Assembly (NCBI RefSeq): GCF_033366695.1
Contig: NZ_JAOBTQ010000001.1
Coordinates: 2,914,001 to 2,978,000 of the forward strand
Direction: 5' to 3'
DNA from: Streptomyces sp. SCL15-4
GTDB taxonomy: Bacteria > Actinomycetota > Actinomycetes > Streptomycetales > Streptomycetaceae
DNA: 64,000 bases
Shown here: one piece after another, positions 1-64,000 of the stretch
Position numbering within the stretch: the stretch's first letter is position 1
Layout: every line of letters starts with the position of its first letter
The notes under the pieces: model-generated
What the model was told of the DNA's origin: nothing
The model's input: the letters and a program-made list of their open reading frames with translations, nothing else
Database searches by the model: none
Translations under genes and position numbers: made by a program

Positions 1-617
1 ACCGGGGTGATCTCGGCCTCGAACAGGCCGTTCTTCTGGGCGGCGGCGGCGCGCTGGTGGGACAGGGCGGCGATCTCGTCCTGCTCGGGGCGCTGGATGC
101 CGAGGCGGGTGTTGTGCTTCTCGGTGGACTCGCCCATGGGGATGTTCTCCCATGGGTCGGTCAGGCCGTCGTAGGCCATCGCGTCGAGCATCTGGACCGC
201 GCCGTACTTGTAGCCCTCGCGGGACTTGGGCAGCAGGTGCGGGGCGTTGCTCATGGACTCCTGGCCGCCCGCCACGACGATGTCGAACTCGCCGGCGCGG
301 ATCAGCTGGTCCGCGAGGGCGATGGCGTCGAGGCCGGAGAGACACACCTTGTTGACGGTGAGCGCCGGGACGTTCATCGGGATGCCGGCCTTGACGGCGG
401 CCTGGCGGGCCGGGATCTGGCCCGCGCCGGCCTGGAGCACCTGGCCCATGATCACGTACTGCACCTGGTCGCCGCCGATCCCCGCACGGTCGAGGGCGGC
501 CTTGATCGCGAAGGCTCCGAGGTCGGCTCCGGAGAAGGACTTCAGGGAGCCCAGCAGCCGCCCCATGGGCGTCCGGGCGCCCGCGACGATCACCGAGCTG
601 GTCGTTCCAGAAGACAT
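1..617 (-). CDS. Acetyl-CoA C-acetyltransferase (thiolase), C-terminus cut by window edge
   Basis: The gene starts with ATG at 617 and runs off the left edge, so only about the first 205 residues are present. It opens with the thiolase N-terminal pattern ([12 protein letters not shown]) and has the nucleophilic cysteine in NKVCLSGL at about residue 92, followed by the GGQESMS stretch. Thiolases of this class condense two acetyl-CoA to acetoacetyl-CoA or run the reverse. It is divergent from the methylmalonyl-CoA epimerase at 767, leaving about 150 bases for both promoters. A role in acetoacetyl-CoA and ethylmalonyl-CoA supply is inferred from family and neighbours; the catalytic His and second Cys lie outside the window. 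Confidence 0.93.
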
Positions 618-766
618 GAGGTGCGATCCCCTTCCAGCTGCGTACAGCCGAGGAGTGAACGAGGGTTTACTTCGAATGTACTGAGCGGTTGGACACGGCG
701 TCATCGGCCTGTCGGTGTGATCGCGCGCACGTTGCGTAACCACCCCGGGAGCGCTGCACTGAATCC

Positions 767-1207
767 ATGCTGACGCGAATCGACCACATCGGGATCGCCT
801 GCCACGACCTCGACGCGACCGTCGAGTTCTACCGGGCCACGTACGGCTTCGAGGTGTTCCACACCGAGGTCAACGAGGAGCAGGGCGTGCGCGAGGCCAT
901 GCTCCGGATCAACGGCACGTCGGACGGCGGCGCCTCCTACCTCCAGCTGCTGGAACCGGTCCGCGAGGACTCCACGGTCGCCAAGTGGCTGGCGAAGAAC
1001 GGGGAGGGCGTCCACCACATCGCCTTCGGCACCGCGGACGTGGACGCCGACTCCGAGGAGATCCGCGGCAAGGGCGTGCGGGTGCTCTACGACGAGCCCC
1101 GGCGCGGCTCCATGGGCTCGCGGATCACCTTCCTGCACCCCAAGGACTGCCATGGCGTCCTCACAGAACTGGTCACTTCGGCGCCTGTTGAGACGCCCGA
1201 GCACTGA
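767..1207 (+). CDS. mce: Methylmalonyl-CoA epimerase
   Basis: This 146-residue protein is a single vicinal-oxygen-chelate (glyoxalase-like) unit of normal family length. It begins with the [10 protein letters not shown] metal-binding motif, has a second His in GVHHIAF near residue 85, and ends with the CHGVLTEL motif that supplies the last metal ligand. It interconverts (2R)- and (2S)-methylmalonyl-CoA and so links propionyl-CoA metabolism to the B12-dependent mutase. The cob(I)alamin adenosyltransferase at 19260 makes the cofactor for that mutase. No strong Shine-Dalgarno is visible close to this ATG; GGGAG lies about 14 bases upstream. Confidence 0.95.
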
Positions 1208-1434
1208 CCCCCGTACATAAGGGCCGGTAGGGTTGGGGGCGGTCGTCCCTCCACCGGGGCGACCGGGTCCTGCCGTTGTCGGCGGGACCGAGCCGGGGTC
1301 CGGGTTTCGGGGGACGAGCGTCGGGGCAGCAGCCCGTGCTCCGCCGTCTGTCTGACACCATTCCCCGGGGGCCCCGTTCGCGAACGGACGGAGCTCGTTG
1401 GAGAAGCTGACCAGGGGACGGATGGGACCGCGCA

Positions 1435-4400
1435 GTGCGGGGCTACGAGAGCCAGGAGCGAGAGCCGGCGGCTGACGTCGACCACCTCTCTCGGTTCGAG
1501 GCCGAGATGAAGCGGCTGAGGACCGAGCGGGAGAAGGCGATCCAGCACGCCGAGGACCTCGGCTACCAGGTCGAGGTGCTGCGCGCCAAGCTGCACGAGG
1601 CGCGCCGTACCCTCATGACCCGGCCCGCCTACGACGGCGGTGACATCGGCTACCAGGCCGAGCAGCTGCTCCGCAACGCCCAGATGCAGGCCGAGCAGCT
1701 GCGCCAGGACGCCGAACGGGAGCTGAGCCAGGCCCGCGCGCAGACCCAGCGCATCCTCCAGGAGCACGCCGAGCAGGCCGCCCGGCTCCAGGCGGAGCTG
1801 CACCAGGAGGCGGTGACCCGGCGCCAGCAGCTCGACCAGGAGCTGGCCGAGCGCCGCGCCACCGTCGAGTCGCACGTCAACGAGAACGTGGCGTGGGCGG
1901 AGCAGTTGCGCGCCCGCACCGAGCAGCAGGCCCGCCGGCTGCTGGACGAGTCCCGCGCGGAGGCCGAGCAGGCGATGGCCGCCGCCCGCGCGGAGGCCGA
2001 GCGGCTGACCCGGGAGGCCCGGGAGCGGCTGCGGAGCGAGGCCGAGTCCGCCCGCGCCGAGGCCGACCAGATCCTGCGCCGGGCCCGCGCGGACGCCGAG
2101 CGGCTGCTGAACGCGGCCTCCACGCAGGCGCAGGAGGCCACCGAGCACGCCGAGCAGCTGCGGACGGCCACGGTCACCGAGTCGGACGCGGCCCGCCGGC
2201 AGGCCGCCGAGCTGAGCCGGGCCGCCGAGGAGCGGATGACGGCGGCCGAGGAGGCGCTGCGCAAGGCGCAGGCCGAGGCCGAGAAGGTGGTCACCGAGGC
2301 GAAGGAGGCCGCCGCCAAGGCGCTGGCCACGGCCGAGGCCGCCAACGAGACGCGGACGCGCACCGCCAAGGAACAGGTCGCCCGGCTGGTCGAGGAGGCC
2401 ACCAAGGAGGCCGAGCACACCAGGTCCGAGGCCGAGCAGCTGGTCGCGGACGCCCGCGCCGAGGCCGAGAAGGTCGTCGCCGAGGCCGCCGAGAAGGCCC
2501 GCACGATCACCGCCGAGGAGACGGCCACCCAGCTGTCCAAGGCGGCGAAGACCGCCGAGGACGTGCTCGACAAGGCGTCGGAGGACGCCCGCAGGACCAC
2601 CCGGGCCGCCGCCGAGGAGGCCGAGCGGATCCGCTCGGAGGCCGAGGCCGAGGCGGACCGGCTGCGCGCCGAGGCGCACGACATCGCCGAGCAGCTCAAG
2701 GGCGCGGCCAAGGACGACACCAAGGAGTACCGGGCCAAGACGGTCGCGCTCCAGGAGGAGGCCCGCCGGCTGCGCGGCGAGGCCGAGCAGCTGCGCGCCG
2801 ACGCGGTCTCCGAGGGCGAGTCGATCCGTGCCGAGGCCCGCCGCGAGGCCGTCGCCAAGATCGAGGAGGCGGCCAGGTCCGCCGAGGAGCTGCTGGCCAA
2901 GGCCAAGGCGGACGCCGAGGAGCTGCGGCAGACCGCGACGGCCGACAGCGAGAAGGTCCGCACCGAGGCCGTCGAGCGCGCCACCTCCCTGCGCCGGCAG
3001 GCCGAGGAGTCCCTGGAGCGCGCCCGCGAGGAGGCCGAGCGGCTGCGCGCCGAGGCCGCCGAGCAGGCGGAGACGGCCCGGGCGGACGCCGAGAAGGCCG
3101 CGCGGGAGCTGCGCGAGGAGACCGAGAAGGCCGTCGAGACCCGCCGTGCCGAGGCCGCCGAGGAGCTGACCCGGCTTCAGTCCGAGGCGCAGGAGCGGCT
3201 GGCGTCGGCCGAACGGGCGCTGAGCGAGGCCCGCGAGGAGGCCGCCCGGGTCCGCCGGGAGACCGCCGAGGAGACCGAGCGGCTGCGCGCGGAGTCCGCC
3301 GAGCGGATCCGTACGCTCCAGCAGCAGGCCGAGGCCGAGGCCGAGCGGCTGCGCACCGAGGCCGCCTCCGACGCGTCCGCCTCCCGCGCCGAGGGCGAGG
3401 CCATCGCCGTACGGCTGCGGTCCGAGGCCGCCGCCGAGGCCGAGCGGCTGAAGACGGAGGCCCAGGACACCGCCGACCGGATGCGCGCGGAGGCGCAGGC
3501 CGCCGCCGAGCGGCTGGGCGCCGAGGCGTCCGAGACGCTCGCCGCCGCGCAGGAGGAGGCCGCCCGGCGCCGCCGCGAGGCCGAGGAGCTGCTCGGTGCC
3601 GCCCGCGAGGAGGCCGACCAGGAGCGGCAGCGGGCCCGGGAGCAGAGCGAGGAGCTGCTGGCCGCCGCCCGCAAGCGGGTCGAGGAGGCGCAGGCCGAGG
3701 CCACCCGGCTGGTGGAGGAGGCCGACCGGCGCGCCGGCGAGATGGTCGCCGCCGCCGAGCAGCACGCCCAGCAGGTCCGGGACTCCGTCGCCGGGCTGCA
3801 CGAGCAGGCGCAGGAGGAGATCGCCGGGCTGCGCTCGGCCGCCGAGCACGCGGCGGACCGTACCCGGCGGGAGGCCGAGGAGGAGGCGGACCGGGTCCGC
3901 GCCGACGCCTACGCCGAGCGGGAGCGGGCCGGCGAGGACGCCGCCCGGGTCCGGCGCGAGGCGCACGAGGAGACGGAGGCCGCGAAGGCGCTGGCCGAGC
4001 GGACGACGGCGGAGGCGATCGCCGAGGCCGAGCGGCTGCGCGCGGACGCGGGCGAGTACGCGCAGCGGGTGCGCACCGAGGCGTCGGACGCGCTGGCCGA
4101 GGCGGACCAGGCGGCGGCCCGTACCCGGGCGGACGCCCGCGAGGACGCCAACCGCATCCGCTCCGACGCCGCCACCCAGGCCGACACCCTCATCACCGAG
4201 GCCCGCAGCGAGGCCGAACGGCTCCAGACCGAGACCGCCGCCGAGGCCGAGCGCGTGCGCACCGAGGCGGTCACGGAGGCGGAGCGGCTGCGGACGGAGA
4301 CGGCCGCCGAGGCCGAGCGGATCCGGACGAAGGCCTCGCAGACGCTGACCGAGGCCGACGAGGCGGCGGCGCGTACCCGGGCGGACGCCCGCGAGGACGC

Positions 4401-5622
4401 CAACCGCATCCGCTCCGACGCCGCCACCCAGGCCGACACCCTCATCACCGAGGCCCGCAGCGAAGCCGAACGGCTCCAGACCGAGACCGCCGCCGAGGCC
4501 GAGCGCGTGCGCACCGAGGCGGTCACGGAGGCGGAGCGGCTGCGCACGGAGGCCGTCGCGAACGCCGAGCAGCTGATCGGTGACGCCACGGGCGACGCCG
4601 AGCGGCTGCGGGCGGAGGCCGCCGAGCAGGTCGGCTCCGCGCAGGTGCACGCCAAGCGGGTGCGGGCGGAGGCCGAGCGGGCGAAGGCGGACGCGGAGGC
4701 CGAGGCCGAACGGCTCGTCAACTCCGCGCGCCAGAAGGCCGAGCGGACCCTGGACGAGGCCCGCGAGGACGCCAACAAGCGGCGTTCGGAGGCGGCCGAG
4801 CAGGTCGACAAGCTCATCACGGAGACCACGGCCGAGGCCGACAAGCTGCTCGCCGAGGCGCAGGCGCAGGCCCTGAAGGCCACGGCGGACGCCGAGTCGC
4901 AGGCCGACACGATGGTGGGCGCGGCCCGCAGCGAGGCCGAGCGGATCGTCGCCGAGGCGACCATCGAGGGCAACTCGCTGGTGGAGAAGGCCCGTACGGA
5001 CGCGGACGAGCTGCTGGTCGGCGCGCGCCGGGACGCCACCGCGATAAGGGAGCGCGCGGAGGAGCTGCGCAGCCGGGTCACCACGGAGATCGAGGAGCTG
5101 CACGAGCGGGCCCGCCGGGAGGCCGCCGAGACGATGAAGTCCACCGGCGACCGCTGCGACGCGCTCATCAAGGCCGCCGAGGAGCAGCTCGCGAAGGCCG
5201 AGGCGAAGGCCAAGGAGCTGGTCTCGGAGGCCGATTCCGAGGCGGGCAAGGTGCGGATCGCCGCGGTGAAGAAGGCCGAGGGGCTGCTCAAGGAGGCCGA
5301 GCAGAAGAAGGCGCGCCTGGTCAAGGAGGCCGAGGAGCTGAAGGCCCAGGCGGTCGGCGACGCCCGGCGTACCGTGGAGGAGGCCGAGGAGCTGAAGGCG
5401 GAGGCGATCCGCGAGGCCCGTCGCACGGTCGAGGAGGGCAAGCGGGAGCTGGAGATCCTGATGCGCCGGCGCGAGGACATCAACGCCGAGATCTCCCGGG
5501 TGCAGGATGTCCTGGAGGCGCTGGAGTCCTTCGAGGCGCCCGCGTCCGGCAAGGACGGCGGAGTCAAGACGGGCGCCACGGTGGGCGCCCCCCGATCGGG
5601 TGGCAAGGCGTCGGAGAGCTAG
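1435..5622 (+). CDS. scy: Polarisome scaffold protein Scy
   Basis: The protein has 1395 residues and is almost entirely Glu/Ala/Arg-rich coiled coil, built from heptads and a longer hendecad-like periodicity (EAERLRAEA and relatives). The N-terminus has a DivIVA-like start (about residues 10-55, HLSRFEAEMKRL). Scy is the Streptomyces tip scaffold that gathers DivIVA and FilP at growth and branch sites. The GTG at 1435 gives the N-terminus known for the family. The gene is followed by filP, as in other streptomycetes. It contains a recent internal duplication of 84 codons (see repeat at 4121). The S. coelicolor protein is, from memory, roughly 70 residues shorter, which would be close to one repeat unit. 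Confidence 0.95.
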   Translation: MRGYESQEREPAADVDHLSRFEAEMKRLRTEREKAIQHAEDLGYQVEVLRAKLHEARRTLMTRPAYDGGDIGYQAEQLLRNAQMQAEQLRQDAERELSQARAQTQRILQEHAEQAARLQAELHQEAVTRRQQLDQELAERRATVESHVNENVAWAEQLRARTEQQARRLLDESRAEAEQAMAAARAEAERLTREARERLRSEAESARAEADQILRRARADAERLLNAASTQAQEATEHAEQLRTATVTESDAARRQAAELSRAAEERMTAAEEALRKAQAEAEKVVTEAKEAAAKALATAEAANETRTRTAKEQVARLVEEATKEAEHTRSEAEQLVADARAEAEKVVAEAAEKARTITAEETATQLSKAAKTAEDVLDKASEDARRTTRAAAEEAERIRSEAEAEADRLRAEAHDIAEQLKGAAKDDTKEYRAKTVALQEEARRLRGEAEQLRADAVSEGESIRAEARREAVAKIEEAARSAEELLAKAKADAEELRQTATADSEKVRTEAVERATSLRRQAEESLERAREEAERLRAEAAEQAETARADAEKAARELREETEKAVETRRAEAAEELTRLQSEAQERLASAERALSEAREEAARVRRETAEETERLRAESAERIRTLQQQAEAEAERLRTEAASDASASRAEGEAIAVRLRSEAAAEAERLKTEAQDTADRMRAEAQAAAERLGAEASETLAAAQEEAARRRREAEELLGAAREEADQERQRAREQSEELLAAARKRVEEAQAEATRLVEEADRRAGEMVAAAEQHAQQVRDSVAGLHEQAQEEIAGLRSAAEHAADRTRREAEEEADRVRADAYAERERAGEDAARVRREAHEETEAAKALAERTTAEAIAEAERLRADAGEYAQRVRTEASDALAEADQAAARTRADAREDANRIRSDAATQADTLITEARSEAERLQTETAAEAERVRTEAVTEAERLRTETAAEAERIRTKASQTLTEADEAAARTRADAREDANRIRSDAATQADTLITEARSEAERLQTETAAEAERVRTEAVTEAERLRTEAVANAEQLIGDATGDAERLRAEAAEQVGSAQVHAKRVRAEAERAKADAEAEAERLVNSARQKAERTLDEAREDANKRRSEAAEQVDKLITETTAEADKLLAEAQAQALKATADAESQADTMVGAARSEAERIVAEATIEGNSLVEKARTDADELLVGARRDATAIRERAEELRSRVTTEIEELHERARREAAETMKSTGDRCDALIKAAEEQLAKAEAKAKELVSEADSEAGKVRIAAVKKAEGLLKEAEQKKARLVKEAEELKAQAVGDARRTVEEAEELKAEAIREARRTVEEGKRELEILMRRREDINAEISRVQDVLEALESFEAPASGKDGGVKTGATVGAPRSGGKASES
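4121..4544 (+). repeat. In-frame tandem duplication inside scy (252-base period)
   Basis: Bases 4121-4292 recur at 4373-4544, offset by exactly 252 bases (84 codons). I see a single base difference over 172 bases (a silent GAG/GAA in the EAERLQ stretch). Homology of lower identity extends on both sides. Other coiled-coil repeats in the gene are much more diverged, so this copy is recent or is being homogenised. Confidence 0.9.
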
Positions 5623-5809
5623 CGTTCGGGGAGGGTTGAGGTGTCTTCTGGTGACTTTGCCCGACTCCTTGGCAAGCCGTCCCACGGCCGGCCACCCGAA
5701 AGAGGTGCCATTCTCCAGATCAAAACCGTATCCGCTCGATGACACACCGCTGCGGCCCCTAGGATTCCTTTTATCACCTCACTCACCGGTCTCATTCGAC
5801 AGGAACCCC

Positions 5810-6745
5810 ATGAGCGACACTTCCCCCTACGGCTTCGAGCTTGTGCGGCGTGGATACGACCGCGCTCAGGTGGACGAACGTATCTCCAAGCTCGTCTCCG
5901 ACCGTGACAGCGCTCTCGCCCGGATCACCGCCCTGGAGAAGCGCATCGAGGAGTTGCACCTCGAAACGCAGAACGCCCAGGCCCAGATCACGGACGCCGA
6001 GCCGTCGTACGCGGGTCTCGGCGCGCGGGTCGAGAAGATCCTGCGGCTGGCCGAGGAAGAGGCCAAGGAGCTGCGTGAGGAGGCCCGGCGGGCGGCCGAG
6101 CAGCACCGCGACCTCGCCGAGTCCGCGGCCCAGCAGGTCCGCAACGACGCCGAGACGTACGCGGCCGAGCGCAAGGCCAAGGCCGAGGACGAGGGCGTCC
6201 GGATCGTCGAGAAGGCCAAGTCGGACGCGGCCCAGCTGCGCTCCGAGGCGCAGAAGGACGCGCAGTCCAAGCGCGAGGAGGCGGACGCCCTCTTCGAGGA
6301 GACCCGCGCCAAGGCCGCGCAGGCCGCCGCCGACTTCGAGACCAACCTGGCCAAGCGGCGCGAGCAGTCCGAGCGCGACCTGGCCTCGCGTCAGCAGAAG
6401 GCCGAGAAGCGGCTCGCCGAGATCGAGCACCGGGCGGAGCAGCTGCGGCTGGAGGCGGAGAAGCTGCGCACCGACGCCGAGCGCCGGGCCCGCCAGACGG
6501 TGGAGACCGCCCAGCGGCAGGCCGAGGACATCGTGGCCGACGCCAACGCCAAGGCGGACCGGATCCGTTCGGAGTCCGAGCGGGAGCTGGCGGCGCTCAC
6601 CAACCGCCGCGACAGCATCAACGCCCAGCTGACGAACGTCCGCGAGATGCTCGCCACGCTGACCGGCGCCGCGGTGGCCGCGGCCGGCACGTCCAGCGAC
6701 GACGAGCCGGTCTCCCGGAGCGTTCCGGCGCAGCAGTCCCGGTAG
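5810..6745 (+). CDS. filP: Filament-forming coiled-coil protein FilP
   Basis: This 311-residue protein has an N-terminal segment with a DivIVA-type signature (GFELVRRGYDRAQVDERI, about residues 8-25), a short non-coiled break, then a coiled coil to about residue 290 and a flexible Ser-rich end. FilP forms intermediate-filament-like networks that stiffen the hyphal tip and bind DivIVA and Scy. The start chosen is the ATG at 5810, with an AGGAA ribosome site 4 bases upstream; an open frame further upstream overlaps scy and is not needed. The 187-base gap after scy is long enough for its own promoter. Confidence 0.95.
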   Translation: MSDTSPYGFELVRRGYDRAQVDERISKLVSDRDSALARITALEKRIEELHLETQNAQAQITDAEPSYAGLGARVEKILRLAEEEAKELREEARRAAEQHRDLAESAAQQVRNDAETYAAERKAKAEDEGVRIVEKAKSDAAQLRSEAQKDAQSKREEADALFEETRAKAAQAAADFETNLAKRREQSERDLASRQQKAEKRLAEIEHRAEQLRLEAEKLRTDAERRARQTVETAQRQAEDIVADANAKADRIRSESERELAALTNRRDSINAQLTNVREMLATLTGAAVAAAGTSSDDEPVSRSVPAQQSR

Positions 6746-6770
6746 TCGTACGCGCGACGGTGACACCGTG

Positions 6771-6801
6771 AGGGGCGGCGGGGCCCGGTCCCGCCGCTCC
6801 T
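6771..6801 (+). terminator. Hairpin after filP
   Basis: A stem of about 12 base pairs (one G-U) is formed by AGGGGCGGCGGG at 6771-6782 and its complement at 6790-6801, with a 7-base loop. It lies 25 bases after the filP stop and has no strong U-tract, as is usual in Streptomyces. Confidence 0.6.
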
Positions 6802-6960
6802 TCACCGTTTCCCGGCGCAAACCGCGGGCCCCGGTGATCAAGAACGCCCGCGCTCCGGCTTTACTCTCTCTTGGGCGGAACCGTCAGCGCCTGGATATCC
6901 TCCTAACCCTTACGGGGGCGTGTGCCCCGCCTTCCTGAACCTTTTCGATGGGTGCGGAGC

Positions 6961-8298
6961 ATGATCGAGGCTGTCGGCCTGACCAAGCGCTACGGCGACA
7001 AGACCGCCGTGTACAACCTTTCCTTCCGGGTGCGGCCAGGTGCCGTGACCGGCTTCCTCGGGCCCAACGGCTCGGGCAAGTCCACGACGATGCGGATGAT
7101 CCTCGGGCTGGACAACCCCACGTCCGGGTCGGTCACCATCGGCGGCTACCCGTACCGCAAACTGCCCAACGCACCCCGTCAGGTCGGCGCGCTGCTCGAC
7201 GCCAAGGCCGTGCACGGCGGCCGGTCCGCCCGCAACCACCTGTTGAGCCTCGCCCAGCTGTCGGGCATCCCGGCCCGCCGCGTGGACGAGGTGCTCGGCG
7301 TCGTCGGCCTCCAGGACGTGGCCAGGAAGCGTTCCAAGGGTTTCTCGCTGGGCATGGGCCAGCGCCTCGGCATCGCCGCCGCGCTGCTCGGCGACCCGCA
7401 GGTGCTGCTCTTCGACGAGCCGGTCAACGGCCTCGACCCCGAGGGCATCCTCTGGGTCCGCAACCTGATGAGGGCGCTGGCGGCGGAGGGCCGTACGGTC
7501 TTCGTCTCCTCCCACCTGATGAGCGAGATGGCGCTGACCGCCGACCACCTCATCGTGATCGGGCGCGGGCAGCTGCTCGCCGACATGAGCGTGACGGACT
7601 TCATCTCGGCGAACTCCGCCGACTTCGCGCGCGTCCGCACCCCCGACACCGAGCCGCAGCTGCGCGAGAAGCTGTCCTCCGCGCTCGCCGAGGCGGGCGG
7701 GCACGTACTGCCCGAGCAGGACGGCGCGCTGCGGGTGACCGGGCTGCCGCTGCCGCGCATCAGCGACCTCGCGCACGAGGCGGGCGTCCGGCTGTGGGAG
7801 CTGTCCCCGCACCAGGCCTCGCTGGAAGAGGCGTACATGCGGATGACCCAGGCCGCGGTGGACTACCGCTCGACCGTCGACCAGAAGGCGGGCCTCCGGC
7901 AGCCGCTGCCGCCCGGCGCCCAGCCGCCCGCGCCGGTCCCCGGCCAGGGCCAGCCCGGCTGGTACGCCCCGCCCCCGCCCCAGCAGGGCGGAGCGCCGTT
8001 CACGATGCCGGCGGGCGGCCCGTACGGCGGCGCCCCGGCGAACGGCCAGGGCGCGAACGGCTACGGCGCCCCGGCCGCCGGACAGGGCACCCCGGCGCCC
8101 GGGTACGGCGCTCCGGGCGCGGGCACGGCTCCGGGAACGCCCAACCCGTACGCCCAGCCGGCGGCCCCGGCCCGGCCCGCGCCCCCGGCGCCTTCGTCGG
8201 CGCCTTCGGACGCGCCGGACCAGCGGCCGGTCAGGCACCGCGGCCCGCGCCGGCCCCCGCGGCCGCACCGTCGTCCCAGGACCGGCCGACGCTGCTGA
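6961..8298 (+). CDS. ABC-2 type exporter ATPase with Pro/Ala-rich tail (probable frameshift near the end)
   Basis: The ATPase domain (about residues 1-220) has Walker A GPNGSGKS, signature SLGMGQRLG and Walker B VLLFDEPVNGLD. It would energise the membrane protein encoded at 8480. After residue 300 the sequence becomes a Pro/Gly/Ala-rich linker. As read, the frame ends at 8298 with an Arg-rich end unlike the preceding linker. From about 8220 the -1 frame instead continues as Pro/Ala/Gln-rich protein to a stop at 8483, which overlaps the permease ATG in a typical ATGA. I infer a one-base loss (mutation or sequence error) near 8220; the intact gene would be 6961-8483. ATG 6961 is preferred because homology starts there. 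Confidence 0.85.
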   Translation: MIEAVGLTKRYGDKTAVYNLSFRVRPGAVTGFLGPNGSGKSTTMRMILGLDNPTSGSVTIGGYPYRKLPNAPRQVGALLDAKAVHGGRSARNHLLSLAQLSGIPARRVDEVLGVVGLQDVARKRSKGFSLGMGQRLGIAAALLGDPQVLLFDEPVNGLDPEGILWVRNLMRALAAEGRTVFVSSHLMSEMALTADHLIVIGRGQLLADMSVTDFISANSADFARVRTPDTEPQLREKLSSALAEAGGHVLPEQDGALRVTGLPLPRISDLAHEAGVRLWELSPHQASLEEAYMRMTQAAVDYRSTVDQKAGLRQPLPPGAQPPAPVPGQGQPGWYAPPPPQQGGAPFTMPAGGPYGGAPANGQGANGYGAPAAGQGTPAPGYGAPGAGTAPGTPNPYAQPAAPARPAPPAPSSAPSDAPDQRPVRHRGPRRPPRPHRRPRTGRRC

Positions 8299-8479
8299 CC
8301 AAGCAGGCGCCGGCCGCCCCGCAGGCCCCCGCCGCGCCGCCCGCGCCGCAGCAGGCGCCCGCCGCCGCCCCGCAGGCCCCCGCCGCGAGCCCGGCCCCCG
8401 CCGCCGACGCGGCCCCGGCTCCCGGTCCGGCCGCCGCCTCCGTCTCCGCCGCCCCGACGACCCAGCCCGAGGACGCCCG

Positions 8480-9367
8480 ATGAGCACCCCCCAGCCCCCG
8501 ATGCCGCAGGCCCCCGCCGCCGCGCCCGACTGGCACACGGCGGCACCCGGCGGGTCGTACCCCGGCTACACCTCGCCCATCCCGGTCGTGCGCACCCACC
8601 TCGGACACGCGCTGGCCTCCGAGTGGACGAAGATCCGGTCGGTGCGCTCCACGATGTGGACGCTCGGCGTGTTCGTGCTGCTCGTCGTCGGCATCGGCCT
8701 CGCCGCCGGCGCGCTGGTCGAGGCCAACTCCGACCCCTCGACCCTGGACGGCGAGAACCCGTTGTCGTTCGGCTTCTTCGGCCTGCTCCTCGGCTCCATC
8801 TGCATCATCACGCTCGGCGTGCTGACCACGGCCTCGGAGTACGGCACGGGCATGATCCGTACGACGATGACCGCGTGCCCGAGCCGGGCCCGGGTGCTCG
8901 CCGCGAAGTCGATCGTGTTCTTCGCCGTCGCCTTCGTGTTCACCCTGGTCACGTCCGCCTTCGTGGCGATGGTCCAGGTGTCCATGCTGGAGGGCGCGGG
9001 CGCCGGCTCTCCGAGCGGCTCGGAGTGGTTCAAGGCCACCGTCGGCATCAGCCTGTACATCGCGCTGCTCGGACTGCTCTCGCTGCTCATCGGCTCGGTC
9101 ATCCGGCACTCCGCGGGCGCCATCACGATCATGATCGGCGTGGTACTGGCCCCGCTCGTGATCGCGATGTTCATGGTCGCGCAGTCGATGGAGAAGCTGC
9201 GCGACTGGCTGTTCGAGTACTCGATCCCGAACCAGCTGAGCGTCTTCTACGCCAACTCCCTGACCGAGTCCGGCCCGTCCGGCTGGGACCCGCTGTGGAT
9301 CATGCTGGGTGTGACGGCGGCGGTGTACGCGGGCACGTACGCGCTGCTGCGAAGCCGGGACGTGTAG
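8480..9367 (+). CDS. ABC-2 type transporter permease
   Basis: The protein has 295 residues: a Pro-rich N-terminal tail of about 45 residues, then about six hydrophobic segments (for example VFVLLVVGIGLAAG near residue 60, and one after EYGTGMIRTTM). The EYGTGMIR-type motif and layout fit the ABC-2 permease family that exports lipids, drugs or peptides. Its ATG overlaps, by four bases, the stop of the ATPase tail read in the -1 frame, which supports translational coupling and the frameshift interpretation. The substrate cannot be deduced from the sequence. Confidence 0.9.
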   Translation: MSTPQPPMPQAPAAAPDWHTAAPGGSYPGYTSPIPVVRTHLGHALASEWTKIRSVRSTMWTLGVFVLLVVGIGLAAGALVEANSDPSTLDGENPLSFGFFGLLLGSICIITLGVLTTASEYGTGMIRTTMTACPSRARVLAAKSIVFFAVAFVFTLVTSAFVAMVQVSMLEGAGAGSPSGSEWFKATVGISLYIALLGLLSLLIGSVIRHSAGAITIMIGVVLAPLVIAMFMVAQSMEKLRDWLFEYSIPNQLSVFYANSLTESGPSGWDPLWIMLGVTAAVYAGTYALLRSRDV

Positions 9368-9376
9368 CCGTACGGC

Positions 9377-9709
9377 TCAGAACCTCGGCGCGTTACGGGA
9401 CCGCCGCACCGGCGTGGTGCGGCGGTCCTTCGCGTTCCAGCAGGCCTTGTGCCAGTGCCGGCGGTCGTCGACGCCCGCGTACTCCGGCCAGGCCACCACG
9501 TGCGGGACGGCGGAGGGGATCAGCTGGTCGCAGCCCGGGCAGCGGTAGGTCTTGCCCTCCGCGCTGGCCCCGGCGACATGCCGTACGCTCCACTCCTCGC
9601 CACGCCAGCTCTCCGTGGACTGCCAGCCGCCGTACCGGCCGGCGCGGTCGTCCTCGGCACTCCGGCCCGACGATCCGGCTGCCTTCGGTCGGTTGCGACG
9701 CGGGGACAC
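9377..9709 (-). CDS. Conserved small protein with zinc-ribbon-like Cys/His cluster
   Basis: The 110-residue protein has a Lys/Arg-rich start and a central core with CPGC, HVVAWPE and RRHWHKACW, so that C-x2-C, H and H-x3-C could bind a metal. I do not recognise a function; similar proteins occur widely in Streptomyces. The GTG at 9709 follows AGAGG. It converges on the ABC permease gene with only 9 bases between the stops. Confidence 0.8.
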   Translation of the reverse strand: MSPRRNRPKAAGSSGRSAEDDRAGRYGGWQSTESWRGEEWSVRHVAGASAEGKTYRCPGCDQLIPSAVPHVVAWPEYAGVDDRRHWHKACWNAKDRRTTPVRRSRNAPRF

Positions 9710-9931
9710 GGGACACCTCTCGGGGCTGTACGGGGAGCACGGGCGCCATCCAGCCTACGCGGCGCCGAGCGGGGTACGGGTACGGAACCAACCCCCACAA
9801 GTGCCCCTTCCGTGCGACCCATTCCGCAGACAATCGGCAAATCTCCCTGCGGGACCGTGTCCTTGGCACGTGTCCGACGGTTATGCCCGGTGGGGGAGCT
9901 CCGGGTCGGAGCCAAGGAAGCAGGAAATGCG

Positions 9932-10960
9932 ATGCGCGTAGGAACTTTTGTGCTGGCCGCCCAGTTCCCGGGCCAGGGTCCCGGAGAGGCCCTGCACCGG
10001 GCGGTCCGCTCGGCCGAGGTCGCCGAGGAGGCCGGGCTGGACGCCGTATGGCTGGCCGAACACCACTTCGTGCCCTACGGCACATGCCCCTCGGCGGTCA
10101 CCCTGGCCGCGCTGCTGCTGGGCCGCACCCGCCGCATCCGGGTCGGCACGGCGGTCAGCGTCCTGCCCACCGCCCACCCGGTCGCCCTCGGCGAGCAGGC
10201 CGCGCTGCTCCACGTGGCCAGCGGCGGACGGTTCACGCTGGGCGTGGGACGCGGCGGCCCGTGGGTGGACCTGGAGGTGTTCGGCGCGGGACTCCAGGCG
10301 TACGAACACGGGTTTCCCGAGTCGCTCGATCTGCTGCTGCGGTGGCTGGACGAACCGTCGGTGGCGGCCTCCGGGGAGCGCTATTCCTTCCGGGAGGTGC
10401 CGGTGGTGCCCCGCCCGTCGGACGCCCTGACGGACACCCCCGGCCCCGAGGTCGTCCTGGCCTGCACCTCGCCGGCGAGCGTGCGGCTGGCCGCCGAGCG
10501 CGGGCTGCCGATGCTGCTCGGCATGCACGTCGGCGACGAGGAGAAGGCCGAGATGATCGCCCTGTGGCGGGACCGCGCCCGCGCGGCGGGCCGGCCGGCC
10601 GAGGAGATCGCGGGCGCCGCTCATGTCTCGGCCGGGGTCTGCCAGCTCGCCGACCGGCGCACGGACGCGGCCGAAACCCTGCTGAAGGCGATGCCGGGCT
10701 GGCTGCGGCAGGGGCTGTCGGCCCATATGACGGTGGACGGACGGCAGCGTGTGATGCGCGATCCGTACGCCTACACCGAACTGCTCTGCGGGCTGCATCC
10801 GGTCGGCACGCCGCGGCTCGCCGCCGACCGGCTCGCGGCCACCTCGGAGCGCACCGGGATCAGCCGCTTCGCCCTCATGGTCGAGGGCTCGGGCCAGCTC
10901 GCGGCCACCGAGGAGAACCTGCGGCGGCTCGGCACCGAGGTACTGCCGCAACTGCGCTGA
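9932..10960 (+). CDS. LLM-class flavin-dependent oxidoreductase
   Basis: The 342-residue protein has the luciferase-like TIM-barrel signature: a short first strand (MRVGTFVLAAQF), LDAVWLAEHHF near residue 40, IRVGTAVSVLPTAHPVALGEQAALL near 70-90 and GRFTLGVGRG near 100. Such proteins use reduced FMN or F420 as co-substrate. The acceptor is unknown. The ATG at 9932 has GGAAG and AGGAA upstream; an ATG five bases earlier is out of frame. The gene stands alone, followed by a strong hairpin. Confidence 0.9.
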   Translation: MRVGTFVLAAQFPGQGPGEALHRAVRSAEVAEEAGLDAVWLAEHHFVPYGTCPSAVTLAALLLGRTRRIRVGTAVSVLPTAHPVALGEQAALLHVASGGRFTLGVGRGGPWVDLEVFGAGLQAYEHGFPESLDLLLRWLDEPSVAASGERYSFREVPVVPRPSDALTDTPGPEVVLACTSPASVRLAAERGLPMLLGMHVGDEEKAEMIALWRDRARAAGRPAEEIAGAAHVSAGVCQLADRRTDAAETLLKAMPGWLRQGLSAHMTVDGRQRVMRDPYAYTELLCGLHPVGTPRLAADRLAATSERTGISRFALMVEGSGQLAATEENLRRLGTEVLPQLR

Positions 10961-10984
10961 CCGCCCGGCGCCGGGGCCGGGCGG
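10961..10984 (+). terminator. Hairpin directly after the oxidoreductase gene
   Basis: CCGCCCGG at 10961-10968 pairs perfectly with CCGGGCGG at 10977-10984 around an 8-base loop. It begins at the base after the stop codon. Confidence 0.65.
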
Positions 10985-11093
10985 GACCGCCTGGGGGCTT
11001 GCCGCCCCGGCGACGCGTGCACCTCCCGCGGGGCGGAGCGGCAAGCCGACGGCTGTCCGACTCGGTCTCGGCCGTGCCGCGGCCGCGGCCGCG

Positions 11094-11486
11094 TCAGCAG
11101 TCCCGGAGCTCCGGCGACTGGTTCAGCAGCTGGTTGCGCGCCGACGTGAAGCGGGCCAGCGTCTCGTCCACCGAGGCGTCCAGCGGGAACACCGCCACAC
11201 GGTGGCAGTTCTGGAAGGCCAGCCGCACACCGAAGTGCCGCTGCAGCGCGCCGCGTATGGCGTCACTCGCGAGCGCACGCAGCAGCTGACCGCGCGCCTG
11301 CTCGTCCGGCGGAGGCGTCTGGTTGTCGGCGAAGGGTCCGCCGTCCACCTTCAGCTGGGCCACCAGGGAGCTGATCATCTCCCATGCGTAGGGCAGGGAG
11401 GTCCGGACGCAGTCGACGAATGCTGCTTCGTCGACCTCGCCTCGCTCGGCCTGTTCGAGTAGGGCCGGTGAGACGTCGAGCGACAT
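11094..11486 (-). CDS. SCO5389-like conserved actinobacterial protein
   Basis: The 130-residue soluble protein begins [20 protein letters not shown] and has no recognisable catalytic motif. It is conserved next to nucS in Streptomyces and its function is unknown. The ATG at 11486 is preceded by GAGAGGAGAA, a strong ribosome site, so the longer upstream open frame is discarded. Its promoter region is shared with the divergent nucS (276 bases). Confidence 0.85.
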
Positions 11487-11762
11487 GGGTTCTCCTCTCG
11501 CACCCCCGAAGCGCAGGGGTTGGCGGACAGATGGGGGAGTTCGCGGTTTCGAACACGCTCGGTACAGGGGCCGCAACCTCCCGTTCCCTACGGTAGGCAA
11601 CGGTCGGTGACCACACCAGCAGAATGCGTATATGGAACGGTCGGCTCATGCTCACTATCGGCCAGGGAGGAACAAGAGTTTCCAGGGACAATTGGGGCGA
11701 TCCACAGGGAGCGGGATGGGCGGATCGCGTGGACCGGCGCGCGTCGAGTAGCGTTGCCGACC

Positions 11763-12434
11763 ATGCGTCTCGTCATTGCCCGATGCTCGGTCGACTACGC
11801 CGGCCGGCTCACCGCCCACCTTCCCTCGGCGCCGCGCCTGATCCTGGTCAAGGCGGACGGCAGCGTCTCCATCCACGCCGACGACCGGGCCTACAAGCCG
11901 CTCAACTGGATGTCGCCGCCCTGCACGCTGAAGGAGGGGATGGGCGAGGACGCGGGTGTGTGGACCGTCGTCAACAAGGCGGGCGAGAAACTGATCATCA
12001 CGATGGAGGAGATCCTGCACGACTCCTCGCACGAACTCGGCGTGGATCCGGGCCTGATCAAGGACGGCGTGGAAGCGCACCTCCAGGAACTGCTGGCCGA
12101 CCGCATCGAGACCCTGGGCGAGGGGTACAGCCTCATCCGCCGCGAGTACATGACCGCGATCGGGCCGGTGGACATCCTGTGCCGGGACGCCGACGGGCAG
12201 ACGGTCGCGGTGGAGATCAAGCGGCGGGGCGAGATCGACGGCGTGGAACAGCTCACCCGTTACCTGGAACTGCTGAACCGCGATCCCCATCTGGCGCCGG
12301 TCCGCGGCATCTTCGCCGCGCAGGAGATCAAGCCCCAGGCCCGTGTCCTCGCCACCGACCGCGGCATCGGCTGCCACATCCTGGACTACAACGCGCTGCG
12401 CGGCATCGAGGACGACAAGCTCCGCCTGTTCTGA
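11763..12434 (+). CDS. nucS: Mismatch-specific endonuclease NucS (EndoMS)
   Basis: This 223-residue protein has an N-terminal DNA-binding/dimerisation half and a C-terminal RecB-like nuclease half with the GPVDILCRD...[10 protein letters not shown] pattern (Asp, Glu and Lys of the active site near residues 139-157). It ends in DDKLRLF, the type of tail that binds the sliding clamp. NucS cuts both strands at mismatches and replaces MutS/MutL in actinobacteria. The ATG at 11763 is used because conserved sequence begins there. Confidence 0.95.
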
Positions 12435-12558
12435 CCGCTCCCGGCCCCGGTCTCCCCCGCCGCGACGGCGTACCGCCGACGCGGCGGGAAAAGGCCGCCG
12501 ATGCCTTGAGGCACCCGCGTCCGCTGTCTCCCGCCGTGGCGTGAGCCGGCGGCCGGTG

Positions 12559-15222
12559 TCAGATCACCGAGTTCGTCGTGGACGGGACCGGATGGGTCGC
12601 CGAGGCCGTGGTGCCCTCGGTGGAGCCGGAGGTCGTCGTGCCGGAGGTGTCGCCGGTGGTCGTGCCGCCGGTGTCGGTGCCGCCGTCCGTCGTACCGCCC
12701 GTGGACGCGCCGTCCGTGGAGCCGCCGGCCGTCTCGCCCGTCGTACCGGTCGAGCCGGTCGAGCCGCCGGTGCCGGTGCCGCCGTCCGTCGTACCGCCCG
12801 TGGACGTGCCGTCCGTGGAGCCGCCGGTCGTCGAACCGCCGCCCCCGGTGCCCGTACCACCGGACGAACCGGTGGAGCCCGTGCCGCCGCCCCCGGTCGA
12901 GCCGCCGGACGTGCCGCCCGTCGAACCGCCGGTGGAGGAGCCGCCCGATCCGCCGGGCTTCGGCGACGTCGACGGCGAGCCGGAGGACGTGCCGGGACGG
13001 GACGGCTCGACGCTCTCCGACGGACGCGCCGTGGCACCCGGCGGGACGGGGTCGTCCGCCGTGCCATACGTGCCGTCGGGCCCCGGCGACGCGGGCCGGC
13101 CGCCGCCGGCCGCGCCGGTGTCCCCGGTGTCCGTCGGGCCCACGCCCGACTCCCCGTCGCCCAGCCCCTGGCTCGCCGACGGGTTGGCGTCGACCTCCCC
13201 CGCCGGGTCCCGGTCGCTGCTGCCGGAGGACGTCATGCCGAGCGTGACGACCGTGCCGAGCACGGCCGCGAGCAGCGCACCCGCCCCGGCCGCCACCAGG
13301 TTGCGCCGGGCCAGCCGCCGCAGGCCGCCGCCCCGCGTCCCGGGCTCCGGCGCGGCGGGCGGCACCGGCTGCGGCACGCTCCGCGGCACCGGCTGCGTCA
13401 GCTGCCGGGTGGCCAGGGTCTCGCCCGAGGGACCGTAGGGCACCGGCGCCGGTCCGTCCTGCCGTACCTCCGCCGGTTCTTCCTCCGCCGGCGCCGAAGC
13501 CGGCGGCACCGACGCCCCCGGCACCTCGCCGGCGAGGTCGGCGAGCAGCGCCAGCGCCCGGCGGCCCGCCACCGCGCCCCGCTTGTCGGCGAGAGCGCCG
13601 CGCAGCCCGCTGGACGCCTCCAGCTCGGCACGGGCCCGGCCGAACTGCCCGGAGCACAACGCGAGGATGCCCAACTCGTGGTGGAAATAGGCTTGATCGG
13701 CCACCTCGCCGGTCAGCCGGGCGGCCTCCGCACCGGACCGCAGGGCCCGTTCCCAGGCGCTCCAGTGCAGCCCCGCGGCGAAGGCGGGCGCCGCCGTGCG
13801 CGCCAGCCGCACCGCCCCGCTCTCCTCGCCCTCCGCAGCCGGCGCCGTACGCGGGACGACGGCGGCCAGCGCGGCCAGCACCGCGTCGGCCTCCGCGCAC
13901 ACGCGGTCCGGTCCGACCGAGGGGTGGCCGGCCCACCAGGCGTAGTGCCGGGCCGCGGTGAGGGCGTGCTCGGCGGCGCCGTCGGCGTATCCGGCGGCCT
14001 CCAGCTGGGCCCGCACACCGGCCGCCAGCCGGTAGCGGGAGCCGACCGGTGCGACCAGTCCGCACTCCACCAGCTCGGCGAGGGCCGCGTCGGCGTGGGT
14101 GTCGCCGACCAGGGCGGGCAGATGCGCCTGGTGCGGCAGCTCACCGCCGAGGGCCACCGCGAAGCGCAGGGCGGCACGGGCGGAGGAGGTGAGCCGGGAG
14201 GCGAGCAGCGGGGCGGGCGCGGCGGCCTCGCCCAGGGAGGGCAGCGGGACCTCCTCCGCCGGCTCGACCGGCAGGTCGAGGGCGTTGCGCACGTCCTCGA
14301 AGACGCCGTACTCGTCCACCGCGCCGGCGCTGGCCCGCAGCTGGTCGCGCTGCCGCAGCAGGGCGCCGGCCTGGACGAACCGCAGCGGCAGCCCCTCGGA
14401 CTCGAACCACAGGTCGCCGGCCCAGTTGACCTCCTCCTCGGTCAGCGCCCGGCCGGCGGTCCGTTCCAGGACCTGCAGCCCGGCGGCCCGGTCGAGGCCG
14501 CCGAGGAAGACCTCCTCCACGTCCGCCTCGGCGGACGGCGCGGGCACGTCGGGCGCGGCGCCGAACAGGAACGCGCACTCGGGGGTGGCGTCGAGCAGTT
14601 CGTCCAGGGCGGTCGCGCCGAACTCCAGGTCGTCCACGACGACGACCGCGCCGATCTCCCGGACGAACTCGAGAAGTTCGTCCGGATCGGGGCGGTAGCC
14701 GGGGGCGCGGTGGACGGCGTGGAACAGCTCGTGCAGCAGATCGCCGGGCGTCCGGCGGAAGCCGCCCAGGCGGACCACGCCGTCGGGGGCGAGGTCGCGG
14801 CAGTCCTCGGCGAGGAGGTCGAGCAGGGCGGTGCGGCCGGAGCCGGCCGGGCCGGTGAGGCGGACCGAGCGGCCCCGGGCCAGCAGCCGGGCCAGGCGCT
14901 CGCGCTCCTCCTGACGCTCCGGCACGGCGGGCGCGGCCGGGACGGAGCCGGCCGGCGCGGGCGGACGGGCCGCGAGGCCGGCCTCGGCGCGCTCGGCGGC
15001 GGTGCGCTTGGCGGGCCTGCCGGGGCGCTCGGCCGGCGGGCAGGGTTCGATCTCGCTGCCGTCGACCGGATTGACGGTCAGCTGGAGGCCGCCGCAGACC
15101 AGCCGGTCCATGCGGGCGGGCGTGGGCGTGCCCGGGGCGAGGTCGGAGGCGAGGGGGTCCCGGGGCGGGCGGCGGCTGTGCGCCTGGCCGTGGTCCTCGG
15201 GTCCCGGGTTGATCGGGTCCAT
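12559..15222 (-). CDS. Membrane-anchored P-loop NTPase with Gly/Thr/Ser repeat tail
   Basis: The 887-residue protein has a disordered basic N-terminus, then an AAA/STAND-like ATPase (Walker A GPAGSGRT near residue 130, Walker B VVVVDDLE near 195). A helical, TPR-like middle follows, with one membrane helix near residue 650 (AGALLAAVLGTVVTLG). The last roughly 215 residues are Gly, Thr and Ser in short repeats (TGGTTDGG and relatives). The tail should lie outside the cell if the ATPase is cytoplasmic. It resembles the SCO5387-type ATP/GTP-binding proteins of Streptomyces; the role is unknown. The ATG at 15222 has GGGAGC upstream; a longer frame lacks a ribosome site. Confidence 0.85.
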   Translation of the reverse strand: MDPINPGPEDHGQAHSRRPPRDPLASDLAPGTPTPARMDRLVCGGLQLTVNPVDGSEIEPCPPAERPGRPAKRTAAERAEAGLAARPPAPAGSVPAAPAVPERQEERERLARLLARGRSVRLTGPAGSGRTALLDLLAEDCRDLAPDGVVRLGGFRRTPGDLLHELFHAVHRAPGYRPDPDELLEFVREIGAVVVVDDLEFGATALDELLDATPECAFLFGAAPDVPAPSAEADVEEVFLGGLDRAAGLQVLERTAGRALTEEEVNWAGDLWFESEGLPLRFVQAGALLRQRDQLRASAGAVDEYGVFEDVRNALDLPVEPAEEVPLPSLGEAAAPAPLLASRLTSSARAALRFAVALGGELPHQAHLPALVGDTHADAALAELVECGLVAPVGSRYRLAAGVRAQLEAAGYADGAAEHALTAARHYAWWAGHPSVGPDRVCAEADAVLAALAAVVPRTAPAAEGEESGAVRLARTAAPAFAAGLHWSAWERALRSGAEAARLTGEVADQAYFHHELGILALCSGQFGRARAELEASSGLRGALADKRGAVAGRRALALLADLAGEVPGASVPPASAPAEEEPAEVRQDGPAPVPYGPSGETLATRQLTQPVPRSVPQPVPPAAPEPGTRGGGLRRLARRNLVAAGAGALLAAVLGTVVTLGMTSSGSSDRDPAGEVDANPSASQGLGDGESGVGPTDTGDTGAAGGGRPASPGPDGTYGTADDPVPPGATARPSESVEPSRPGTSSGSPSTSPKPGGSGGSSTGGSTGGTSGGSTGGGGTGSTGSSGGTGTGGGGSTTGGSTDGTSTGGTTDGGTGTGGSTGSTGTTGETAGGSTDGASTGGTTDGGTDTGGTTTGDTSGTTTSGSTEGTTASATHPVPSTTNSVI

Positions 15223-15521
15223 GGGTTCAAGCTCCCAAAAGCGTCGTGTGCCCGTGTTGTGGCCCTCCCGGCCTTGTCGCACACCGCGCTGTCGCTTCTG
15301 GTCCGGGCCCGCTCGGCCGAGGGTCGCGAGACGGCGGGCGACCGCACACTAAACCGTCACGGGGTGTCTCCGACAGGGCGGGGTGCCATGCCGTCCGAGA
15401 CGTCACGGTCTTGGGAGGATTTTCCCCGACTTGCGCGCCGGCGGATGCGCCAGGGGTGGCCGCTGCGCGCCGCTTCACCCGTATGCGCCGCACAGCCCGG
15501 ATGTCCCGGCCGTCGCGCGCC

Positions 15522-15845
15522 TCACACCCGGGGCAGCGACTCCACTCCGATGCCGCCCTCGATGGCCAGGATGCGGTGCAGCCGGGTGGCCACCAGCAGG
15601 CGCTGCATCTGCGCGGGCACGCCCCGCAGCACCAGCCGGCGCCCGCAGCGGCCGGCCCGCCGGTGGGCGCCCATGATCACACCGAGTCCGGTGGCGTCCC
15701 ACGAATCCAGTTCGGACAGGTCGAGCACCAGGTCGCCGACTCCGGTGTCGACGGCCGAGTGCAGGGCCGTACGGGCGTCCGCCGCGCTGCGGACGTCGAG
15801 GCGGCCCCCGACGACCAGCTCGACGTGGTCGCCCCTGATGTACAT
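15522..15845 (-). CDS. STAS-domain protein (anti-anti-sigma factor family)
   Basis: The 107-residue protein is a bare STAS domain: LVVGGRLDVRSAADART at the front, and DLSELDSWDATGLGVIMGA around the phosphorylation loop. The usual phosphorylated Ser of SpoIIAA proteins lies in DSSG; here the loop reads DATG, so the acceptor could be Thr. Such proteins relieve anti-sigma kinases, but no kinase gene is adjacent. The start ATG at 15845 is the only one consistent with the domain. Confidence 0.85.
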   Translation of the reverse strand: MYIRGDHVELVVGGRLDVRSAADARTALHSAVDTGVGDLVLDLSELDSWDATGLGVIMGAHRRAGRCGRRLVLRGVPAQMQRLLVATRLHRILAIEGGIGVESLPRV

Positions 15846-15957
15846 ATGCGCTCCCCGTTGAGTGCGGTTGGCGTCTCGGTGACGGATGCTGTGCCCCGTC
15901 TGACTGTGCGGGTGGCGGTGTGGTTGCTGTTTGTAAGCGAACCGATACCGAATTCAC

Positions 15958-15980
15958 CCCCGGGAGTGATACTCCCGGGG
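15958..15980 (-). terminator. Perfect 10-bp hairpin after 3-hydroxybutyryl-CoA dehydrogenase
   Basis: CCCCGGGAGT at 15958-15967 pairs perfectly with ACTCCCGGGG at 15971-15980 around a three-base loop. On the minus strand it lies about 22 bases beyond the stop of the dehydrogenase gene and separates it from the STAS gene. Confidence 0.75.
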
Positions 15981-16002
15981 CGTTTGTGACGACGTGGGGG
16001 AT

Positions 16003-16851
16003 TTAGTACGTGTAGAAGCCCTGCCCGCTCTTGCGGCCGATGTCACCGGCGTCCACCATCCGGCGCATCAGCTCCGGCGGGGCGAACTTCTCGTCCTGGG
16101 ACTCGGTGTAGATGTTGCTCGTGGCGTGCAGGAGGATGTCCACACCGGTGAGGTCGGCGGTGGCGAGCGGCCCCATGGCGTGGCCGAAGCCCAGCTTGCA
16201 GGCGAGGTCGATGTCCTCGGCGGTGGCGACGCCGGACTCGTAGAGCTTGGTCGCCTCCACCACGAGGGCGGAGATGAGCCGGGTGGTGACGAAGCCGGCC
16301 ACGTCGCGGTTGACGACGATGCAGGTCTTGCCGACGGACTCGGCGAACTCCCGGGCGGTGGCGAGGGTCTCGTCGCTGGTCTTGTAGCCGCGGACCAGCT
16401 CGACGAGCTTCATCATCGGCACCGGCGAGAAGAAGTGGACGCCGACGACGCGCTCGGGGTGCTCGGTGGCCGCCGCGATCTTGGTGATCGGGATGGCGGA
16501 GGTGTTGGAGGCGAGCACGGCGTCCTCGCGCACCAGCTTGTCGAGCGCGCGGAAGATCTCGTGCTTGACCTCCAGCTTCTCGAAGACGGCCTCCACGACG
16601 ACGTCCGCGTCGGCGGCGGCGTCCAGGTCGGTGGTCGGGGTGATGCGGGCGAGGGCGGCCTCGGCGTCCTCGGCCGCCAGCCTGCCCTTGCCGACGAACT
16701 TGTCGTACGAGGCCTTGATGCCGTCGGTGCCGCGCCGGAGCGCCTCGTCGGTGACGTCCCGCAGCACGACGTCCCAGCCGGCCTGCGCGGCGACCTGAGC
16801 GATACCGGATCCCATGAGCCCGGCCCCGATGACGGCAAGCTTCCGTGCCAC
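16003..16851 (-). CDS. 3-hydroxybutyryl-CoA dehydrogenase
   Basis: The 282-residue protein starts with the NAD-binding motif GAGLMGSGIAQVAAQAG (residues 9-25) and has the catalytic His in VGVHFFSPVPMMKLVE near residue 138, typical of the bacterial single-function enzyme. It oxidises 3-hydroxybutyryl-CoA to acetoacetyl-CoA or the reverse. In Streptomyces, homologues are tied to butyryl-CoA and ethylmalonyl-CoA supply. Length is normal for the family, and the C-terminal helical domain is complete to GRKSGQGFYTY. Confidence 0.94.
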   Translation of the reverse strand: MARKLAVIGAGLMGSGIAQVAAQAGWDVVLRDVTDEALRRGTDGIKASYDKFVGKGRLAAEDAEAALARITPTTDLDAAADADVVVEAVFEKLEVKHEIFRALDKLVREDAVLASNTSAIPITKIAAATEHPERVVGVHFFSPVPMMKLVELVRGYKTSDETLATAREFAESVGKTCIVVNRDVAGFVTTRLISALVVEATKLYESGVATAEDIDLACKLGFGHAMGPLATADLTGVDILLHATSNIYTESQDEKFAPPELMRRMVDAGDIGRKSGQGFYTY

Positions 16852-16974
16852 TCCGACTCCCTTGAACGCGCTGAACGTCTGCCTCTCCGGCGGACCATAG
16901 CGCTCCGGCGCCGCCGTGTGACCGGTAAGTAACGCGCGTCACGTCCCAATTGACGGACATCACACCGGCCCGGG

Positions 16975-17616
16975 TCAGACCGCGCCTCGGACGGCGTAGT
17001 TGAGGACCTTTTCGCTCAACAGGTCCTCGATGTCGTCCAGGAGGACGAGTACCTCTCGTGACACTTCGGCCGGTTTGCGGCCGGACACCATCTCGCGGCC
17101 GATGGCGGCGAAGACGGCCTGCTGGACCCAGCAGATCTGGCCGGCCATCAGATCCGGCAGCGGATCGTCGGCGGCGGCGCCGGTCTCCTCGCGCAGGGCC
17201 GCCTCCAGGATGTCGTGGGTCTCCTGTTGCAGGCTCCACAGCCGCGAACGCAGCACCGGCGCCTCGCGGATGACCCGCATGAAGCGGTCGTAGCCCGCCA
17301 TCAGGCCGACCCGGGGCGAGACGGCCTCGACCTCCGAGCGCAGTTCGCGCAGGACGGCGCGCGCGGCGGACTCCCCCACGTCCCGGCCGCGGACCCAGCG
17401 GGCGAGCCGGTCGGCCATACCGGCCGAGCGGTCGAAGAAGAGGTCCTCCTTGGCCGGGAAGTAGTTGTAGACGGTGTTGACGGAGACGTTCGCCGCCTCG
17501 GCGATCTCCGCGACGGTCACCGCCTCGAAGCCGCGCTCCAGAAACAGCCCCGTGGCGACATCCGAGATGTACTGCCGGGTCTGCCTCTTCTTCCGCTCCC
17601 TGAGCCCTTCAGCCAT
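16975..17616 (-). CDS. TetR family transcriptional regulator
   Basis: The 213-residue protein has an N-terminal TetR helix-turn-helix (about residues 8-55, with TVAEIAEAANVSVNTVYNYFPAKEDLF) and an all-helical ligand domain. It is divergent from a DrrAB-type exporter, with a perfect inverted repeat in the 80-base gap. By the usual logic of this arrangement it represses the exporter and itself until it binds an exported compound. The ligand is unknown. Confidence 0.93.
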   Translation of the reverse strand: MAEGLRERKKRQTRQYISDVATGLFLERGFEAVTVAEIAEAANVSVNTVYNYFPAKEDLFFDRSAGMADRLARWVRGRDVGESAARAVLRELRSEVEAVSPRVGLMAGYDRFMRVIREAPVLRSRLWSLQQETHDILEAALREETGAAADDPLPDLMAGQICWVQQAVFAAIGREMVSGRKPAEVSREVLVLLDDIEDLLSEKVLNYAVRGAV

Positions 17617-17642
17617 ACCCGCATCCTAACTTCGCTGGGCAG

Positions 17643-17675
17643 TCTGAAATTTTGGAGTCATTGCAAAATTTCAGA
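17643..17675. promoter_or_regulatory. Perfect 12-bp inverted repeat: probable TetR operator
   Basis: TCTGAAATTTTG at 17643-17654 and its exact complement at 17664-17675 flank a 9-base spacer. The AT-rich palindrome stands out in this GC-rich DNA. It lies between the divergent tetR start (17616) and the exporter ATPase start (17697). Binding here would block both promoters. Confidence 0.8.
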
Positions 17676-17696
17676 GACTCTGTTTTTCTGTGGGGC

Positions 17697-18482
17697 ATGA
17701 CAGCAGTCATCAGCACGGCGGGCCTGGCCCGCACCTTCCGGACGAAAGCCGGCCCCGTCGAAGCCGTCCGCGGCATCGACCTCACCGTCCACGAAGGCGA
17801 GATCCTCGGCTTCCTCGGACCCAACGGCGCCGGGAAGACGACCACCCTGCGCATGCTCACCACCCTGCTGAAACCGACCGGCGGCACGGCCACCGTGGCC
17901 GGCCGCGACCTCGTGGCCGATCCGGTCGGGGTGCGCCGGGCCAGCGGCTACGTCGCGCAGTCCGGCGGGGTGGACCCGCAGATCACCGTGCGGGAGGAAC
18001 TGGTCACCCAGGGCCGGATGTACCGGTTGCCGAAGGACCGGGCCGTCGCCCGCGCCGCCGAACTGGCCGCGGAACTGGGCCTCACCGAACTCCTGGACCG
18101 CAGGACCGGCGCGCTCTCCGGCGGCCAGCGGCGCCGGCTGGACATCGCGATGGCGCTCACCCACCGCCCGAAGGTGCTGTTCCTGGACGAGCCGACCACC
18201 GGCCTGGACCCCGGCAGCCGCGCCGACCTGTGGGCGCTGGTCCGCCGGCTGCGCGACGAGCACGGGACGACCGTCTTCCTGACCACCCACTACCTGGACG
18301 AGGCCGACGCCCTGGCCGACCGCCTGGTGATCGTCGACCGGGGCGCGGTCGCCGCCGAGGGCACCCCGGGCGCGCTCAAGCTCCGCTACGGCGGCTCGCT
18401 CGACGCCACCCTCCAGGACACCTTCCTCGCCGTCACCGGCCGCGGGCCCGCCGCGGCCGACACCGCGCCCGTGGCCGTATAG
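17697..18482 (+). CDS. DrrA-type ABC exporter ATPase
   Basis: The 261-residue ATPase has Walker A GPNGAGKTTT near residue 42, signature LSGGQRRRLDIA, Walker B VLFLDEPTTGLD and a His switch in TTHYLDEAD. The family (daunorubicin resistance DrrA) pairs with one ABC-2 permease, here the next gene, 14 bases downstream. The ATG at 17697 is used because an upstream TTG frame would read through the operator palindrome. Confidence 0.93.
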   Translation: MTAVISTAGLARTFRTKAGPVEAVRGIDLTVHEGEILGFLGPNGAGKTTTLRMLTTLLKPTGGTATVAGRDLVADPVGVRRASGYVAQSGGVDPQITVREELVTQGRMYRLPKDRAVARAAELAAELGLTELLDRRTGALSGGQRRRLDIAMALTHRPKVLFLDEPTTGLDPGSRADLWALVRRLRDEHGTTVFLTTHYLDEADALADRLVIVDRGAVAAEGTPGALKLRYGGSLDATLQDTFLAVTGRGPAAADTAPVAV

Positions 18483-18496
18483 GAGAGACAGGAACG

Positions 18497-19246
18497 ATGC
18501 TGCTTCACGACACGGCCCTGGTCTACGGCCGCTACCTCCGCCAGTCCCTGCGCTCCCGCTTCGCCCTGCTCTTCGGCGTGCTGACGCCCCTGCTGTACCT
18601 GCTCTTCTTCGGCCCGCTGCTCACCGACCTGCCGCTGGGCGGGCGAGGCAACTCCTGGCAGGTGCTGGTGCCCGGGCTGCTGCTCCAGCTCGGCCTGTTC
18701 GGCGCCCTGTTCGCCGGGTTCACGGTGATCGTCGAGAACGGGCAGGGGGTGGTGGAGCGGATGCGGGTGACCCCGGTCGGCCGGCTCGCCCTGCTGCTCG
18801 GCCGGGTGCTGCGGGACGCCACCGTGTTCGTCTTCCAGGCGGTGCTGCTGGTGCTGGCGGCGCTGGTGATGGGCTTGCGGGCGCCGCTGGCCGGCATCCT
18901 GATCGGCTTCGCCTTCGTGGCCCTGCTCACCGTGTCGCTGGCCTCGCTGTCGTACGCCCTCGGCCTGAAGGTGCGCAGTCCGCAGGAGTTCGGCCCGCTG
19001 ATCAACGCGGTGTCGATGCCGTCGATGCTGCTGTCCGGGCTGATGCTCCCGATGAGCCTCGCGCCCGCGTGGCTGGACGTGCTGTCGCACCTAGTGCCGT
19101 TCCGCTATCTGGTGGACGCGGTCCGGGACGCGTACGTCGGCGAGTACACGAGCGCGCACATGCTCTACGGCGTCCTGGTCGCCGTGGGGTTCGCGGCGCT
19201 GGCCATGACGGCGGGCACTCGGGTGTTCCGGACGGCCGGGGCGTAA
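18497..19246 (+). CDS. DrrB-type ABC-2 permease
   Basis: The 249-residue membrane protein has about six hydrophobic segments, and its pre-last segment contains the ABC-2 pattern LSGLMLPMSLAPAWL followed by VPFRYLVDAVRDAYVG. It follows the ATPase with a GGAG ribosome site in the short gap. Together they form a two-gene exporter, probably for a hydrophobic drug or metabolite. Confidence 0.92.
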   Translation: MLLHDTALVYGRYLRQSLRSRFALLFGVLTPLLYLLFFGPLLTDLPLGGRGNSWQVLVPGLLLQLGLFGALFAGFTVIVENGQGVVERMRVTPVGRLALLLGRVLRDATVFVFQAVLLVLAALVMGLRAPLAGILIGFAFVALLTVSLASLSYALGLKVRSPQEFGPLINAVSMPSMLLSGLMLPMSLAPAWLDVLSHLVPFRYLVDAVRDAYVGEYTSAHMLYGVLVAVGFAALAMTAGTRVFRTAGA

Positions 19247-19259
19247 CTACGCTGGCCGT

Positions 19260-19832
19260 ATGGTCAATCTGACACGTATCTACACCAGGACCGGCGACCA
19301 GGGCACCACCAGCCTCGGTGACATGAGCCGGGTGCCCAAGACGGACCTCAGGATCGCCGCGTACGCGGACGCCAACGAGGCGAACGCGGTGATCGGCACC
19401 GCACTCGCGCTGGGCGGGCTGGCGGAGGAGATCGCCGCGGTCCTCACCCGCGTGCAGAACGACCTGTTCGACGTGGGCGCGGACCTGTCGACGCCGGTCG
19501 TGGAGAATCCCGGGTTCCCGCCGCTCAGGGTGGAGCAGTTCTACATCGACCGGCTGGAGGCGGACTGCGACCGGTTCAACGAGCGGCTGGAGAAGCTGCG
19601 CTCCTTCATCCTGCCGGGCGGCACCCCGGGCGCGGCCCTGCTGCACCAGGCGTGCACGGTCGTCCGCCGGGCCGAGCGCTCCACCTGGGCGGCCCTTGAG
19701 GCGCACGGCGAGACGATGAACCCGCTCACCGCGACCTACCTCAACCGCCTCTCCGACCTGCTGTTCATCCTGGCCCGCAGCGCCAACGGCGAGGCCGGCG
19801 ACGTGCTGTGGGTGCCGGGCGGGGAGCGTTAG
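19260..19832 (+). CDS. Cob(I)yrinic acid a,c-diamide adenosyltransferase (PduO/ATR type)
   Basis: The 190-residue protein begins with the ATP-binding loop TRIYTRTGDQGTTSLGD and has the conserved helical motifs VVRRAERSTW and TYLNRLSDLLFILAR. It transfers adenosyl from ATP to cob(I)alamin, making the cofactor of methylmalonyl-CoA mutase. That fits with methylmalonyl-CoA epimerase being encoded 18 kb away in the same conserved block. It begins 13 bases after drrB and may be read from the same transcript. Its stop overlaps that of the convergent gene at 19829. Confidence 0.94.
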   Translation: MVNLTRIYTRTGDQGTTSLGDMSRVPKTDLRIAAYADANEANAVIGTALALGGLAEEIAAVLTRVQNDLFDVGADLSTPVVENPGFPPLRVEQFYIDRLEADCDRFNERLEKLRSFILPGGTPGAALLHQACTVVRRAERSTWAALEAHGETMNPLTATYLNRLSDLLFILARSANGEAGDVLWVPGGER

Positions 19833-20374
19833 CCCCGTCCGGCCGGCTCCCGCTTCGGGAACAGTGTGTAGCTCCCGGCGATGAGCACGTTGATGCCGAT
19901 CAGCCAGAGCATGGTCTGCTGCCAGCTCCGCAGCGCGCCGGTGTCGCCGTCGTCGCCGACGTACCAGACGGCGGCCTGGAGCAGGGCGAGCGCGACGGCC
20001 CCGGCGAGGATCCAGCGGCCGGCGGTCTTCCACTCGTGGACCGCGCGGGCCGTGCCGTACCGGGGCGGTTTCACCGGCGGCGGGCCGCCGGCGAAGCGGT
20101 GGGCCACCCGGGCGTCCACCCACGTGATGGTGGAGTGGCCGAGACCGACGGTGAAGCCGATGTAGACCGCGGCGAGCCCGTGCCGCCAGTCCGGTGCGGC
20201 GCCGTTGTCGAGGTCGATCGCCGTGGCGACGAAGAGCACGACCTCCAGCAGCGGCTCGCACAGCAGCAGCGCCAGTCCGGTGCGCGGCATCCGCAGCGCG
20301 TACCGGAAGACCAGTCCGGCCGCCAGCAGCACCCAGAACGCCACCTCGCAGGCGATGACCAGGCCGACGATCAC
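19829..20374 (-). CDS. Four-helix integral membrane protein of unknown function
   Basis: The protein has 181 residues and four clear hydrophobic segments: near residues 2-22, 30-50, 120-140 and 155-172. I recognise no motif beyond a GxGHSTITWVDAR stretch between helices two and three. The GTG at 20374 is preceded by GAGGGGAG. Codons upstream in the same frame overlap the divergent kinase gene and are discarded. It is divergent from the two-component system, which may point to shared control. Confidence 0.75.
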   Translation of the reverse strand: MIVGLVIACEVAFWVLLAAGLVFRYALRMPRTGLALLLCEPLLEVVLFVATAIDLDNGAAPDWRHGLAAVYIGFTVGLGHSTITWVDARVAHRFAGGPPPVKPPRYGTARAVHEWKTAGRWILAGAVALALLQAAVWYVGDDGDTGALRSWQQTMLWLIGINVLIAGSYTLFPKREPAGRG

Positions 20375-20525
20375 GATTCGCTCCCCTCGTCCACCTCTCC
20401 AGGGTCCCGGCCGCCGAGGCCGGTTTCGTCGTCGGCGCTGAGGAGAGCGCCGTAAGCGAAAGTCGCAGTCCCGCACCCTTCGCGGGGAGCAGGCGGGGCG
20501 TGCGGCGGCCGTGTTGGATGGGGGC

Positions 20526-21698
20526 ATGGCCCGCACGCTCGCCCGCCCGCACCGAGACGACTGGTGGATCGCCGTGGCCGGGCTGCTCGGCGGAGTACTG
20601 CTGTGGGCGTTCGGCATCCACCCCCGCACCCCCTCGGACAGCCTGGTGCTGTGGCACGCGCCGTGGGCGGCCCTGGTCCCGCTGGCGCTTACCGCCGCCG
20701 CCGAGCCGCTGCGCCGCGTCCGGCCGCGCACCGGGCTGCTGACCGGCACCGCCGCGCTGGTCCTGGACACGGTGACCCTCGGCAGTGTGATCACGGTCGT
20801 GCTGTACACCGACCTGGTGTACGCGGCCGTCCTGTACGGCACGCCGGCCTCGGCCCGCCGCATCCCGTGGATCACCGGGATGCTGACGGTCCTCGGCGGA
20901 GTGGTGCCGGCGGCGCTGTGGCGCGATCCGCAGGGGCTGCTGATCGGGCTGGGCGTCGGAGTGGTGGCGCTGGCCCCCGCCGCGACCGGTTCCCTGGTGC
21001 GCGGACACCGCGACGCCGCCGAGGCGGCCCGGCTGCGGGCCGAACAGACCGCGCTGCTGGCCGAGATGGACCGGGCCCAGGCGGTGACCGCGGAACGCGC
21101 CCGGGTGGCCCGCGAGTTGCACGACATGGTCGCCAACCATCTGTCGGCCATCGCCATCCACTCCACGGCGGCGCTCTCCCTCGACGACGCGAGGACCTCC
21201 CGGGACGCGCTGGCCGTCGTCCGGGAGAACAGCGTGGCGGGGCTGGCCGAGATGCGCCGGCTGATCGGGATCCTGCGGGACCGCTCGGGCGACCGGGAGC
21301 CCGCCGCCTCGCCCACGCTGGCGGGCCTCGGCGCGCTGGTCGGCACCGCCCGGGCCAACGGCCTGGACGTGCGCCTGGACGCCGGGCACGGGGACGTGCC
21401 GGCGCCCGTGGAGCTGGCCGCCTACCGGATCGTGCAGGAGTCGCTGACCAACGCCCTGAAGCACGCGGCCGAGGGATGCGTGCACGTCGTGCTGCGGCAG
21501 CGGGACGGCGCGCTGGACATCCGCGTGACCAGTCCCTACCGGCCGGGCGACGACCCCCGCGCGCCGGGTTCCGGTTCCGGTCTGACCGGGATGCGGGAGC
21601 GGGCGGCGCTGCTCGGCGGCACGTTCGAGGCCGGGCCCCGGGACGGTCTGTGGGCCGTACGGGCCGCTCTTCCGCTCACCGAAGGAGATCCCGCATGA
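20526..21698 (+). CDS. Sensor histidine kinase, NarL/DesK type (HisKA_3)
   Basis: The 390-residue protein has about five membrane helices (residues 15-165), a short coiled linker and a HisKA_3 domain with RELHDMVANHLSA, whose phospho-acceptor is His199. The ATPase domain has QESLTNALKHA (N box) and GSGLTGMRERAALLGG (G box). With no obvious extracellular domain, it is likely to sense the membrane itself. ATG 20526 follows GGGGG; a GTG five codons earlier is possible. It is coupled to the regulator gene by an ATGA overlap. Confidence 0.92.
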   Translation: MARTLARPHRDDWWIAVAGLLGGVLLWAFGIHPRTPSDSLVLWHAPWAALVPLALTAAAEPLRRVRPRTGLLTGTAALVLDTVTLGSVITVVLYTDLVYAAVLYGTPASARRIPWITGMLTVLGGVVPAALWRDPQGLLIGLGVGVVALAPAATGSLVRGHRDAAEAARLRAEQTALLAEMDRAQAVTAERARVARELHDMVANHLSAIAIHSTAALSLDDARTSRDALAVVRENSVAGLAEMRRLIGILRDRSGDREPAASPTLAGLGALVGTARANGLDVRLDAGHGDVPAPVELAAYRIVQESLTNALKHAAEGCVHVVLRQRDGALDIRVTSPYRPGDDPRAPGSGSGLTGMRERAALLGGTFEAGPRDGLWAVRAALPLTEGDPA

Positions 21699-22342
21699 TC
21701 CGTGTCCTGGTCGCCGAGGACCAGTCCGCCGTCCGCGCCGGGCTGGTGCTCATCCTGGGCAGCGCGCCCGACATCGAGGTGGCCGGGGAGGCCGCGGACG
21801 GGGAGCGGGCGGTGGAGCTGGCCCGAAAGCTGCGGCCGGACGTGGTGCTGATGGATGTGCAGATGCCGGTGCTGGACGGAGTGTCGGCGACCCGGCGGAT
21901 CGTGGCCGAGGCCCTGGCGGACGTGCTGGTGCTGACCACGTTCGACCTGGACGAGTACGTGTTCGGGGCGCTACGGGCCGGAGCGGCGGGGTTCCTGCTG
22001 AAGAACGCGGAGGCGCGGGAGCTGCTGGAGGCGGTGCGGACGGTGGCGCGCGGGGAGGGGATCGTGGCTCCGGCCGTGACCCGGCGGCTGATCGCCGAGT
22101 TCGCCGCGGGCGCGGGCCCGGACCGGGGTACGGCGGCCGATCCGGCGGTGCTTCAGGATCTGACCCGGCGGGAGCGGGAGGTGCTCGGGCGTATCGGCGA
22201 GGGGCTGTCGAACGCGGAGATCGCCGGCCGGCTGGACATGGCGGAGGGCACGGTGAAGACGCACGTCAGCCGGTTGCTGGCCAAGCTGGGGCTACGCAGC
22301 CGGGTGCAAGCGGCCGTGCTGGCCAGGGAGTTGGGGCTCTAG
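21695..22342 (+). CDS. Response regulator, NarL/LuxR type
   Basis: The 215-residue protein has a receiver domain with phospho-acceptor Asp54 in VVLMDVQMP and the conserved Lys in GFLLKNAEA. A LuxR-type helix-turn-helix occupies about residues 148-212 (LTRREREVLGRIGEG...MAEGTVKTHVSRL). It overlaps the kinase gene by four bases, so the two form a cognate pair. Targets are unknown; the divergent membrane protein gene is one candidate. Confidence 0.93.
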   Translation: MIRVLVAEDQSAVRAGLVLILGSAPDIEVAGEAADGERAVELARKLRPDVVLMDVQMPVLDGVSATRRIVAEALADVLVLTTFDLDEYVFGALRAGAAGFLLKNAEARELLEAVRTVARGEGIVAPAVTRRLIAEFAAGAGPDRGTAADPAVLQDLTRREREVLGRIGEGLSNAEIAGRLDMAEGTVKTHVSRLLAKLGLRSRVQAAVLARELGL

Positions 22343-22371
22343 CGGGACACCCGCCGGAATGGCTCCCAGAA

Positions 22372-22413
22372 TGGTCCAGACCTATTGACCTGTGGTCCAG
22401 ACCTTTCTACCCT
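22372..22413 (+). promoter_or_regulatory. Chitinase promoter with 12-bp direct repeats (DasR-type sites)
   Basis: TGGTCCAGACCT occurs twice, at 22372-22383 and 22393-22404. Between them lies TTGACC (22385-22390), and 17 bases later TACCCT (22408-22413), a good -35/-10 pair. Direct repeats of this sequence are an established feature of Streptomyces chitinase promoters, and each half resembles the DasR box. The inferred control is GlcNAc-responsive repression with glucose and chitin effects. Confidence 0.85.
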
Positions 22414-22479
22414 CGCAGCACCGTGGGACATGAAGGCTCAGTCATGCCCCTGACACCTCTACGACGAGGGAGGCGCAGC

Positions 22480-24300
<1,821 letters not shown>

Positions 24301-24321
24301 GAACGCCTGTGGGCAAGGCGC

Positions 24322-24768
24322 CTAAGCGACATTGACGCGCTGACCGGGCGGGGCTGCTTCCAGCCACGCGAGAAATCCGGTCAGCGCGTCTTCGCTCATG
24401 GCGAGTTCGAGGCGCGTGCCCCGATGCGTACAGGCCAGCACCACCGCGTCGGACAGCAGCGCCAGTTCCTCCTCGCCCTCGGGCAGCCGGCGGCCGGCCA
24501 CCTCGATCTGCGCCCGCTCCAGGACCCGGCGGGGACGGACGGCGTAGGAGAAGACCCGGTACCACTCGATGCGGTCGCCGTTGTAGCGGGCGACGCCGTA
24601 GGACCAGCCCTTGCCGCCCGCGTCCGGTTTCGCGGACACGTCCCAGCGCAGCGAGCAGTCGAAGGTGCCGCCGGAGCGCTGGATGAGCCGGCGCCGCAGC
24701 CCGAACAGGAACAGTCCCACCACCACGAGCGCGACCACGATTCCGCACACAGTCAGAGCGAGGACCAT
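24322..24768 (-). CDS. DUF2550 membrane-anchored protein
   Basis: The 148-residue protein has one N-terminal membrane helix (VLALTVCGIVVALVVVGLFLF) followed by a basic stretch and a beta-rich domain with DGVARYNGD- and RVFSYAVRPRR-like strands. It is the conserved actinobacterial DUF2550 family, which regularly lies next to the ATP synthase operon; the function is unknown. ATG 24768 is favoured over the GTG two codons upstream because GAGGAGG stands at a better distance. It could be read from the atp transcript, but a strong hairpin lies between. Confidence 0.88.
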   Translation of the reverse strand: MVLALTVCGIVVALVVVGLFLFGLRRRLIQRSGGTFDCSLRWDVSAKPDAGGKGWSYGVARYNGDRIEWYRVFSYAVRPRRVLERAQIEVAGRRLPEGEEELALLSDAVVLACTHRGTRLELAMSEDALTGFLAWLEAAPPGQRVNVA

Positions 24769-24850
24769 CGGCACCGACCTCCTCGTCTCCTAGTTGGGGG
24801 AACTGCTTCTGTACTTGAGTAATGAAACGGAAAAAACACCCACATCTGCC

Positions 24851-24895
24851 TCAGCCGCGACCGGCACCGGATTACTCCGGGCCGGCCGCGGCTGA
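24851..24895 (-). terminator. Terminator of the ATP synthase operon
   Basis: TCAGCCGCG at 24851-24859 pairs perfectly with CGCGGCTGA at 24887-24895; inside it, CCGGC at 24861-24865 pairs with GCCGG at 24881-24885. It lies about 30 bases after the atpC stop on the minus strand. Confidence 0.8.
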
Positions 24896-24922
24896 GTGAC
24901 GTCAACGTACCGCGCGGCTGGA

Positions 24923-25297
24923 TCAGCGCGCCGTCGCAGCACGCAGTCGGACGTCCGCGCGGCGCTCGGCGGCGGCGTCGCCCTCCGCCTTCGCCCGCTC
25001 CAGCTCCCGCTCCGTGCGCTGGACGTCGATCTCGTCCGACAGCTCGGCGATCTCGGCCAGCAGGGACAGCTTGTTGTCCGCGAACGAGATGAAACCGCCG
25101 TGCACCGCGGCGACGACCGTTCCACCTTCACTCGTACGGATGGTCACCGGGCCCGACTCCAGCACACCGAGCAGCGGCTGGTGACCGGGCATGACGCCGA
25201 TGTCGCCGGACGTGGTGCGCGCGACGACCAGGGTGGCCTCGCCGGACCAGACCTGGCGGTCGGCGGCGACCAGCTCGACGTGCAGCTCAGCAGCCAA
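24923..25297 (-). CDS. atpC: ATP synthase epsilon subunit
   Basis: The 124-residue protein has the beta-sandwich start (MAAELHVELVAADRQVWSG), the conserved IGVMPGHQPLLGVL and GGFISFADN segments, and a C-terminal helical hairpin rich in Glu and Arg. It sits on the gamma stalk and modulates ATPase activity. It is the last gene of the atp operon, about 110 bases after atpD and followed by a terminator. Confidence 0.96.
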   Translation of the reverse strand: MAAELHVELVAADRQVWSGEATLVVARTTSGDIGVMPGHQPLLGVLESGPVTIRTSEGGTVVAAVHGGFISFADNKLSLLAEIAELSDEIDVQRTERELERAKAEGDAAAERRADVRLRAATAR

Positions 25298-25407
25298 GAG
25301 TGGCTCCTCGGGTCACCACCCGGCAGGGGCGCCGGGTGTTGGGGTCAATTCTAGTGGGCGTGGGTGAGGGGGCGGGACGCGCCCGCCCCCTCGGGTGAGC
25401 ACGGGGC

Positions 25408-27761
<2,354 letters not shown>

Positions 27762-27782
27762 GAGTCAGGTCCCTTCCTTACG

Positions 27783-29372
27783 TCACTTGGCGGCGGACGG
27801 GGCGTCCTCGCCGAGCAGCTTGCCGTCCGAGGTCTCGAACTGCTTCTTGAAGTCCGCGATCGCGTCGGCGACGGCCGTGAGGGTGTCGTCGGACATCTTG
27901 CCGCCCTCGCGGATGGAGGTCATGAGGCCCTGCTCCTGGCGGTGCAGGTACTCCAGCAGCTCCTTCTCGAAGCGGCGGATGTCGGCGACCGGGACCTCGT
28001 CCATCTTGCCGGTGGTGCCGGCCCAGACGGAGACGACCTGGTCCTCGGTGGACATCGGCTGGTACTGGTCCTGCTTCAGCAGCTCGACCATGCGCTGACC
28101 GCGCTCCAGCTGGGCCTTGGAGGCGGCGTCCAGGTCGGAACCGAAGGCGGCGAACGCCTCCAGCTCACGGAACTGGGCGAGGTCGACGCGGAGGCGGCCG
28201 GAGACCTGCTTCATCGCCTTGTGCTGGGCGGAACCACCGACTCGGGAGACGGAGATACCGACGTTCAGCGCGGGGCGCTGACCGGCGTTGAAGAGGTCCG
28301 ACTCCAGGAAGCACTGGCCGTCGGTGATGGAGATGACGTTGGTCGGGATGAACGCCGAGACGTCGTTGGCCTTGGTCTCGACGATCGGCAGACCGGTCAT
28401 CGAACCCGCGCCCATCTCGTCGGAGAGCTTGGCGCAGCGCTCCAGCAGACGGGAGTGCAGGTAGAAGACGTCACCCGGGTAGGCCTCACGGCCCGGCGGG
28501 CGGCGCAGCAGCAGCGACACGGCGCGGTAGGCGTCGGCCTGCTTCGACAGGTCGTCGAAGATGATCAGGACGTGCTTGCCCTGGTACATCCAGTGCTGGC
28601 CGATGGCCGAACCGGTGTACGGCGCCAGGTACTTGAAGCCGGCCGGGTCGGACGCCGGGGCGGCGACGATGGTCGTGTACTCCAGCGCGCCGTTCTCCTC
28701 CAGCGCGCGGCGGACCGACGCGATGGTGGAGCCCTTCTGGCCGATGGCGACGTAGATGCAGCGGACCTGCTTCTTGGGGTCGCCCGAGCGCCAGTTGTCG
28801 CGCTGGTTGATGATCGTGTCGACGGCCAGGGCGGTCTTGCCGGTCTGGCGGTCGCCGATGATCAGCTGACGCTGGCCACGGCCGATCGGGGTCATCGCGT
28901 CGACGGCCTTGTAGCCCGTCTCCATCGGCTCGTGCACCGACTTGCGCTGCATGACCGTGGGGGCCTGCAGCTCGAGGGCGCGGCGGCCGTCGGTCTCGAT
29001 CTCGCCGAGGCCGTCGATCGGGTTGCCGAGCGGGTCGACGACACGGCCGAGGTAGCCCTCGCCGACCGCGACGGAGAGGACCTCACCGGTGCGCGTGACC
29101 GGCTGACCCTCCTCGATGCCGCTGAACTCGCCGAGGACGACCGCACCGATCTCGCGCTCTTCCAGGTTCAGCGCGAGACCGAGGGATCCGTCCTCGAACT
29201 TCAGCAGTTCGTTCGCCATGGCCGAGGGCAGACCCTCGATCTTGGCGATACCGTCGCCGGCGACGGTGACCGTACCGACCTCCTCGCGCGAGGCCGCGTC
29301 CGGCTTGTACGACTGGACGAAGTTCTCCAGCGCGTCCCGGATCTCCTCCGGCCGGATCGTGAGCTCCGCCAT
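27783..29372 (-). CDS. atpA: ATP synthase alpha subunit
   Basis: The 529-residue protein begins [19 protein letters not shown] and has Walker [10 protein letters not shown] near residue 173, the [12 protein letters not shown]alker B and the VGGSAQ arginine-finger-region strand ([10 protein letters not shown]). ATG 29372 starts the conserved sequence; an upstream in-frame ATG lies in the intergenic region. A 150-base gap separates it from atpH. Confidence 0.98.
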
Positions 29373-29522
29373 CTGGGTTCCCTGCTCTCCTTGTTGGGCC
29401 CGAAGTTTCACTTTGGGGGTCTGGGGGCGACCCCCAGGAATCCTCTGCACGGCCCAACCAGGGCCGTAAGTACGTACTGCGTCTCTCGGTATGCGCCGAG
29501 GGACCGATATATCGAGTTGCTG

Positions 29523-30338
29523 CTAGCTCGCCATGCGGCGGGCGGCCTCGTCGAGCCGGTCCGCGAGGGAGCCGTTGATGACCTCGTCACCGACCTGCAC
29601 CCGGATGCCGCCGATGACCTCGGGGTCGACGTCGAGGTTGAGGTGCATCCGACGGCCGTAGAGCTTGGTCAGGGCGGCGCCGAGGCGCTCCCTCTGGCCG
29701 TCGCTCAGCGGCACCGCCGACGTGACGACGGCGACCATGCGGTTGCGGCGGTCGGCGGCGAGCTTGGACAGGGACTCCAGTCCCGCTTCCAGGCTACGTC
29801 CACGCGGCGCGGTGGTGAGGCGTGTCACCAGTCGCTCGGTGGCCGGCTTGGCCCGCCCGCCCAGCAGCCGGTGCAGCAGCTCGACCTTGGCCGAGGCGCC
29901 GGCGGCGCGGTGGGTGAGCGCGGCGCGCAGCTCGGTGCTGGAGGAGACGATCCGGCCGAACCGGAAGAGCTCGTCCTCGACGTCGTCGAGCGTGCCCGTC
30001 TTCTCCGCGGCCGTGAGGTCGGCGATGTCCGCCAGCTCCTCCAGCGCGTCCACCAGGTCGCGCGACTGCGACCAGCGGGACCGTGCCAGTCCGGACAGCA
30101 GGTCGGCGGTGGAACCGCTGACCTGGCCGCCGATCAGACGCTGGACCAGCTGGGCCTTCGCCTCTCCGGGCTGCGCCGGGTCGGTGAGGACCCGGCGCAG
30201 GCCGGCCTCGCGGTCGAGCAGCGCGGTGACGGCCGCCAGCTCGTCGGCGAGCTGCGCGGCGTCCACCGACGTGGAGTCCGTCAGCGCGTCGAGACGCTCC
30301 CGGGCGGCTGTCAGTGCCTCGCGGCTCGCTCCGTTCAT
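29523..30338 (-). CDS. atpH: ATP synthase delta subunit (long actinobacterial form)
   Basis: With 271 residues it is about 90 longer than the E. coli subunit, as expected for actinobacteria, which have an extended N-terminal half. The C-terminal domain has VTSAVPLSDGQRERL and VDPEVIGGIRVQVGDEVINGSL, the family signature. It connects the peripheral stalk to the alpha subunits. Its ATG overlaps the atpF stop by four bases. Confidence 0.97.
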   Translation of the reverse strand: MNGASREALTAARERLDALTDSTSVDAAQLADELAAVTALLDREAGLRRVLTDPAQPGEAKAQLVQRLIGGQVSGSTADLLSGLARSRWSQSRDLVDALEELADIADLTAAEKTGTLDDVEDELFRFGRIVSSSTELRAALTHRAAGASAKVELLHRLLGGRAKPATERLVTRLTTAPRGRSLEAGLESLSKLAADRRNRMVAVVTSAVPLSDGQRERLGAALTKLYGRRMHLNLDVDPEVIGGIRVQVGDEVINGSLADRLDEAARRMAS

Positions 30339-30883
30339 CGCGTGGCCTCGGCCTTCTCCTCGAGCTCGTCGAGGAAGCGGTCGATCACACGGCTCTGGCG
30401 GGCGTGGTCCTCGAGGGACTCGCCGACGAGCTTGCCGGCCAGTTCGGTGGCGAGCCGGCCGACGTCCTGACGCAGCGCGGACGCGGCGGCCTTGCGGTCG
30501 GCCTCGATCTGCGCGTGACCGGCGGCGACGATCTCCTCGCGCTGGCGCTGGCCTTCGGCCCGCATCTCGGCGATGAGCGCGGCACCCTGCTCCTGCGCCT
30601 CCTGGCGCAGGCGCGCGGCCTCGTGCCGGGCCTCGGCGAGCTGGGCCTTGTACTGCTCAAGGACGCTCTGGGCCTCGACCTTCATGGCGTCGGCCTCTTC
30701 GATGCCGCCTTCGATCGCCGCGCGACGCTCCTCCAGAACCTTGTTGATGTTCGGAAGCAGCTTCTTCCAGAAGAAGAAGAACACGATGGCGAAGGCGATG
30801 GTGCCGACGAGCAGCTCGGGGCCCGCAGGGATGAGCGGATTCTGCTCTTCCTCGGCCGCCAGCTGCACCAGGTTGGCGATCAC
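30335..30883 (-). CDS. atpF: ATP synthase b subunit
   Basis: The 182-residue protein has a short N-terminal tail, one membrane helix (GTIAFAIVFFFFWKKLLPNI, about residues 28-47) and a long charged coiled-coil stalk. It forms the peripheral stalk with delta. It overlaps atpH by four bases and lies 41 bases after atpE. Confidence 0.97.
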   Translation of the reverse strand: MIANLVQLAAEEEQNPLIPAGPELLVGTIAFAIVFFFFWKKLLPNINKVLEERRAAIEGGIEEADAMKVEAQSVLEQYKAQLAEARHEAARLRQEAQEQGAALIAEMRAEGQRQREEIVAAGHAQIEADRKAAASALRQDVGRLATELAGKLVGESLEDHARQSRVIDRFLDELEEKAEATR

Positions 30884-30924
30884 ATCAGTGCCTTTCGTCG
30901 ATGCGTGTCAGTAAGAAAGGGTGA

Positions 30925-31167
30925 TCACTTACCGAACACGAACGGCATAACGATGCCGATGAGGGCGAGCGCCTCACAGAAGGCGAAGCCAAGGATCTGG
31001 TTGGCGCGGATCAGACCGGCCGCCTCGGGCTGGCGGGCGAGGGCCTGCGTGCCGTTACCGAAGATGATGCCGACGCCGACACCGGGGCCGATCGCGGCGA
31101 GGCCGTAGCCGATGGAACCGAGGGAGCCGGTGACACCGTCGGCAGCAAGGGTCTGGAGAGCGGACAT
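30925..31167 (-). CDS. atpE: ATP synthase c subunit
   Basis: The 80-residue proteolipid has two membrane helices joined by the polar RQPEAAGLIR loop. The ion-binding carboxylate is the Glu of FAFCEALALIGIV at about residue 65. No sodium-type ligand set is evident, so it should carry protons. ATG 31167 follows a purine-rich GAAGGAAGAA stretch. Confidence 0.96.
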   Translation of the reverse strand: MSALQTLAADGVTGSLGSIGYGLAAIGPGVGVGIIFGNGTQALARQPEAAGLIRANQILGFAFCEALALIGIVMPFVFGK

Positions 31168-31247
31168 GCCGGTTCTTCCTTCTCTTTCATGGACCGGTGG
31201 GGGTTGGCCACCGGACGTCTGGGGGTTTGCAGGGCGGGTGGTTCGGC

Positions 31248-32066
31248 TCAGTGGTGCTCGGCGAGAGCGCCCTGAATGTAGGAGCAGGCGAGGAGTACGA
31301 AGACGTACGCCTGGACAGCCTGCACGAAAAGCTCGAAGAGGATCATGACCATGGTCATGATGAAGGACACGCCCGCGGCCGGGACCATCCAGCTGTTCAG
31401 CAGGTACCAGGAGGCGACGGTGAACATCACCAGCATCAGGTGACCCGCGAACATGTTGGCGAAGAGTCGCACCGCGTGGGTGAACGGGCGGACGATCAGG
31501 TTCGAGAGGAACTCGATGACCATGACCAGCGGCAGGACCGCGCCCAGCGACTTGTCGTAGCCCGTGACGTTCTTGAAGAAGCCGACGAAGCCGTGGCGCT
31601 TGAACGTCAGTCCGACCCAGAGGATCCAGACGAGCGCGGCCAGGACGACCGGGAAGGCGAAGACGGAGGAGACCGGGAACTGGGCCAGCGGGATCACGGA
31701 CCAGATGTTCATGATCCAGATGAAGAAGAAGAGGGAGACCATGAGCGGTACCCACTTCTCGCCCTCGCGCTTGCCGAGGGTCTCGTACACGATGCCGCGG
31801 CGCACGAAGTCGTAGCCGGCCTCGCCGATCATCTGGATCTTGCCCGGGACGACCTTGGCCTTGCCGAAGGCCGCCCAGAAGAACGCGACGACGAGCACGG
31901 TGGTGATGAGCGCGAGCAGCATCACCTTGTTGAACTCGTAGCCCCCGACGGTGCCGATCGGCTTGAACAGGAACGAGTGCAGGCCCGGAGCCGGGAAGCC
32001 GCACCCGTTGTCGGACATGATCCGACAACTCCAGTCAAAGGCGAGCTGGGTCTGGTCAGCACTCAC
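31248..32066 (-). CDS. atpB: ATP synthase a subunit
   Basis: The 272-residue membrane protein has five to six helices and the essential Arg in HAVRLFANMFAGHL near residue 197, next to the proton half-channels. The GTG at 32066 is chosen because AAGGAG stands six bases upstream; a longer frame to 32126 lacks one. It is followed by atpE after 80 bases. Confidence 0.96.
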   Translation of the reverse strand: MSADQTQLAFDWSCRIMSDNGCGFPAPGLHSFLFKPIGTVGGYEFNKVMLLALITTVLVVAFFWAAFGKAKVVPGKIQMIGEAGYDFVRRGIVYETLGKREGEKWVPLMVSLFFFIWIMNIWSVIPLAQFPVSSVFAFPVVLAALVWILWVGLTFKRHGFVGFFKNVTGYDKSLGAVLPLVMVIEFLSNLIVRPFTHAVRLFANMFAGHLMLVMFTVASWYLLNSWMVPAAGVSFIMTMVMILFELFVQAVQAYVFVLLACSYIQGALAEHH

Positions 32067-32291
32067 CGCGGGCTCCTTCGGCGTGACGCATGGGTACGGC
32101 AACCTCGTTGTGTCGGCGCGGCGCACGGCCGCGGATCGGCACCGGACTGGTGTTACGGATGTGGGGGCGGCTGAGGGGCATCGAGCCTCGCGATCGAGCA
32201 GGCGTCAGCTCAGATGCCCGCGCCCGCGATGCCGCAGTTGGCACCGGACGATAGCAGGAGATCTCACAAGCCTTTATCCCGCCCCTACTCC

Positions 32292-32729
32292 TCACGACTT
32301 CGGCCCTGTGTTCGCGGGCTTCTCACTCTTCGCGGAGTCCGGGTCGATGTAGAAGATCTTGGCCTTCATGTGCGCGCGTGCCTGCGCGGCCATCCACACG
32401 ACGGTCGCGACAACGAGCGACACGGCGAACGTCTTCGCGTTGAAGAGGGAGGTGTCCTTGAAGACAGCGACGAAGATCAGCAGGAGCAGCAGCTGAGCGA
32501 CGTAGAGCAGGAGCCCCATCGCCTGGAACAGCTGCGGGAGCGTTTTTGCCGTCCACTGGAGCACATAGAGGCCGATTCCCATGAACAGGACGGCTAGCAC
32601 CGTGCCGACGGCCGCACCGAGCGCACCCTTGCCTCCCGCGACCGCGGCGCTCACGGCGACGACGATCGCGCCCGCAGCCGCTGTGGGCACAGCGATCTGC
32701 AAGAGGTTCCGGGCGTCATTGGACGGCAT
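32292..32729 (-). CDS. atpI: AtpI-like membrane protein, first gene of the atp operon
   Basis: The 145-residue protein has four hydrophobic segments (for example TAAAGAIVVAVSAAVAGG and LLLYVAQLLLLLIFVAVF) and a charged C-terminal tail. Position at the head of the atp operon and topology match AtpI, a proposed c-ring assembly or cation-handling factor. Sequence likeness to the E. coli protein is low, so the name rests mainly on context. A 225-base gap precedes atpB. Confidence 0.85.
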   Translation of the reverse strand: MPSNDARNLLQIAVPTAAAGAIVVAVSAAVAGGKGALGAAVGTVLAVLFMGIGLYVLQWTAKTLPQLFQAMGLLLYVAQLLLLLIFVAVFKDTSLFNAKTFAVSLVVATVVWMAAQARAHMKAKIFYIDPDSAKSEKPANTGPKS

Positions 32730-33032
32730 GGCGGCAACTCCGCTTTCACAAGGGGGCAGGGTGTCGTCATGGACGAGCGTAGTCCCGGACCGAGTGATCG
32801 AGATCTCACACCTACGGACCGCTGCACTCAGGCTCTTCGGTCCTATCCGGGGTTCTCGTGAACCGTATCACAAACTATTTGATGAGGTCTTTACCTGTTG
32901 GGTGTGCTGACTGTCACACATGAGAGTGAACGTGCCCGTCTGTGCAAAAACCGCGCCCAGTTGTCTGGTATTAGGGCGCTTTGCTCCCCCACGAGTTGGC
33001 AATGCTCTAGTCAGATTCTTACCTTGGCCGTA
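32730..33032. promoter_or_regulatory. Leader and promoter region of the ATP synthase operon
   Basis: These 303 bases hold no convincing gene. The stretch around 32860-33000 is noticeably AT-richer than its surroundings, as expected for a strong promoter. On the minus strand TTGTGA followed about 19 bases later by GATAGG is a weak candidate pair; I cannot fix the start site. Confidence 0.45.
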
Positions 33033-34382
33033 TCAGCGGCGGTCGAGGAAACGCGATCGAGCGCCGATCGCGGTCGCTCCGTTGACGCCCGAGATCCCGG
33101 CCGTGACCGGGGGCCGCTCCTCGCTCCCACCGGTCTCGCCGGTCTCACCGGTGGCCTCCTCGGTCTCACCGGTCTCCTCGGCGGCGGCGCCGGCTTCGGT
33201 TCCGGGCGCGGGGCTGCGCCTGCGGTAGCGGGGCGGGACGAAGCGCTGGGCCCACAGCGGGACGCGCGGGGTGAAGCGCGGGAGCAGCAGCAGGACCAGC
33301 CCCACCGCGCTGAGGAAGACCACGCCCAGCACGATCCACATCGACGCCGAGTTGACCGAGTACGCCAGCGCCCCGAAGCCGATCAGCGCCGACCAGAAGT
33401 ACATGATCAGCACGGCCCGGCTGTGCGAGTGGCCGATCTCCAGCAGCCGGTGGTGCAGATGGCCGCGGTCGGCGGCGAACGGGGACTGGCCGCGCCAGGT
33501 GCGGCGGACGATCGCGAGCACCAGGTCGGCCGCCGGCACGGCGATGATGGTCAGCGGGAGCAGCAGCGGGATGTAGACCGGCACCGTCTGGTGGACGGCC
33601 GCCTTCTCCGAACCGGTGAACAGCGCGAGGGCGTCCGGGTCCACCTGGCCGGTGATCGAGATCGCGCCCGCCGACAGCACCAGGCCGATCAGCATCGAGC
33701 CGGAGTCGCCCATGAAGATCCGCGCCGGGTGCATGTTGTGCGGCAGGAAGCCCAGGCACATGCCCATCAGGATGGCCGCGAACAGGGTGCCGGGGGCGGC
33801 GGCCTCGATGCCGTACGAGTACCAGATCCGGTAGGCGTACAGGAAGAACGAGCCGGCCGCGATGCACACCATGCCGGCCGCCAGCCCGTCCAGGCCGTCC
33901 ACGAAGTTCACCGCGTTGATCGTGATGACCACCAGGGCCACCGTCAGCAGCGTGCCCTGCCACTGGGTCAGCGCGACGTTGCCGACGCCCGGGATGGGCA
34001 GCCACAGGATCGTCAGGCCCTGCATGACCATCACGCCCGCGGCGATCATCTGGCCGCCCAGCTTGATCAGCGCGTCGATCTCGAACTTGTCGTCCAGGAC
34101 GCCGATCAGCCAGATCAGCGCGGCCCCGGAGAGCAGCGCCCGCGGCTCGTTCGACTTGGCGAAGACCTCGCTGAGGTTCGTCAGGTGGTCCGCGACCAGC
34201 AGGCCCGCGCACAGGCCGAAGAACATCGCGATACCGCCGAGGCGCGGAGTGGGCTCCCGGTGCACGTCACGGGCCCGGATCTCCGGCATCGCCCCGGCCA
34301 CGATCGCGAACTTCCGTACCGGCCCCGTCAGCAGATACGTCACCGCGGCCGTGATGCAGAGCGTCAGCAGGTATTCACGCAC
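33033..34382 (-). CDS. MraY/WecA/TagO family undecaprenyl-phosphate sugar-1-phosphate transferase
   Basis: The 449-residue protein has about eleven membrane helices and the family motifs: PTPRLGGIAMF near residue 45, LDDKFEID near 99, NFVDGLDGLAAG near 162, and the cytoplasmic HLHHRLLEIGHSHSRAV. It moves a sugar phosphate (probably GlcNAc-1-phosphate) from UDP-sugar to the lipid carrier, the first step of wall teichoic acid or related polymer synthesis. The tail after residue 390 is a low-complexity Glu/Thr/Gly stretch. GTG 34382 is preferred over a GTG four codons upstream because GGGGAAG precedes it. The LCP ligase at 39658 could act later in the same pathway. Confidence 0.92.
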   Translation of the reverse strand: MREYLLTLCITAAVTYLLTGPVRKFAIVAGAMPEIRARDVHREPTPRLGGIAMFFGLCAGLLVADHLTNLSEVFAKSNEPRALLSGAALIWLIGVLDDKFEIDALIKLGGQMIAAGVMVMQGLTILWLPIPGVGNVALTQWQGTLLTVALVVITINAVNFVDGLDGLAAGMVCIAAGSFFLYAYRIWYSYGIEAAAPGTLFAAILMGMCLGFLPHNMHPARIFMGDSGSMLIGLVLSAGAISITGQVDPDALALFTGSEKAAVHQTVPVYIPLLLPLTIIAVPAADLVLAIVRRTWRGQSPFAADRGHLHHRLLEIGHSHSRAVLIMYFWSALIGFGALAYSVNSASMWIVLGVVFLSAVGLVLLLLPRFTPRVPLWAQRFVPPRYRRRSPAPGTEAGAAAEETGETEEATGETGETGGSEERPPVTAGISGVNGATAIGARSRFLDRR

Positions 34383-34543
34383 GGGCTTCCCCACAGGTCT
34401 CGCTGGCCATCACAGCCTCACACCCTAGCGACGGATGCATATGGATGAGGACGGCCGGGTAGCGACGGAGGTTGCACCCGGAGTCGTACGCCACGTCCCG
34501 GACCGGTCCACACCGGGAGGTACGGGACCACTTCTGCCCCCGT

Positions 34544-35782
34544 TCAGCCCGGATACGGCGGGAAGCGGCCGGTGAGCGCGCGGACCTCCTCCCGCGCCCG
34601 GGCCGGTTCCGTCTCCCCGCGCAGCACGGCCGCGAGCAGCGCCGCGATCCGCACCATCTCCGGCTCGCCCATGCCCTGGGTGGTCACCGCCGCCGTACCC
34701 AGGCGCAGGCCGCGGCCGTCGCCGTGCGGCAGCACACAGCAGTCCAGCACCAGTCCGGCCGCCAGCAGCCGACCGCGCGCGGTGCGGCCGTCCACGCCGA
34801 GCGGAGCCGGGTCCGCGGTGATCAGGTGGGTGTCCGTGCCGCCGGTGGTGACGGCCAGTCCCTCCGCGGCCAGATGCCCGGCCAGCACCCGCGCGTTGTC
34901 CACCACCCGATGGGCGTACACACCGAACGCCGGTGCCGCCGCCTCGCCGAACGCGACGGCCTTGGCGGCGATGGTGTGCATCTGGGCGCCGCCCTGGGTG
35001 AACGGGAAGACGGCCCGGTCCACGCGCTGGGCCAGCCCGGCCCCGCACAGGATCATCCCGCCGCGCGGACCGCGCAGCACCTTGTGGGTGGTCGCGCAGA
35101 CGATGTCCGCGTACGGCACCGGGTTCGGCGCCGCTCCCCCGGCGACCAGCCCGATGGGATGGCCGGCGTCCACGATCAGATAGGCCCCGACCTCGTCGGC
35201 GACCTCCCGGAAGAACGCGTAGTCCGGGTGGCGGGGATAGGCGATGGAGCCGCACACGAGGGCCTTGGGCCGGTGGTTGCGGGCCAGGTGGCGCACCTGG
35301 TCGTGGTCGATCAGCCCGGTCTCGGCGTCGACGCCGTAGCCGACGAAGTCGAACCAGCGGCCGGAGAAGTTCGCCGGCGAGCCATGGGTGAGGTGGCCGC
35401 CGTAGGGCAGGCCGAGGGCGAGGACGGTGTCGCCGGGGCGCAGCAGGGCCGCGTAGGCGGCCAGCACGGCCGAGGAGCCGGAGTGCGGCTGGACGTTGGC
35501 GTGCTCGGCGCCGAACAGGTCCTTGGCCCGGTCGACCGCGGCGCGTTCGGCGACGTCGGCGATCTCGCAGCCGCCGTGGTGGCGGGCGCCGGGGTAGCCC
35601 TCGGCGTACTTGTTGGCGAGCGCGGAGCCGAGGGCGGCGAGGACGGCCGGGGAGCAGAAGTTCTCGGCCGCGATCAGCTGGAGGGTGGTCGACTGCCGCG
35701 TCAGCTCCGCGAGCAGCAGTTCGGCCATCGCCGGGTCCTGCCGGCGCAGCACGTCGGTCTCGAGGGTAGGGGTGACCGACAT
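34544..35782 (-). CDS. glyA: Serine hydroxymethyltransferase (divergent paralogue)
   Basis: The 412-residue protein has the SHMT fold: TTLQLIAAENFCSP, KYAEGYPGARHHGG, and the PLP lysine in CATTHKVLRGPRGG near residue 228. It interconverts serine and glycine with tetrahydrofolate. The PLP-adjacent motif, usually D-M-A-H-x-A-G, reads DAGHPIG here, so the protein is not a typical housekeeping copy. Streptomyces usually have more than one SHMT gene, so this is likely to be a second copy. The reaction on serine is inferred. Confidence 0.88.
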   Translation of the reverse strand: MSVTPTLETDVLRRQDPAMAELLLAELTRQSTTLQLIAAENFCSPAVLAALGSALANKYAEGYPGARHHGGCEIADVAERAAVDRAKDLFGAEHANVQPHSGSSAVLAAYAALLRPGDTVLALGLPYGGHLTHGSPANFSGRWFDFVGYGVDAETGLIDHDQVRHLARNHRPKALVCGSIAYPRHPDYAFFREVADEVGAYLIVDAGHPIGLVAGGAAPNPVPYADIVCATTHKVLRGPRGGMILCGAGLAQRVDRAVFPFTQGGAQMHTIAAKAVAFGEAAAPAFGVYAHRVVDNARVLAGHLAAEGLAVTTGGTDTHLITADPAPLGVDGRTARGRLLAAGLVLDCCVLPHGDGRGLRLGTAAVTTQGMGEPEMVRIAALLAAVLRGETEPARAREEVRALTGRFPPYPG

Positions 35783-35855
35783 GGCGGGCTCCCGGGCGGT
35801 CGGCGGTGACGTAGCTCCAATGTAGGCCGGAGAACGCGTCCGGGCTCGGCGGGCG

Positions 35856-36533
35856 CTACGTCCGTGCCGGGACGCCCGTCAGCGCCGTCACCACGGGGTC
35901 CAGGGCGTCCCTTATCTCGTCGCCGATGGACCGGAAGAACGTCAGCGGCGCGCCGTACGGGTCGTACACCTCGTCCGCCTCGGCGGTCGGGGCGAGCAGC
36001 CAGCCGCGCAGCGCCGCCGCCGCGCGCACCAGCGCCCGGGCCCGCATGACCACGCCGTCCTCCAGGGGCGGCAGGGTGGCCGGATCTATCGCCCGGACCA
36101 GCCGGGTGAACTCCTTCAGGGTGAAGGTGCGCAGGCCCGCCGAGTGGCCCATGGAGATGACCTGGGCGCGGTGGTCGCGGGTGGCGGTCAGCACCAGGTC
36201 GGCCTTGATCACGTGCTCGTCCAGCAGTTCCCGGCCGACGAAGCCGGAGGCGTCCGCGCCGAACTCGGCGAGCACGGTCTCCGCGTGGGACTCCATGGGC
36301 GCGCCCTCGTGTCCCCAGGTGCCCGCGCTCTCCACGATCAGCCCGCCGCCGAGCACACCGAGCCGCTCCGCGACGAAGTGGCGGGTCAGCCGCTCGGTGA
36401 TGGGCGAGCGGCACACGTTGCCGGTGCTGACGTGGAGGATGCGGAAGGTGTCACGGGGGAACCCGAACGTCGTCGTCTCCTCCGCGCTCCAGCTCCCGCC
36501 GCCTATGCCGCGCCCCGTCCCAGGGGCCGTCAA
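35856..36533 (-). CDS. Low-molecular-weight protein-tyrosine-phosphatase-like protein, nucleophile Cys replaced by Ser
   Basis: The 225-residue protein has an LMW-PTP fold with the P-loop ILHVSTGNVCRSPITERL near residue 35 and the acid-loop region DEVYDPYGAP near the end, instead of the usual DPY/DPxG. In active members the first P-loop residue after the hydrophobic strand is Cys (C-x5-R); here it is Ser, leaving only the second Cys. It may therefore be inactive or use a different chemistry. TTG 36533 overlaps the stop of the threonylcarbamoyl-AMP synthase gene, giving coupled translation; a far longer upstream frame is a shadow. Confidence 0.85.
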   Translation of the reverse strand: MTAPGTGRGIGGGSWSAEETTTFGFPRDTFRILHVSTGNVCRSPITERLTRHFVAERLGVLGGGLIVESAGTWGHEGAPMESHAETVLAEFGADASGFVGRELLDEHVIKADLVLTATRDHRAQVISMGHSAGLRTFTLKEFTRLVRAIDPATLPPLEDGVVMRARALVRAAAALRGWLLAPTAEADEVYDPYGAPLTFFRSIGDEIRDALDPVVTALTGVPART

Positions 36534-37177
36534 TTCGCCACCTCGAGGTCGGGTACCACCTTGCGCAGCTCCTCCGCGGAGAGCGCGCCCTCGCGCAGCA
36601 GCAGCGGCACCGCGCGGGTGACGTCCACGATGGACGACGGCACGTTGCCCGGGGTGGGGCCGCCGTCGAGGTAGACGGAGACGGAGTCGCCGAGCATGTC
36701 CTGGGCGGCGTCGCAGTCCTCCGGCGCCGGGTGGCCGGTGAGGTTCGCCGAGGAGACGGCCATCGGGCCGACCTCGGTGAGCAGCTCGATGGCGACCGGG
36801 TGCAGCGGCATGCGCACGGCGACCGTGCCCCGGGTGTCGCCGAGGTCCCACTGGAGGGACGGCTGGTGCTTGGCGACGATCGTCAGGGCGCCCGGCCAGA
36901 ACGCGTCGACCAGTTCCCAGGCCAGCTCGGAGAAGTCGGTGACCAGGCCGTGCAGGGTGTTCGGGGAGCCGATGAGGACGGGAGTGGGCATGTTGCGGCC
37001 CCGGCCCTTGGCGGCGAGCAGGTCGGCGACCGCCTCCGAGGTGAACGCGTCGGCGCCGATGCCGTACACCGTGTCGGTCGGCAGGACCACCAGTTCGCCC
37101 CGGCGGACGGCGGACGCGGCCTCGCGCAGACCCGTCACGCGGTCGGTCGCGTCGTTGGTGTCGTATCGCCGTGCCAT
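36530..37177 (-). CDS. L-threonylcarbamoyladenylate synthase (Sua5/YrdC family)
   Basis: The 215-residue protein has the YrdC-domain start RGELVVLPTDTVYGIGADAF (residues 27-46) and KGRGRNMPTPVLIG, with GTVAVRMPLHPVA and VSSANLTGHPAPEDC further on. It makes threonylcarbamoyl-AMP for the t6A37 modification of tRNAs. It is a single YrdC domain without the extra Sua5 domain. It lies between prmC and the phosphatase-like gene, all on one strand, so the group prfA-prmC-sua5-ptp reads like one operon, as in many bacteria. Confidence 0.94.
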   Translation of the reverse strand: MARRYDTNDATDRVTGLREAASAVRRGELVVLPTDTVYGIGADAFTSEAVADLLAAKGRGRNMPTPVLIGSPNTLHGLVTDFSELAWELVDAFWPGALTIVAKHQPSLQWDLGDTRGTVAVRMPLHPVAIELLTEVGPMAVSSANLTGHPAPEDCDAAQDMLGDSVSVYLDGGPTPGNVPSSIVDVTRAVPLLLREGALSAEELRKVVPDLEVAN

Positions 37178-37229
37178 AACTAGCGGGCCTCCTCGTACAG
37201 GTACTGCGGGATGGAAGTCGTCGGGACGG

Positions 37230-38075
37230 TCACGGCAGCGCCTTGCGGGCGGTGGCGAAGCGCGGCCGGTTGTTGAGGTCGGGATGGTCGGCCGCGTCGG
37301 CCCAGCCCCGCTCCTCGGTGAAGATCCACGGCACCTGTCCGCCCTGGGTGTCGGCGTGCTCGATCACGACGACCCCGCCGGGGCGCAGCAGCCGGTGCGC
37401 GGTGCGTTCGATGCCCCGGATGAGGTCGAGACCGTCCTCACCGGAGAACAACGCCATCTCCGGGTCGTAGTCGCGGGCCTCCGGGGCGACGTACTCCCAT
37501 TCGGTGAGCGGGATGTACGGCGGGTTGGACACGACCAGGTCGACCTGGCCGTCGAGGTCCGGGAAGGCGGTCAGCGCGTCACCCTGGCGCAGGTCGACAC
37601 GGGAGCCGGCCACGTTCTTCCGGGTCCACACCAGGGCGTCCTCGGACAGCTCCACGGCGTGCACGCGCGAGCGCGGCACCTCCTGGGCGAGGGCGAGCGC
37701 GATGGCGCCGGAGCCGGTGCACAGGTCGACGATGCACGGCTCGACGACGTCCATCGCGCGTACCGCGTCTATCGCCCAGCCGACCACGGACTCGGTCTCC
37801 GGCCGGGGCACGAACACGCCGGGCCCGACCTGGAGCTCCAGGTAGCGGAAGTAGGCCCGCCCGGTGATGTGCTGCAGCGGCTCGCGCTGCTCGCGCCGGG
37901 CGATGACCTCCCAGTAGCGGGCGTCGAAGTCGGCGTCCTTCACGGAGTGCAGTTGACCGCGCTTCACGCCGTGCACGAACGCGGCCAGCTCCTCCGCGTC
38001 GTTGCGCGGCGAGGGCACACCGGCGTCGGCCAGCCGCTGGGTGGCCTGGGCCACCTCGGCGAGCAGCAGGTTCAC
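37230..38075 (-). CDS. prmC: Peptide chain release factor N5-glutamine methyltransferase
   Basis: The 281-residue protein has the N-terminal recognition domain (about 1-80), then a SAM-binding fold with [15 protein letters not shown] near 118-132 and the glutamine-binding NPPY motif ([11 protein letters not shown]) near 188. It methylates the GGQ glutamine of RF1 and RF2, encoded next door. GTG 38075 has GGAGGAG upstream. It follows prfA after 35 bases. Confidence 0.95.
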
Positions 38076-38110
38076 GCGTCTCCTCCGTGTCGTACTCGTG
38101 CGTACGGGTG

Positions 38111-39178
<1,068 letters not shown>

Positions 39179-39224
39179 CTTGGGCTCCTGTACTGCGGTG
39201 AAAGGGAAGGGCGGCGACCAAAAA

Positions 39225-39275
39225 CGCCGGTCCCGGGCACACCCGCCCGTGAGCGGGTGTGGCCGTGGACCGGCG
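39225..39275 (-). terminator. Long hairpin between rpmE and prfA
   Basis: CGCCGGTCC at 39225-39233 pairs with GGACCGGCG at 39267-39275, and inside it CACACCCGC at 39238-39246 pairs with GCGGGTGTG at 39253-39261. It lies 12 bases after the rpmE stop and should end or attenuate the rpmE transcript. Confidence 0.8.
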
Positions 39276-39287
39276 AAATGGGGCTCG

Positions 39288-39509
39288 CTACTTCTTGGAG
39301 CCGGCGGCCTTGCCGAAGCGGGCCTCGAAGCGGGCCACACGGCCACCGGTGTCGAGGATCTTCTGCTTGCCCGTGTAGAACGGGTGGCACTCGGAGCAGA
39401 CCTCGGCCCGGATGGCGCCGGACTCGATGGTGCTGCGGGTGGTGAACGACGCGCCGCAGGTGCAGCTGACCTGCGTCTCGACGTACGCGGGGTGGATGTC
39501 GCGCTTCAA
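39288..39509 (-). CDS. rpmE: Ribosomal protein L31, zinc-binding (C+) form
   Basis: The 73-residue protein has Cys pairs typical of the zinc form: SCTCGASF near residue 16 and [12 protein letters not shown] near residue 38. The start is TTG at 39509 with GGAG upstream; this is where conserved sequence (KRDIHPAY) begins. A SigR-type promoter lies about 105 bases upstream, in line with the known SigR control of rpmE in S. coelicolor. Confidence 0.95.
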
Positions 39510-39613
39510 GGTGTCTCCTAGGTTTCGGGAGGGCGCCGGGTCGCCGCAGCGGGATGCGGAGGCGTGAACCGGAGCCGACGTACCAGTCTGCCAGGACTGG
39601 TGCCATCCACCCA

Positions 39614-39639
39614 AACCGGGGGTGCGGCTGTTCTATTCC
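39614..39639 (-). promoter_or_regulatory. SigR (disulfide-stress) promoter for rpmE
   Basis: On the minus strand GGAAT (39635-39639) is followed after exactly 18 bases by GTT (39614-39616), which is the SigR consensus GGAAT-N18-GTT. It lies upstream of rpmE in the right orientation. SigR responds to thiol oxidation in Streptomyces. Confidence 0.8.
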
Positions 39640-39657
39640 AGGGGTGCGCGGAGCGTG

Positions 39658-40788
39658 CTACGGGGCGCTGACGACGCCCTTGGCCTCGCCGGTCGCCGTG
39701 CCGCTCGTCGCCGCCTTCGGGATCTGCCGGTCGTCCCGCAGGGCGTTCCACACCAGCTGGGCCTTGGTGGTGTCCAGCAGGACGCGGTTGGGGTTGGCCG
39801 GGTCGTACTGGACCGGCATCGTGACCATCTTCATGTGGGAGGAGCTGATGCCCTTCAGGCTTCCCGCGAAGTCGATCAGCGCGTTGACCGAGCCGAGGTC
39901 GGAGTCGGTCGTGACGGCCTTGGTGGCGGTGTCGGCGAGGTCGTAGAGCTTCTTGGGGCTGGTGAAGACGCCGACGTGCTTGACCTGGTCGATGAGGGCC
40001 TTGATGAAGGCCTGCTGGAGCTGGATGCGGCCGAGGTCGGAGCCGTCGCCCACGCCGTGCCGGGTGCGGACCAGACCGAGGGCCTGCTCGCCGTTCAGGG
40101 TGTGCGGGCCGGCCTCGAGGTCGAGGTGGCTCTGCCGGTCGTGGATGTCCTTGGTGGTGGTGATCCGGACGCCGCCGAGGTCGTCGATGAGCTGCTGGAA
40201 GCCCTCGAAGTCGACCTCCAGGTAGTGGTCCATGCGGATGCCGCTGATCGACTCGACGGTCTTGACCGCGCAGGCCGCGCCCCCGGTGGAGTACGCCTCG
40301 TTGAACATGACACCGGTGGCGGCCGGATGAGCGGTGCCCTTGGTGTCGGTGCACCCGGGGCGGTCGACGAGGGTGTCCCGGGGGATGGAGACCACGCTGG
40401 CCTGCTTGTGGCCCTCGTACACATGGACGATCATCGCCGTGTCGGAGCGGGCGCTGCCGTCGTCCGTGCCGCCGCCGAGCTTCTTGTTCGTGCCGGCGCG
40501 GGTGTCCGAGCCGAGGACCAGGATGTTCTCGGAGCCGTTGTCGATCTTCGCGGGCCGGTCGGTACCGAGGGCCTGGTTGAGGTCGACGCTGCGGAGATTG
40601 CCGTTGAGCTTGAAGTAGACGAACCCGGCTCCGGCGCCGCCCAGCACCACGACGCCCGCGGCCGTCCAGGCGGTCACGCGCAGGGCCTTGCGGCCGGTGC
40701 TCGGGGCCTTGCGGCGGCGCCCCTTGCCCCGGCGGCGGGGTCCGGTCGTGCCCGGCTCGGTTATCGCGGGCATGCTCTCGGCGGCCAC
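39658..40788 (-). CDS. LCP family (LytR-CpsA-Psr) glycopolymer ligase
   Basis: The 376-residue protein has a cytoplasmic basic tail, one membrane helix (about residues 36-58, TAWTAAGVVVLGGAGAGFVYF) and an extracellular LCP domain. The domain has the motifs NILVLGSDTR, SDTAMIVHVYEG, VSIPRDTLVD, and LVRTRHGVGDGSDLGRIQLQQ with its Asp and Arg residues. LCP enzymes attach undecaprenyl-linked polymers such as teichoic acids to peptidoglycan. It starts with GTG 40788 after GGAG. Confidence 0.92.
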   Translation of the reverse strand: MAAESMPAITEPGTTGPRRRGKGRRRKAPSTGRKALRVTAWTAAGVVVLGGAGAGFVYFKLNGNLRSVDLNQALGTDRPAKIDNGSENILVLGSDTRAGTNKKLGGGTDDGSARSDTAMIVHVYEGHKQASVVSIPRDTLVDRPGCTDTKGTAHPAATGVMFNEAYSTGGAACAVKTVESISGIRMDHYLEVDFEGFQQLIDDLGGVRITTTKDIHDRQSHLDLEAGPHTLNGEQALGLVRTRHGVGDGSDLGRIQLQQAFIKALIDQVKHVGVFTSPKKLYDLADTATKAVTTDSDLGSVNALIDFAGSLKGISSSHMKMVTMPVQYDPANPNRVLLDTTKAQLVWNALRDDRQIPKAATSGTATGEAKGVVSAP

Positions 40789-41147
40789 ATCGCTCCTAGG
40801 TCTCGGCGGTCGGGTACCCCCTGCGGCCAGGGTCGGGCGCGGTCGTCACCGCTCCATCGTCGCTCCGCCAGGTCAGACGGAGAAACTCGGGACAGGGTTG
40901 CACAACGCACAGTGGCCGACCTGTACGGAAATCGGCACGGTGGGTAGTCGGACGCGGCGGGCGTACGGCGCTCACCTGCGGCTTCGGGGCCGTCGGTGGT
41001 GCGCCGGGCGACCGGCGGGCGCCGGGGAGGCTGTGGCAAAGATCTCGCCACAGCCGGTGCGAAGAGGGGCATGCGCAGTGCCCGGAGACGCGGAAGAGGC
41101 CGCCTCCCCGGAGGGAACGCGGCCTCTTCTCAGCGGTACCCGGACGC
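40789..41147. other. Gap between rho and the LCP gene
   Basis: These 359 bases contain the rho terminator at their right end and presumably the LCP promoter. I see no credible gene; open frames here lack domains and ribosome sites. Confidence 0.5.
41094..41128 (-). terminator. Terminator of rho
   Basis: AAGAGGCCGC at 41094-41103 pairs perfectly with GCGGCCTCTT at 41119-41128, with a smaller CTCC/GGAG stem inside. On the minus strand it begins about 20 bases after the rho stop and ends in a run leading to TTCC. Confidence 0.8.
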
Positions 41148-43154
41148 TCAGTCGCCGTTGCCGGGCGTCGGCGTCGTCTTCTGGATCTGCATCAGGAACT
41201 CGACGTTCGACTTGGTCTGCTTCATCTTGTCGAGCAGCAGCTCGATCGCCTGCTGCTGGTCCAGCGCGTGCAGCACCCGGCGGAGCTTCCAGACGACCGC
41301 CAGCTCCTCGGCACCGAGCAGGATCTCCTCCTTGCGGGTGCCGGACGCGTCCACGTCCACCGCCGGGAAGATGCGCTTGTCCGCGAGCTTCCGGTCGAGC
41401 TTCAGCTCCATGTTGCCGGTGCCCTTGAACTCCTCGAAGATCACCTCGTCCATGCGGGACCCGGTGTCCACCAGGGCGGTGGCGAGGATGGTCAGCGAGC
41501 CGCCGTCCTCGATGTTGCGCGCCGCGCCGAAGAACCGCTTCGGCGGGTAGAGCGCGGTGGAGTCGACACCACCGGACAGGATGCGGCCGGAGGCCGGCGC
41601 CGCCAGGTTGTAGGCACGGCCCAGACGGGTGATCGAGTCCAGCAGCACGACCACGTCGTGGCCCAGCTCGACCAGGCGCTTGGCGCGCTCGATGGCCAGC
41701 TCGGCGACCGTGGTGTGGTCCTCGGCCGGACGGTCGAAGGTCGAGGAGATGACCTCGCCCTTGACCGACCGCTGCATGTCGGTGACCTCTTCCGGACGCT
41801 CGTCGACCAGGACGACCATCAGGTGGCACTCGGGGTTGTTGTGCGTGATCGCGTTGGCGACCGCCTGCATGATCATGGTCTTGCCGGTCTTCGGCGGGGC
41901 CACGATCAGACCGCGCTGGCCCTTGCCGATCGGCGAGACCAGGTCGATGATCCGGGTGGTCAGCACGCCCGGGTCGGTCTCCAGGCGGAGCCGGTCCTGC
42001 GGGTAGAGCGGGGTCAGCTTGTTGAACTCCGGGCGGCCGCGGCCGTGTTCGGGGGCCATGCCGTTGACGGAGTCCAGGCGGACCAGCGCGTTGAACTTCT
42101 CGCGGCGCTCGCCCTCCTTCGGCTGCCGGACCGCGCCGGTGACGTGGTCGCCCTTGCGCAGGCCGTTCTTGCGGACCTGGGCGAGGGAGACGTAGACGTC
42201 GTTCGGGCCCGGCAGGTAGCCGGAGGTCCGGATGAAGGCGTAGTTGTCGAGGATGTCCAGGATGCCCGCGACGGGGATCAGGACGTCGTCCTCGGCGAGC
42301 TGCGGCTCGGCGATCTCGTCGCGGCCACGACGGCCACGGCGGTCGCGGTAACGGCCGCGGCGGCCGCGGCGGCCACCCTCGAAGTCGTCGTCGTCCTGCT
42401 GCCGGCTGTCCTGACGGCCGCCCTGCTGCTGGCCCTGCTGCTGACGCTGCTGGCCGCCCTGCTGCTCGTCGCCCTTGTTGCGGCGGTCCCGGTCACGGTC
42501 CCGGCCGCGCTCGCGGCGGTCGCGGCGGCCACGGCCCTCGCCGTCACCGGCGTCACCCTTGGCCTCGCCCTGCTGGGACTGGGCCGGCGTCTCGGCCTTC
42601 GGCTCGGTCCGGGCCTCGGCGGCGACGGTCTCGGCGCCGTTCTGCGCCGGGCTGCCCGCGTCGGCCGTGGCGCGGCGGCGACGGCGCTCGGCCGGGGCGT
42701 CGTCCGCCCCGCGCTCGGCCGCGCCCGCACGGGCCGTGTCCCCGGCCGGCTGGCCCGGGATCTCGATCTGCTGCTGGGCCGCGGCCTTCTCGGCGGGGGC
42801 CTCGGCGGCCTTGTCCGCCTTCTTCCCGGCGGTCTCCTCGCCGGTGCGCGTCCGGGAGGTGGCCCGGCGCTTCGGCTTGGTCTCGGTGGCGGCGGCCTCG
42901 GCCTTGGGGGCGGCGCCCCCGGCGGCCTGCGCCTCCTTGATGACCTCGATCAGTTGGCTCTTGCGCATCCGCGCGGTGCCCCTGATGCCGAGGCCCGAGG
43001 CGACCTGCTGCAGCTCGGCCAGCACCATGCCCTCGAGGCCGGTACCGCGGCGCCGCCGGGACCCGGCACCGGTGGCAGGCGCGGAGGCGTCCGTGGCGGG
43101 CGCGGCAGCGGTCTCCTCGACACGTGCGCCCATCAGATCGGTGGTGTCGCTCAC
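41148..43154 (-). CDS. rho: Transcription termination factor Rho with long disordered insert
   Basis: The 668-residue protein is about 250 longer than E. coli Rho. The first helical domain (about 40-75) has [19 protein letters not shown]. Then about 200 residues of Ala/Glu/Lys, Arg/Asp/Gly and Gln-rich low complexity precede the RNA-binding fold ([13 protein letters not shown] near 295). The ATPase core has Walker A PPKTGKT, Walker [12 protein letters not shown] and the Q/R-loop region. The insert is normal for Actinobacteria and gives extra RNA binding. GTG 43154 follows GGAAGGA. Confidence 0.96.
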
Positions 43155-43571
43155 GAAGGGTCCTTCCCTGGAGCGGACGTCGGCCTGTCTGGCTCGGCGA
43201 CCGGTTGTGCTGTCCGGCTACGGTCCTGTCTTGTGAACCGTGCCGGGGCGGTGGTCCGCCAAAGCGGCGGAAGATAATGTGCGGTGACGGCGCTTCCGCG
43301 AGCCGTGGCACCCAGTGTCACGTGGCGTGGTAGCACCTGCTCCGGTCCCCCAGCGGGGGTGCCCCCACCAGCGGCCCGCTCAGTGTTCGCATACGTCGTA
43401 CTGCCCAGGTACGGCGCAAGGGACACGGAGTGGCCCGGGAGGCTCCCGGAAGAATGTCTGTCCCGGACGGGGACACGAGGCACCTCGCCATGGTGAGGTC
43501 GGGTGCAGACTTGAGATTAACACTACCGGATCCAACAAACATTCCCCCTCTCCAAATCCGGCAACCGTGTG
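43155..43571. other. rho upstream region
   Basis: These 417 bases hold no convincing gene. They include the rho promoter and a long possible leader; rho genes are often autoregulated through such leaders. A C5/G5 hairpin (CCCCCAGCGGGGG, then GCCCCC) sits near 43347-43366. Bases 43500-43570, just beyond the thrB stop, are AT-richer. Confidence 0.5.
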
Positions 43572-44489
43572 TCACGTCGCGAGCGGCAGGACGCTCGCTC
43601 CCCGGGAATCCAGGTCCAGCCGGTTGGCGGCCCAGCCCTCACCCGCGAGGTGGGAGACCTTGTCGGCGCTGTCGGCGTCGGCCAGGGCCATCACGGTGGG
43701 TCCGGCGCCGGAGATGACGGCCGGGATGCCGTCGGCGCGCAGCCGCTCCACCAGTGCGGCGCTGTCGGGCATGGCCGGGGCGCGGTACTCCTGGTGGAGG
43801 CGGTCCTCGGTGGCGGGCAGCAGCAGCTCGGGACGCCTGGTCAGGGCCTCGACCAGCAGGGCGGCGCGGCCCGCGTTCGCGGCGGCGTCCACGTGCGGAA
43901 CGCTGCGCGGGAGCAGTCCGCGCGCCGTCTCGGTCAGTACGGGCTTTCCGGGCACGAAAACCACCGGAACGATGGAATCGTGCGGCTCCATCCTGATGGC
44001 GCGGGCGGTGCCGGCCTCCATCCAGGACAGGGTGAAGCCGCCGAGCAGACAGGCGGCCACGTTGTCCGGGTGGCCCTCGATCTCGGTGGCCAGTTCCAGC
44101 AGCGCGGCGTCGTCCAGGCGTGCCTCGCCGCCTATGGTCACGGCGCGGGCGGCGACGATGCCGGCGCAGATGGCGGCGGAGGAGGAGCCGAGGCCCCGGC
44201 CGTGCGGGATGCGGTTGGCGCAGACGATCTCCAGGCCGCGGGGCTGTCCGCCCAGCAGGTCGAAGGCGGTCCGCAGGGAGCGGACGAGGAGGTGGCTCTC
44301 GTCCCGCGGCAGGGTCTCGCCGCCCTCACCCGCGATGTCGATGTGCAGCCCGGAGTCGGCCACCCGGACGACCACGTCGTCGTAGAGCCCCAGCGCGAGG
44401 CCCAGGGCGTCGAAACCCGGGCCGAGGTTGGCGCTGGTGGCGGGGACGCGCACCCGGACGGCGGCGGCGCGGAACGCTGGACCGGCCAT
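43572..44489 (-). CDS. thrB: Homoserine kinase
   Basis: The 305-residue GHMP kinase has VRVPATSANLGPGFDALGLAL near the N-terminus and the ATP loop PHGRGLGSSSAAICAG near residue 100. It phosphorylates homoserine before threonine synthase. It lies 274 bases after thrC, so it may have its own promoter while still being near the hom-thrC pair. Confidence 0.95.
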   Translation of the reverse strand: MAGPAFRAAAVRVRVPATSANLGPGFDALGLALGLYDDVVVRVADSGLHIDIAGEGGETLPRDESHLLVRSLRTAFDLLGGQPRGLEIVCANRIPHGRGLGSSSAAICAGIVAARAVTIGGEARLDDAALLELATEIEGHPDNVAACLLGGFTLSWMEAGTARAIRMEPHDSIVPVVFVPGKPVLTETARGLLPRSVPHVDAAANAGRAALLVEALTRRPELLLPATEDRLHQEYRAPAMPDSAALVERLRADGIPAVISGAGPTVMALADADSADKVSHLAGEGWAANRLDLDSRGASVLPLAT

Positions 44490-44763
44490 CGCTCGAAGAC
44501 TCTCCTTGAGCTGCGTTTACGGTCGAATGACGCTCGATGGATTCGATGGTCATCCGGTGGACTGCCGATGACTGACGTACGAACACCCGTCGGGCCGCGA
44601 AGACGGCGCGGCGCCTGCCATGCGCGAGGGCATATGCGGCAGGCGGGTTCGCTACAGCCTATCGAAGGAAGGTTCTGTGGCGACATAGGGCGCACAGGAG
44701 GCGCACGATGCGTGTCGTAAGCCCCCTGTGCACCTTGTCAGGGATTTCCCGGTTCGGGAGCGC

Positions 44764-45822
44764 TCAGGCGAGGCCGAGGCGCTCGGCCGCGGTGGCGGCG
44801 TCGACCGGGACGGTGACCGGCTGCGGGGCGCCGGCGACGGCCCAGTCCGGGTCCTTCAGGCCGTTGCCGGTGACCGTGCACACGATGCGCTGGCCCGGGT
44901 CGACCTTGCCCTGTTCGGCGGCCTTGAGCAGACCGGCCACCGAGGCGGCGGAGGCGGGCTCCACGAAGACGCCCTCCTGCGCGGCCAACAGACGGTAGGC
45001 GCGCAGGATCTCACGGTCCGTCACCTCGTCGATGGCCCCGCCGGACTCGTCGCGCGCGGCCAGGGCGTACTGCCAGGAGGCCGGGTTGCCGATGCGGATG
45101 GCGGTGGCGATGGTCGACGGGTCCTTGACGACCTCGCCGCGCACGATGGGGGCGCTGCCGGAGGCCTGGAAGCCCCACATCCGCGGGGTGCGGGTGGAGA
45201 CGCCGTCGGCGGCGTACTCCTTGTAGCCCTTCCAGTAGGCCGTGATGTTGCCCGCGTTGCCGACCGGGAGGACGTGGATGTCGGGCGCGTCGCCGAGCAT
45301 GTCCACGATCTCGAAGGCGGCCGTCTTCTGGCCCTCGATCCGCACCGGGTTGACCGAATTCACCAGCGCCACGGGGTAGTTCTCGCTGAGCGCACGGGCG
45401 AGGGTGAGGCAGTCGTCGAAGTTGCCGGCGACCTGGAGGATCTTCGCGCCGTGCACGAGGGCCTGGCCCATCTTGCCGAGGGCGATCTTGCCCTGCGGCA
45501 CCAGGACGGCCGAGACCATGCCGGCCCGCACCGCGTACGCGGCGGCGGAGGCGGAGGTGTTGCCGGTGGAGGCGCAGATGACGGCCTTCGCCCCCTCCTC
45601 CTTGGCCTTGCTGATCGCCATGGTCATGCCGCGGTCCTTGAAGGACCCGGTGGGGTTGGCTCCCTCCACCTTCAGGTGGACCTCGCAGCCCGTGCGCTCG
45701 GAGAGCACCTGCGCGGGCACGAGGGGCGTGCCGCCCTCGCGGAGCGTCACGACCGGCGTGGTGTCGGAGACGGGCAGCCGGTCCCGGTACTCCTCGATGA
45801 TTCCGCGCCACTGGTGGGTCAT
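44764..45822 (-). CDS. thrC: Threonine synthase
   Basis: The 352-residue PLP enzyme (fold type II) has the cofactor lysine in [11 protein letters not shown] near residue 60 and the phosphate loop [13 protein letters not shown] near 185. It converts O-phosphohomoserine to threonine. It begins 6 bases after the homoserine dehydrogenase stop, so the two are co-transcribed. Confidence 0.96.
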
Positions 45823-45828
45823 TGCTGG

Positions 45829-47118
45829 TTACTCTCCTTCAACCCGCATGATGCTGGCGACACCCCGCACGGTGTCCAGCTTGCGCAACGCCTCGACGGT
45901 CCCGGACAGGGAGGCGTCGAAGGCCCGGTGGGTGACGACGACGAGAGAGGCCTCGCCGTCCTTGCCCTGCTGCCGAACCGTGTCGATGGACACGCCGTGC
46001 TCGGCGAAAACGGTGGCGACCTGGGCGAGCACGCCCGGTTTGTCGGCCACGTCGAGGCTGATGTGGTACCGGGTGACGACGTCGCCCATCGGGGAGACGG
46101 TCAGGTCGGCGTAGGCCGACTCGCCGGGCCCGGTGGCGCCGTTGAGCCGGTTGCGGCAGACGGCCACCAGGTCGCCGAGGACGGCGGAGGCGGTGGGCGA
46201 GCCGCCGGCGCCGGGGCCGTAGAACATCAGCTGCCCGGCGGCGTCGCTCTCCACGAAGACGGCGTTGTACGCGCCGCGCACGGAGGCGAGCGGGTGGCTG
46301 AGCGGGATCATCGCGGGGTGCACCCGCGCGGTGACCGACGTGCCGTCCTTGGAGCGCTCGCAGATGGCGAGCAGCTTGATGGTGCAGCCCATCTCCTTGG
46401 CGGAGCGGAAGTCGGCGGCGGTGACCTCGGCCATGCCCTCGCGGTGGACGTCGTCCAGGCGGACGCGCGTGTGGAAGGCGATGCCGGCGAGGATGGCGGC
46501 CTTGGCTGCGGCGTCGAAGCCCTCGACGTCGGCGGTCGGGTCGGCTTCCGCGTACCCGAGGGCGGTGGCCTCGTCCAGGGCCTCCTGGTAGCCGGCGCCG
46601 GTGGAGTCCATCTTGTCGAGGATGAAGTTGGTCGTGCCGTTGACGATGCCGAGGACCCTGTTGACCTTGTCGCCGGCGAGCGACTCGCGCAGCGGCCGGA
46701 TCAGCGGGATGGCGCCGGCGACGGCGGCCTCGTAGTAGAGGTCCTTGCCGTTCGCCTCCGCCGCCGCGTGCAGGGCGGCGCCGTCCTGGGCGAGCAGCGC
46801 CTTGTTCGCGGAGACGACGGAAGCGCCGTGCTCGAAGGCGGTGGTGATGAGCGTCCGGGCGGGCTCGATGCCGCCGATGACCTCGACCACGACGTCGATG
46901 TCCCCGCGTTTGACCAGGGCGGTGGCGTCGGTGGTGACGAGCGCGGGGTCGATGCCCTCACGCGCCTTGCCGGTACGCCGGACGGCCACGCCGGCGAGTT
47001 CGACCGGGGCACCGATGCGGGCGGCGAGGTCGGCGGCGTGCGTCGTCATGATGCGCGCCACCTCTGAGCCGACCACTCCACAGCCCAGCAGCGCCACCTT
47101 CAGCGGACGCGTACGCAT
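45829..47118 (-). CDS. hom: Homoserine dehydrogenase
   Basis: The 429-residue protein has the NAD(P) motif LLGCGVVGSEVA at its start, EVIGGIEPA, the catalytic-region stretch NGTTNFILDKM near 190, and a C-terminal ACT domain (LDVADKPGVLAQVATVFAEH, near 355) that usually binds threonine for feedback inhibition. The start at ATG 47118 fits the spacing from GAGG; adjacent ATG 47121 is equally possible. It opens the hom-thrC unit. Confidence 0.95.
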   Translation of the reverse strand: MRTRPLKVALLGCGVVGSEVARIMTTHAADLAARIGAPVELAGVAVRRTGKAREGIDPALVTTDATALVKRGDIDVVVEVIGGIEPARTLITTAFEHGASVVSANKALLAQDGAALHAAAEANGKDLYYEAAVAGAIPLIRPLRESLAGDKVNRVLGIVNGTTNFILDKMDSTGAGYQEALDEATALGYAEADPTADVEGFDAAAKAAILAGIAFHTRVRLDDVHREGMAEVTAADFRSAKEMGCTIKLLAICERSKDGTSVTARVHPAMIPLSHPLASVRGAYNAVFVESDAAGQLMFYGPGAGGSPTASAVLGDLVAVCRNRLNGATGPGESAYADLTVSPMGDVVTRYHISLDVADKPGVLAQVATVFAEHGVSIDTVRQQGKDGEASLVVVTHRAFDASLSGTVEALRKLDTVRGVASIMRVEGE

Positions 47119-47222
47119 CATCCGACCTCGTTTCCTCATACCGTCTACGGTTGGTCCAGTCTCACTCACCGGACGGGAGTTTCTACCCTTCGTCCGGATC
47201 GTGAGACATCTATTTCATTTGT

Positions 47223-47257
47223 ACGGGGGCCGAAGACCGCAGATCTTCCGCCCCCGT
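47223..47257 (-). terminator. Terminator of lysA
   Basis: ACGGGGGC at 47223-47230 pairs with GCCCCCGT at 47250-47257, and GAAGA at 47232-47236 with TCTTC at 47244-47248. It lies about 17 bases after the lysA stop and separates lysA from hom, which therefore needs its own promoter. Confidence 0.8.
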
Positions 47258-47274
47258 CGTTCTCGGAGGGCGCG

Positions 47275-48666
47275 TCACCCGACGTCGAGACGCAGGAGGT
47301 CCTCCTCCGTCTCGCGCCGGACGATCACCCGGGCCTCGCCGTCCCGTACGGCGACGACGGGCGGCCGCAGGACGTGGTTGTAGTTGCTGGCCATGGACCG
47401 GCAGTACGCGCCGGTGGCCGGCACGGCGACGAGGTCGCCCGGTGCCAGGTCGCTCGGCAGGAACGCGTCCTTGACCACGATGTCCCCGCTCTCGCAGTGC
47501 TTGCCGACGACCCGGGAGAGCACCGGCTCGGCGTCGGAGGCGCGGGAGACGAGCGCGACGCTGTACTCGGCGTCGTACAGCGCGGTACGGATGTTGTCCG
47601 ACATGCCGCCGTCGACGGAGACGTACGTCCGCAGCCCGTCGAGCGGCTTGACCGTGCCGACCTCGTACAGGGTGAAGGCGGTGGGTCCGACGATGGCCCG
47701 TCCGGGCTCGACGGAGATGCGGGGCGTGCGCAGCCGGGCGGCCTCGCACTCGCGGGTGACGATCTCGGTGAGCGCCTTGGCGATCTCGTGCGGCTCGCGG
47801 GGGTCGTCGGCGCTGGTGTAGGCGATGCCGAGCCCGCCGCCGAGGTCGATCTCGGGCAGTTCGACGCCGTGCTCGTCGCGGATGTCCTTCAGCAGGCCGA
47901 CGACCCGGTGGGCGGCGACCTCGAAGCCGGACATGTCGAAGATCTGCGAGCCGATGTGCGAGTGGATGCCGATCAGCTCCAGCCCGTCGAGCTGGAGCGC
48001 CCGCCGCACGGCTTCCGCCGCCTGCCCGCCGGCGAGCGGGATGCCGAACTTCTGGTCCTCGTGGGCGGTGGCGATGAACTCGTGCGTGTGCGCCTCGACG
48101 CCCACGGTGATCCGGATCTGGACCTTCTGCCGCCTGCCGAGGGACTGGGCGATGTGGGCGACCCGCACGATCTCCTGGAAGGAGTCGAGCACGATCCGCC
48201 CGACGCCGGCCTCCACGGCCCGGCGGATCTCCTCGACGGACTTGTTGTTGCCGTGGAAGGCGATGCGCTCGGCGGGCATCCCCGCGGACAGCGCGGTGGC
48301 CAGCTCGCCGCCGGAGCACACGTCCAGATTCAGCCCCTCCTCGTCCAGCCACCGCACGACGGCCCGGGAGAGGAAGGCCTTGCCGGCGTAGAACACGTCC
48401 GCGTCCGGACCGAACGCGGTGCGCCAGGCACGCGCGCGGGACCGGAAGTCCTCCTCGTCGAGGATGTAGGCGGGCGTGCCGAACTCCTCGGCGAGCCGGG
48501 TGACGGGGATGCCCGCGACACCGACCACACCGTCGTCGCCGCGCGTGACGGTCTGGGCCCACACCTTCCGGTCCAGGGCGTTGAGGTCGGCGGGTGGTGC
48601 GGAGTAGTGCCCCTCGGGCAGGACATCGGCGTGGCGGGGCCCGGCGGGATGGGCGGAACGGCTCAT
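47275..48666 (-). CDS. lysA: Diaminopimelate decarboxylase
   Basis: The 463-residue enzyme has the PLP lysine in [11 protein letters not shown] near residue 83, [10 protein letters not shown], the phosphate-binding [18 protein letters not shown], and the catalytic Cys in GKHCESGD near 395. It makes lysine from meso-diaminopimelate, so it draws on the same aspartate pathway as hom and thrC. It begins 53 bases after the ArgRS-like gene, probably in one transcript. Confidence 0.96.
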
Positions 48667-48719
48667 GACGTGATTCTCAGGCTCTCTGTCTCTCTCCGGG
48701 GCGCATCCGCTCACGCGCC

Positions 48720-49700
48720 TCAGAGATGTTCGGGTGCGTCGATGCCGAGCAGGGACAGGCCACCGGCCAGCACCGTCCCGGCTGCTTCGGCGAGGGCCAG
48801 CCGGGCACGGTGGGCGGCCGAGGGTTTCTCCTCGCCGACGGGAAGCACGGAAGGCAGCAGGGGCAGCACGGCATCGGCGACGGTGACGAGATGCCGGGCG
48901 AGCCGGTCCGGGGCACGGTGGGTGGCGGCCGCGGTGAGGATGCGGGGGTGGTCGGCGAGGGGGGTGAGGAGGAGGGCGCCGGCCTCGGTGTGCGGGCGGC
49001 CGGGTTCGGCGGCGAAGCCGAGGCGGGCGGCGTTGCGGCCGAGGGAGCGGACGCGGGCGTGGGCGTACCGCACCCGGAACAGCGGGTTGCCCTCGCGCTG
49101 CACCAGGTGGTCGGCGGTGATCCGGGGCCGGTCGTGCGGGGCGGGGTGGAGCAGGGCCCACCGGGCGGCGTCGGGGCCGAGCGGCGCGGGGTCCTCCGGG
49201 GTGGGCACGGGCCGCAGATTGACGGGCTCGCCGTGCTCCACGGTGGCCCGCCCGCCCTGGGTTCCCACGATGCGTACGACGGCGTCGGCGACGACCTCGG
49301 CCCGCACCTCGTACGGCACCCGGAGCGCGACGACCTGTCCGGCGAGGGCGTCACCGTGCCCGTACCGGGCGCCCTTCTCCCGGATCTCCGCGACCAGCGC
49401 GGCCACCGGGTCGACCTGCTCGGCGAGCCGGATGTTGAGGAACCCCGGCCCGGTGACGACGACGTCCTCGATCCCTTCGGCCCCGACGAGACGTTCCCGC
49501 AGAATCCCGGCGACCCGCAGCGGAGGCTGCCCGGCGGCGCCGGCGAGCCGCAGCGCGACGGCGGTCGCGAAGTCCCCGCACCCACCGGGCCCCGGCTCGG
49601 TCACCACGACCCGCTCGGGCACGGCCACGCGCAACTCCCCGTCGTCGACGGCACGACACACCGCGTGCAACACGGTGCGGGAGAGCTCGGCGGGGGTCAC
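48720..49700 (-). CDS. Arginyl-tRNA synthetase-like protein lacking the catalytic domain
   Basis: The 326-residue protein resembles the ends of ArgRS. Residues about 1-95 look like the ArgRS N-terminal additional domain ([25 protein letters not shown]). Residues about 205-326 look like the DALR anticodon-binding domain ([22 protein letters not shown]). Between them there is no room for the Rossmann catalytic core, and no HIGH or KMSK motif is seen. It cannot charge tRNA by itself. The conserved place before lysA suggests a regulatory or tRNA-binding job; a similar argS-lysA pairing is known in actinobacteria with full-length ArgRS. The GTG start at 49700 has no clear ribosome site. Confidence 0.85.
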
Positions 49701-49870
49701 GGGACAAGCGTAGGGGAGGAGGGGGGTGGGTGGGCGAGCCGGTTATGCCTTTCTTCCTTTTCCGATGCGGGCATGCCTGTGCGCGCCGGTCGCGTCGGGA
49801 GCGGCGGGGCCGGGAACGGCCAGGCGGTCACCGGCGGACGGCCCGGGATGCGTGGCCAGGGCGTATGTGG

Positions 49871-50827
49871 CTAGGGGTGGATGCCGTCGGGGCTGGGGAG
49901 CCCGTCGGGGTTCGGGAGGCCGGAGGCGGGGAGTCCGTCGGGAGTCATGAGGCGGTCTGGACTCGGGAGGCCGCTGGAACTGGCCAGGCCGCCGGGATCG
50001 GGTACGCCTTCGTGAGCCGGGAAGCCTTCGTGAGCGGGGAGCAGGTCTTCGTGAGCGCGGGGCAGGGCCTGCTGACCGGGCAGGTGGTCGCGACCGGCCG
50101 GACCGTCGTGGTCAGGCGGACCGTCGTGGCCGGGGAGGCTCTCATGGCCGGTCAGGCCTGTCATACCTGTCATACCTGTCAGGCCTTCATAAGGGCGCAG
50201 GCCTTCGTGACCGGGGAGGCCTTGCTGGCACGGCAGGGTTTGCCGGCACGGGAGGCGCTCGTGACCGGAGGCACCCTCGTCGGCCTCCTGCCCCTCACCG
50301 ACGCCCCCAGCGCCCTCCGGTTCACCGTTCTCCTCGCCGCTCCCCTCGACGATCTCCCCGTCACCGCCCCCGCCAGGCGCGCCTCCGCCCTGCCCGGGCT
50401 CATGCCCGCCCCCCGCGGCGGATCCGTCTCCCCCGGACGCCGCACGCCCGATCTTCCCCTCGATGAGGTCCTTCACGAGCCGGACCAGCTCGGCGGGTTC
50501 GAAGGGCTTGGCGAGGAAGGCGTCGACGCCGAGGTCGAGGCCGGCCTGGACCTCGTACTGGGTGCACGCGCTGATGATGGCGACGGGCAGGTGCTGCGTA
50601 CGGGGATCGGCGCGGAGCCGGGCGGCGGTGCGGAGCCCGTCCAGCCGGGGCATGACGACGTCGAGCGTCACGACATCGGGGCGCACCTCATGCACCACAT
50701 CCAGACACTCGGCACCATCGGCCGCGGTCACGACCTCTAGCCCTTCCAGCTCGAGGTTGACCCTGATCAGCTGCCGGATGACCTTGTTGTCGTCCACAAC
50801 AAGCACCCGACCCGGAGCGCCTGGCAC
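49871..50827 (-). CDS. Response regulator receiver protein with long repetitive tail
   Basis: The 318-residue protein has an N-terminal receiver (about 1-122) with acidic DD, phospho-acceptor Asp56 in VVTLDVVMP and the conserved Lys in DAFLAKPFEP. There is no DNA-binding domain. From about residue 130 it becomes Gly/Glu-rich, then a degenerate repeat of about six residues (LPGHEG, LPGHDG, GLPSPDG) to the end. GTG 50827 is chosen because the receiver starts there; no strong ribosome site is seen, so the transcript could be leaderless. The tail may be coded or could result from a lost stop; base composition does not decide it. Confidence 0.8.
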   Translation of the reverse strand: MPGAPGRVLVVDDNKVIRQLIRVNLELEGLEVVTAADGAECLDVVHEVRPDVVTLDVVMPRLDGLRTAARLRADPRTQHLPVAIISACTQYEVQAGLDLGVDAFLAKPFEPAELVRLVKDLIEGKIGRAASGGDGSAAGGGHEPGQGGGAPGGGGDGEIVEGSGEENGEPEGAGGVGEGQEADEGASGHERLPCRQTLPCQQGLPGHEGLRPYEGLTGMTGMTGLTGHESLPGHDGPPDHDGPAGRDHLPGQQALPRAHEDLLPAHEGFPAHEGVPDPGGLASSSGLPSPDRLMTPDGLPASGLPNPDGLPSPDGIHP

Positions 50828-50992
50828 AAGTCGAGAGTAGGTGCGGACCGGCCACCGCGTCCGGGTTTTCCCCACTTCCACCCCCTACAGGGGACCCGCT
50901 CCCCCCACCCGAGGAACCGAATTGCTGATCACCCCCGCGGACCTGCTAGTGTTCTACCCGTCGCCGCGAGCGAGAAGCTCAGCGCCCGACAC

Positions 50993-51064
50993 GCCCCCGT
51001 AGCTCAGGGGATAGAGCAACGGCCTCCGGAGCCGTGTGCGCAGGTTCGAATCCTGCCGGGGGCA
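50993..51064 (+). tRNA. tRNA-Arg (anticodon CCG)
   Basis: A full cloverleaf can be drawn: acceptor GCCCCCG with CGGGGGC, D-arm GCTC/GAGC, anticodon stem ACGGC/GCCGT with loop CTCCGGA (anticodon CCG at 51026-51028), and T-arm with loop TTCGAAT. The discriminator base is A and the 3' CCA is not encoded. An integrase gene follows nearby, so the 3' end of this tRNA is the likely attachment site. Confidence 0.96.
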
Positions 51065-51081
51065 CCTTGTAGGAGGTGCCT

Positions 51082-51123
51082 GAAGACCCCGTCACCAGCG
51101 GAAACGCTGAGGCCGGGGTCTTC
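51082..51123 (+). terminator. Terminator after tRNA-Arg
   Basis: GAAGACCCC at 51082-51090 pairs perfectly with GGGGTCTTC at 51115-51123. Inside it CAGCG (51096-51100) and CGCTG (51105-51109) close a GAAA tetraloop. It lies 17 bases after the tRNA. Confidence 0.8.
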
Positions 51124-51232
51124 GCGTATGTGCAGGCGTGTGCCGCTCGTAGCGGCCGTATGCCGGGGTCTGTGGACTATTCGTGGACAGGATCTTGTGA
51201 CGTTTCCCCAGGTCAAGCCCGGAAAACGCGAA

Positions 51233-51256
51233 GGCTCCCGGACACGTCCGGGAGCC
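51233..51256 (-). terminator. Hairpin after the small gene at 51276
   Basis: GGCTCCCGGA at 51233-51242 pairs perfectly with TCCGGGAGCC at 51247-51256 around a four-base loop. It lies 19 bases beyond the stop codon, and the base run on the minus-strand exit side is TT. Confidence 0.75.
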
Positions 51257-51275
51257 TCGAGCGAGGTTCGCCGAG

Positions 51276-51614
51276 TCAGGCTCGGACCTCGCGGACCAGG
51301 ATGCCGTCCCCGTCATAGAGCTCCAGAGAGCACCTCAGCCCGAAACGGCGGAGGAGGCCGGCGAGGTCATCGAGCCGCCGCGGGTCGACGACTCCGTTGA
51401 GTAGGACGTCCGGCCCATCGACGGGGTCGAGCTCCACTTCGCACCAACGGGTTCCCACCTCGTAGCCATTCCAGGAGGACGACCTCGACCTCCAGCCGGC
51501 CCGCACGAAGCGCTCGGCTACAGGCGAGGCGTCTCGGCAGCCGTGCAGGATGCCATTCACGTTGTTGCCCACCTCGACCCACCGAGGATCGAGCGCTTCG
51601 CCTTCCTCCGACAT
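51276..51614 (-). CDS. Hypothetical protein between integrase and tRNA
   Basis: The 112-residue acidic protein (MSEEGEALDPRWVEVG...) has no motif I recognise. It contains NGYEVGTRWCEVELDP and ends VREVRA. It is followed by a perfect hairpin. It begins 37 bases after the integrase stop and could be in the same transcript. ATG 51614 has GGGTGG upstream. It lies just inside the left end of the mobile element. Confidence 0.7.
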   Translation of the reverse strand: MSEEGEALDPRWVEVGNNVNGILHGCRDASPVAERFVRAGWRSRSSSWNGYEVGTRWCEVELDPVDGPDVLLNGVVDPRRLDDLAGLLRRFGLRCSLELYDGDGILVREVRA

Positions 51615-51651
51615 GTCCACCCTTGGAGTATGGGGTGCCTTGGTCCCGTGA

Positions 51652-53025
51652 TCACTCGTACTCCCGCAGCAACTCCTCGATCTTGCGGTTGGCGATCTCC
51701 TGTCGTCCATCGATGCACTTGGCGTAGCGGCTCAGCAGGACCTCCACGCTGTTGCCCGCACGCTCGGCGACTTCAGTCGGATCCACCCCGGAGTTGAGCC
51801 AGGTCGACAGTGCCGAGTGCCGGAGATCGTACGGACGCGCGGCGAGCGGGGAGGAGACCGCGGCCGGCGGGAGCGCCAGCGCACGAGCCTCCTGCCAGAC
51901 GCGGTAGTACGTGGACGAGCCGACCACTCCCCCGCGCTCGTTGGTGAACAGTCGCCCGTCCTCGGCGGTGCCGAAGGTGTCGAGATGCTGCCGGAGGATG
52001 GCGACGAGTTGGGGCGGGATTGGTACGAGCCGGACCTCCTCCGCCGGCCGGTTCTTCAGCCCCCGGTCGTCGTGGGTCTCACCGGAGTCCGTCCACTGCT
52101 TGCCGACACTCGGGCGCGTCCGGTTCAGCAGTGCTGTCCCCCAACCGACCTGGGGCAGCTTCAGGTCTGCACTGGTGAGGCCAACGGCCTCAGCCGGGCG
52201 CAGGCCACCGTAGTACATGCAGGCGAACAGGCCGACGAGTCGGCGACCACGCGCGCGGCCGTACCCGCCGACGTACGAGACCGCAGTCAGCAGGGAACGA
52301 GCCTGCTCGGGATTGGCGACGACCCGGGGGTCGACCTCTCCGGCAACCCTTGGCTTCTTCCAACGGATGCCCGTGATCGGGTTCTCTCTAAACTCGCCGA
52401 GGTCTATCGCGTAGTGCATCGCGTTGACGAGTGTCCGACGCTTGCGCCGGACGGTCTCCGCGGCCGCCGCCGTCCCGTCGAGCTTCAGCTTGAGTGAGTC
52501 CAGGACGGCCCTGCCCATCGCCGCGTCACCGAGGTCCGAGAGTGGGCGCGACGCCTTGGCCACCCAGTGCAAGGTGTCCGCGATCTCAGTCGGCAATTCG
52601 CGCTCGTCTGGCCCCGGGAGGACGAAGGCCCAGTTGCGGAGTGCCTTCCTGATCAGTTCCTCGGACGGCTGCCCAGGGCGATCGTCGAGAAGGGCCATTG
52701 TCACGGCGGTCAGGGCCTCATTGATCCCATTGCGTGTGTTCGGCGCCGCGTGAGGCCACTTCATGGCCAGGTACTTCAGAGCGAAGGCGTACCAGGTCAT
52801 CGAGGCCGCTTTCTCAACCATCGAGTCGGGCAGCCCCGTCGCCGTGTCGAATTCTTCGCCATCATGAGTGGCACGGAGCAACTTGGAGCGGTAGTGATCC
52901 GCGAGCGCCTTGGTTCGGAACTGTTCGGAGAAGACGTTCCCGGCAACGGTCCATCGGACGTCATAGGACGACTTCTTGGTGTTCCTCTTCCGTACGCCCC
53001 ACACCTTCACGTCGAGAGACTTCAC
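51652..53025 (-). CDS. int: Tyrosine-type site-specific integrase
   Basis: The 457-residue recombinase has an N-terminal arm-binding/SAM-like half and the catalytic half with the Arg in YYGGLRPAEAVGL, the Arg/His box in RPYDLRHSALSTWL and the nucleophilic Tyr in VLLSRYAKCID. GTG 53025 overlaps the excisionase stop (GTGA) and has GGAGG seven bases upstream; a longer frame exists. It inserts and removes the element, most likely at tRNA-Arg(CCG). Confidence 0.95.
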   Translation of the reverse strand: MKSLDVKVWGVRKRNTKKSSYDVRWTVAGNVFSEQFRTKALADHYRSKLLRATHDGEEFDTATGLPDSMVEKAASMTWYAFALKYLAMKWPHAAPNTRNGINEALTAVTMALLDDRPGQPSEELIRKALRNWAFVLPGPDERELPTEIADTLHWVAKASRPLSDLGDAAMGRAVLDSLKLKLDGTAAAAETVRRKRRTLVNAMHYAIDLGEFRENPITGIRWKKPRVAGEVDPRVVANPEQARSLLTAVSYVGGYGRARGRRLVGLFACMYYGGLRPAEAVGLTSADLKLPQVGWGTALLNRTRPSVGKQWTDSGETHDDRGLKNRPAEEVRLVPIPPQLVAILRQHLDTFGTAEDGRLFTNERGGVVGSSTYYRVWQEARALALPPAAVSSPLAARPYDLRHSALSTWLNSGVDPTEVAERAGNSVEVLLSRYAKCIDGRQEIANRKIEELLREYE

Positions 53026-53219
53026 GCCGCTGCCTCCAACTGCCGCAACCACGTTGTGAAGTCGCTCCGCCACACGCGAAGTTCTCCATTCGGGAGCTTG
53101 AATGCCGCGGGCCCTTGACCGAGCTCGCGCCATCGGTAGAAGGTCCGGCGCGAGACACCACCCAGCTCATCGAGCACTTGGCGGACGGTCATCAGCTCGT
53201 CGGGAACACGCTGGGCCAT
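53022..53219 (-). CDS. xis: Excisionase (winged helix-turn-helix, Xis)
   Basis: The 65-residue protein is a MerR-type winged-helix of the excisionase kind: MTVRQVLDELGGVSRRTFYRW, then a wing with FKLPNGELRVWRSDF. It helps the integrase remove the element. It overlaps the rep gene by 28 bases and the integrase by four, so rep-xis-int form a tightly coupled operon, as in pSAM2. Confidence 0.92.
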   Translation of the reverse strand: MAQRVPDELMTVRQVLDELGGVSRRTFYRWRELGQGPAAFKLPNGELRVWRSDFTTWLRQLEAAA

Positions 53220-54565
53220 GTCGGTTCTCCTTCCGTCTGCGGATCGGTTGAGCGAGGGGCGATGCCGTGAGCGATGAGGTGTTCTGCGTTCGTCCACCCG
53301 GTTCCGGCGAAGCGCCAGTGGGAGAGGACGAGGACGGTGTCCGGGTCGGGCAGGGGGTGACCCGCTTCGGGCGCGCGGGCGCGGGCCAGGGCTTCGTTGT
53401 GGTCGGCGCGTTCCTGGCGGAGGGCGCCGAGGGTGACGGAGTAGGTGCGGGACTTGGTGGAGAAGTGGCCGCGGAAGCCGAGCATGTGGGCCCACTTGCG
53501 CAGGCGCAGCGCTTCGAGTTTGGGGAGCGCGCCGAGGTGCCAGCAGGTGAGGATCATCCGGCGGGCGTGGTCGGTGACACCGGAGCCGATCAGGTCGGTG
53601 ATGGGGTTGCGGACGGGGTGGTCGAGCGTGCCGGCCGTCTCGGCGCCTTTGGTGGCGTACTTGGCGATGTAGGCGGCCACGGCCCGGCTGGACAGCTCCG
53701 AGGTGCCCGCGAAGTCCGCGGAGCGGATGGGGCGGATGTCGAGCTGGTCGCCGAAGCGGAAGGCGTAGGCGCGGCCGTCGATGACCGGGCCGGGTGTCTC
53801 GGCGAGGCGGGCGGCCGAGCGGATCGCGTCGGTGAGGAGTTCGGTCGTGGCCCAGGCGGGCGGGTCGTCCTCCGCGCCTCCCGGGCCGTCGAGGCGGATG
53901 ACGGCGTGGAAGTGGACGGCGCCGCGCCGCTGGTACTCGGCGACCTTGGCGTACGACACACGGAGGCAGTCACGCGTCGCGGAGCGGGTGAGGCCCGCGC
54001 GGGTGGCGATCTGCTGGCGCAGGTAGGTGGTGAACCGACCCCAGAGGGCACCGGCATGCGCGTTCCAGAGGACGGCGGCCTGGTAGTCGTAACGCTCAGG
54101 GTCGAGCGGCGTACCCAGAGCGGGGTCGTCCTCCGTGTGCGAGCGTCCGCAGCGGCACCGGCCGCCGGTCGGGCGGTTGTGGACCGGGCCGAAGGACGGA
54201 GCGGTGAAGGTGGCGAAGACGCGGGGGTGCCGGGCGACCGCCGGGCCGATGCCTTTGCCGCCGTTCAGACCGGCCGTGACAAGGTGGAAGGTGTCCTTGC
54301 GGTACGTCTCCGCGCAGGTGGCACACCGGGTGGCGCGACGGTTGTTGCAGCGGATGAGGAGCTGTCCGGCCGGTAGGTCGCGGTCGGTGATCTCCCGGAC
54401 GATTTCACCGGTGGCCACGTGGACGTCGAGCCGGTGACCCTCCATTCGTACGGGCCGCTCGCAGCCGCCGAGGCGCTGGATCTGCCGGGCGTAGGAGCCG
54501 AGGTCGCCGTGCCGGGCGAGGGCGGCCATGTGACGGATGGCTCCAAGGGGAGCCGGTGGACGCAT
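53192..54565 (-). CDS. RepSA-type replication initiator
   Basis: The 457-residue protein matches the initiators of Streptomyces pSAM2-type elements. It has an N-terminal cysteine cluster (RCNNRRATRCATCAETYRKD), a further CRCGRSH, the HUH-like metal-binding motif AVHFHAVIRLDG near residue 218, and a Tyr/Lys motif AAYIAKYATK near 300, likely the nicking tyrosine. It should start rolling-circle replication of the excised circle. The ATG at 54565 has AAGGAGG upstream, and an operator palindrome lies 40 bases before it. Confidence 0.9.
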   Translation of the reverse strand: MRPPAPLGAIRHMAALARHGDLGSYARQIQRLGGCERPVRMEGHRLDVHVATGEIVREITDRDLPAGQLLIRCNNRRATRCATCAETYRKDTFHLVTAGLNGGKGIGPAVARHPRVFATFTAPSFGPVHNRPTGGRCRCGRSHTEDDPALGTPLDPERYDYQAAVLWNAHAGALWGRFTTYLRQQIATRAGLTRSATRDCLRVSYAKVAEYQRRGAVHFHAVIRLDGPGGAEDDPPAWATTELLTDAIRSAARLAETPGPVIDGRAYAFRFGDQLDIRPIRSADFAGTSELSSRAVAAYIAKYATKGAETAGTLDHPVRNPITDLIGSGVTDHARRMILTCWHLGALPKLEALRLRKWAHMLGFRGHFSTKSRTYSVTLGALRQERADHNEALARARAPEAGHPLPDPDTVLVLSHWRFAGTGWTNAEHLIAHGIAPRSTDPQTEGEPTWPSVFPTS

Positions 54566-54604
54566 GTGCAGGTTCCTCCTTGTGGTGCGGGTGTTGGGCC
54601 CTGT

Positions 54605-54634
54605 CCTGACTGTCTAGGGGGCTAGACAGTCAGG
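54605..54634. promoter_or_regulatory. Operator palindrome before rep-xis-int
   Basis: A perfect 13-bp inverted repeat (CCTGACTGTCTAG at 54605-54617 and its complement at 54622-54634) flanks GGGG. Its core, GTCTAG-N4-CTAGAC, recurs elsewhere in the element. Position before rep suggests repression of replication and excision. Confidence 0.8.
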
Positions 54635-54656
54635 GCAGGCGAAAGGAGTCGTTGGT

Positions 54657-54953
54657 TCAGCGGCGGGTGAGGAGAGAGCGGAGAACGACGGCGCACACGG
54701 CGACCGATGTGGCGGTCACGGCGACGGCGAGCAGCATGGAGACGAGGACGGCACCCACGACCAAGACCACGGCGGTCCCACCACCGACGAGGGCGAGCGC
54801 CGTGCCGGGCGTCAACTGGATGGTCGGGCGGGCCAGCGCCGGAGGTGCGGGCGTCGATGGCCTGGCCGGAGTGACTGCGGTCGGCGCAACAGTGGCGGGC
54901 GTGGTGACCGGGACGGTCGGTTGCGGCATGGTGGGGATCTTCGGCCGGATCAT
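54657..54953 (-). CDS. SpdD-like small membrane protein
   Basis: The 98-residue protein has a Pro/Thr-rich N-terminal tail (about 45 residues) and two hydrophobic segments near its end (ALALVGGGTAVVLVVGAVLV and LLAVAVTATSVAVCAVVL). This is typical of the spread (Spd) proteins of Streptomyces plasmids, which help plasmids move through the mycelium. It starts ATG 54953 with AAGGAG upstream and sits between a 51-residue gene and rep. Confidence 0.75.
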   Translation of the reverse strand: MIRPKIPTMPQPTVPVTTPATVAPTAVTPARPSTPAPPALARPTIQLTPGTALALVGGGTAVVLVVGAVLVSMLLAVAVTATSVAVCAVVLRSLLTRR

Positions 54954-54972
54954 GAGCAGGGCTCCTTACGGG

Positions 54973-55128
54973 TCACTTGACGAGGGAGTCGATGACGGGC
55001 GCCAGCAGGCTGTCGGTCAGCAGGTAGCCGCCGAGGAGGAGCACGGCGACAAGCCACCAGGGCGGGCGGATGAGCTTGACGCCCAGGACCGTGACGCAGA
55101 GCAGGGCGAGCCAAAGCGGGACGCGCAT
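54973..55128 (-). CDS. 51-residue membrane peptide (Spd-like)
   Basis: This short gene starts at ATG 55128 with GGAGAT upstream and stops at 54973. The product has two membrane segments (LWLALLCVTVLGVKLI and WWLVAVLLLGGYLL) with RPP between them. Its position in the transfer operon suggests an Spd-type or transfer accessory role. No function is assigned by similarity. Confidence 0.75.
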   Translation of the reverse strand: MRVPLWLALLCVTVLGVKLIRPPWWLVAVLLLGGYLLTDSLLAPVIDSLVK

Positions 55129-55142
55129 GCGGTGATCTCCTG

Positions 55143-55322
55143 TCAGGCCGAGCAGCGGTGGGTGCGGGCGGCGAGTTCGGCGGCGGCGCGGGAGTCGTAC
55201 TCGGCCGAAAAGTCGCAGCGGGGTGCGGTGCAGGCGGCCAAGTGGCGGTGCCTGCCGCGGTCGATGTAGGAGGCGACGTTCACGGGGCCGATACGGCGGA
55301 CGTTGCGGAAGCGGCGGTTCAT
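55143..55322 (-). CDS. Mobile element transfer protein (59 residues)
   Basis: The 59-residue basic protein (MNRRFRNVRRIGPVNV...) has a possible zinc knuckle, CTAPRCDF followed by THRC near the end. Proteins of this type are found in many Streptomyces AICEs and plasmids between the tra and spd genes. ATG 55322 is the conserved start; a slightly longer frame overlaps the next gene upstream. Confidence 0.8.
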   Translation of the reverse strand: MNRRFRNVRRIGPVNVASYIDRGRHRHLAACTAPRCDFSAEYDSRAAAELAARTHRCSA

Positions 55323-55335
55323 GGCGGTGCTCCTC

Positions 55336-56034
55336 TCACAGGTGGGCGGCAACGGAGGCGGTCATGGACGGGGGAAGGCCGAGCCGGGCGCGGACGGCGT
55401 CGGGGTCGGCGGGGCGGCCGGTGGTCGAGCGTTGTTCGTCGGCCAGTGCCCGGGCGCGCTGGATAAGGGCGGGTGGGAGCGTGACGGCGGGACCGGGCGG
55501 AGGCGGAGCCGGGACGGCTTCCGGTTCGGCGGGGGCGGGAACGGGGGTTGGTGCCGGCAGGTCTTCCGGCTCCGGACCGTCGACAGCAGCCGGAGCAGGG
55601 TCTCGTTGGTCGTGCGGAGTAGCCGTCGGCGAGTCTGTGAGCACCGGAGATTCCTGGCCGGGCGGTGTGTGGGCCAGCAGAGTGCCGCCGAAGAAGGCGA
55701 TGGCGGGCCAGCCCGCGACCACCACGCGGAGCGAAGCGGGAACGTGGTCCAGGTCGAGGAGTCCGGCAGTGGCGACGTTGGCGCCGAGGGAGGCGGCAAG
55801 GGCCACCAGGAACCACAGCCGGGGACTACCCGCCGCCTGCCCCGTTCGCTGCAACTGGCGCATCCGGCGCCAGGAGGCGACCAGCAACAGGTCGACGCTG
55901 ACGGGATAGGCCCACGCCTTCCATCCGCCCTGTCCGGCCGCTGCGGCGAGGTCGTGCAAGTGGGAGAAGGACAGGGCGCCCGCGATGACGGCCTGGACGA
56001 CGACGGCGTCCACACGGACCAGGTGGGCACGCAT
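55336..56034 (-). CDS. DUF2637 (SpdB-like) membrane protein
   Basis: The 232-residue protein has four hydrophobic segments in its first 120 residues (for example VVVQAVIAGALSFSHLHDLA and LWFLVALAASLGANVATAGLL), then a Pro-rich linker and an HTH-like C-terminal end (ARALADEQRS...DPDAVRARLGLPPSM). DUF2637 proteins occur in the conjugation regions of Streptomyces elements and are thought to act with TraB in intramycelial spread. ATG 56034 has GGAG in reach. Confidence 0.85.
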   Translation of the reverse strand: MRAHLVRVDAVVVQAVIAGALSFSHLHDLAAAAGQGGWKAWAYPVSVDLLLVASWRRMRQLQRTGQAAGSPRLWFLVALAASLGANVATAGLLDLDHVPASLRVVVAGWPAIAFFGGTLLAHTPPGQESPVLTDSPTATPHDQRDPAPAAVDGPEPEDLPAPTPVPAPAEPEAVPAPPPPGPAVTLPPALIQRARALADEQRSTTGRPADPDAVRARLGLPPSMTASVAAHL

Positions 56035-56122
56035 CGGCTCCGGTTCCTTCCTGTTTCGGGCATGGGAGGGGTAGGGACATGGCGTGAGGCGGTCACGCCG
56101 GCCGTAGGGGGGAGGGAACGTG

Positions 56123-57487
56123 CTACTCGGTCACCGGGCGCGCGGTGGGCGTGGCGCCGGTCGAGGGGGACGGCCCGGCCGATGCGACGGCGACGGCGAG
56201 CCGGAAGCGGTCGAGCCGGGGCAGTTCAGGGACCAGAGCCGAGGTGCCGCGGCAGACGGCCGCCGCCTCTTCGAGCGAGAGAAGAGGAGAGCGGACGCGG
56301 GACCATCCGCCGGACGAGTCGCCGACGACCGCGACGCCGGGCCGGTCGGCAGGAATGGACGTGGCGGCCAGCGCTGCTTCGGGAGAGATGTCGGCCAGGG
56401 CCATGTTCGCCGACGCTTCGTCATTGACGCGGTGGCAAACGCGGCCGGTCAGTTGGGCACGCAGCATGGTGGCGCCCTTGCCGAGTTCCGAGCCGAAGCG
56501 CTGCCCGCAGACTTCGAGGTAGATGCCGGCCGCGCGGCCGAGCTGGGCGAGGCGGATGAGCTTGGTGACCAACGCGTCGCGCCGCTTCTCGTCATCCCGG
56601 TTCGCGGCGAGGAAGAGTTCCGCCACCTCGTCAACGACCAGCACTACCGGGACTGGCCGTACGGCGTCCGGCAGCCCCCAGACGTCCGAGGTGAGAACAG
56701 CGTCCGGATCGGCACCGCTGAGCCCGATCAGCCGAAACCGGTCTTCCATCTCTTCCAGCAGCGCGTCGAGGAGGTCGTTCGCCCGATCCGGGTCGTCGGC
56801 CAGCGCCGACAACCGGGGTGCGAAGGGCGCCAGTTCGACACCCCATTTGCAGTCGATCCCGACGAGGACGACCCGCTGCCGGGCCAGGCCGCACAGCAGG
56901 TTGCGCAGGTAGACGGACTTTCCGGACTGCGTGGCGCCGAGGATCAGTTCGTGCGGCACGGTGCGAAAGTCGCGTACGTGCCAGTCGCCGTCCTCTCGCA
57001 GCGCCAGCGGCAGGCAAAGCGGCTCGGCCGCAGCCTGACGCCGGGCGGGCCGCACATCGGCGAGCATGTCCCACCCGACGAGCCGCAGTTCGAGCCAGCC
57101 GGGTTTCATGGGGCGTACGTGGACGGCGTGGGCGCCCCAGGCATGGCGCAGTCGGTCGGCCGAGGCGGTGAAGTCCTCGGGCGCCTGCCCGGTCGCCATG
57201 CGCAGCCGCATGACGAGACCGGATGCGTTGGGCCGGGGGAAGGACCGCCGGGGCGGCACGGGTGCCGCCTGCCGCCCGATCACCCGGGCCGTGGCGACCC
57301 GGACGGCGGAAGCCGGGACCGTCAGGCCGCACGCGTCCATCGTCGCCCGGTACGACAGCAGCACCCGCAACGCGACGACCGGATACCCGACCAGCCACCA
57401 GAACACCACCGGCATCCGCCGACGGACCACCAGCAGCGCGACCACAAGGAGCAGGACCAGCAGCAGCACCCAGGTAACGTCAGTCAT
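56123..57487 (-). CDS. FtsK/SpoIIIE-type DNA translocase (TraSA-like)
   Basis: The 454-residue protein has an N-terminal membrane segment pair (about residues 4-45), Walker A GATQSGKS near residue 185 and Walker B VPVVLVVDEVAELF near 268. One such protein is enough to move double-stranded DNA between Streptomyces hyphae. ATG 57487 is chosen over the TTG three codons upstream. It overlaps the next gene upstream only slightly, so the two are coupled. Confidence 0.93.
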   Translation of the reverse strand: MTDVTWVLLLVLLLVVALLVVRRRMPVVFWWLVGYPVVALRVLLSYRATMDACGLTVPASAVRVATARVIGRQAAPVPPRRSFPRPNASGLVMRLRMATGQAPEDFTASADRLRHAWGAHAVHVRPMKPGWLELRLVGWDMLADVRPARRQAAAEPLCLPLALREDGDWHVRDFRTVPHELILGATQSGKSVYLRNLLCGLARQRVVLVGIDCKWGVELAPFAPRLSALADDPDRANDLLDALLEEMEDRFRLIGLSGADPDAVLTSDVWGLPDAVRPVPVVLVVDEVAELFLAANRDDEKRRDALVTKLIRLAQLGRAAGIYLEVCGQRFGSELGKGATMLRAQLTGRVCHRVNDEASANMALADISPEAALAATSIPADRPGVAVVGDSSGGWSRVRSPLLSLEEAAAVCRGTSALVPELPRLDRFRLAVAVASAGPSPSTGATPTARPVTE

Positions 57488-57492
57488 GGCGA

Positions 57493-57840
57493 TCAACCCT
57501 GGGCCGCAACCGGCGCGTTGACCATGACAGCGTCGGCCCGGTAGGCGATGCCGTGACGGCTACGCCCGCCGAACTCGCTCTCCCACGGCCGGGCGACCAG
57601 GCCCGACAGGATGACCGGCGCGCCCATGACCAGGCCGTCTCCGATCCCCTCTTCGGGAATGGTCACCTTGATCATGTCCGAGCCGCCGGCCGCGATGAAC
57701 ACCAGCTCCAGCGTCATGAGCCGCTGGTTGGTCACCGGGTCCACGGCGACCTCGCCGGTCTGACGGTCCCTGACCTTGACCTCGGGGAGCTTGGTGACGA
57801 GCAGCGTCGCGGCGGAGGTGTCTACGGGGATCACACGCAC
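57493..57840 (-). CDS. SCO3933 family regulatory protein
   Basis: The 115-residue protein (MRVIPVDTSAATLLVTK...) has an OB-like composition without clear motif. The family regularly precedes the tra gene in Streptomyces elements, where it is called a regulatory protein. It stands first in the transfer operon, just downstream of the operator cluster at 57900-57990. GTG 57840 follows GAGG; another GTG two codons later is possible. Confidence 0.8.
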   Translation of the reverse strand: MRVIPVDTSAATLLVTKLPEVKVRDRQTGEVAVDPVTNQRLMTLELVFIAAGGSDMIKVTIPEEGIGDGLVMGAPVILSGLVARPWESEFGGRSRHGIAYRADAVMVNAPVAAQG

Positions 57841-57889
57841 TGTCAGTACCTCACGGAGTCTTCGGGCGCCCTGAGATCGGCGCCGAGCG

Positions 57890-57990
57890 GGCTGAATAGC
57901 CCCCTAGACAGCAGCGGGGGCGACCACCCCAACTGTCTAGGGGGGTTGACAGTGAAGGTAGCCGACGACCCATCAACTGTCTAGGGGGGT
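57890..57990. promoter_or_regulatory. Cluster of three operator-like sites before the transfer operon
   Basis: CTGTCTAGGGGG appears three times: reversed at 57900-57911, and forward at 57933-57944 and 57977-57988. Each has a full GTCTAG half followed by four G and a degenerate second half (CTATTC, GTTGAC and GTATAC instead of CTAGAC). They lie between the SCO3933-family gene and the PP2C gene, upstream of the transfer operon. Weaker sites in series suggest graded repression. Confidence 0.7.
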
Positions 57991-58022
57991 ATACGGCGTG
58001 GCCGCGAAACCGTGCGAGAGGG

Positions 58023-58844
58023 CTATCGAACGGCCCAGTGGAGGACGGTCGCGTCGTCGTGCGCCTTGCCTCGCGGCCAGCGCCGACCGTCGGGGTCGCT
58101 CTTCTCGGCCTCTCGCACACGGCGGATCAGTTCGTCCGGCCCGGAGGAAGCAAGCACGTCCAAGTACTCTGCCCAGTCGGCGATTTGGAAGCGATCGACG
58201 AGCCGGGTCGCGCCGTCACTCAGAAGCGTCACGGTGGACAGCGAGTCAAGCGCCACCGTGCCGGCCAGCGCGTGTTCGGCCGCCTGCGGGTCGGGGCCGG
58301 CGATCCAGAAGCCGTCCGGCTGGTTGCGCAGACCGGTCAAAGCCTCCCGGTAGTCGGCGAGCGCGGCGGAATGCTCGGGTGAGCCGGTGGGCAGCGCGTC
58401 GACCGGCCCGCGCAGTCGCTTGCCGACTTCGTCCAGGCGCCGGTCGGTGACGACGGTCGCACTGCCGTCCTCCTCCTCCAGGAGCAACGAGGAATCACCC
58501 AGGACCAGGTACTCCAGCCTTTCCCCGTTGATCCGTGCGGCGACGACCGTACTGGTGGGACTGGCCCGGTACGCCAGGTCACAGCTGTCGCCGTGCAGCG
58601 AGCGGACGCGGCCGATCGAGTCGGCCAGGCACTCGGTGAGCGGCCGGGCGGGGGACCTGGAGATGGCTTGGAGCAGCAGGCCGCCCAGCGTCCCGGAGAA
58701 CCAGGCGACACCGTGCGTGCACCCAGTCTCGGCACCACCGACGCCGGCGCCGTCGAGGAGCACGACCGCTCCGGGAGCGGCGGCGGCGAAGTCCTCGTTC
58801 TCTCGTTCCGGGTCGGCGGGGAGCGTGGCGAGGTCGACCCTCAC
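58023..58844 (-). CDS. PP2C-type protein phosphatase
   Basis: The 273-residue protein has the PP2C metal motifs AVVLLDGAGV near residue 29, VTLLSDGATRLVD near 208 and DDATVLHW near the end. It should remove phosphate from Ser or Thr. GTG 58844 overlaps the stop of the HTH gene by four bases (GTGA), so the two are co-translated. The partner is unknown; the RsbW-like ATPase nearby is a plausible opponent. Confidence 0.85.
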   Translation of the reverse strand: MRVDLATLPADPERENEDFAAAAPGAVVLLDGAGVGGAETGCTHGVAWFSGTLGGLLLQAISRSPARPLTECLADSIGRVRSLHGDSCDLAYRASPTSTVVAARINGERLEYLVLGDSSLLLEEEDGSATVVTDRRLDEVGKRLRGPVDALPTGSPEHSAALADYREALTGLRNQPDGFWIAGPDPQAAEHALAGTVALDSLSTVTLLSDGATRLVDRFQIADWAEYLDVLASSGPDELIRRVREAEKSDPDGRRWPRGKAHDDATVLHWAVR

Positions 58845-59692
58845 ACCGCCGTCTCCTCGTCGTGCCGGTACAGGGGGCAGAGCAGTTCCACGGACTGCGG
58901 TTCGCTGGTCTCGGGGTCGTACTCGACACCCACCAGAGTGGAGAACCGGCGGTCGCCGACCTGGCCCCACATCACGTTCAGGTCGTTGGCGAGGAGCTGC
59001 ACGACACCGAGGGAACCTTGCGTGTGGATACCGGCGATCGCGAGCAGCGAGCCGTTTCCGTCCGGTCGCGGCAGCCGGCCGAGGTAGCCGACGTCGTACG
59101 GCCGGACCGGGTCGCTGTCCTGCCCCGAGCGGTACACGGTGCCGGTCTGCCGGTCCACGACGGTCCAGGGCCCGTCTTCCGCACGCTCCCAGTGGAGAAC
59201 CGGGTCCTGGGCGTAGGTGTCCCACATGGCCTGGGACATGCGGGGGCCGCAGACCACGATCAGGCCGTCCCGGTTGAGGTCGATCTCGCCGGTCACCGGC
59301 ACATGCTCCGAGGCGACGTCGAGCCCGTACGACCGCGCCAGGTCTTCCAGCCGCTTGCCGGAACTGACGTCGTCCACGGCGACGACGGTCCGACCGCGTT
59401 CGTCGTCCCGCCGCAACGGTGTGGCGACGGTGACGGCGCCCCGGCCGAGGAAGGCCCCTTCCGGCGCCGGACCGGTGTGCCGGATCTGGTGGATCCGCCC
59501 GCGGCTCAGGCCGGCCTTCGCGGCGATCTGCGCGTACGACAACCCTTGGGCGTGCAGGTCCTGAACCACTCGGCGACGAAGGCGGGCCAGCTCAGTCACC
59601 TCTTGCTGCGCGTCCGCCAAGCGAGTCGTCACCTCGCGCAACAGCAGGTACGGATCATCGATCGTCATGATCCGTTGGAGCTCGTCCGACAT
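58841..59692 (-). CDS. HTH regulator with unknown C-terminal sensing domain
   Basis: The 283-residue protein begins with a helical stretch and has a helix-turn-helix near residues 45-70 (LSYAQIAAKAGLSRGRIHQIRHTG). Its roughly 200-residue rear part (GKRLEDLARSYGLDVAS, IVVCGPRMSQAMWDTYA, WTVVDRQTGTVYRSG) I do not recognise. ATG 59692 has GGAGG upstream, and a perfect 16-bp palindrome lies 28 bases before it. It is a candidate for the factor that reads the element's operators. Confidence 0.75.
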   Translation of the reverse strand: MSDELQRIMTIDDPYLLLREVTTRLADAQQEVTELARLRRRVVQDLHAQGLSYAQIAAKAGLSRGRIHQIRHTGPAPEGAFLGRGAVTVATPLRRDDERGRTVVAVDDVSSGKRLEDLARSYGLDVASEHVPVTGEIDLNRDGLIVVCGPRMSQAMWDTYAQDPVLHWERAEDGPWTVVDRQTGTVYRSGQDSDPVRPYDVGYLGRLPRPDGNGSLLAIAGIHTQGSLGVVQLLANDLNVMWGQVGDRRFSTLVGVEYDPETSEPQSVELLCPLYRHDEETAV

Positions 59693-59719
59693 GACCTCAC
59701 CTCCTAGCAGTACCCAGGA

Positions 59720-59735
59720 GTCTAGGGCCCTAGAC
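59720..59735. promoter_or_regulatory. Operator palindrome before the HTH-PP2C pair
   Basis: GTCTAGGGCCCTAGAC is a perfect 16-bp palindrome, with the same GTCTAG-N4-CTAGAC layout as at 54609 and 60274. It lies 28 bases before the HTH gene start, so it could be autoregulatory. Confidence 0.75.
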
Positions 59736-59867
59736 GGAATGGGAGGCAGCCGCCGCCCGGTACGCACACCGATCACGTAGAAGCGCGATCTCCTCCGGGG
59801 GACACCTCTCGGGCTCACACCTCACCGCCAACTATGCGAACCCGCGATCGCACCGCTTTCTGCGCCC

Positions 59868-60257
59868 TCATACGCTCGCCCGCACCAGATCGGCCCAGAC
59901 GAAGCGCCCGTCAGGCAAGATCGTGTAGCCCCAGTTCTTCGCCAAGGCATCGATCAGCCGTAGCCCACGACCTCCCTCTTCACGGCTGGTGACGGGGCAC
60001 AGGTGAGGCACGCGAGCGCCGCCCTGGTCGACCACCTTGATGCGCACGAGATCGTCACCAAGGCCGACGACCACCAAGAACCACCCACCAGGCATGCCAC
60101 TCCGCGTATGCCGCAGGGCGTTCGTCGCCAGCTCGCTCACGACCAGGACGGCGTCTTCGACCGGACCACGGTCCGCGAGCAGGGAGGCCACGAAGTGACG
60201 GGCATTGGACACCTCTTCCGGCAGGCCGGGGAAGACACGGCACCACTTGGTGAGCAT
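59868..60257 (-). CDS. RsbW-like ATP-binding protein (anti-sigma kinase family)
   Basis: The 129-residue protein is a stand-alone HATPase domain: N box in SELATNALRHTRSG, then VVDQGG and the G2-type EEGGRGLRLID. Streptomyces contain many of these, often beside an XRE/DUF5753 protein as here. Possible roles are a Ser/Thr kinase toward an anti-sigma-type protein or a partner of the PP2C phosphatase. ATG 60257 is downstream of an operator palindrome. Confidence 0.85.
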   Translation of the reverse strand: MLTKWCRVFPGLPEEVSNARHFVASLLADRGPVEDAVLVVSELATNALRHTRSGMPGGWFLVVVGLGDDLVRIKVVDQGGARVPHLCPVTSREEGGRGLRLIDALAKNWGYTILPDGRFVWADLVRASV

Positions 60258-60273
60258 GGGAACCTCTCCGTTC

Positions 60274-60289
60274 GTCTAGGGGGCTAGAC
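60274..60289. promoter_or_regulatory. Operator palindrome before the RsbW-like gene
   Basis: GTCTAGGGGGCTAGAC has the same 6-4-6 layout as the operator before rep. It lies 17 bases before the ATG at 60257, in the short gap between this gene and the XRE gene. Confidence 0.75.
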
Positions 60290-60352
60290 AGCGTGACGGC
60301 AGAGTATTCCCAGCGATGAGCAGCATTCTAGGCATGTCGAGGAATTATTCCT

Positions 60353-61201
60353 CTATTGGGTGAGGGCATCCCCCAGGTCGCGGAACTCCTTCATCACCCG
60401 CAACAGCAGCTCGCGCACCTCATCACCGAAGACGGCAGCGCGCTCGAAGCGCTCGAAGGTCTCCTCGTAGGCGGCCACTTCAGCAGCGTCAGTGGACACC
60501 CGTTCGTTGTCGAAGGTCTCGATCACGACCGCCCGCTGGTCGCACAAGGTGAAGCCGTGCCGCGGCAGCACCGGCACCGGCCGGCGCCAGGGAATCACCC
60601 CCAGCCGTACCGTGCTCAGACTCTCCACCGCCAGCAGCCGGTCGAACTGCGCCAGCATCAGCGCCGGACTCCCGGGCCAGGTCCGCAACACGGCCTCGGT
60701 GACCACGAACACCGACTCCCGCCCCGGCTCGTACAGGACGCTCTGCCGATCCACACGGGCAGCGACGGCCCGACCGACAGCCTCGGGTGTCGAGCGCGGG
60801 GCGCTCTGGAAGACGTGCCGGGCGTACTCCGCGCTCTGCAACATGGCCGGCAGTACGACGCACTGGAACGAGCGCACGGACTGAGCGGACCGCACCTCTT
60901 CATCAACGGTCGTGCCCTCGGCGACGTCAACAGCGGTCGACTCGTCGTCCTCGGCGGCAAGCACGCCCGCCAGCAGCTCCCACACCTCACGAGAGACCGA
61001 CTCATCCACGCCGAGGGCGCCCACGATCCGGTCGAGCACATCCCGGCTCGGAACCATGCGCCCGGTCTCGATCTTCGACACGGTCGGCTGACCTACGCCG
61101 GCCCGCTGTGCCAGCACGGCACCCGTCAGACCCGACTCTCCACGAAGCACACGAAGACGCGCACCCAGCGCCTTCATCCGCTCCCGCCGCTCACTCCCCA
61201 T
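60353..61201 (-). CDS. XRE-family regulator with DUF5753 domain
   Basis: The 282-residue protein has an N-terminal XRE helix-turn-helix (about residues 15-65, LAQRAGVGQPTVSKIETGRMVPS) and the DUF5753 domain with QCVVLPAMLQSAEYARHVF and VRLGVIPWRRP. Such proteins are abundant in Streptomyces and often lie beside an RsbW-like ATPase and a DUF397 protein; no DUF397 gene is seen here. ATG 61201 is used; ATG 61177, eight codons in, has a better ribosome site. A GAGGAAT palindrome overlaps the stop. Confidence 0.85.
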   Translation of the reverse strand: MGSERRERMKALGARLRVLRGESGLTGAVLAQRAGVGQPTVSKIETGRMVPSRDVLDRIVGALGVDESVSREVWELLAGVLAAEDDESTAVDVAEGTTVDEEVRSAQSVRSFQCVVLPAMLQSAEYARHVFQSAPRSTPEAVGRAVAARVDRQSVLYEPGRESVFVVTEAVLRTWPGSPALMLAQFDRLLAVESLSTVRLGVIPWRRPVPVLPRHGFTLCDQRAVVIETFDNERVSTDAAEVAAYEETFERFERAAVFGDEVRELLLRVMKEFRDLGDALTQ

Positions 61202-61613
61202 GTCCAGGGTTCTACACCACCCGCCACCAGGCACCCGTACGACCGGACACAGCGACCACCAACCGAACGTGATTCAAACTTTCTCTACTGGTTCAAGGCC
61301 CGCGCACGGCGCGGGCGCGCGCCGCCTCTGCGGCGCGGCCTGCCTCCTGTCTTCGCCCCGGCTGGCCGCGCCCGGCGGCGCGCTCGGCGACTGCGGGAAC
61401 ATCGTGGGGAGAAACCCGCTGCGGCTGGGGCGGTCGGCTCCACGGCTTCAGGCAGCCAATTTGGCGCGAGCCTCGAAGATCATGACCCAAGATCGGGCAC
61501 TAACGGGCAGGCTTACAAACCTGCGCGATCCGCGGGATAGTGTAATGGGCCATGATCACTCGCGCCAAATCAGCTCCAGCTCAAAGCCGCACCACCGACC
61601 TGATCCGCGATCG
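61202..61613. other. Non-coding gap between XRE gene and HEPN gene
   Basis: These 412 bases contain no supported gene. The left half is very GC-rich (CGCGCAC/GCGCGGG runs near 61300), and the right half shifts to lower GC, so the change in base composition lies in this gap. It may hold an old junction of the accessory cargo. Confidence 0.5.
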
Positions 61614-62273
61614 CTAGCTTTTCGGATCCCACTCAGCCAAATAGCTCTTCCGTGTCGCAGAGTTCAGAATTTGATTGGAAATGTCATCCATCATTTTGAC
61701 GATTTCCACTCTGACGTCATTCCAGTCGGTAAGCCTGATGTAGTCTTCTTCGCCGTGAGCGATTCTGTTTCGAGCCGCAAGCAATTGCTCATCGATCAGG
61801 TCTTCGTACGATGCGTATCGAGAAAAGTCACACCCCACCGAACACAAAATGTCACAGAGTCGCTCGTAGTTCAGATTCGAGAAAGTCCTGACCGCGTCAC
61901 GACTGGTGGGAATCTTGGCGCGGGATGACGCATCCTCTCGAATATCGCGAATTAGGGTCGCATGTATAAACGATCTATTCGTTGTCTCGAATTCCTCAAG
62001 CCTTGCCCGCATTGCCAGCGCCGCCAGCTCTGGACGCAGTTGCACATAAGACAACCTGAGGGATGCTAGGTAGCACAAGTAGGCGTGCGCGCAGTTCTTC
62101 ACGAACCCTTCCCAATGGGCATAGAGAAGAGCAATAGAAGCACGGAGCAACGCGGGGCGAATACCGAATTCAGCCCTCTCCACCTGCCCCTTGAAAACGC
62201 TGAGCTCTTTTTTCCTCCAGCCCAGATCTGCCGAGATATAGTCGTAGAGACCTTCGGTCGTGCGAATCTTCAT
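61614..62273 (-). CDS. HEPN-like nuclease, MAE_28990/MAE_18760 type
   Basis: The 219-residue protein is all helical with the family pattern RASIALLYAHWEGFVKNCAHAYL near residues 42-64 and a C-terminal R-x4-H motif in AARNRIAHGEEDY near residue 170. HEPN proteins with R-x4-6-H are usually RNases, often toxins or phage-response effectors. ATG 62273 lies 11 bases after the DUF262 stop, so the two genes are one operon. Base composition is clearly AT-richer than the core. Confidence 0.8.
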   Translation of the reverse strand: MKIRTTEGLYDYISADLGWRKKELSVFKGQVERAEFGIRPALLRASIALLYAHWEGFVKNCAHAYLCYLASLRLSYVQLRPELAALAMRARLEEFETTNRSFIHATLIRDIREDASSRAKIPTSRDAVRTFSNLNYERLCDILCSVGCDFSRYASYEDLIDEQLLAARNRIAHGEEDYIRLTDWNDVRVEIVKMMDDISNQILNSATRKSYLAEWDPKS

Positions 62274-62283
62274 TTGAGCGACC

Positions 62284-63411
62284 TCAGGGGCGGAAAAAGT
62301 CCTTGGCGGCAGGAATGGTAAGCGGAATGCGCGTGGTTCCACGTACGCCACCACGAGCCTGCGAACGGAAGAAGGTCTCTGACCACATGTCTTCGACACG
62401 CCCTCGGAGCGCCCCCGCTCGATCCTCTTCTGGCACTCGAGCCCACGCCTCCAGGTTGCTTGCGACCCCGACTGAAATGGCTTCAAACGCGGAGACCGAG
62501 AAACCTCCGAGAAACCGCCCCTTCGAATTGTCATAACGCCTGAAGGAGTCAGATTCCAGAGCCTCGGAAAGGAGGGAAAAGGTGTCCCGGAAGACCTTCC
62601 CCCAACTCGGCCTATCAAAGCCTTCACTGCCCGCCAATTCGAGCATCTTATCCGTCAAGAAGACGTCGACGCTCTCCATTTCCTTCAGCTCCTGAAGGGT
62701 GCTTGAGATAAGACTGAGGAATCGACAGACAAGTTCGAGATCGTACTGCTCTTCAGCGGCCCGGCTAGAGATTAGTGCACAGGCATTGAAGCTGGAATCA
62801 TTCCGCAGCTCCTCAAGCCAGAGGAAAAAATCACGGTTCCTCATGATGAGCTGGCAGTTTCTGACCTCTTGGGCCGAGGGTACTTCGCCACCAGAGTTCA
62901 AGCGATCAAAGAGCTCATACTTTGCTTTCTCGTCGCTTTCAGGCAATAGAATTTTGAAGTCAAGCTTGCTCCTCTTGAGGGAAACCCTCTGCCCAGGGGT
63001 GAGCGCTGCACCTTCTTCTGTGCCCTCGAAGCTCAAACCCTCCAGGGAGGGAAGGTAGCGCGTCCCCTGCAGTTGGCTCGGCGGGAGTAGCTCGCCTTTC
63101 TCCTCATCCCTCAGCTCGCCCATGAACTCCAAAATCGTTGAAAGCCTTTGGAGGCCATCAATCACTTCCCAGACTCCGTCGTGCCGCTGCATGACGAAGA
63201 TCGAAGGAAGTGGGATACCTAGGAGAATACTTTCAATCAGTCGCGACTTCTTCGGCGGTGTCCAGCGAAAGAGGCGCTGGAATTCCGGCCGAATCACCAA
63301 TTCACGATCACGGTATAGATTCACGATCTCACCGATGGACATTGCGTAGGCGTCTGCCTTGACCGTCGAGCGACCAGCCTCGATCTCGTCCTGCAGGGTC
63401 ATTTCACGCAC
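62284..63411 (-). CDS. DUF262 (GmrS/ParB-like) protein
   Basis: The 375-residue protein has the DUF262 motif set: YRDRELVIRPEFQRLFRW near residue 33, SRLIESILLGIPLPSIFV near 57, and the DGQQR-type motif as DGLQRLSTI near 84. DUF262 domains resemble ParB-type nucleotide-binding NTPases and are part of the GmrSD restriction enzymes, but no DUF1524/HNH domain follows here. Pairing with a HEPN gene suggests a defence function. GTG 63411 has GGAG five bases before; ATG 63402 is an alternative. Confidence 0.85.
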   Translation of the reverse strand: MREMTLQDEIEAGRSTVKADAYAMSIGEIVNLYRDRELVIRPEFQRLFRWTPPKKSRLIESILLGIPLPSIFVMQRHDGVWEVIDGLQRLSTILEFMGELRDEEKGELLPPSQLQGTRYLPSLEGLSFEGTEEGAALTPGQRVSLKRSKLDFKILLPESDEKAKYELFDRLNSGGEVPSAQEVRNCQLIMRNRDFFLWLEELRNDSSFNACALISSRAAEEQYDLELVCRFLSLISSTLQELKEMESVDVFLTDKMLELAGSEGFDRPSWGKVFRDTFSLLSEALESDSFRRYDNSKGRFLGGFSVSAFEAISVGVASNLEAWARVPEEDRAGALRGRVEDMWSETFFRSQARGGVRGTTRIPLTIPAAKDFFRP

Positions 63412-63711
63412 ACTCCAAGTCAGTTAGTCCACGGCTGGGATCATCATTCCATCTCAGGCCCGGCTTAGGCATGGCACTGCCGCACCTCTCGCGAAGGAGC
63501 GAAGTAGACCAGCATGAGGCAGGTGACGGCACACGAGCAAGCGCCCTCCCTGGCCGTCTCCGGGCCGTGGAAGGGCGCTCCATGGTGACCAACGTCGACA
63601 GGTGCCGACAGCTCGGCAGCAGGTCAGGGCGCTGATCGATCCGGCGGCCGCAGGTCACGGCCGCCCGTGATCAGTTGTGGCTGAACTGGCTCCTAACGGC
63701 CAGACTCGCGC
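63412..63711. other. Gap before the last gene
   Basis: These 300 bases must hold the promoter of the DUF262-HEPN pair. An 84-codon open frame on the minus strand (63404-63658) has random-looking composition and overlaps the DUF262 start; I do not regard it as a gene. Confidence 0.5.
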
Positions 63712-63990
63712 TCAACTCTCCTGGTCGTCGATCCCGCCGATGGCGTCAGGGAATGACTCCAGGAACTCGCGCCGCGCAGGATCCTGCTCCGCTTCGGCCA
63801 GGTCGGCGAGCACCTTAAGGAACCGTTCGCGTTGGTCTGAGGGCAGTTGCAGCAGCACCCAGCCCACGCTCTCCATCATCTTCACCGCGGAGTCCGGATC
63901 CACTTCCTCATCCCCGCAGCTCTCCAGCCACCAAACGATGTCCACGAGCAGGCCGGTGAGTGCCGGCACGAGCGGATCCGTGTCAGTCAT
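63712..63990 (-). CDS. Small acidic hypothetical protein
   Basis: The 92-residue acidic, helical protein (MTDTDPLVPALTGLLVD...) has two Glu/Asp-rich helices with SVGWVLLQLPSDQRERFLKVL and no motif I recognise. Similar short proteins occur in Streptomyces. Composition is like a real gene. Its ATG at 63990 is 10 bases from the window edge, so the ribosome site cannot be judged well. Confidence 0.65.
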   Translation of the reverse strand: MTDTDPLVPALTGLLVDIVWWLESCGDEEVDPDSAVKMMESVGWVLLQLPSDQRERFLKVLADLAEAEQDPARREFLESFPDAIGGIDDQES

Positions 63991-64000
63991 CCGTACAACG

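What the first reader, a model, noticed from the sequence alone, without database searches (positions are those of the whole stretch)
61614..63411. HEPN plus DUF262 two-gene cassette, a likely defence system
A HEPN protein with R-x4-H (RNRIAH) and a DUF262 protein with a DGQQR-like motif (DGLQR) are 11 bases apart on one strand. Their DNA is AT-richer than all around it and lies in mobile DNA. DUF262 is known from GmrSD restriction, but here the HNH part is replaced by a separate HEPN RNase-like protein, which suggests nucleotide-triggered RNA cleavage upon phage infection.
Basis: partly seen in the sequence, partly recalled or inferred. Interest (0 to 1): 0.7.

Follow-up and report, generated by a model that had tools for sequence, protein, structure and literature searches.

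The report
DUF262–HEPN pair on mobile element
Two neighbouring genes on a mobile element of a soil bacterium form a widespread, almost inseparable pair, a likely DNA or nucleotide sensor plus an RNA-cutting enzyme, which is probably an anti-virus defence of an already described kind.

Summary
A DUF262 gene (62284-63402/63411, -) is followed after 10 bases by a HEPN gene (61614-62273, -). HEPN: PF18737 and PF18735, R-N-x3-H. DUF262: PF03235, DGLQR; closest fold BrxU. The pair is AT-rich cargo of a ~18.3-kb pSAM2-type element in tRNA-Arg, which also carries a methyl-dependent nuclease and a NaeI-type restriction-modification system.
The pair is close to obligate. In 77 of 80 genome loci a DUF262 frame lies directly upstream on the same strand; two exceptions keep its last 19-20 codons, the third has a transposase there. 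A survey with the Pfam model gave 8 of 8 (one already counted). R-N-x3-H stands in 78 of 80. Distances of the two proteins correlate (r 0.78).
It is not new in kind. A 2013 survey tabulated these HEPN families in operon with ParB genes, and a review lists DUF262 and HEPN in PD-T4-2, a phage-tested E. coli system. This HEPN does not match the PD-T4-2_B model, and I found no experimental paper on this subfamily in the library searched.
Best reading: an NTP-dependent GmrS-like sensor gates a HEPN RNase for defence. No activity was shown.

The parts
61614..62273 (-). HEPN protein, 219 aa, MAE_28990/RiboL-PSP family; putative RNase effector; R168-N169-x3-H173
   Evidence: Pfam PF18737 3.4e-33, PF18735 5.8e-31; R, N and H invariant in the 49 rows aligned, query included; AlphaFold2 pLDDT 91.7, best VIA rows HEPN domains
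62284..63411 (-). DUF262 (GmrS-like, ParB/Srx-type) protein, 375 aa from GTG 63411 or 372 aa from ATG 63402; putative NTP-dependent sensor/regulator; IDGLQR at residues 84-89
   Evidence: Pfam PF03235 3.4e-24; PADLOC NsnA 1.6e-54, PD-T4-2_A 1e-28; AlphaFold2 pLDDT 88.9, pTM 0.62, Foldseek best BrxU 1.3e-4
62274..62283 (-). 10-base junction; TGAGG at the DUF262 stop is a possible ribosome site for the HEPN ATG (translational coupling inferred)
   Evidence: sequence read
50993..51066 (+). tRNA-Arg (ccg), integration site; 51016-51065 is repeated exactly 18.3 kb away at L002 7284-7333 (beyond the window end, would be 69284-69333)
51653..53025 (-). tyrosine integrase of the element (stop codon just below)
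   Evidence: Pfam Phage_integrase 9.6e-07, 29.2 bits against a cut-off of 27.1
53192..54565 (-). RepSA replication initiator (pSAM2 type)
   Evidence: PF20199 1e-151
56123..57496 (-). FtsK/SpoIIIE-type DNA translocase (transfer protein by analogy with pSAM2, recalled)
   Evidence: PF01580 7e-33
60353..61234 (-). DUF5753/HTH regulator, last backbone gene before the cargo
   Evidence: PF19054 1.4e-36

Best explanation
A two-gene defence operon. The DUF262 protein is a GmrS-like, ParB/Srx-fold, NTP-binding regulator without a recognised nuclease domain of its own; it recognises a sign of invasion, most likely foreign or modified DNA or a change in nucleotides. The HEPN protein is an RNase that is held off, or not switched on, until DUF262 changes state, and then cuts RNA (perhaps tRNA) and stops infection, probably by arresting the cell. 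It sits as cargo on an integrative element and protects host and element. Shown here: two-gene order, near-obligate pairing across at least nine phyla, kept catalytic and nucleotide-site motifs, family and fold relationships, mobile and restriction-rich setting. Inferred: RNase activity, gating, trigger, phage protection.
For: Pairing: 77 of 80 loci with a DUF262 frame directly upstream, same strand; the other three are remnants; 7 of 7 viral contigs; 8 of 8 loci found with the Pfam HMM in 349 Pseudomonadota genomes, one of them L066 again. Co-divergence: Mantel r 0.78, 0 of 2000 permutations as high, 71 pairs. DUF262 tree of 68 rows that I chose: 37 of the 38 rows in one starred clade are next to HEPN. 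Motifs: R168 and H173 in 71 of 71, D85-G-x-Q-R89 in 71 of 71. Folds: HEPN structures head the VIA list; BrxU, SspE, the DUF262 protein of Dnd and CTP/CDP-bound ParB. Context: NaeI-type R-M and an AspBHI-like nuclease on the same element; 5 of 10 large proteins taken from the same place in sister elements match PADLOC models. Literature: HEPN/ParB operons (PMC3710099), PD-T4-2 blocks T4 (PMC9519451) and is listed with DUF262 and PF18735 HEPN (PMC10952713).
Confidence: 0.68

Rival explanations
1. Toxin-antitoxin module: HEPN is a constitutive toxin and DUF262 its antitoxin, kept for stability of the mobile element rather than for phage defence.
For: Two small adjacent genes on mobile elements and plasmids; MNT-HEPN toxin-antitoxin modules are described in PMC3710099 (passages).
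Against: DUF262 is lost or broken while HEPN is whole in four of 80 loci (L026, L050, L067, L015) against two the other way round (L013, L021). A free toxin would not be expected to survive that; caveats: L015, L026 and L013 are MAGs, L015 may be a frame error, expression is unknown.
Confidence: 0.15
2. DNA-directed restriction: DUF262 binds modified or foreign DNA and the pair destroys DNA, HEPN acting on DNA or only as a structural partner (type IV restriction in a new form).
For: Closest folds are the DUF262 proteins BrxU, SspE and that of DndBCDE-DndI, which act on DNA in restriction or phosphorothioate systems (PMC10952713; PDB title of 9jfl); MTases next door in some lineages.
Against: No HNH/DUF1524 domain in the protein; the only catalytic signature recognised is that of a HEPN RNase.
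Confidence: 0.1
3. Modification-linked system (not exclusive of the best reading): in its full form a DNA methyltransferase marks self, DUF262 checks the mark and HEPN is the executor; the window's pair is the short form or borrows the element's own C5-MTase.
For: A conserved Eco57I-like MTase lies directly upstream in 8 of 80 loci, all Clostridia; an N6/N4-MTase, with no BLASTP match to the upstream genes of the other loci, overlaps DUF262 in the three E. coli loci opened; the 2013 table says MAE_28990 occurs in operon with a ParB nuclease and DNA methylase genes (PMC3710099); a C5-MTase lies on the same element.
Against: Most loci, this one included, have no recognised MTase directly beside the pair; the element's C5-MTase adjoins its own NaeI gene.
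Confidence: 0.2

Closest known systems
HEPN MAE_28990 / RiboL-PSP-HEPN with ParB operons (Anantharaman et al. 2013, PMC3710099; passages and section 10 seen)
   Same: HEPN family by Pfam name, R-x4-H, operon with a ParB-type gene, R-M neighbourhood
   Different: A computational survey; no function tested. That its ParB is DUF262 is inferred. The methylase-bearing form is not the one in this window.
PD-T4-2 (Vassallo et al. 2022, PMC9519451; passages and section 7 seen)
   Same: DUF262 and a HEPN (PF18735) according to the table of PMC10952713; the DUF262 here matches the PADLOC PD-T4-2_A model at 1e-28
   Different: HEPN does not match the PD-T4-2_B model (168 positions); DUF262 matches the NsnA model better; no phage test here
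GmrSD / BrxU / SspE
   Same: DUF262 domain, nucleotide-site motif, closest fold (BrxU, Foldseek 1.3e-4)
   Different: No DUF1524/HNH nuclease; DGLQR instead of DGQQR; the partner is a separate HEPN protein
Menshen (NsnA-NsnC; that these names make up Menshen is recalled, its DUF262 gene is in PMC10952713)
   Same: DUF262 protein matches the NsnA model best (1.6e-54)
   Different: No NsnB match at the locus; HEPN partner instead

Membership tests
HEPN superfamily, MAE_28990 family (PF18737) | Profile match over curated cut-off | tested here: met
   116.1 bits against 26.8
HEPN superfamily, MAE_28990 family (PF18737) | R-x4-6-H catalytic motif | tested here: met
   R168-N-R-I-A-H173; R and H in 49 of 49 rows, query included and 71 of 71 pairs
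HEPN superfamily, MAE_28990 family (PF18737) | HEPN fold | tested here: inconclusive
HEPN superfamily, MAE_28990 family (PF18737) | RNase activity | not testable with these tools
   needs biochemistry
GmrSD type IV restriction | DUF262 domain | tested here: met
   PF03235 3.4e-24
GmrSD type IV restriction | exact (I/V)DGQQR motif | tested here: not met
   IDGLQR; of 77 DUF262 frames scanned DGLQR 56, DGVQR 15, DGQQR 2, none found 4
GmrSD type IV restriction | DUF1524/HNH nuclease fused or as partner | tested here: not met
   No such domain in either protein
PD-T4-2 | A component (PD-T4-2_A model) | tested here: met
   1e-28; 46 of 46 members of A4 match, and all 46 match NsnA too
PD-T4-2 | B component (PD-T4-2_B model) | tested here: not met
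   0 of 60 HEPN members at E<=0.01; P0001 none at E<=1
PD-T4-2 | blocks T-even phages | not testable with these tools
   plaque assay needed
Menshen | NsnA model | tested here: met
   1.6e-54
Menshen | NsnB gene at the locus | tested here: not met
   Three weak matches in the genome (2.6e-5 to 9.3e-4), none inside the window
Menshen | NsnC gene at the locus | not tested
   no search made with that model
Type II toxin-antitoxin | toxic alone, neutralised by partner | not testable with these tools
   loci with DUF262 lost and HEPN whole speak against it
AICE (pSAM2-like integrative conjugative element) | tRNA site with repeat, integrase, RepSA, FtsK-type transfer protein | tested here: met
   an empty site was not found

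The most novel reading that the evidence does not exclude
A DNA-sensing, RNA-cutting restriction class: a GmrS-like DUF262 NTPase that reads DNA (its modification or its foreignness) and licenses a separate HEPN RNase, so that recognition is of DNA but the cut is in RNA. In some lineages a dedicated methyltransferase writes the self mark, and DUF262 can exchange its effector (HEPN, or FRG and nucleotidyltransferase-like partners in sister elements).
Probability: 0.3. Interest if true: 0.65.

Novelty: new member of a known kind. Interest (0 to 1): 0.42.

Why it matters
If the reading holds, a widespread gene pair that databases name only by its domains, and whose HEPN half no PADLOC 2.0.0 two-gene model recognised in our scans, is an RNA-level defence gated by a restriction-type sensor. 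It would make one question directly testable: does a DUF262 protein pass a DNA or nucleotide signal to an RNase in trans, rather than to the HNH nuclease of GmrSD? The element also suggests that Streptomyces integrative elements carry exchangeable defence cargo.

Tried and rejected
Menshen: rejected, because no NsnB match lies in the window; NsnB behaves as an ATPase-type model, since it matches all 21 genomes and all 14 controls weakly (the ATPase reading is mine). PD-T4-2 membership: a direct comparison with PD-T4-2_B was sought and not obtained; 0 of 6 records or genomes and 0 of 246 genomes of the Klebsiella family matched the model. Paper searches for NsnA/NsnB found nothing relevant.

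Phages: no INPHARED record gave a tblastn match at 1e-5; 7 loci among viral contigs.

Empty site: the left flank was found in 77 of 81 genomes; in the 29 relatives whose loci I compared, the window's right flank was not found in the 1.25-1.5 kb after the tRNA, so no empty site is shown.

PDB by sequence: only weak matches for DUF262 (best 3.2e-5) and none of weight for HEPN. Foldseek for HEPN not significant.

Caveats: the genome scan used one peptide pattern, LLYAHWEG, so those columns are fixed by the search, and only the best 80 of 157 confirmed relatives were returned. The Pfam survey was made to escape this. Downstream neighbours: 93 proteins scanned with PADLOC; 196 families matched at 1e-10, of which only 25 are visible, none in more than 4 members (mad3 4); no background was measured, so no enrichment is claimed. 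Neighbour genes were called by a simple greedy rule, not by a gene finder.

Full report
WHAT IS THERE. On the minus strand, a DUF262 gene (62284-63411 from a GTG; more likely 62284-63402 from an ATG) is followed after 10 bases by a 219-aa HEPN gene (61614-62273). Pfam puts the first in GmrSD_N (PF03235, 3.4e-24) and the second in HEPN_MAE_28990 (PF18737, 3.4e-33) and HEPN_RiboL-PSP (PF18735, 5.8e-31). The HEPN motif is R168-N-R-I-A-H173, the DUF262 motif VIDGLQR. The DUF262 stop codon lies in TGAGG, a possible ribosome site for HEPN, which suggests translational coupling (inferred). The pair is 54.2% G+C in a 70.7% window.

WHERE IT SITS. The window lies in one contig of an 8.42-Mb genome; the closest named protein relatives are from Streptomyces, so I take the genus to be Streptomyces. 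A 50-bp stretch of a tRNA-Arg (51016-51065) recurs exactly at L002 7284-7333, 18.27 kb away. Between them lie a tyrosine integrase, a short excisionase candidate (53022-53219, judged by eye), RepSA, an FtsK-type protein and regulators: a pSAM2-type integrative element. The cargo end holds the pair and, beyond the window end, an AspBHI-like methyl-dependent nuclease, a C5-methyltransferase and a NaeI-type endonuclease.

IS THE PAIR REAL? A scan of the species genomes of GTDB with a HEPN alignment returned the best 80 of 157 confirmed relatives. In 77 of 80 a DUF262 frame lies directly upstream on the same strand; the gap between the matched parts is at most 34 nt in 76 and 88 nt in L067. In 70 of 80 HEPN has at least 190 aa and DUF262 at least 330 aa. 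The exceptions: L026 and L050 keep the last 19-20 codons of DUF262 before a whole HEPN; L054 has a transposase gene there and a HEPN that lacks its start. Short or split copies among the 77 are L013, L015, L021, L033, L066, L067 and L069; L033 reaches a contig edge, and L069 lies close to one. R-N-x3-H (in one R-H-x3-H) was found in 78 of 80; the other two, L013 and L021, are cut-short frames. Because the scan pattern was LLYAHWEG, I made a survey with the Pfam model: 1 of 346 Actinomycetota genomes matched, the window's own, and 8 of 349 Pseudomonadota genomes, of which one is the centre of the draw, the Klebsiella genome of L066. All 8 have DUF262 upstream and R-N-x3-H. Viral contigs: 7 of 7. 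Plasmids: 6 records; the three opened carry both genes, in the small Enterobacter plasmid across the record's start.

CO-EVOLUTION. Distances of the two proteins correlate across 71 pairs (the 70 whole ones and the window; Mantel r 0.78; none of 2000 permutations as high; highest 0.12). I had no reference gene for species descent, so part of this may be shared descent. In a tree of 68 DUF262 proteins that I chose, a clade with support 99/95 holds 38 rows, 37 of them next to HEPN; the label needs 4 changes on the tree against 21.8 in shuffles. The tree program warned of long branches (L159, L108, L087, L110, L101), and 'no HEPN' rests on about 1.5 kb of flank. The odd row in the clade, L093 from G259, has an FRG-domain gene overlapping its start, no HEPN in its locus and none in its genome at 1e-5. 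The species named in the tree belong to nine phyla.

HOW RARE. Among 295 genomes of the genus, the own included, 31 have a DUF262 match at 1e-20, but a close one exists only in the own genome and, at 40% identity, in G259. HEPN matches are found in 2 of 295, the second weak. This is an accessory gene pair.

METHYLTRANSFERASES. In 8 of 80 loci, all Clostridia by title or recall, there is an Eco57I-like MTase directly upstream: 0-36 nt before DUF262 in seven, and before the DUF262 remnant in L026; the other seven are 52-68% identical to that of L022. L060 has a DUF1156 protein with a DPPY motif there. In E. coli, 13 of 5426 genomes held a match to part (13%) of the Klebsiella DNA query; in the three that I opened the order is MTase-DUF262-HEPN, with an MTase that overlaps DUF262 by 4 bases and a diverged HEPN. 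In the 99 upstream neighbours scanned, 15 match Eco57I and 15 N6_Mtase models, probably much the same ones, and 6 match phage integrases. The window's own pair has no MTase directly beside it.

A DEFENCE SLOT ON THE ELEMENT. The regulator end of this element's backbone has a match in 24 of 295 genomes, in 21 over nearly the whole 2.4 kb, the own included. Nineteen cargo ends were fetched, besides L122. They differ, and many of their frames have a lower third-position G+C (0.5-0.7); a repeat of the tRNA end was found in 4 of 19, so for most the end of the element is not fixed. Of 10 large cargo proteins that I chose from these, 5 matched PADLOC models at 1e-8: DUF262 (NsnA), REase, HerA, mad8, MzaC. 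The DUF262 in L159 stands beside a gene that looks like a nucleotidyltransferase (judged by eye). Of eight actinobacterial loci with the pair searched for element genes, L004, L005 and L080 have RepSA, FtsK or Spd relatives (41-57% identity); L003, L006, L007, L009 and L025 have none within the stretch held.

MECHANISM. DUF262 of GmrSD, BrxU and SspE binds or hydrolyses NTP and controls a nuclease domain (PMC10952713, passages read). Here that nuclease domain is absent and a HEPN protein is the constant partner. The most economical model is that DUF262 senses and HEPN cuts RNA. PrrC, a HEPN nuclease held by a restriction system and released by phage, is the analogy drawn for R-M-linked HEPN proteins in PMC3710099 (section 10 read). 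The trigger is open: modified DNA, foreign DNA or nucleotides. Against a simple toxin-antitoxin pair: in four loci DUF262 is lost or broken and HEPN whole, in two the reverse, with the caveats that some are MAGs or single-frame breaks.

WHAT IS KNOWN. PMC3710099 tabulates RiboL-PSP-HEPN in operon with ParB, and MAE_28990 in operon with a ParB nuclease and DNA methylase genes. PMC9519451 (passages and section 7) shows that PD-T4-2 blocks T4 in its own host and in K-12; its domain figure was not visible to me; the table of PMC10952713 (passages) lists PD-T4-2 under DUF262 and PF18735 HEPN. PMC13092281 and PMC12839542 were seen in passages, none of which describes this pair. Searches for DUF262 with HEPN, and for the family names, found no experimental work on this subfamily; one search was seen as a listing; the library lacks most subscription papers and bioRxiv. 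PADLOC 2.0.0 recognises the DUF262 (NsnA 1.6e-54, PD-T4-2_A 1e-28) but none of 60 HEPN partners as PD-T4-2_B (weak hits of few members to other models, four of them to Cas13a). So it works like PD-T4-2 by architecture, but membership fails on the B model. Novelty: a new member of a known kind.

Noticed in passing
L002 3226-7110 (L002 starts at window position 62001, so this is beyond the window end): An AspBHI-like methyl-dependent nuclease stands next to a C5-methyltransferase and NaeI-type gene on the same element; a methyl-dependent nuclease beside a 5mC-writing enzyme raises the question how self-cleavage is avoided.
   Followed up: partly
window 58841-61234 and L155-L173: The element's regulator end adjoins an exchangeable cargo slot in sister Streptomyces elements; 5 of 10 large proteins scanned match REase, HerA, mad8, Mza or DUF262 models.
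   Followed up: partly
L122 5573-7521: A sister element carries a DUF262 gene from within the HEPN-paired clade, now overlapped by an FRG-domain gene instead: a likely partner exchange.
   Followed up: partly
window 50993-51066: tRNA-Arg(ccg) looks like an integration hotspot: 11 of 29 relatives compared have a match to the integrase within 1.5 kb after it, three of them to short stretches.
   Followed up: partly
L088 (CP056768.1): The pair makes up about 30% of a 5.7-kb mobilizable Enterobacter plasmid, DUF262 and HEPN meeting at the record's start.
   Followed up: no
L066 6870-8525: The Klebsiella michiganensis copy is broken in both genes (described only).
   Followed up: no
window 63712-63990: A 92-aa frame upstream of the pair on the same strand has no Pfam match; its role is unknown.
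   Followed up: no
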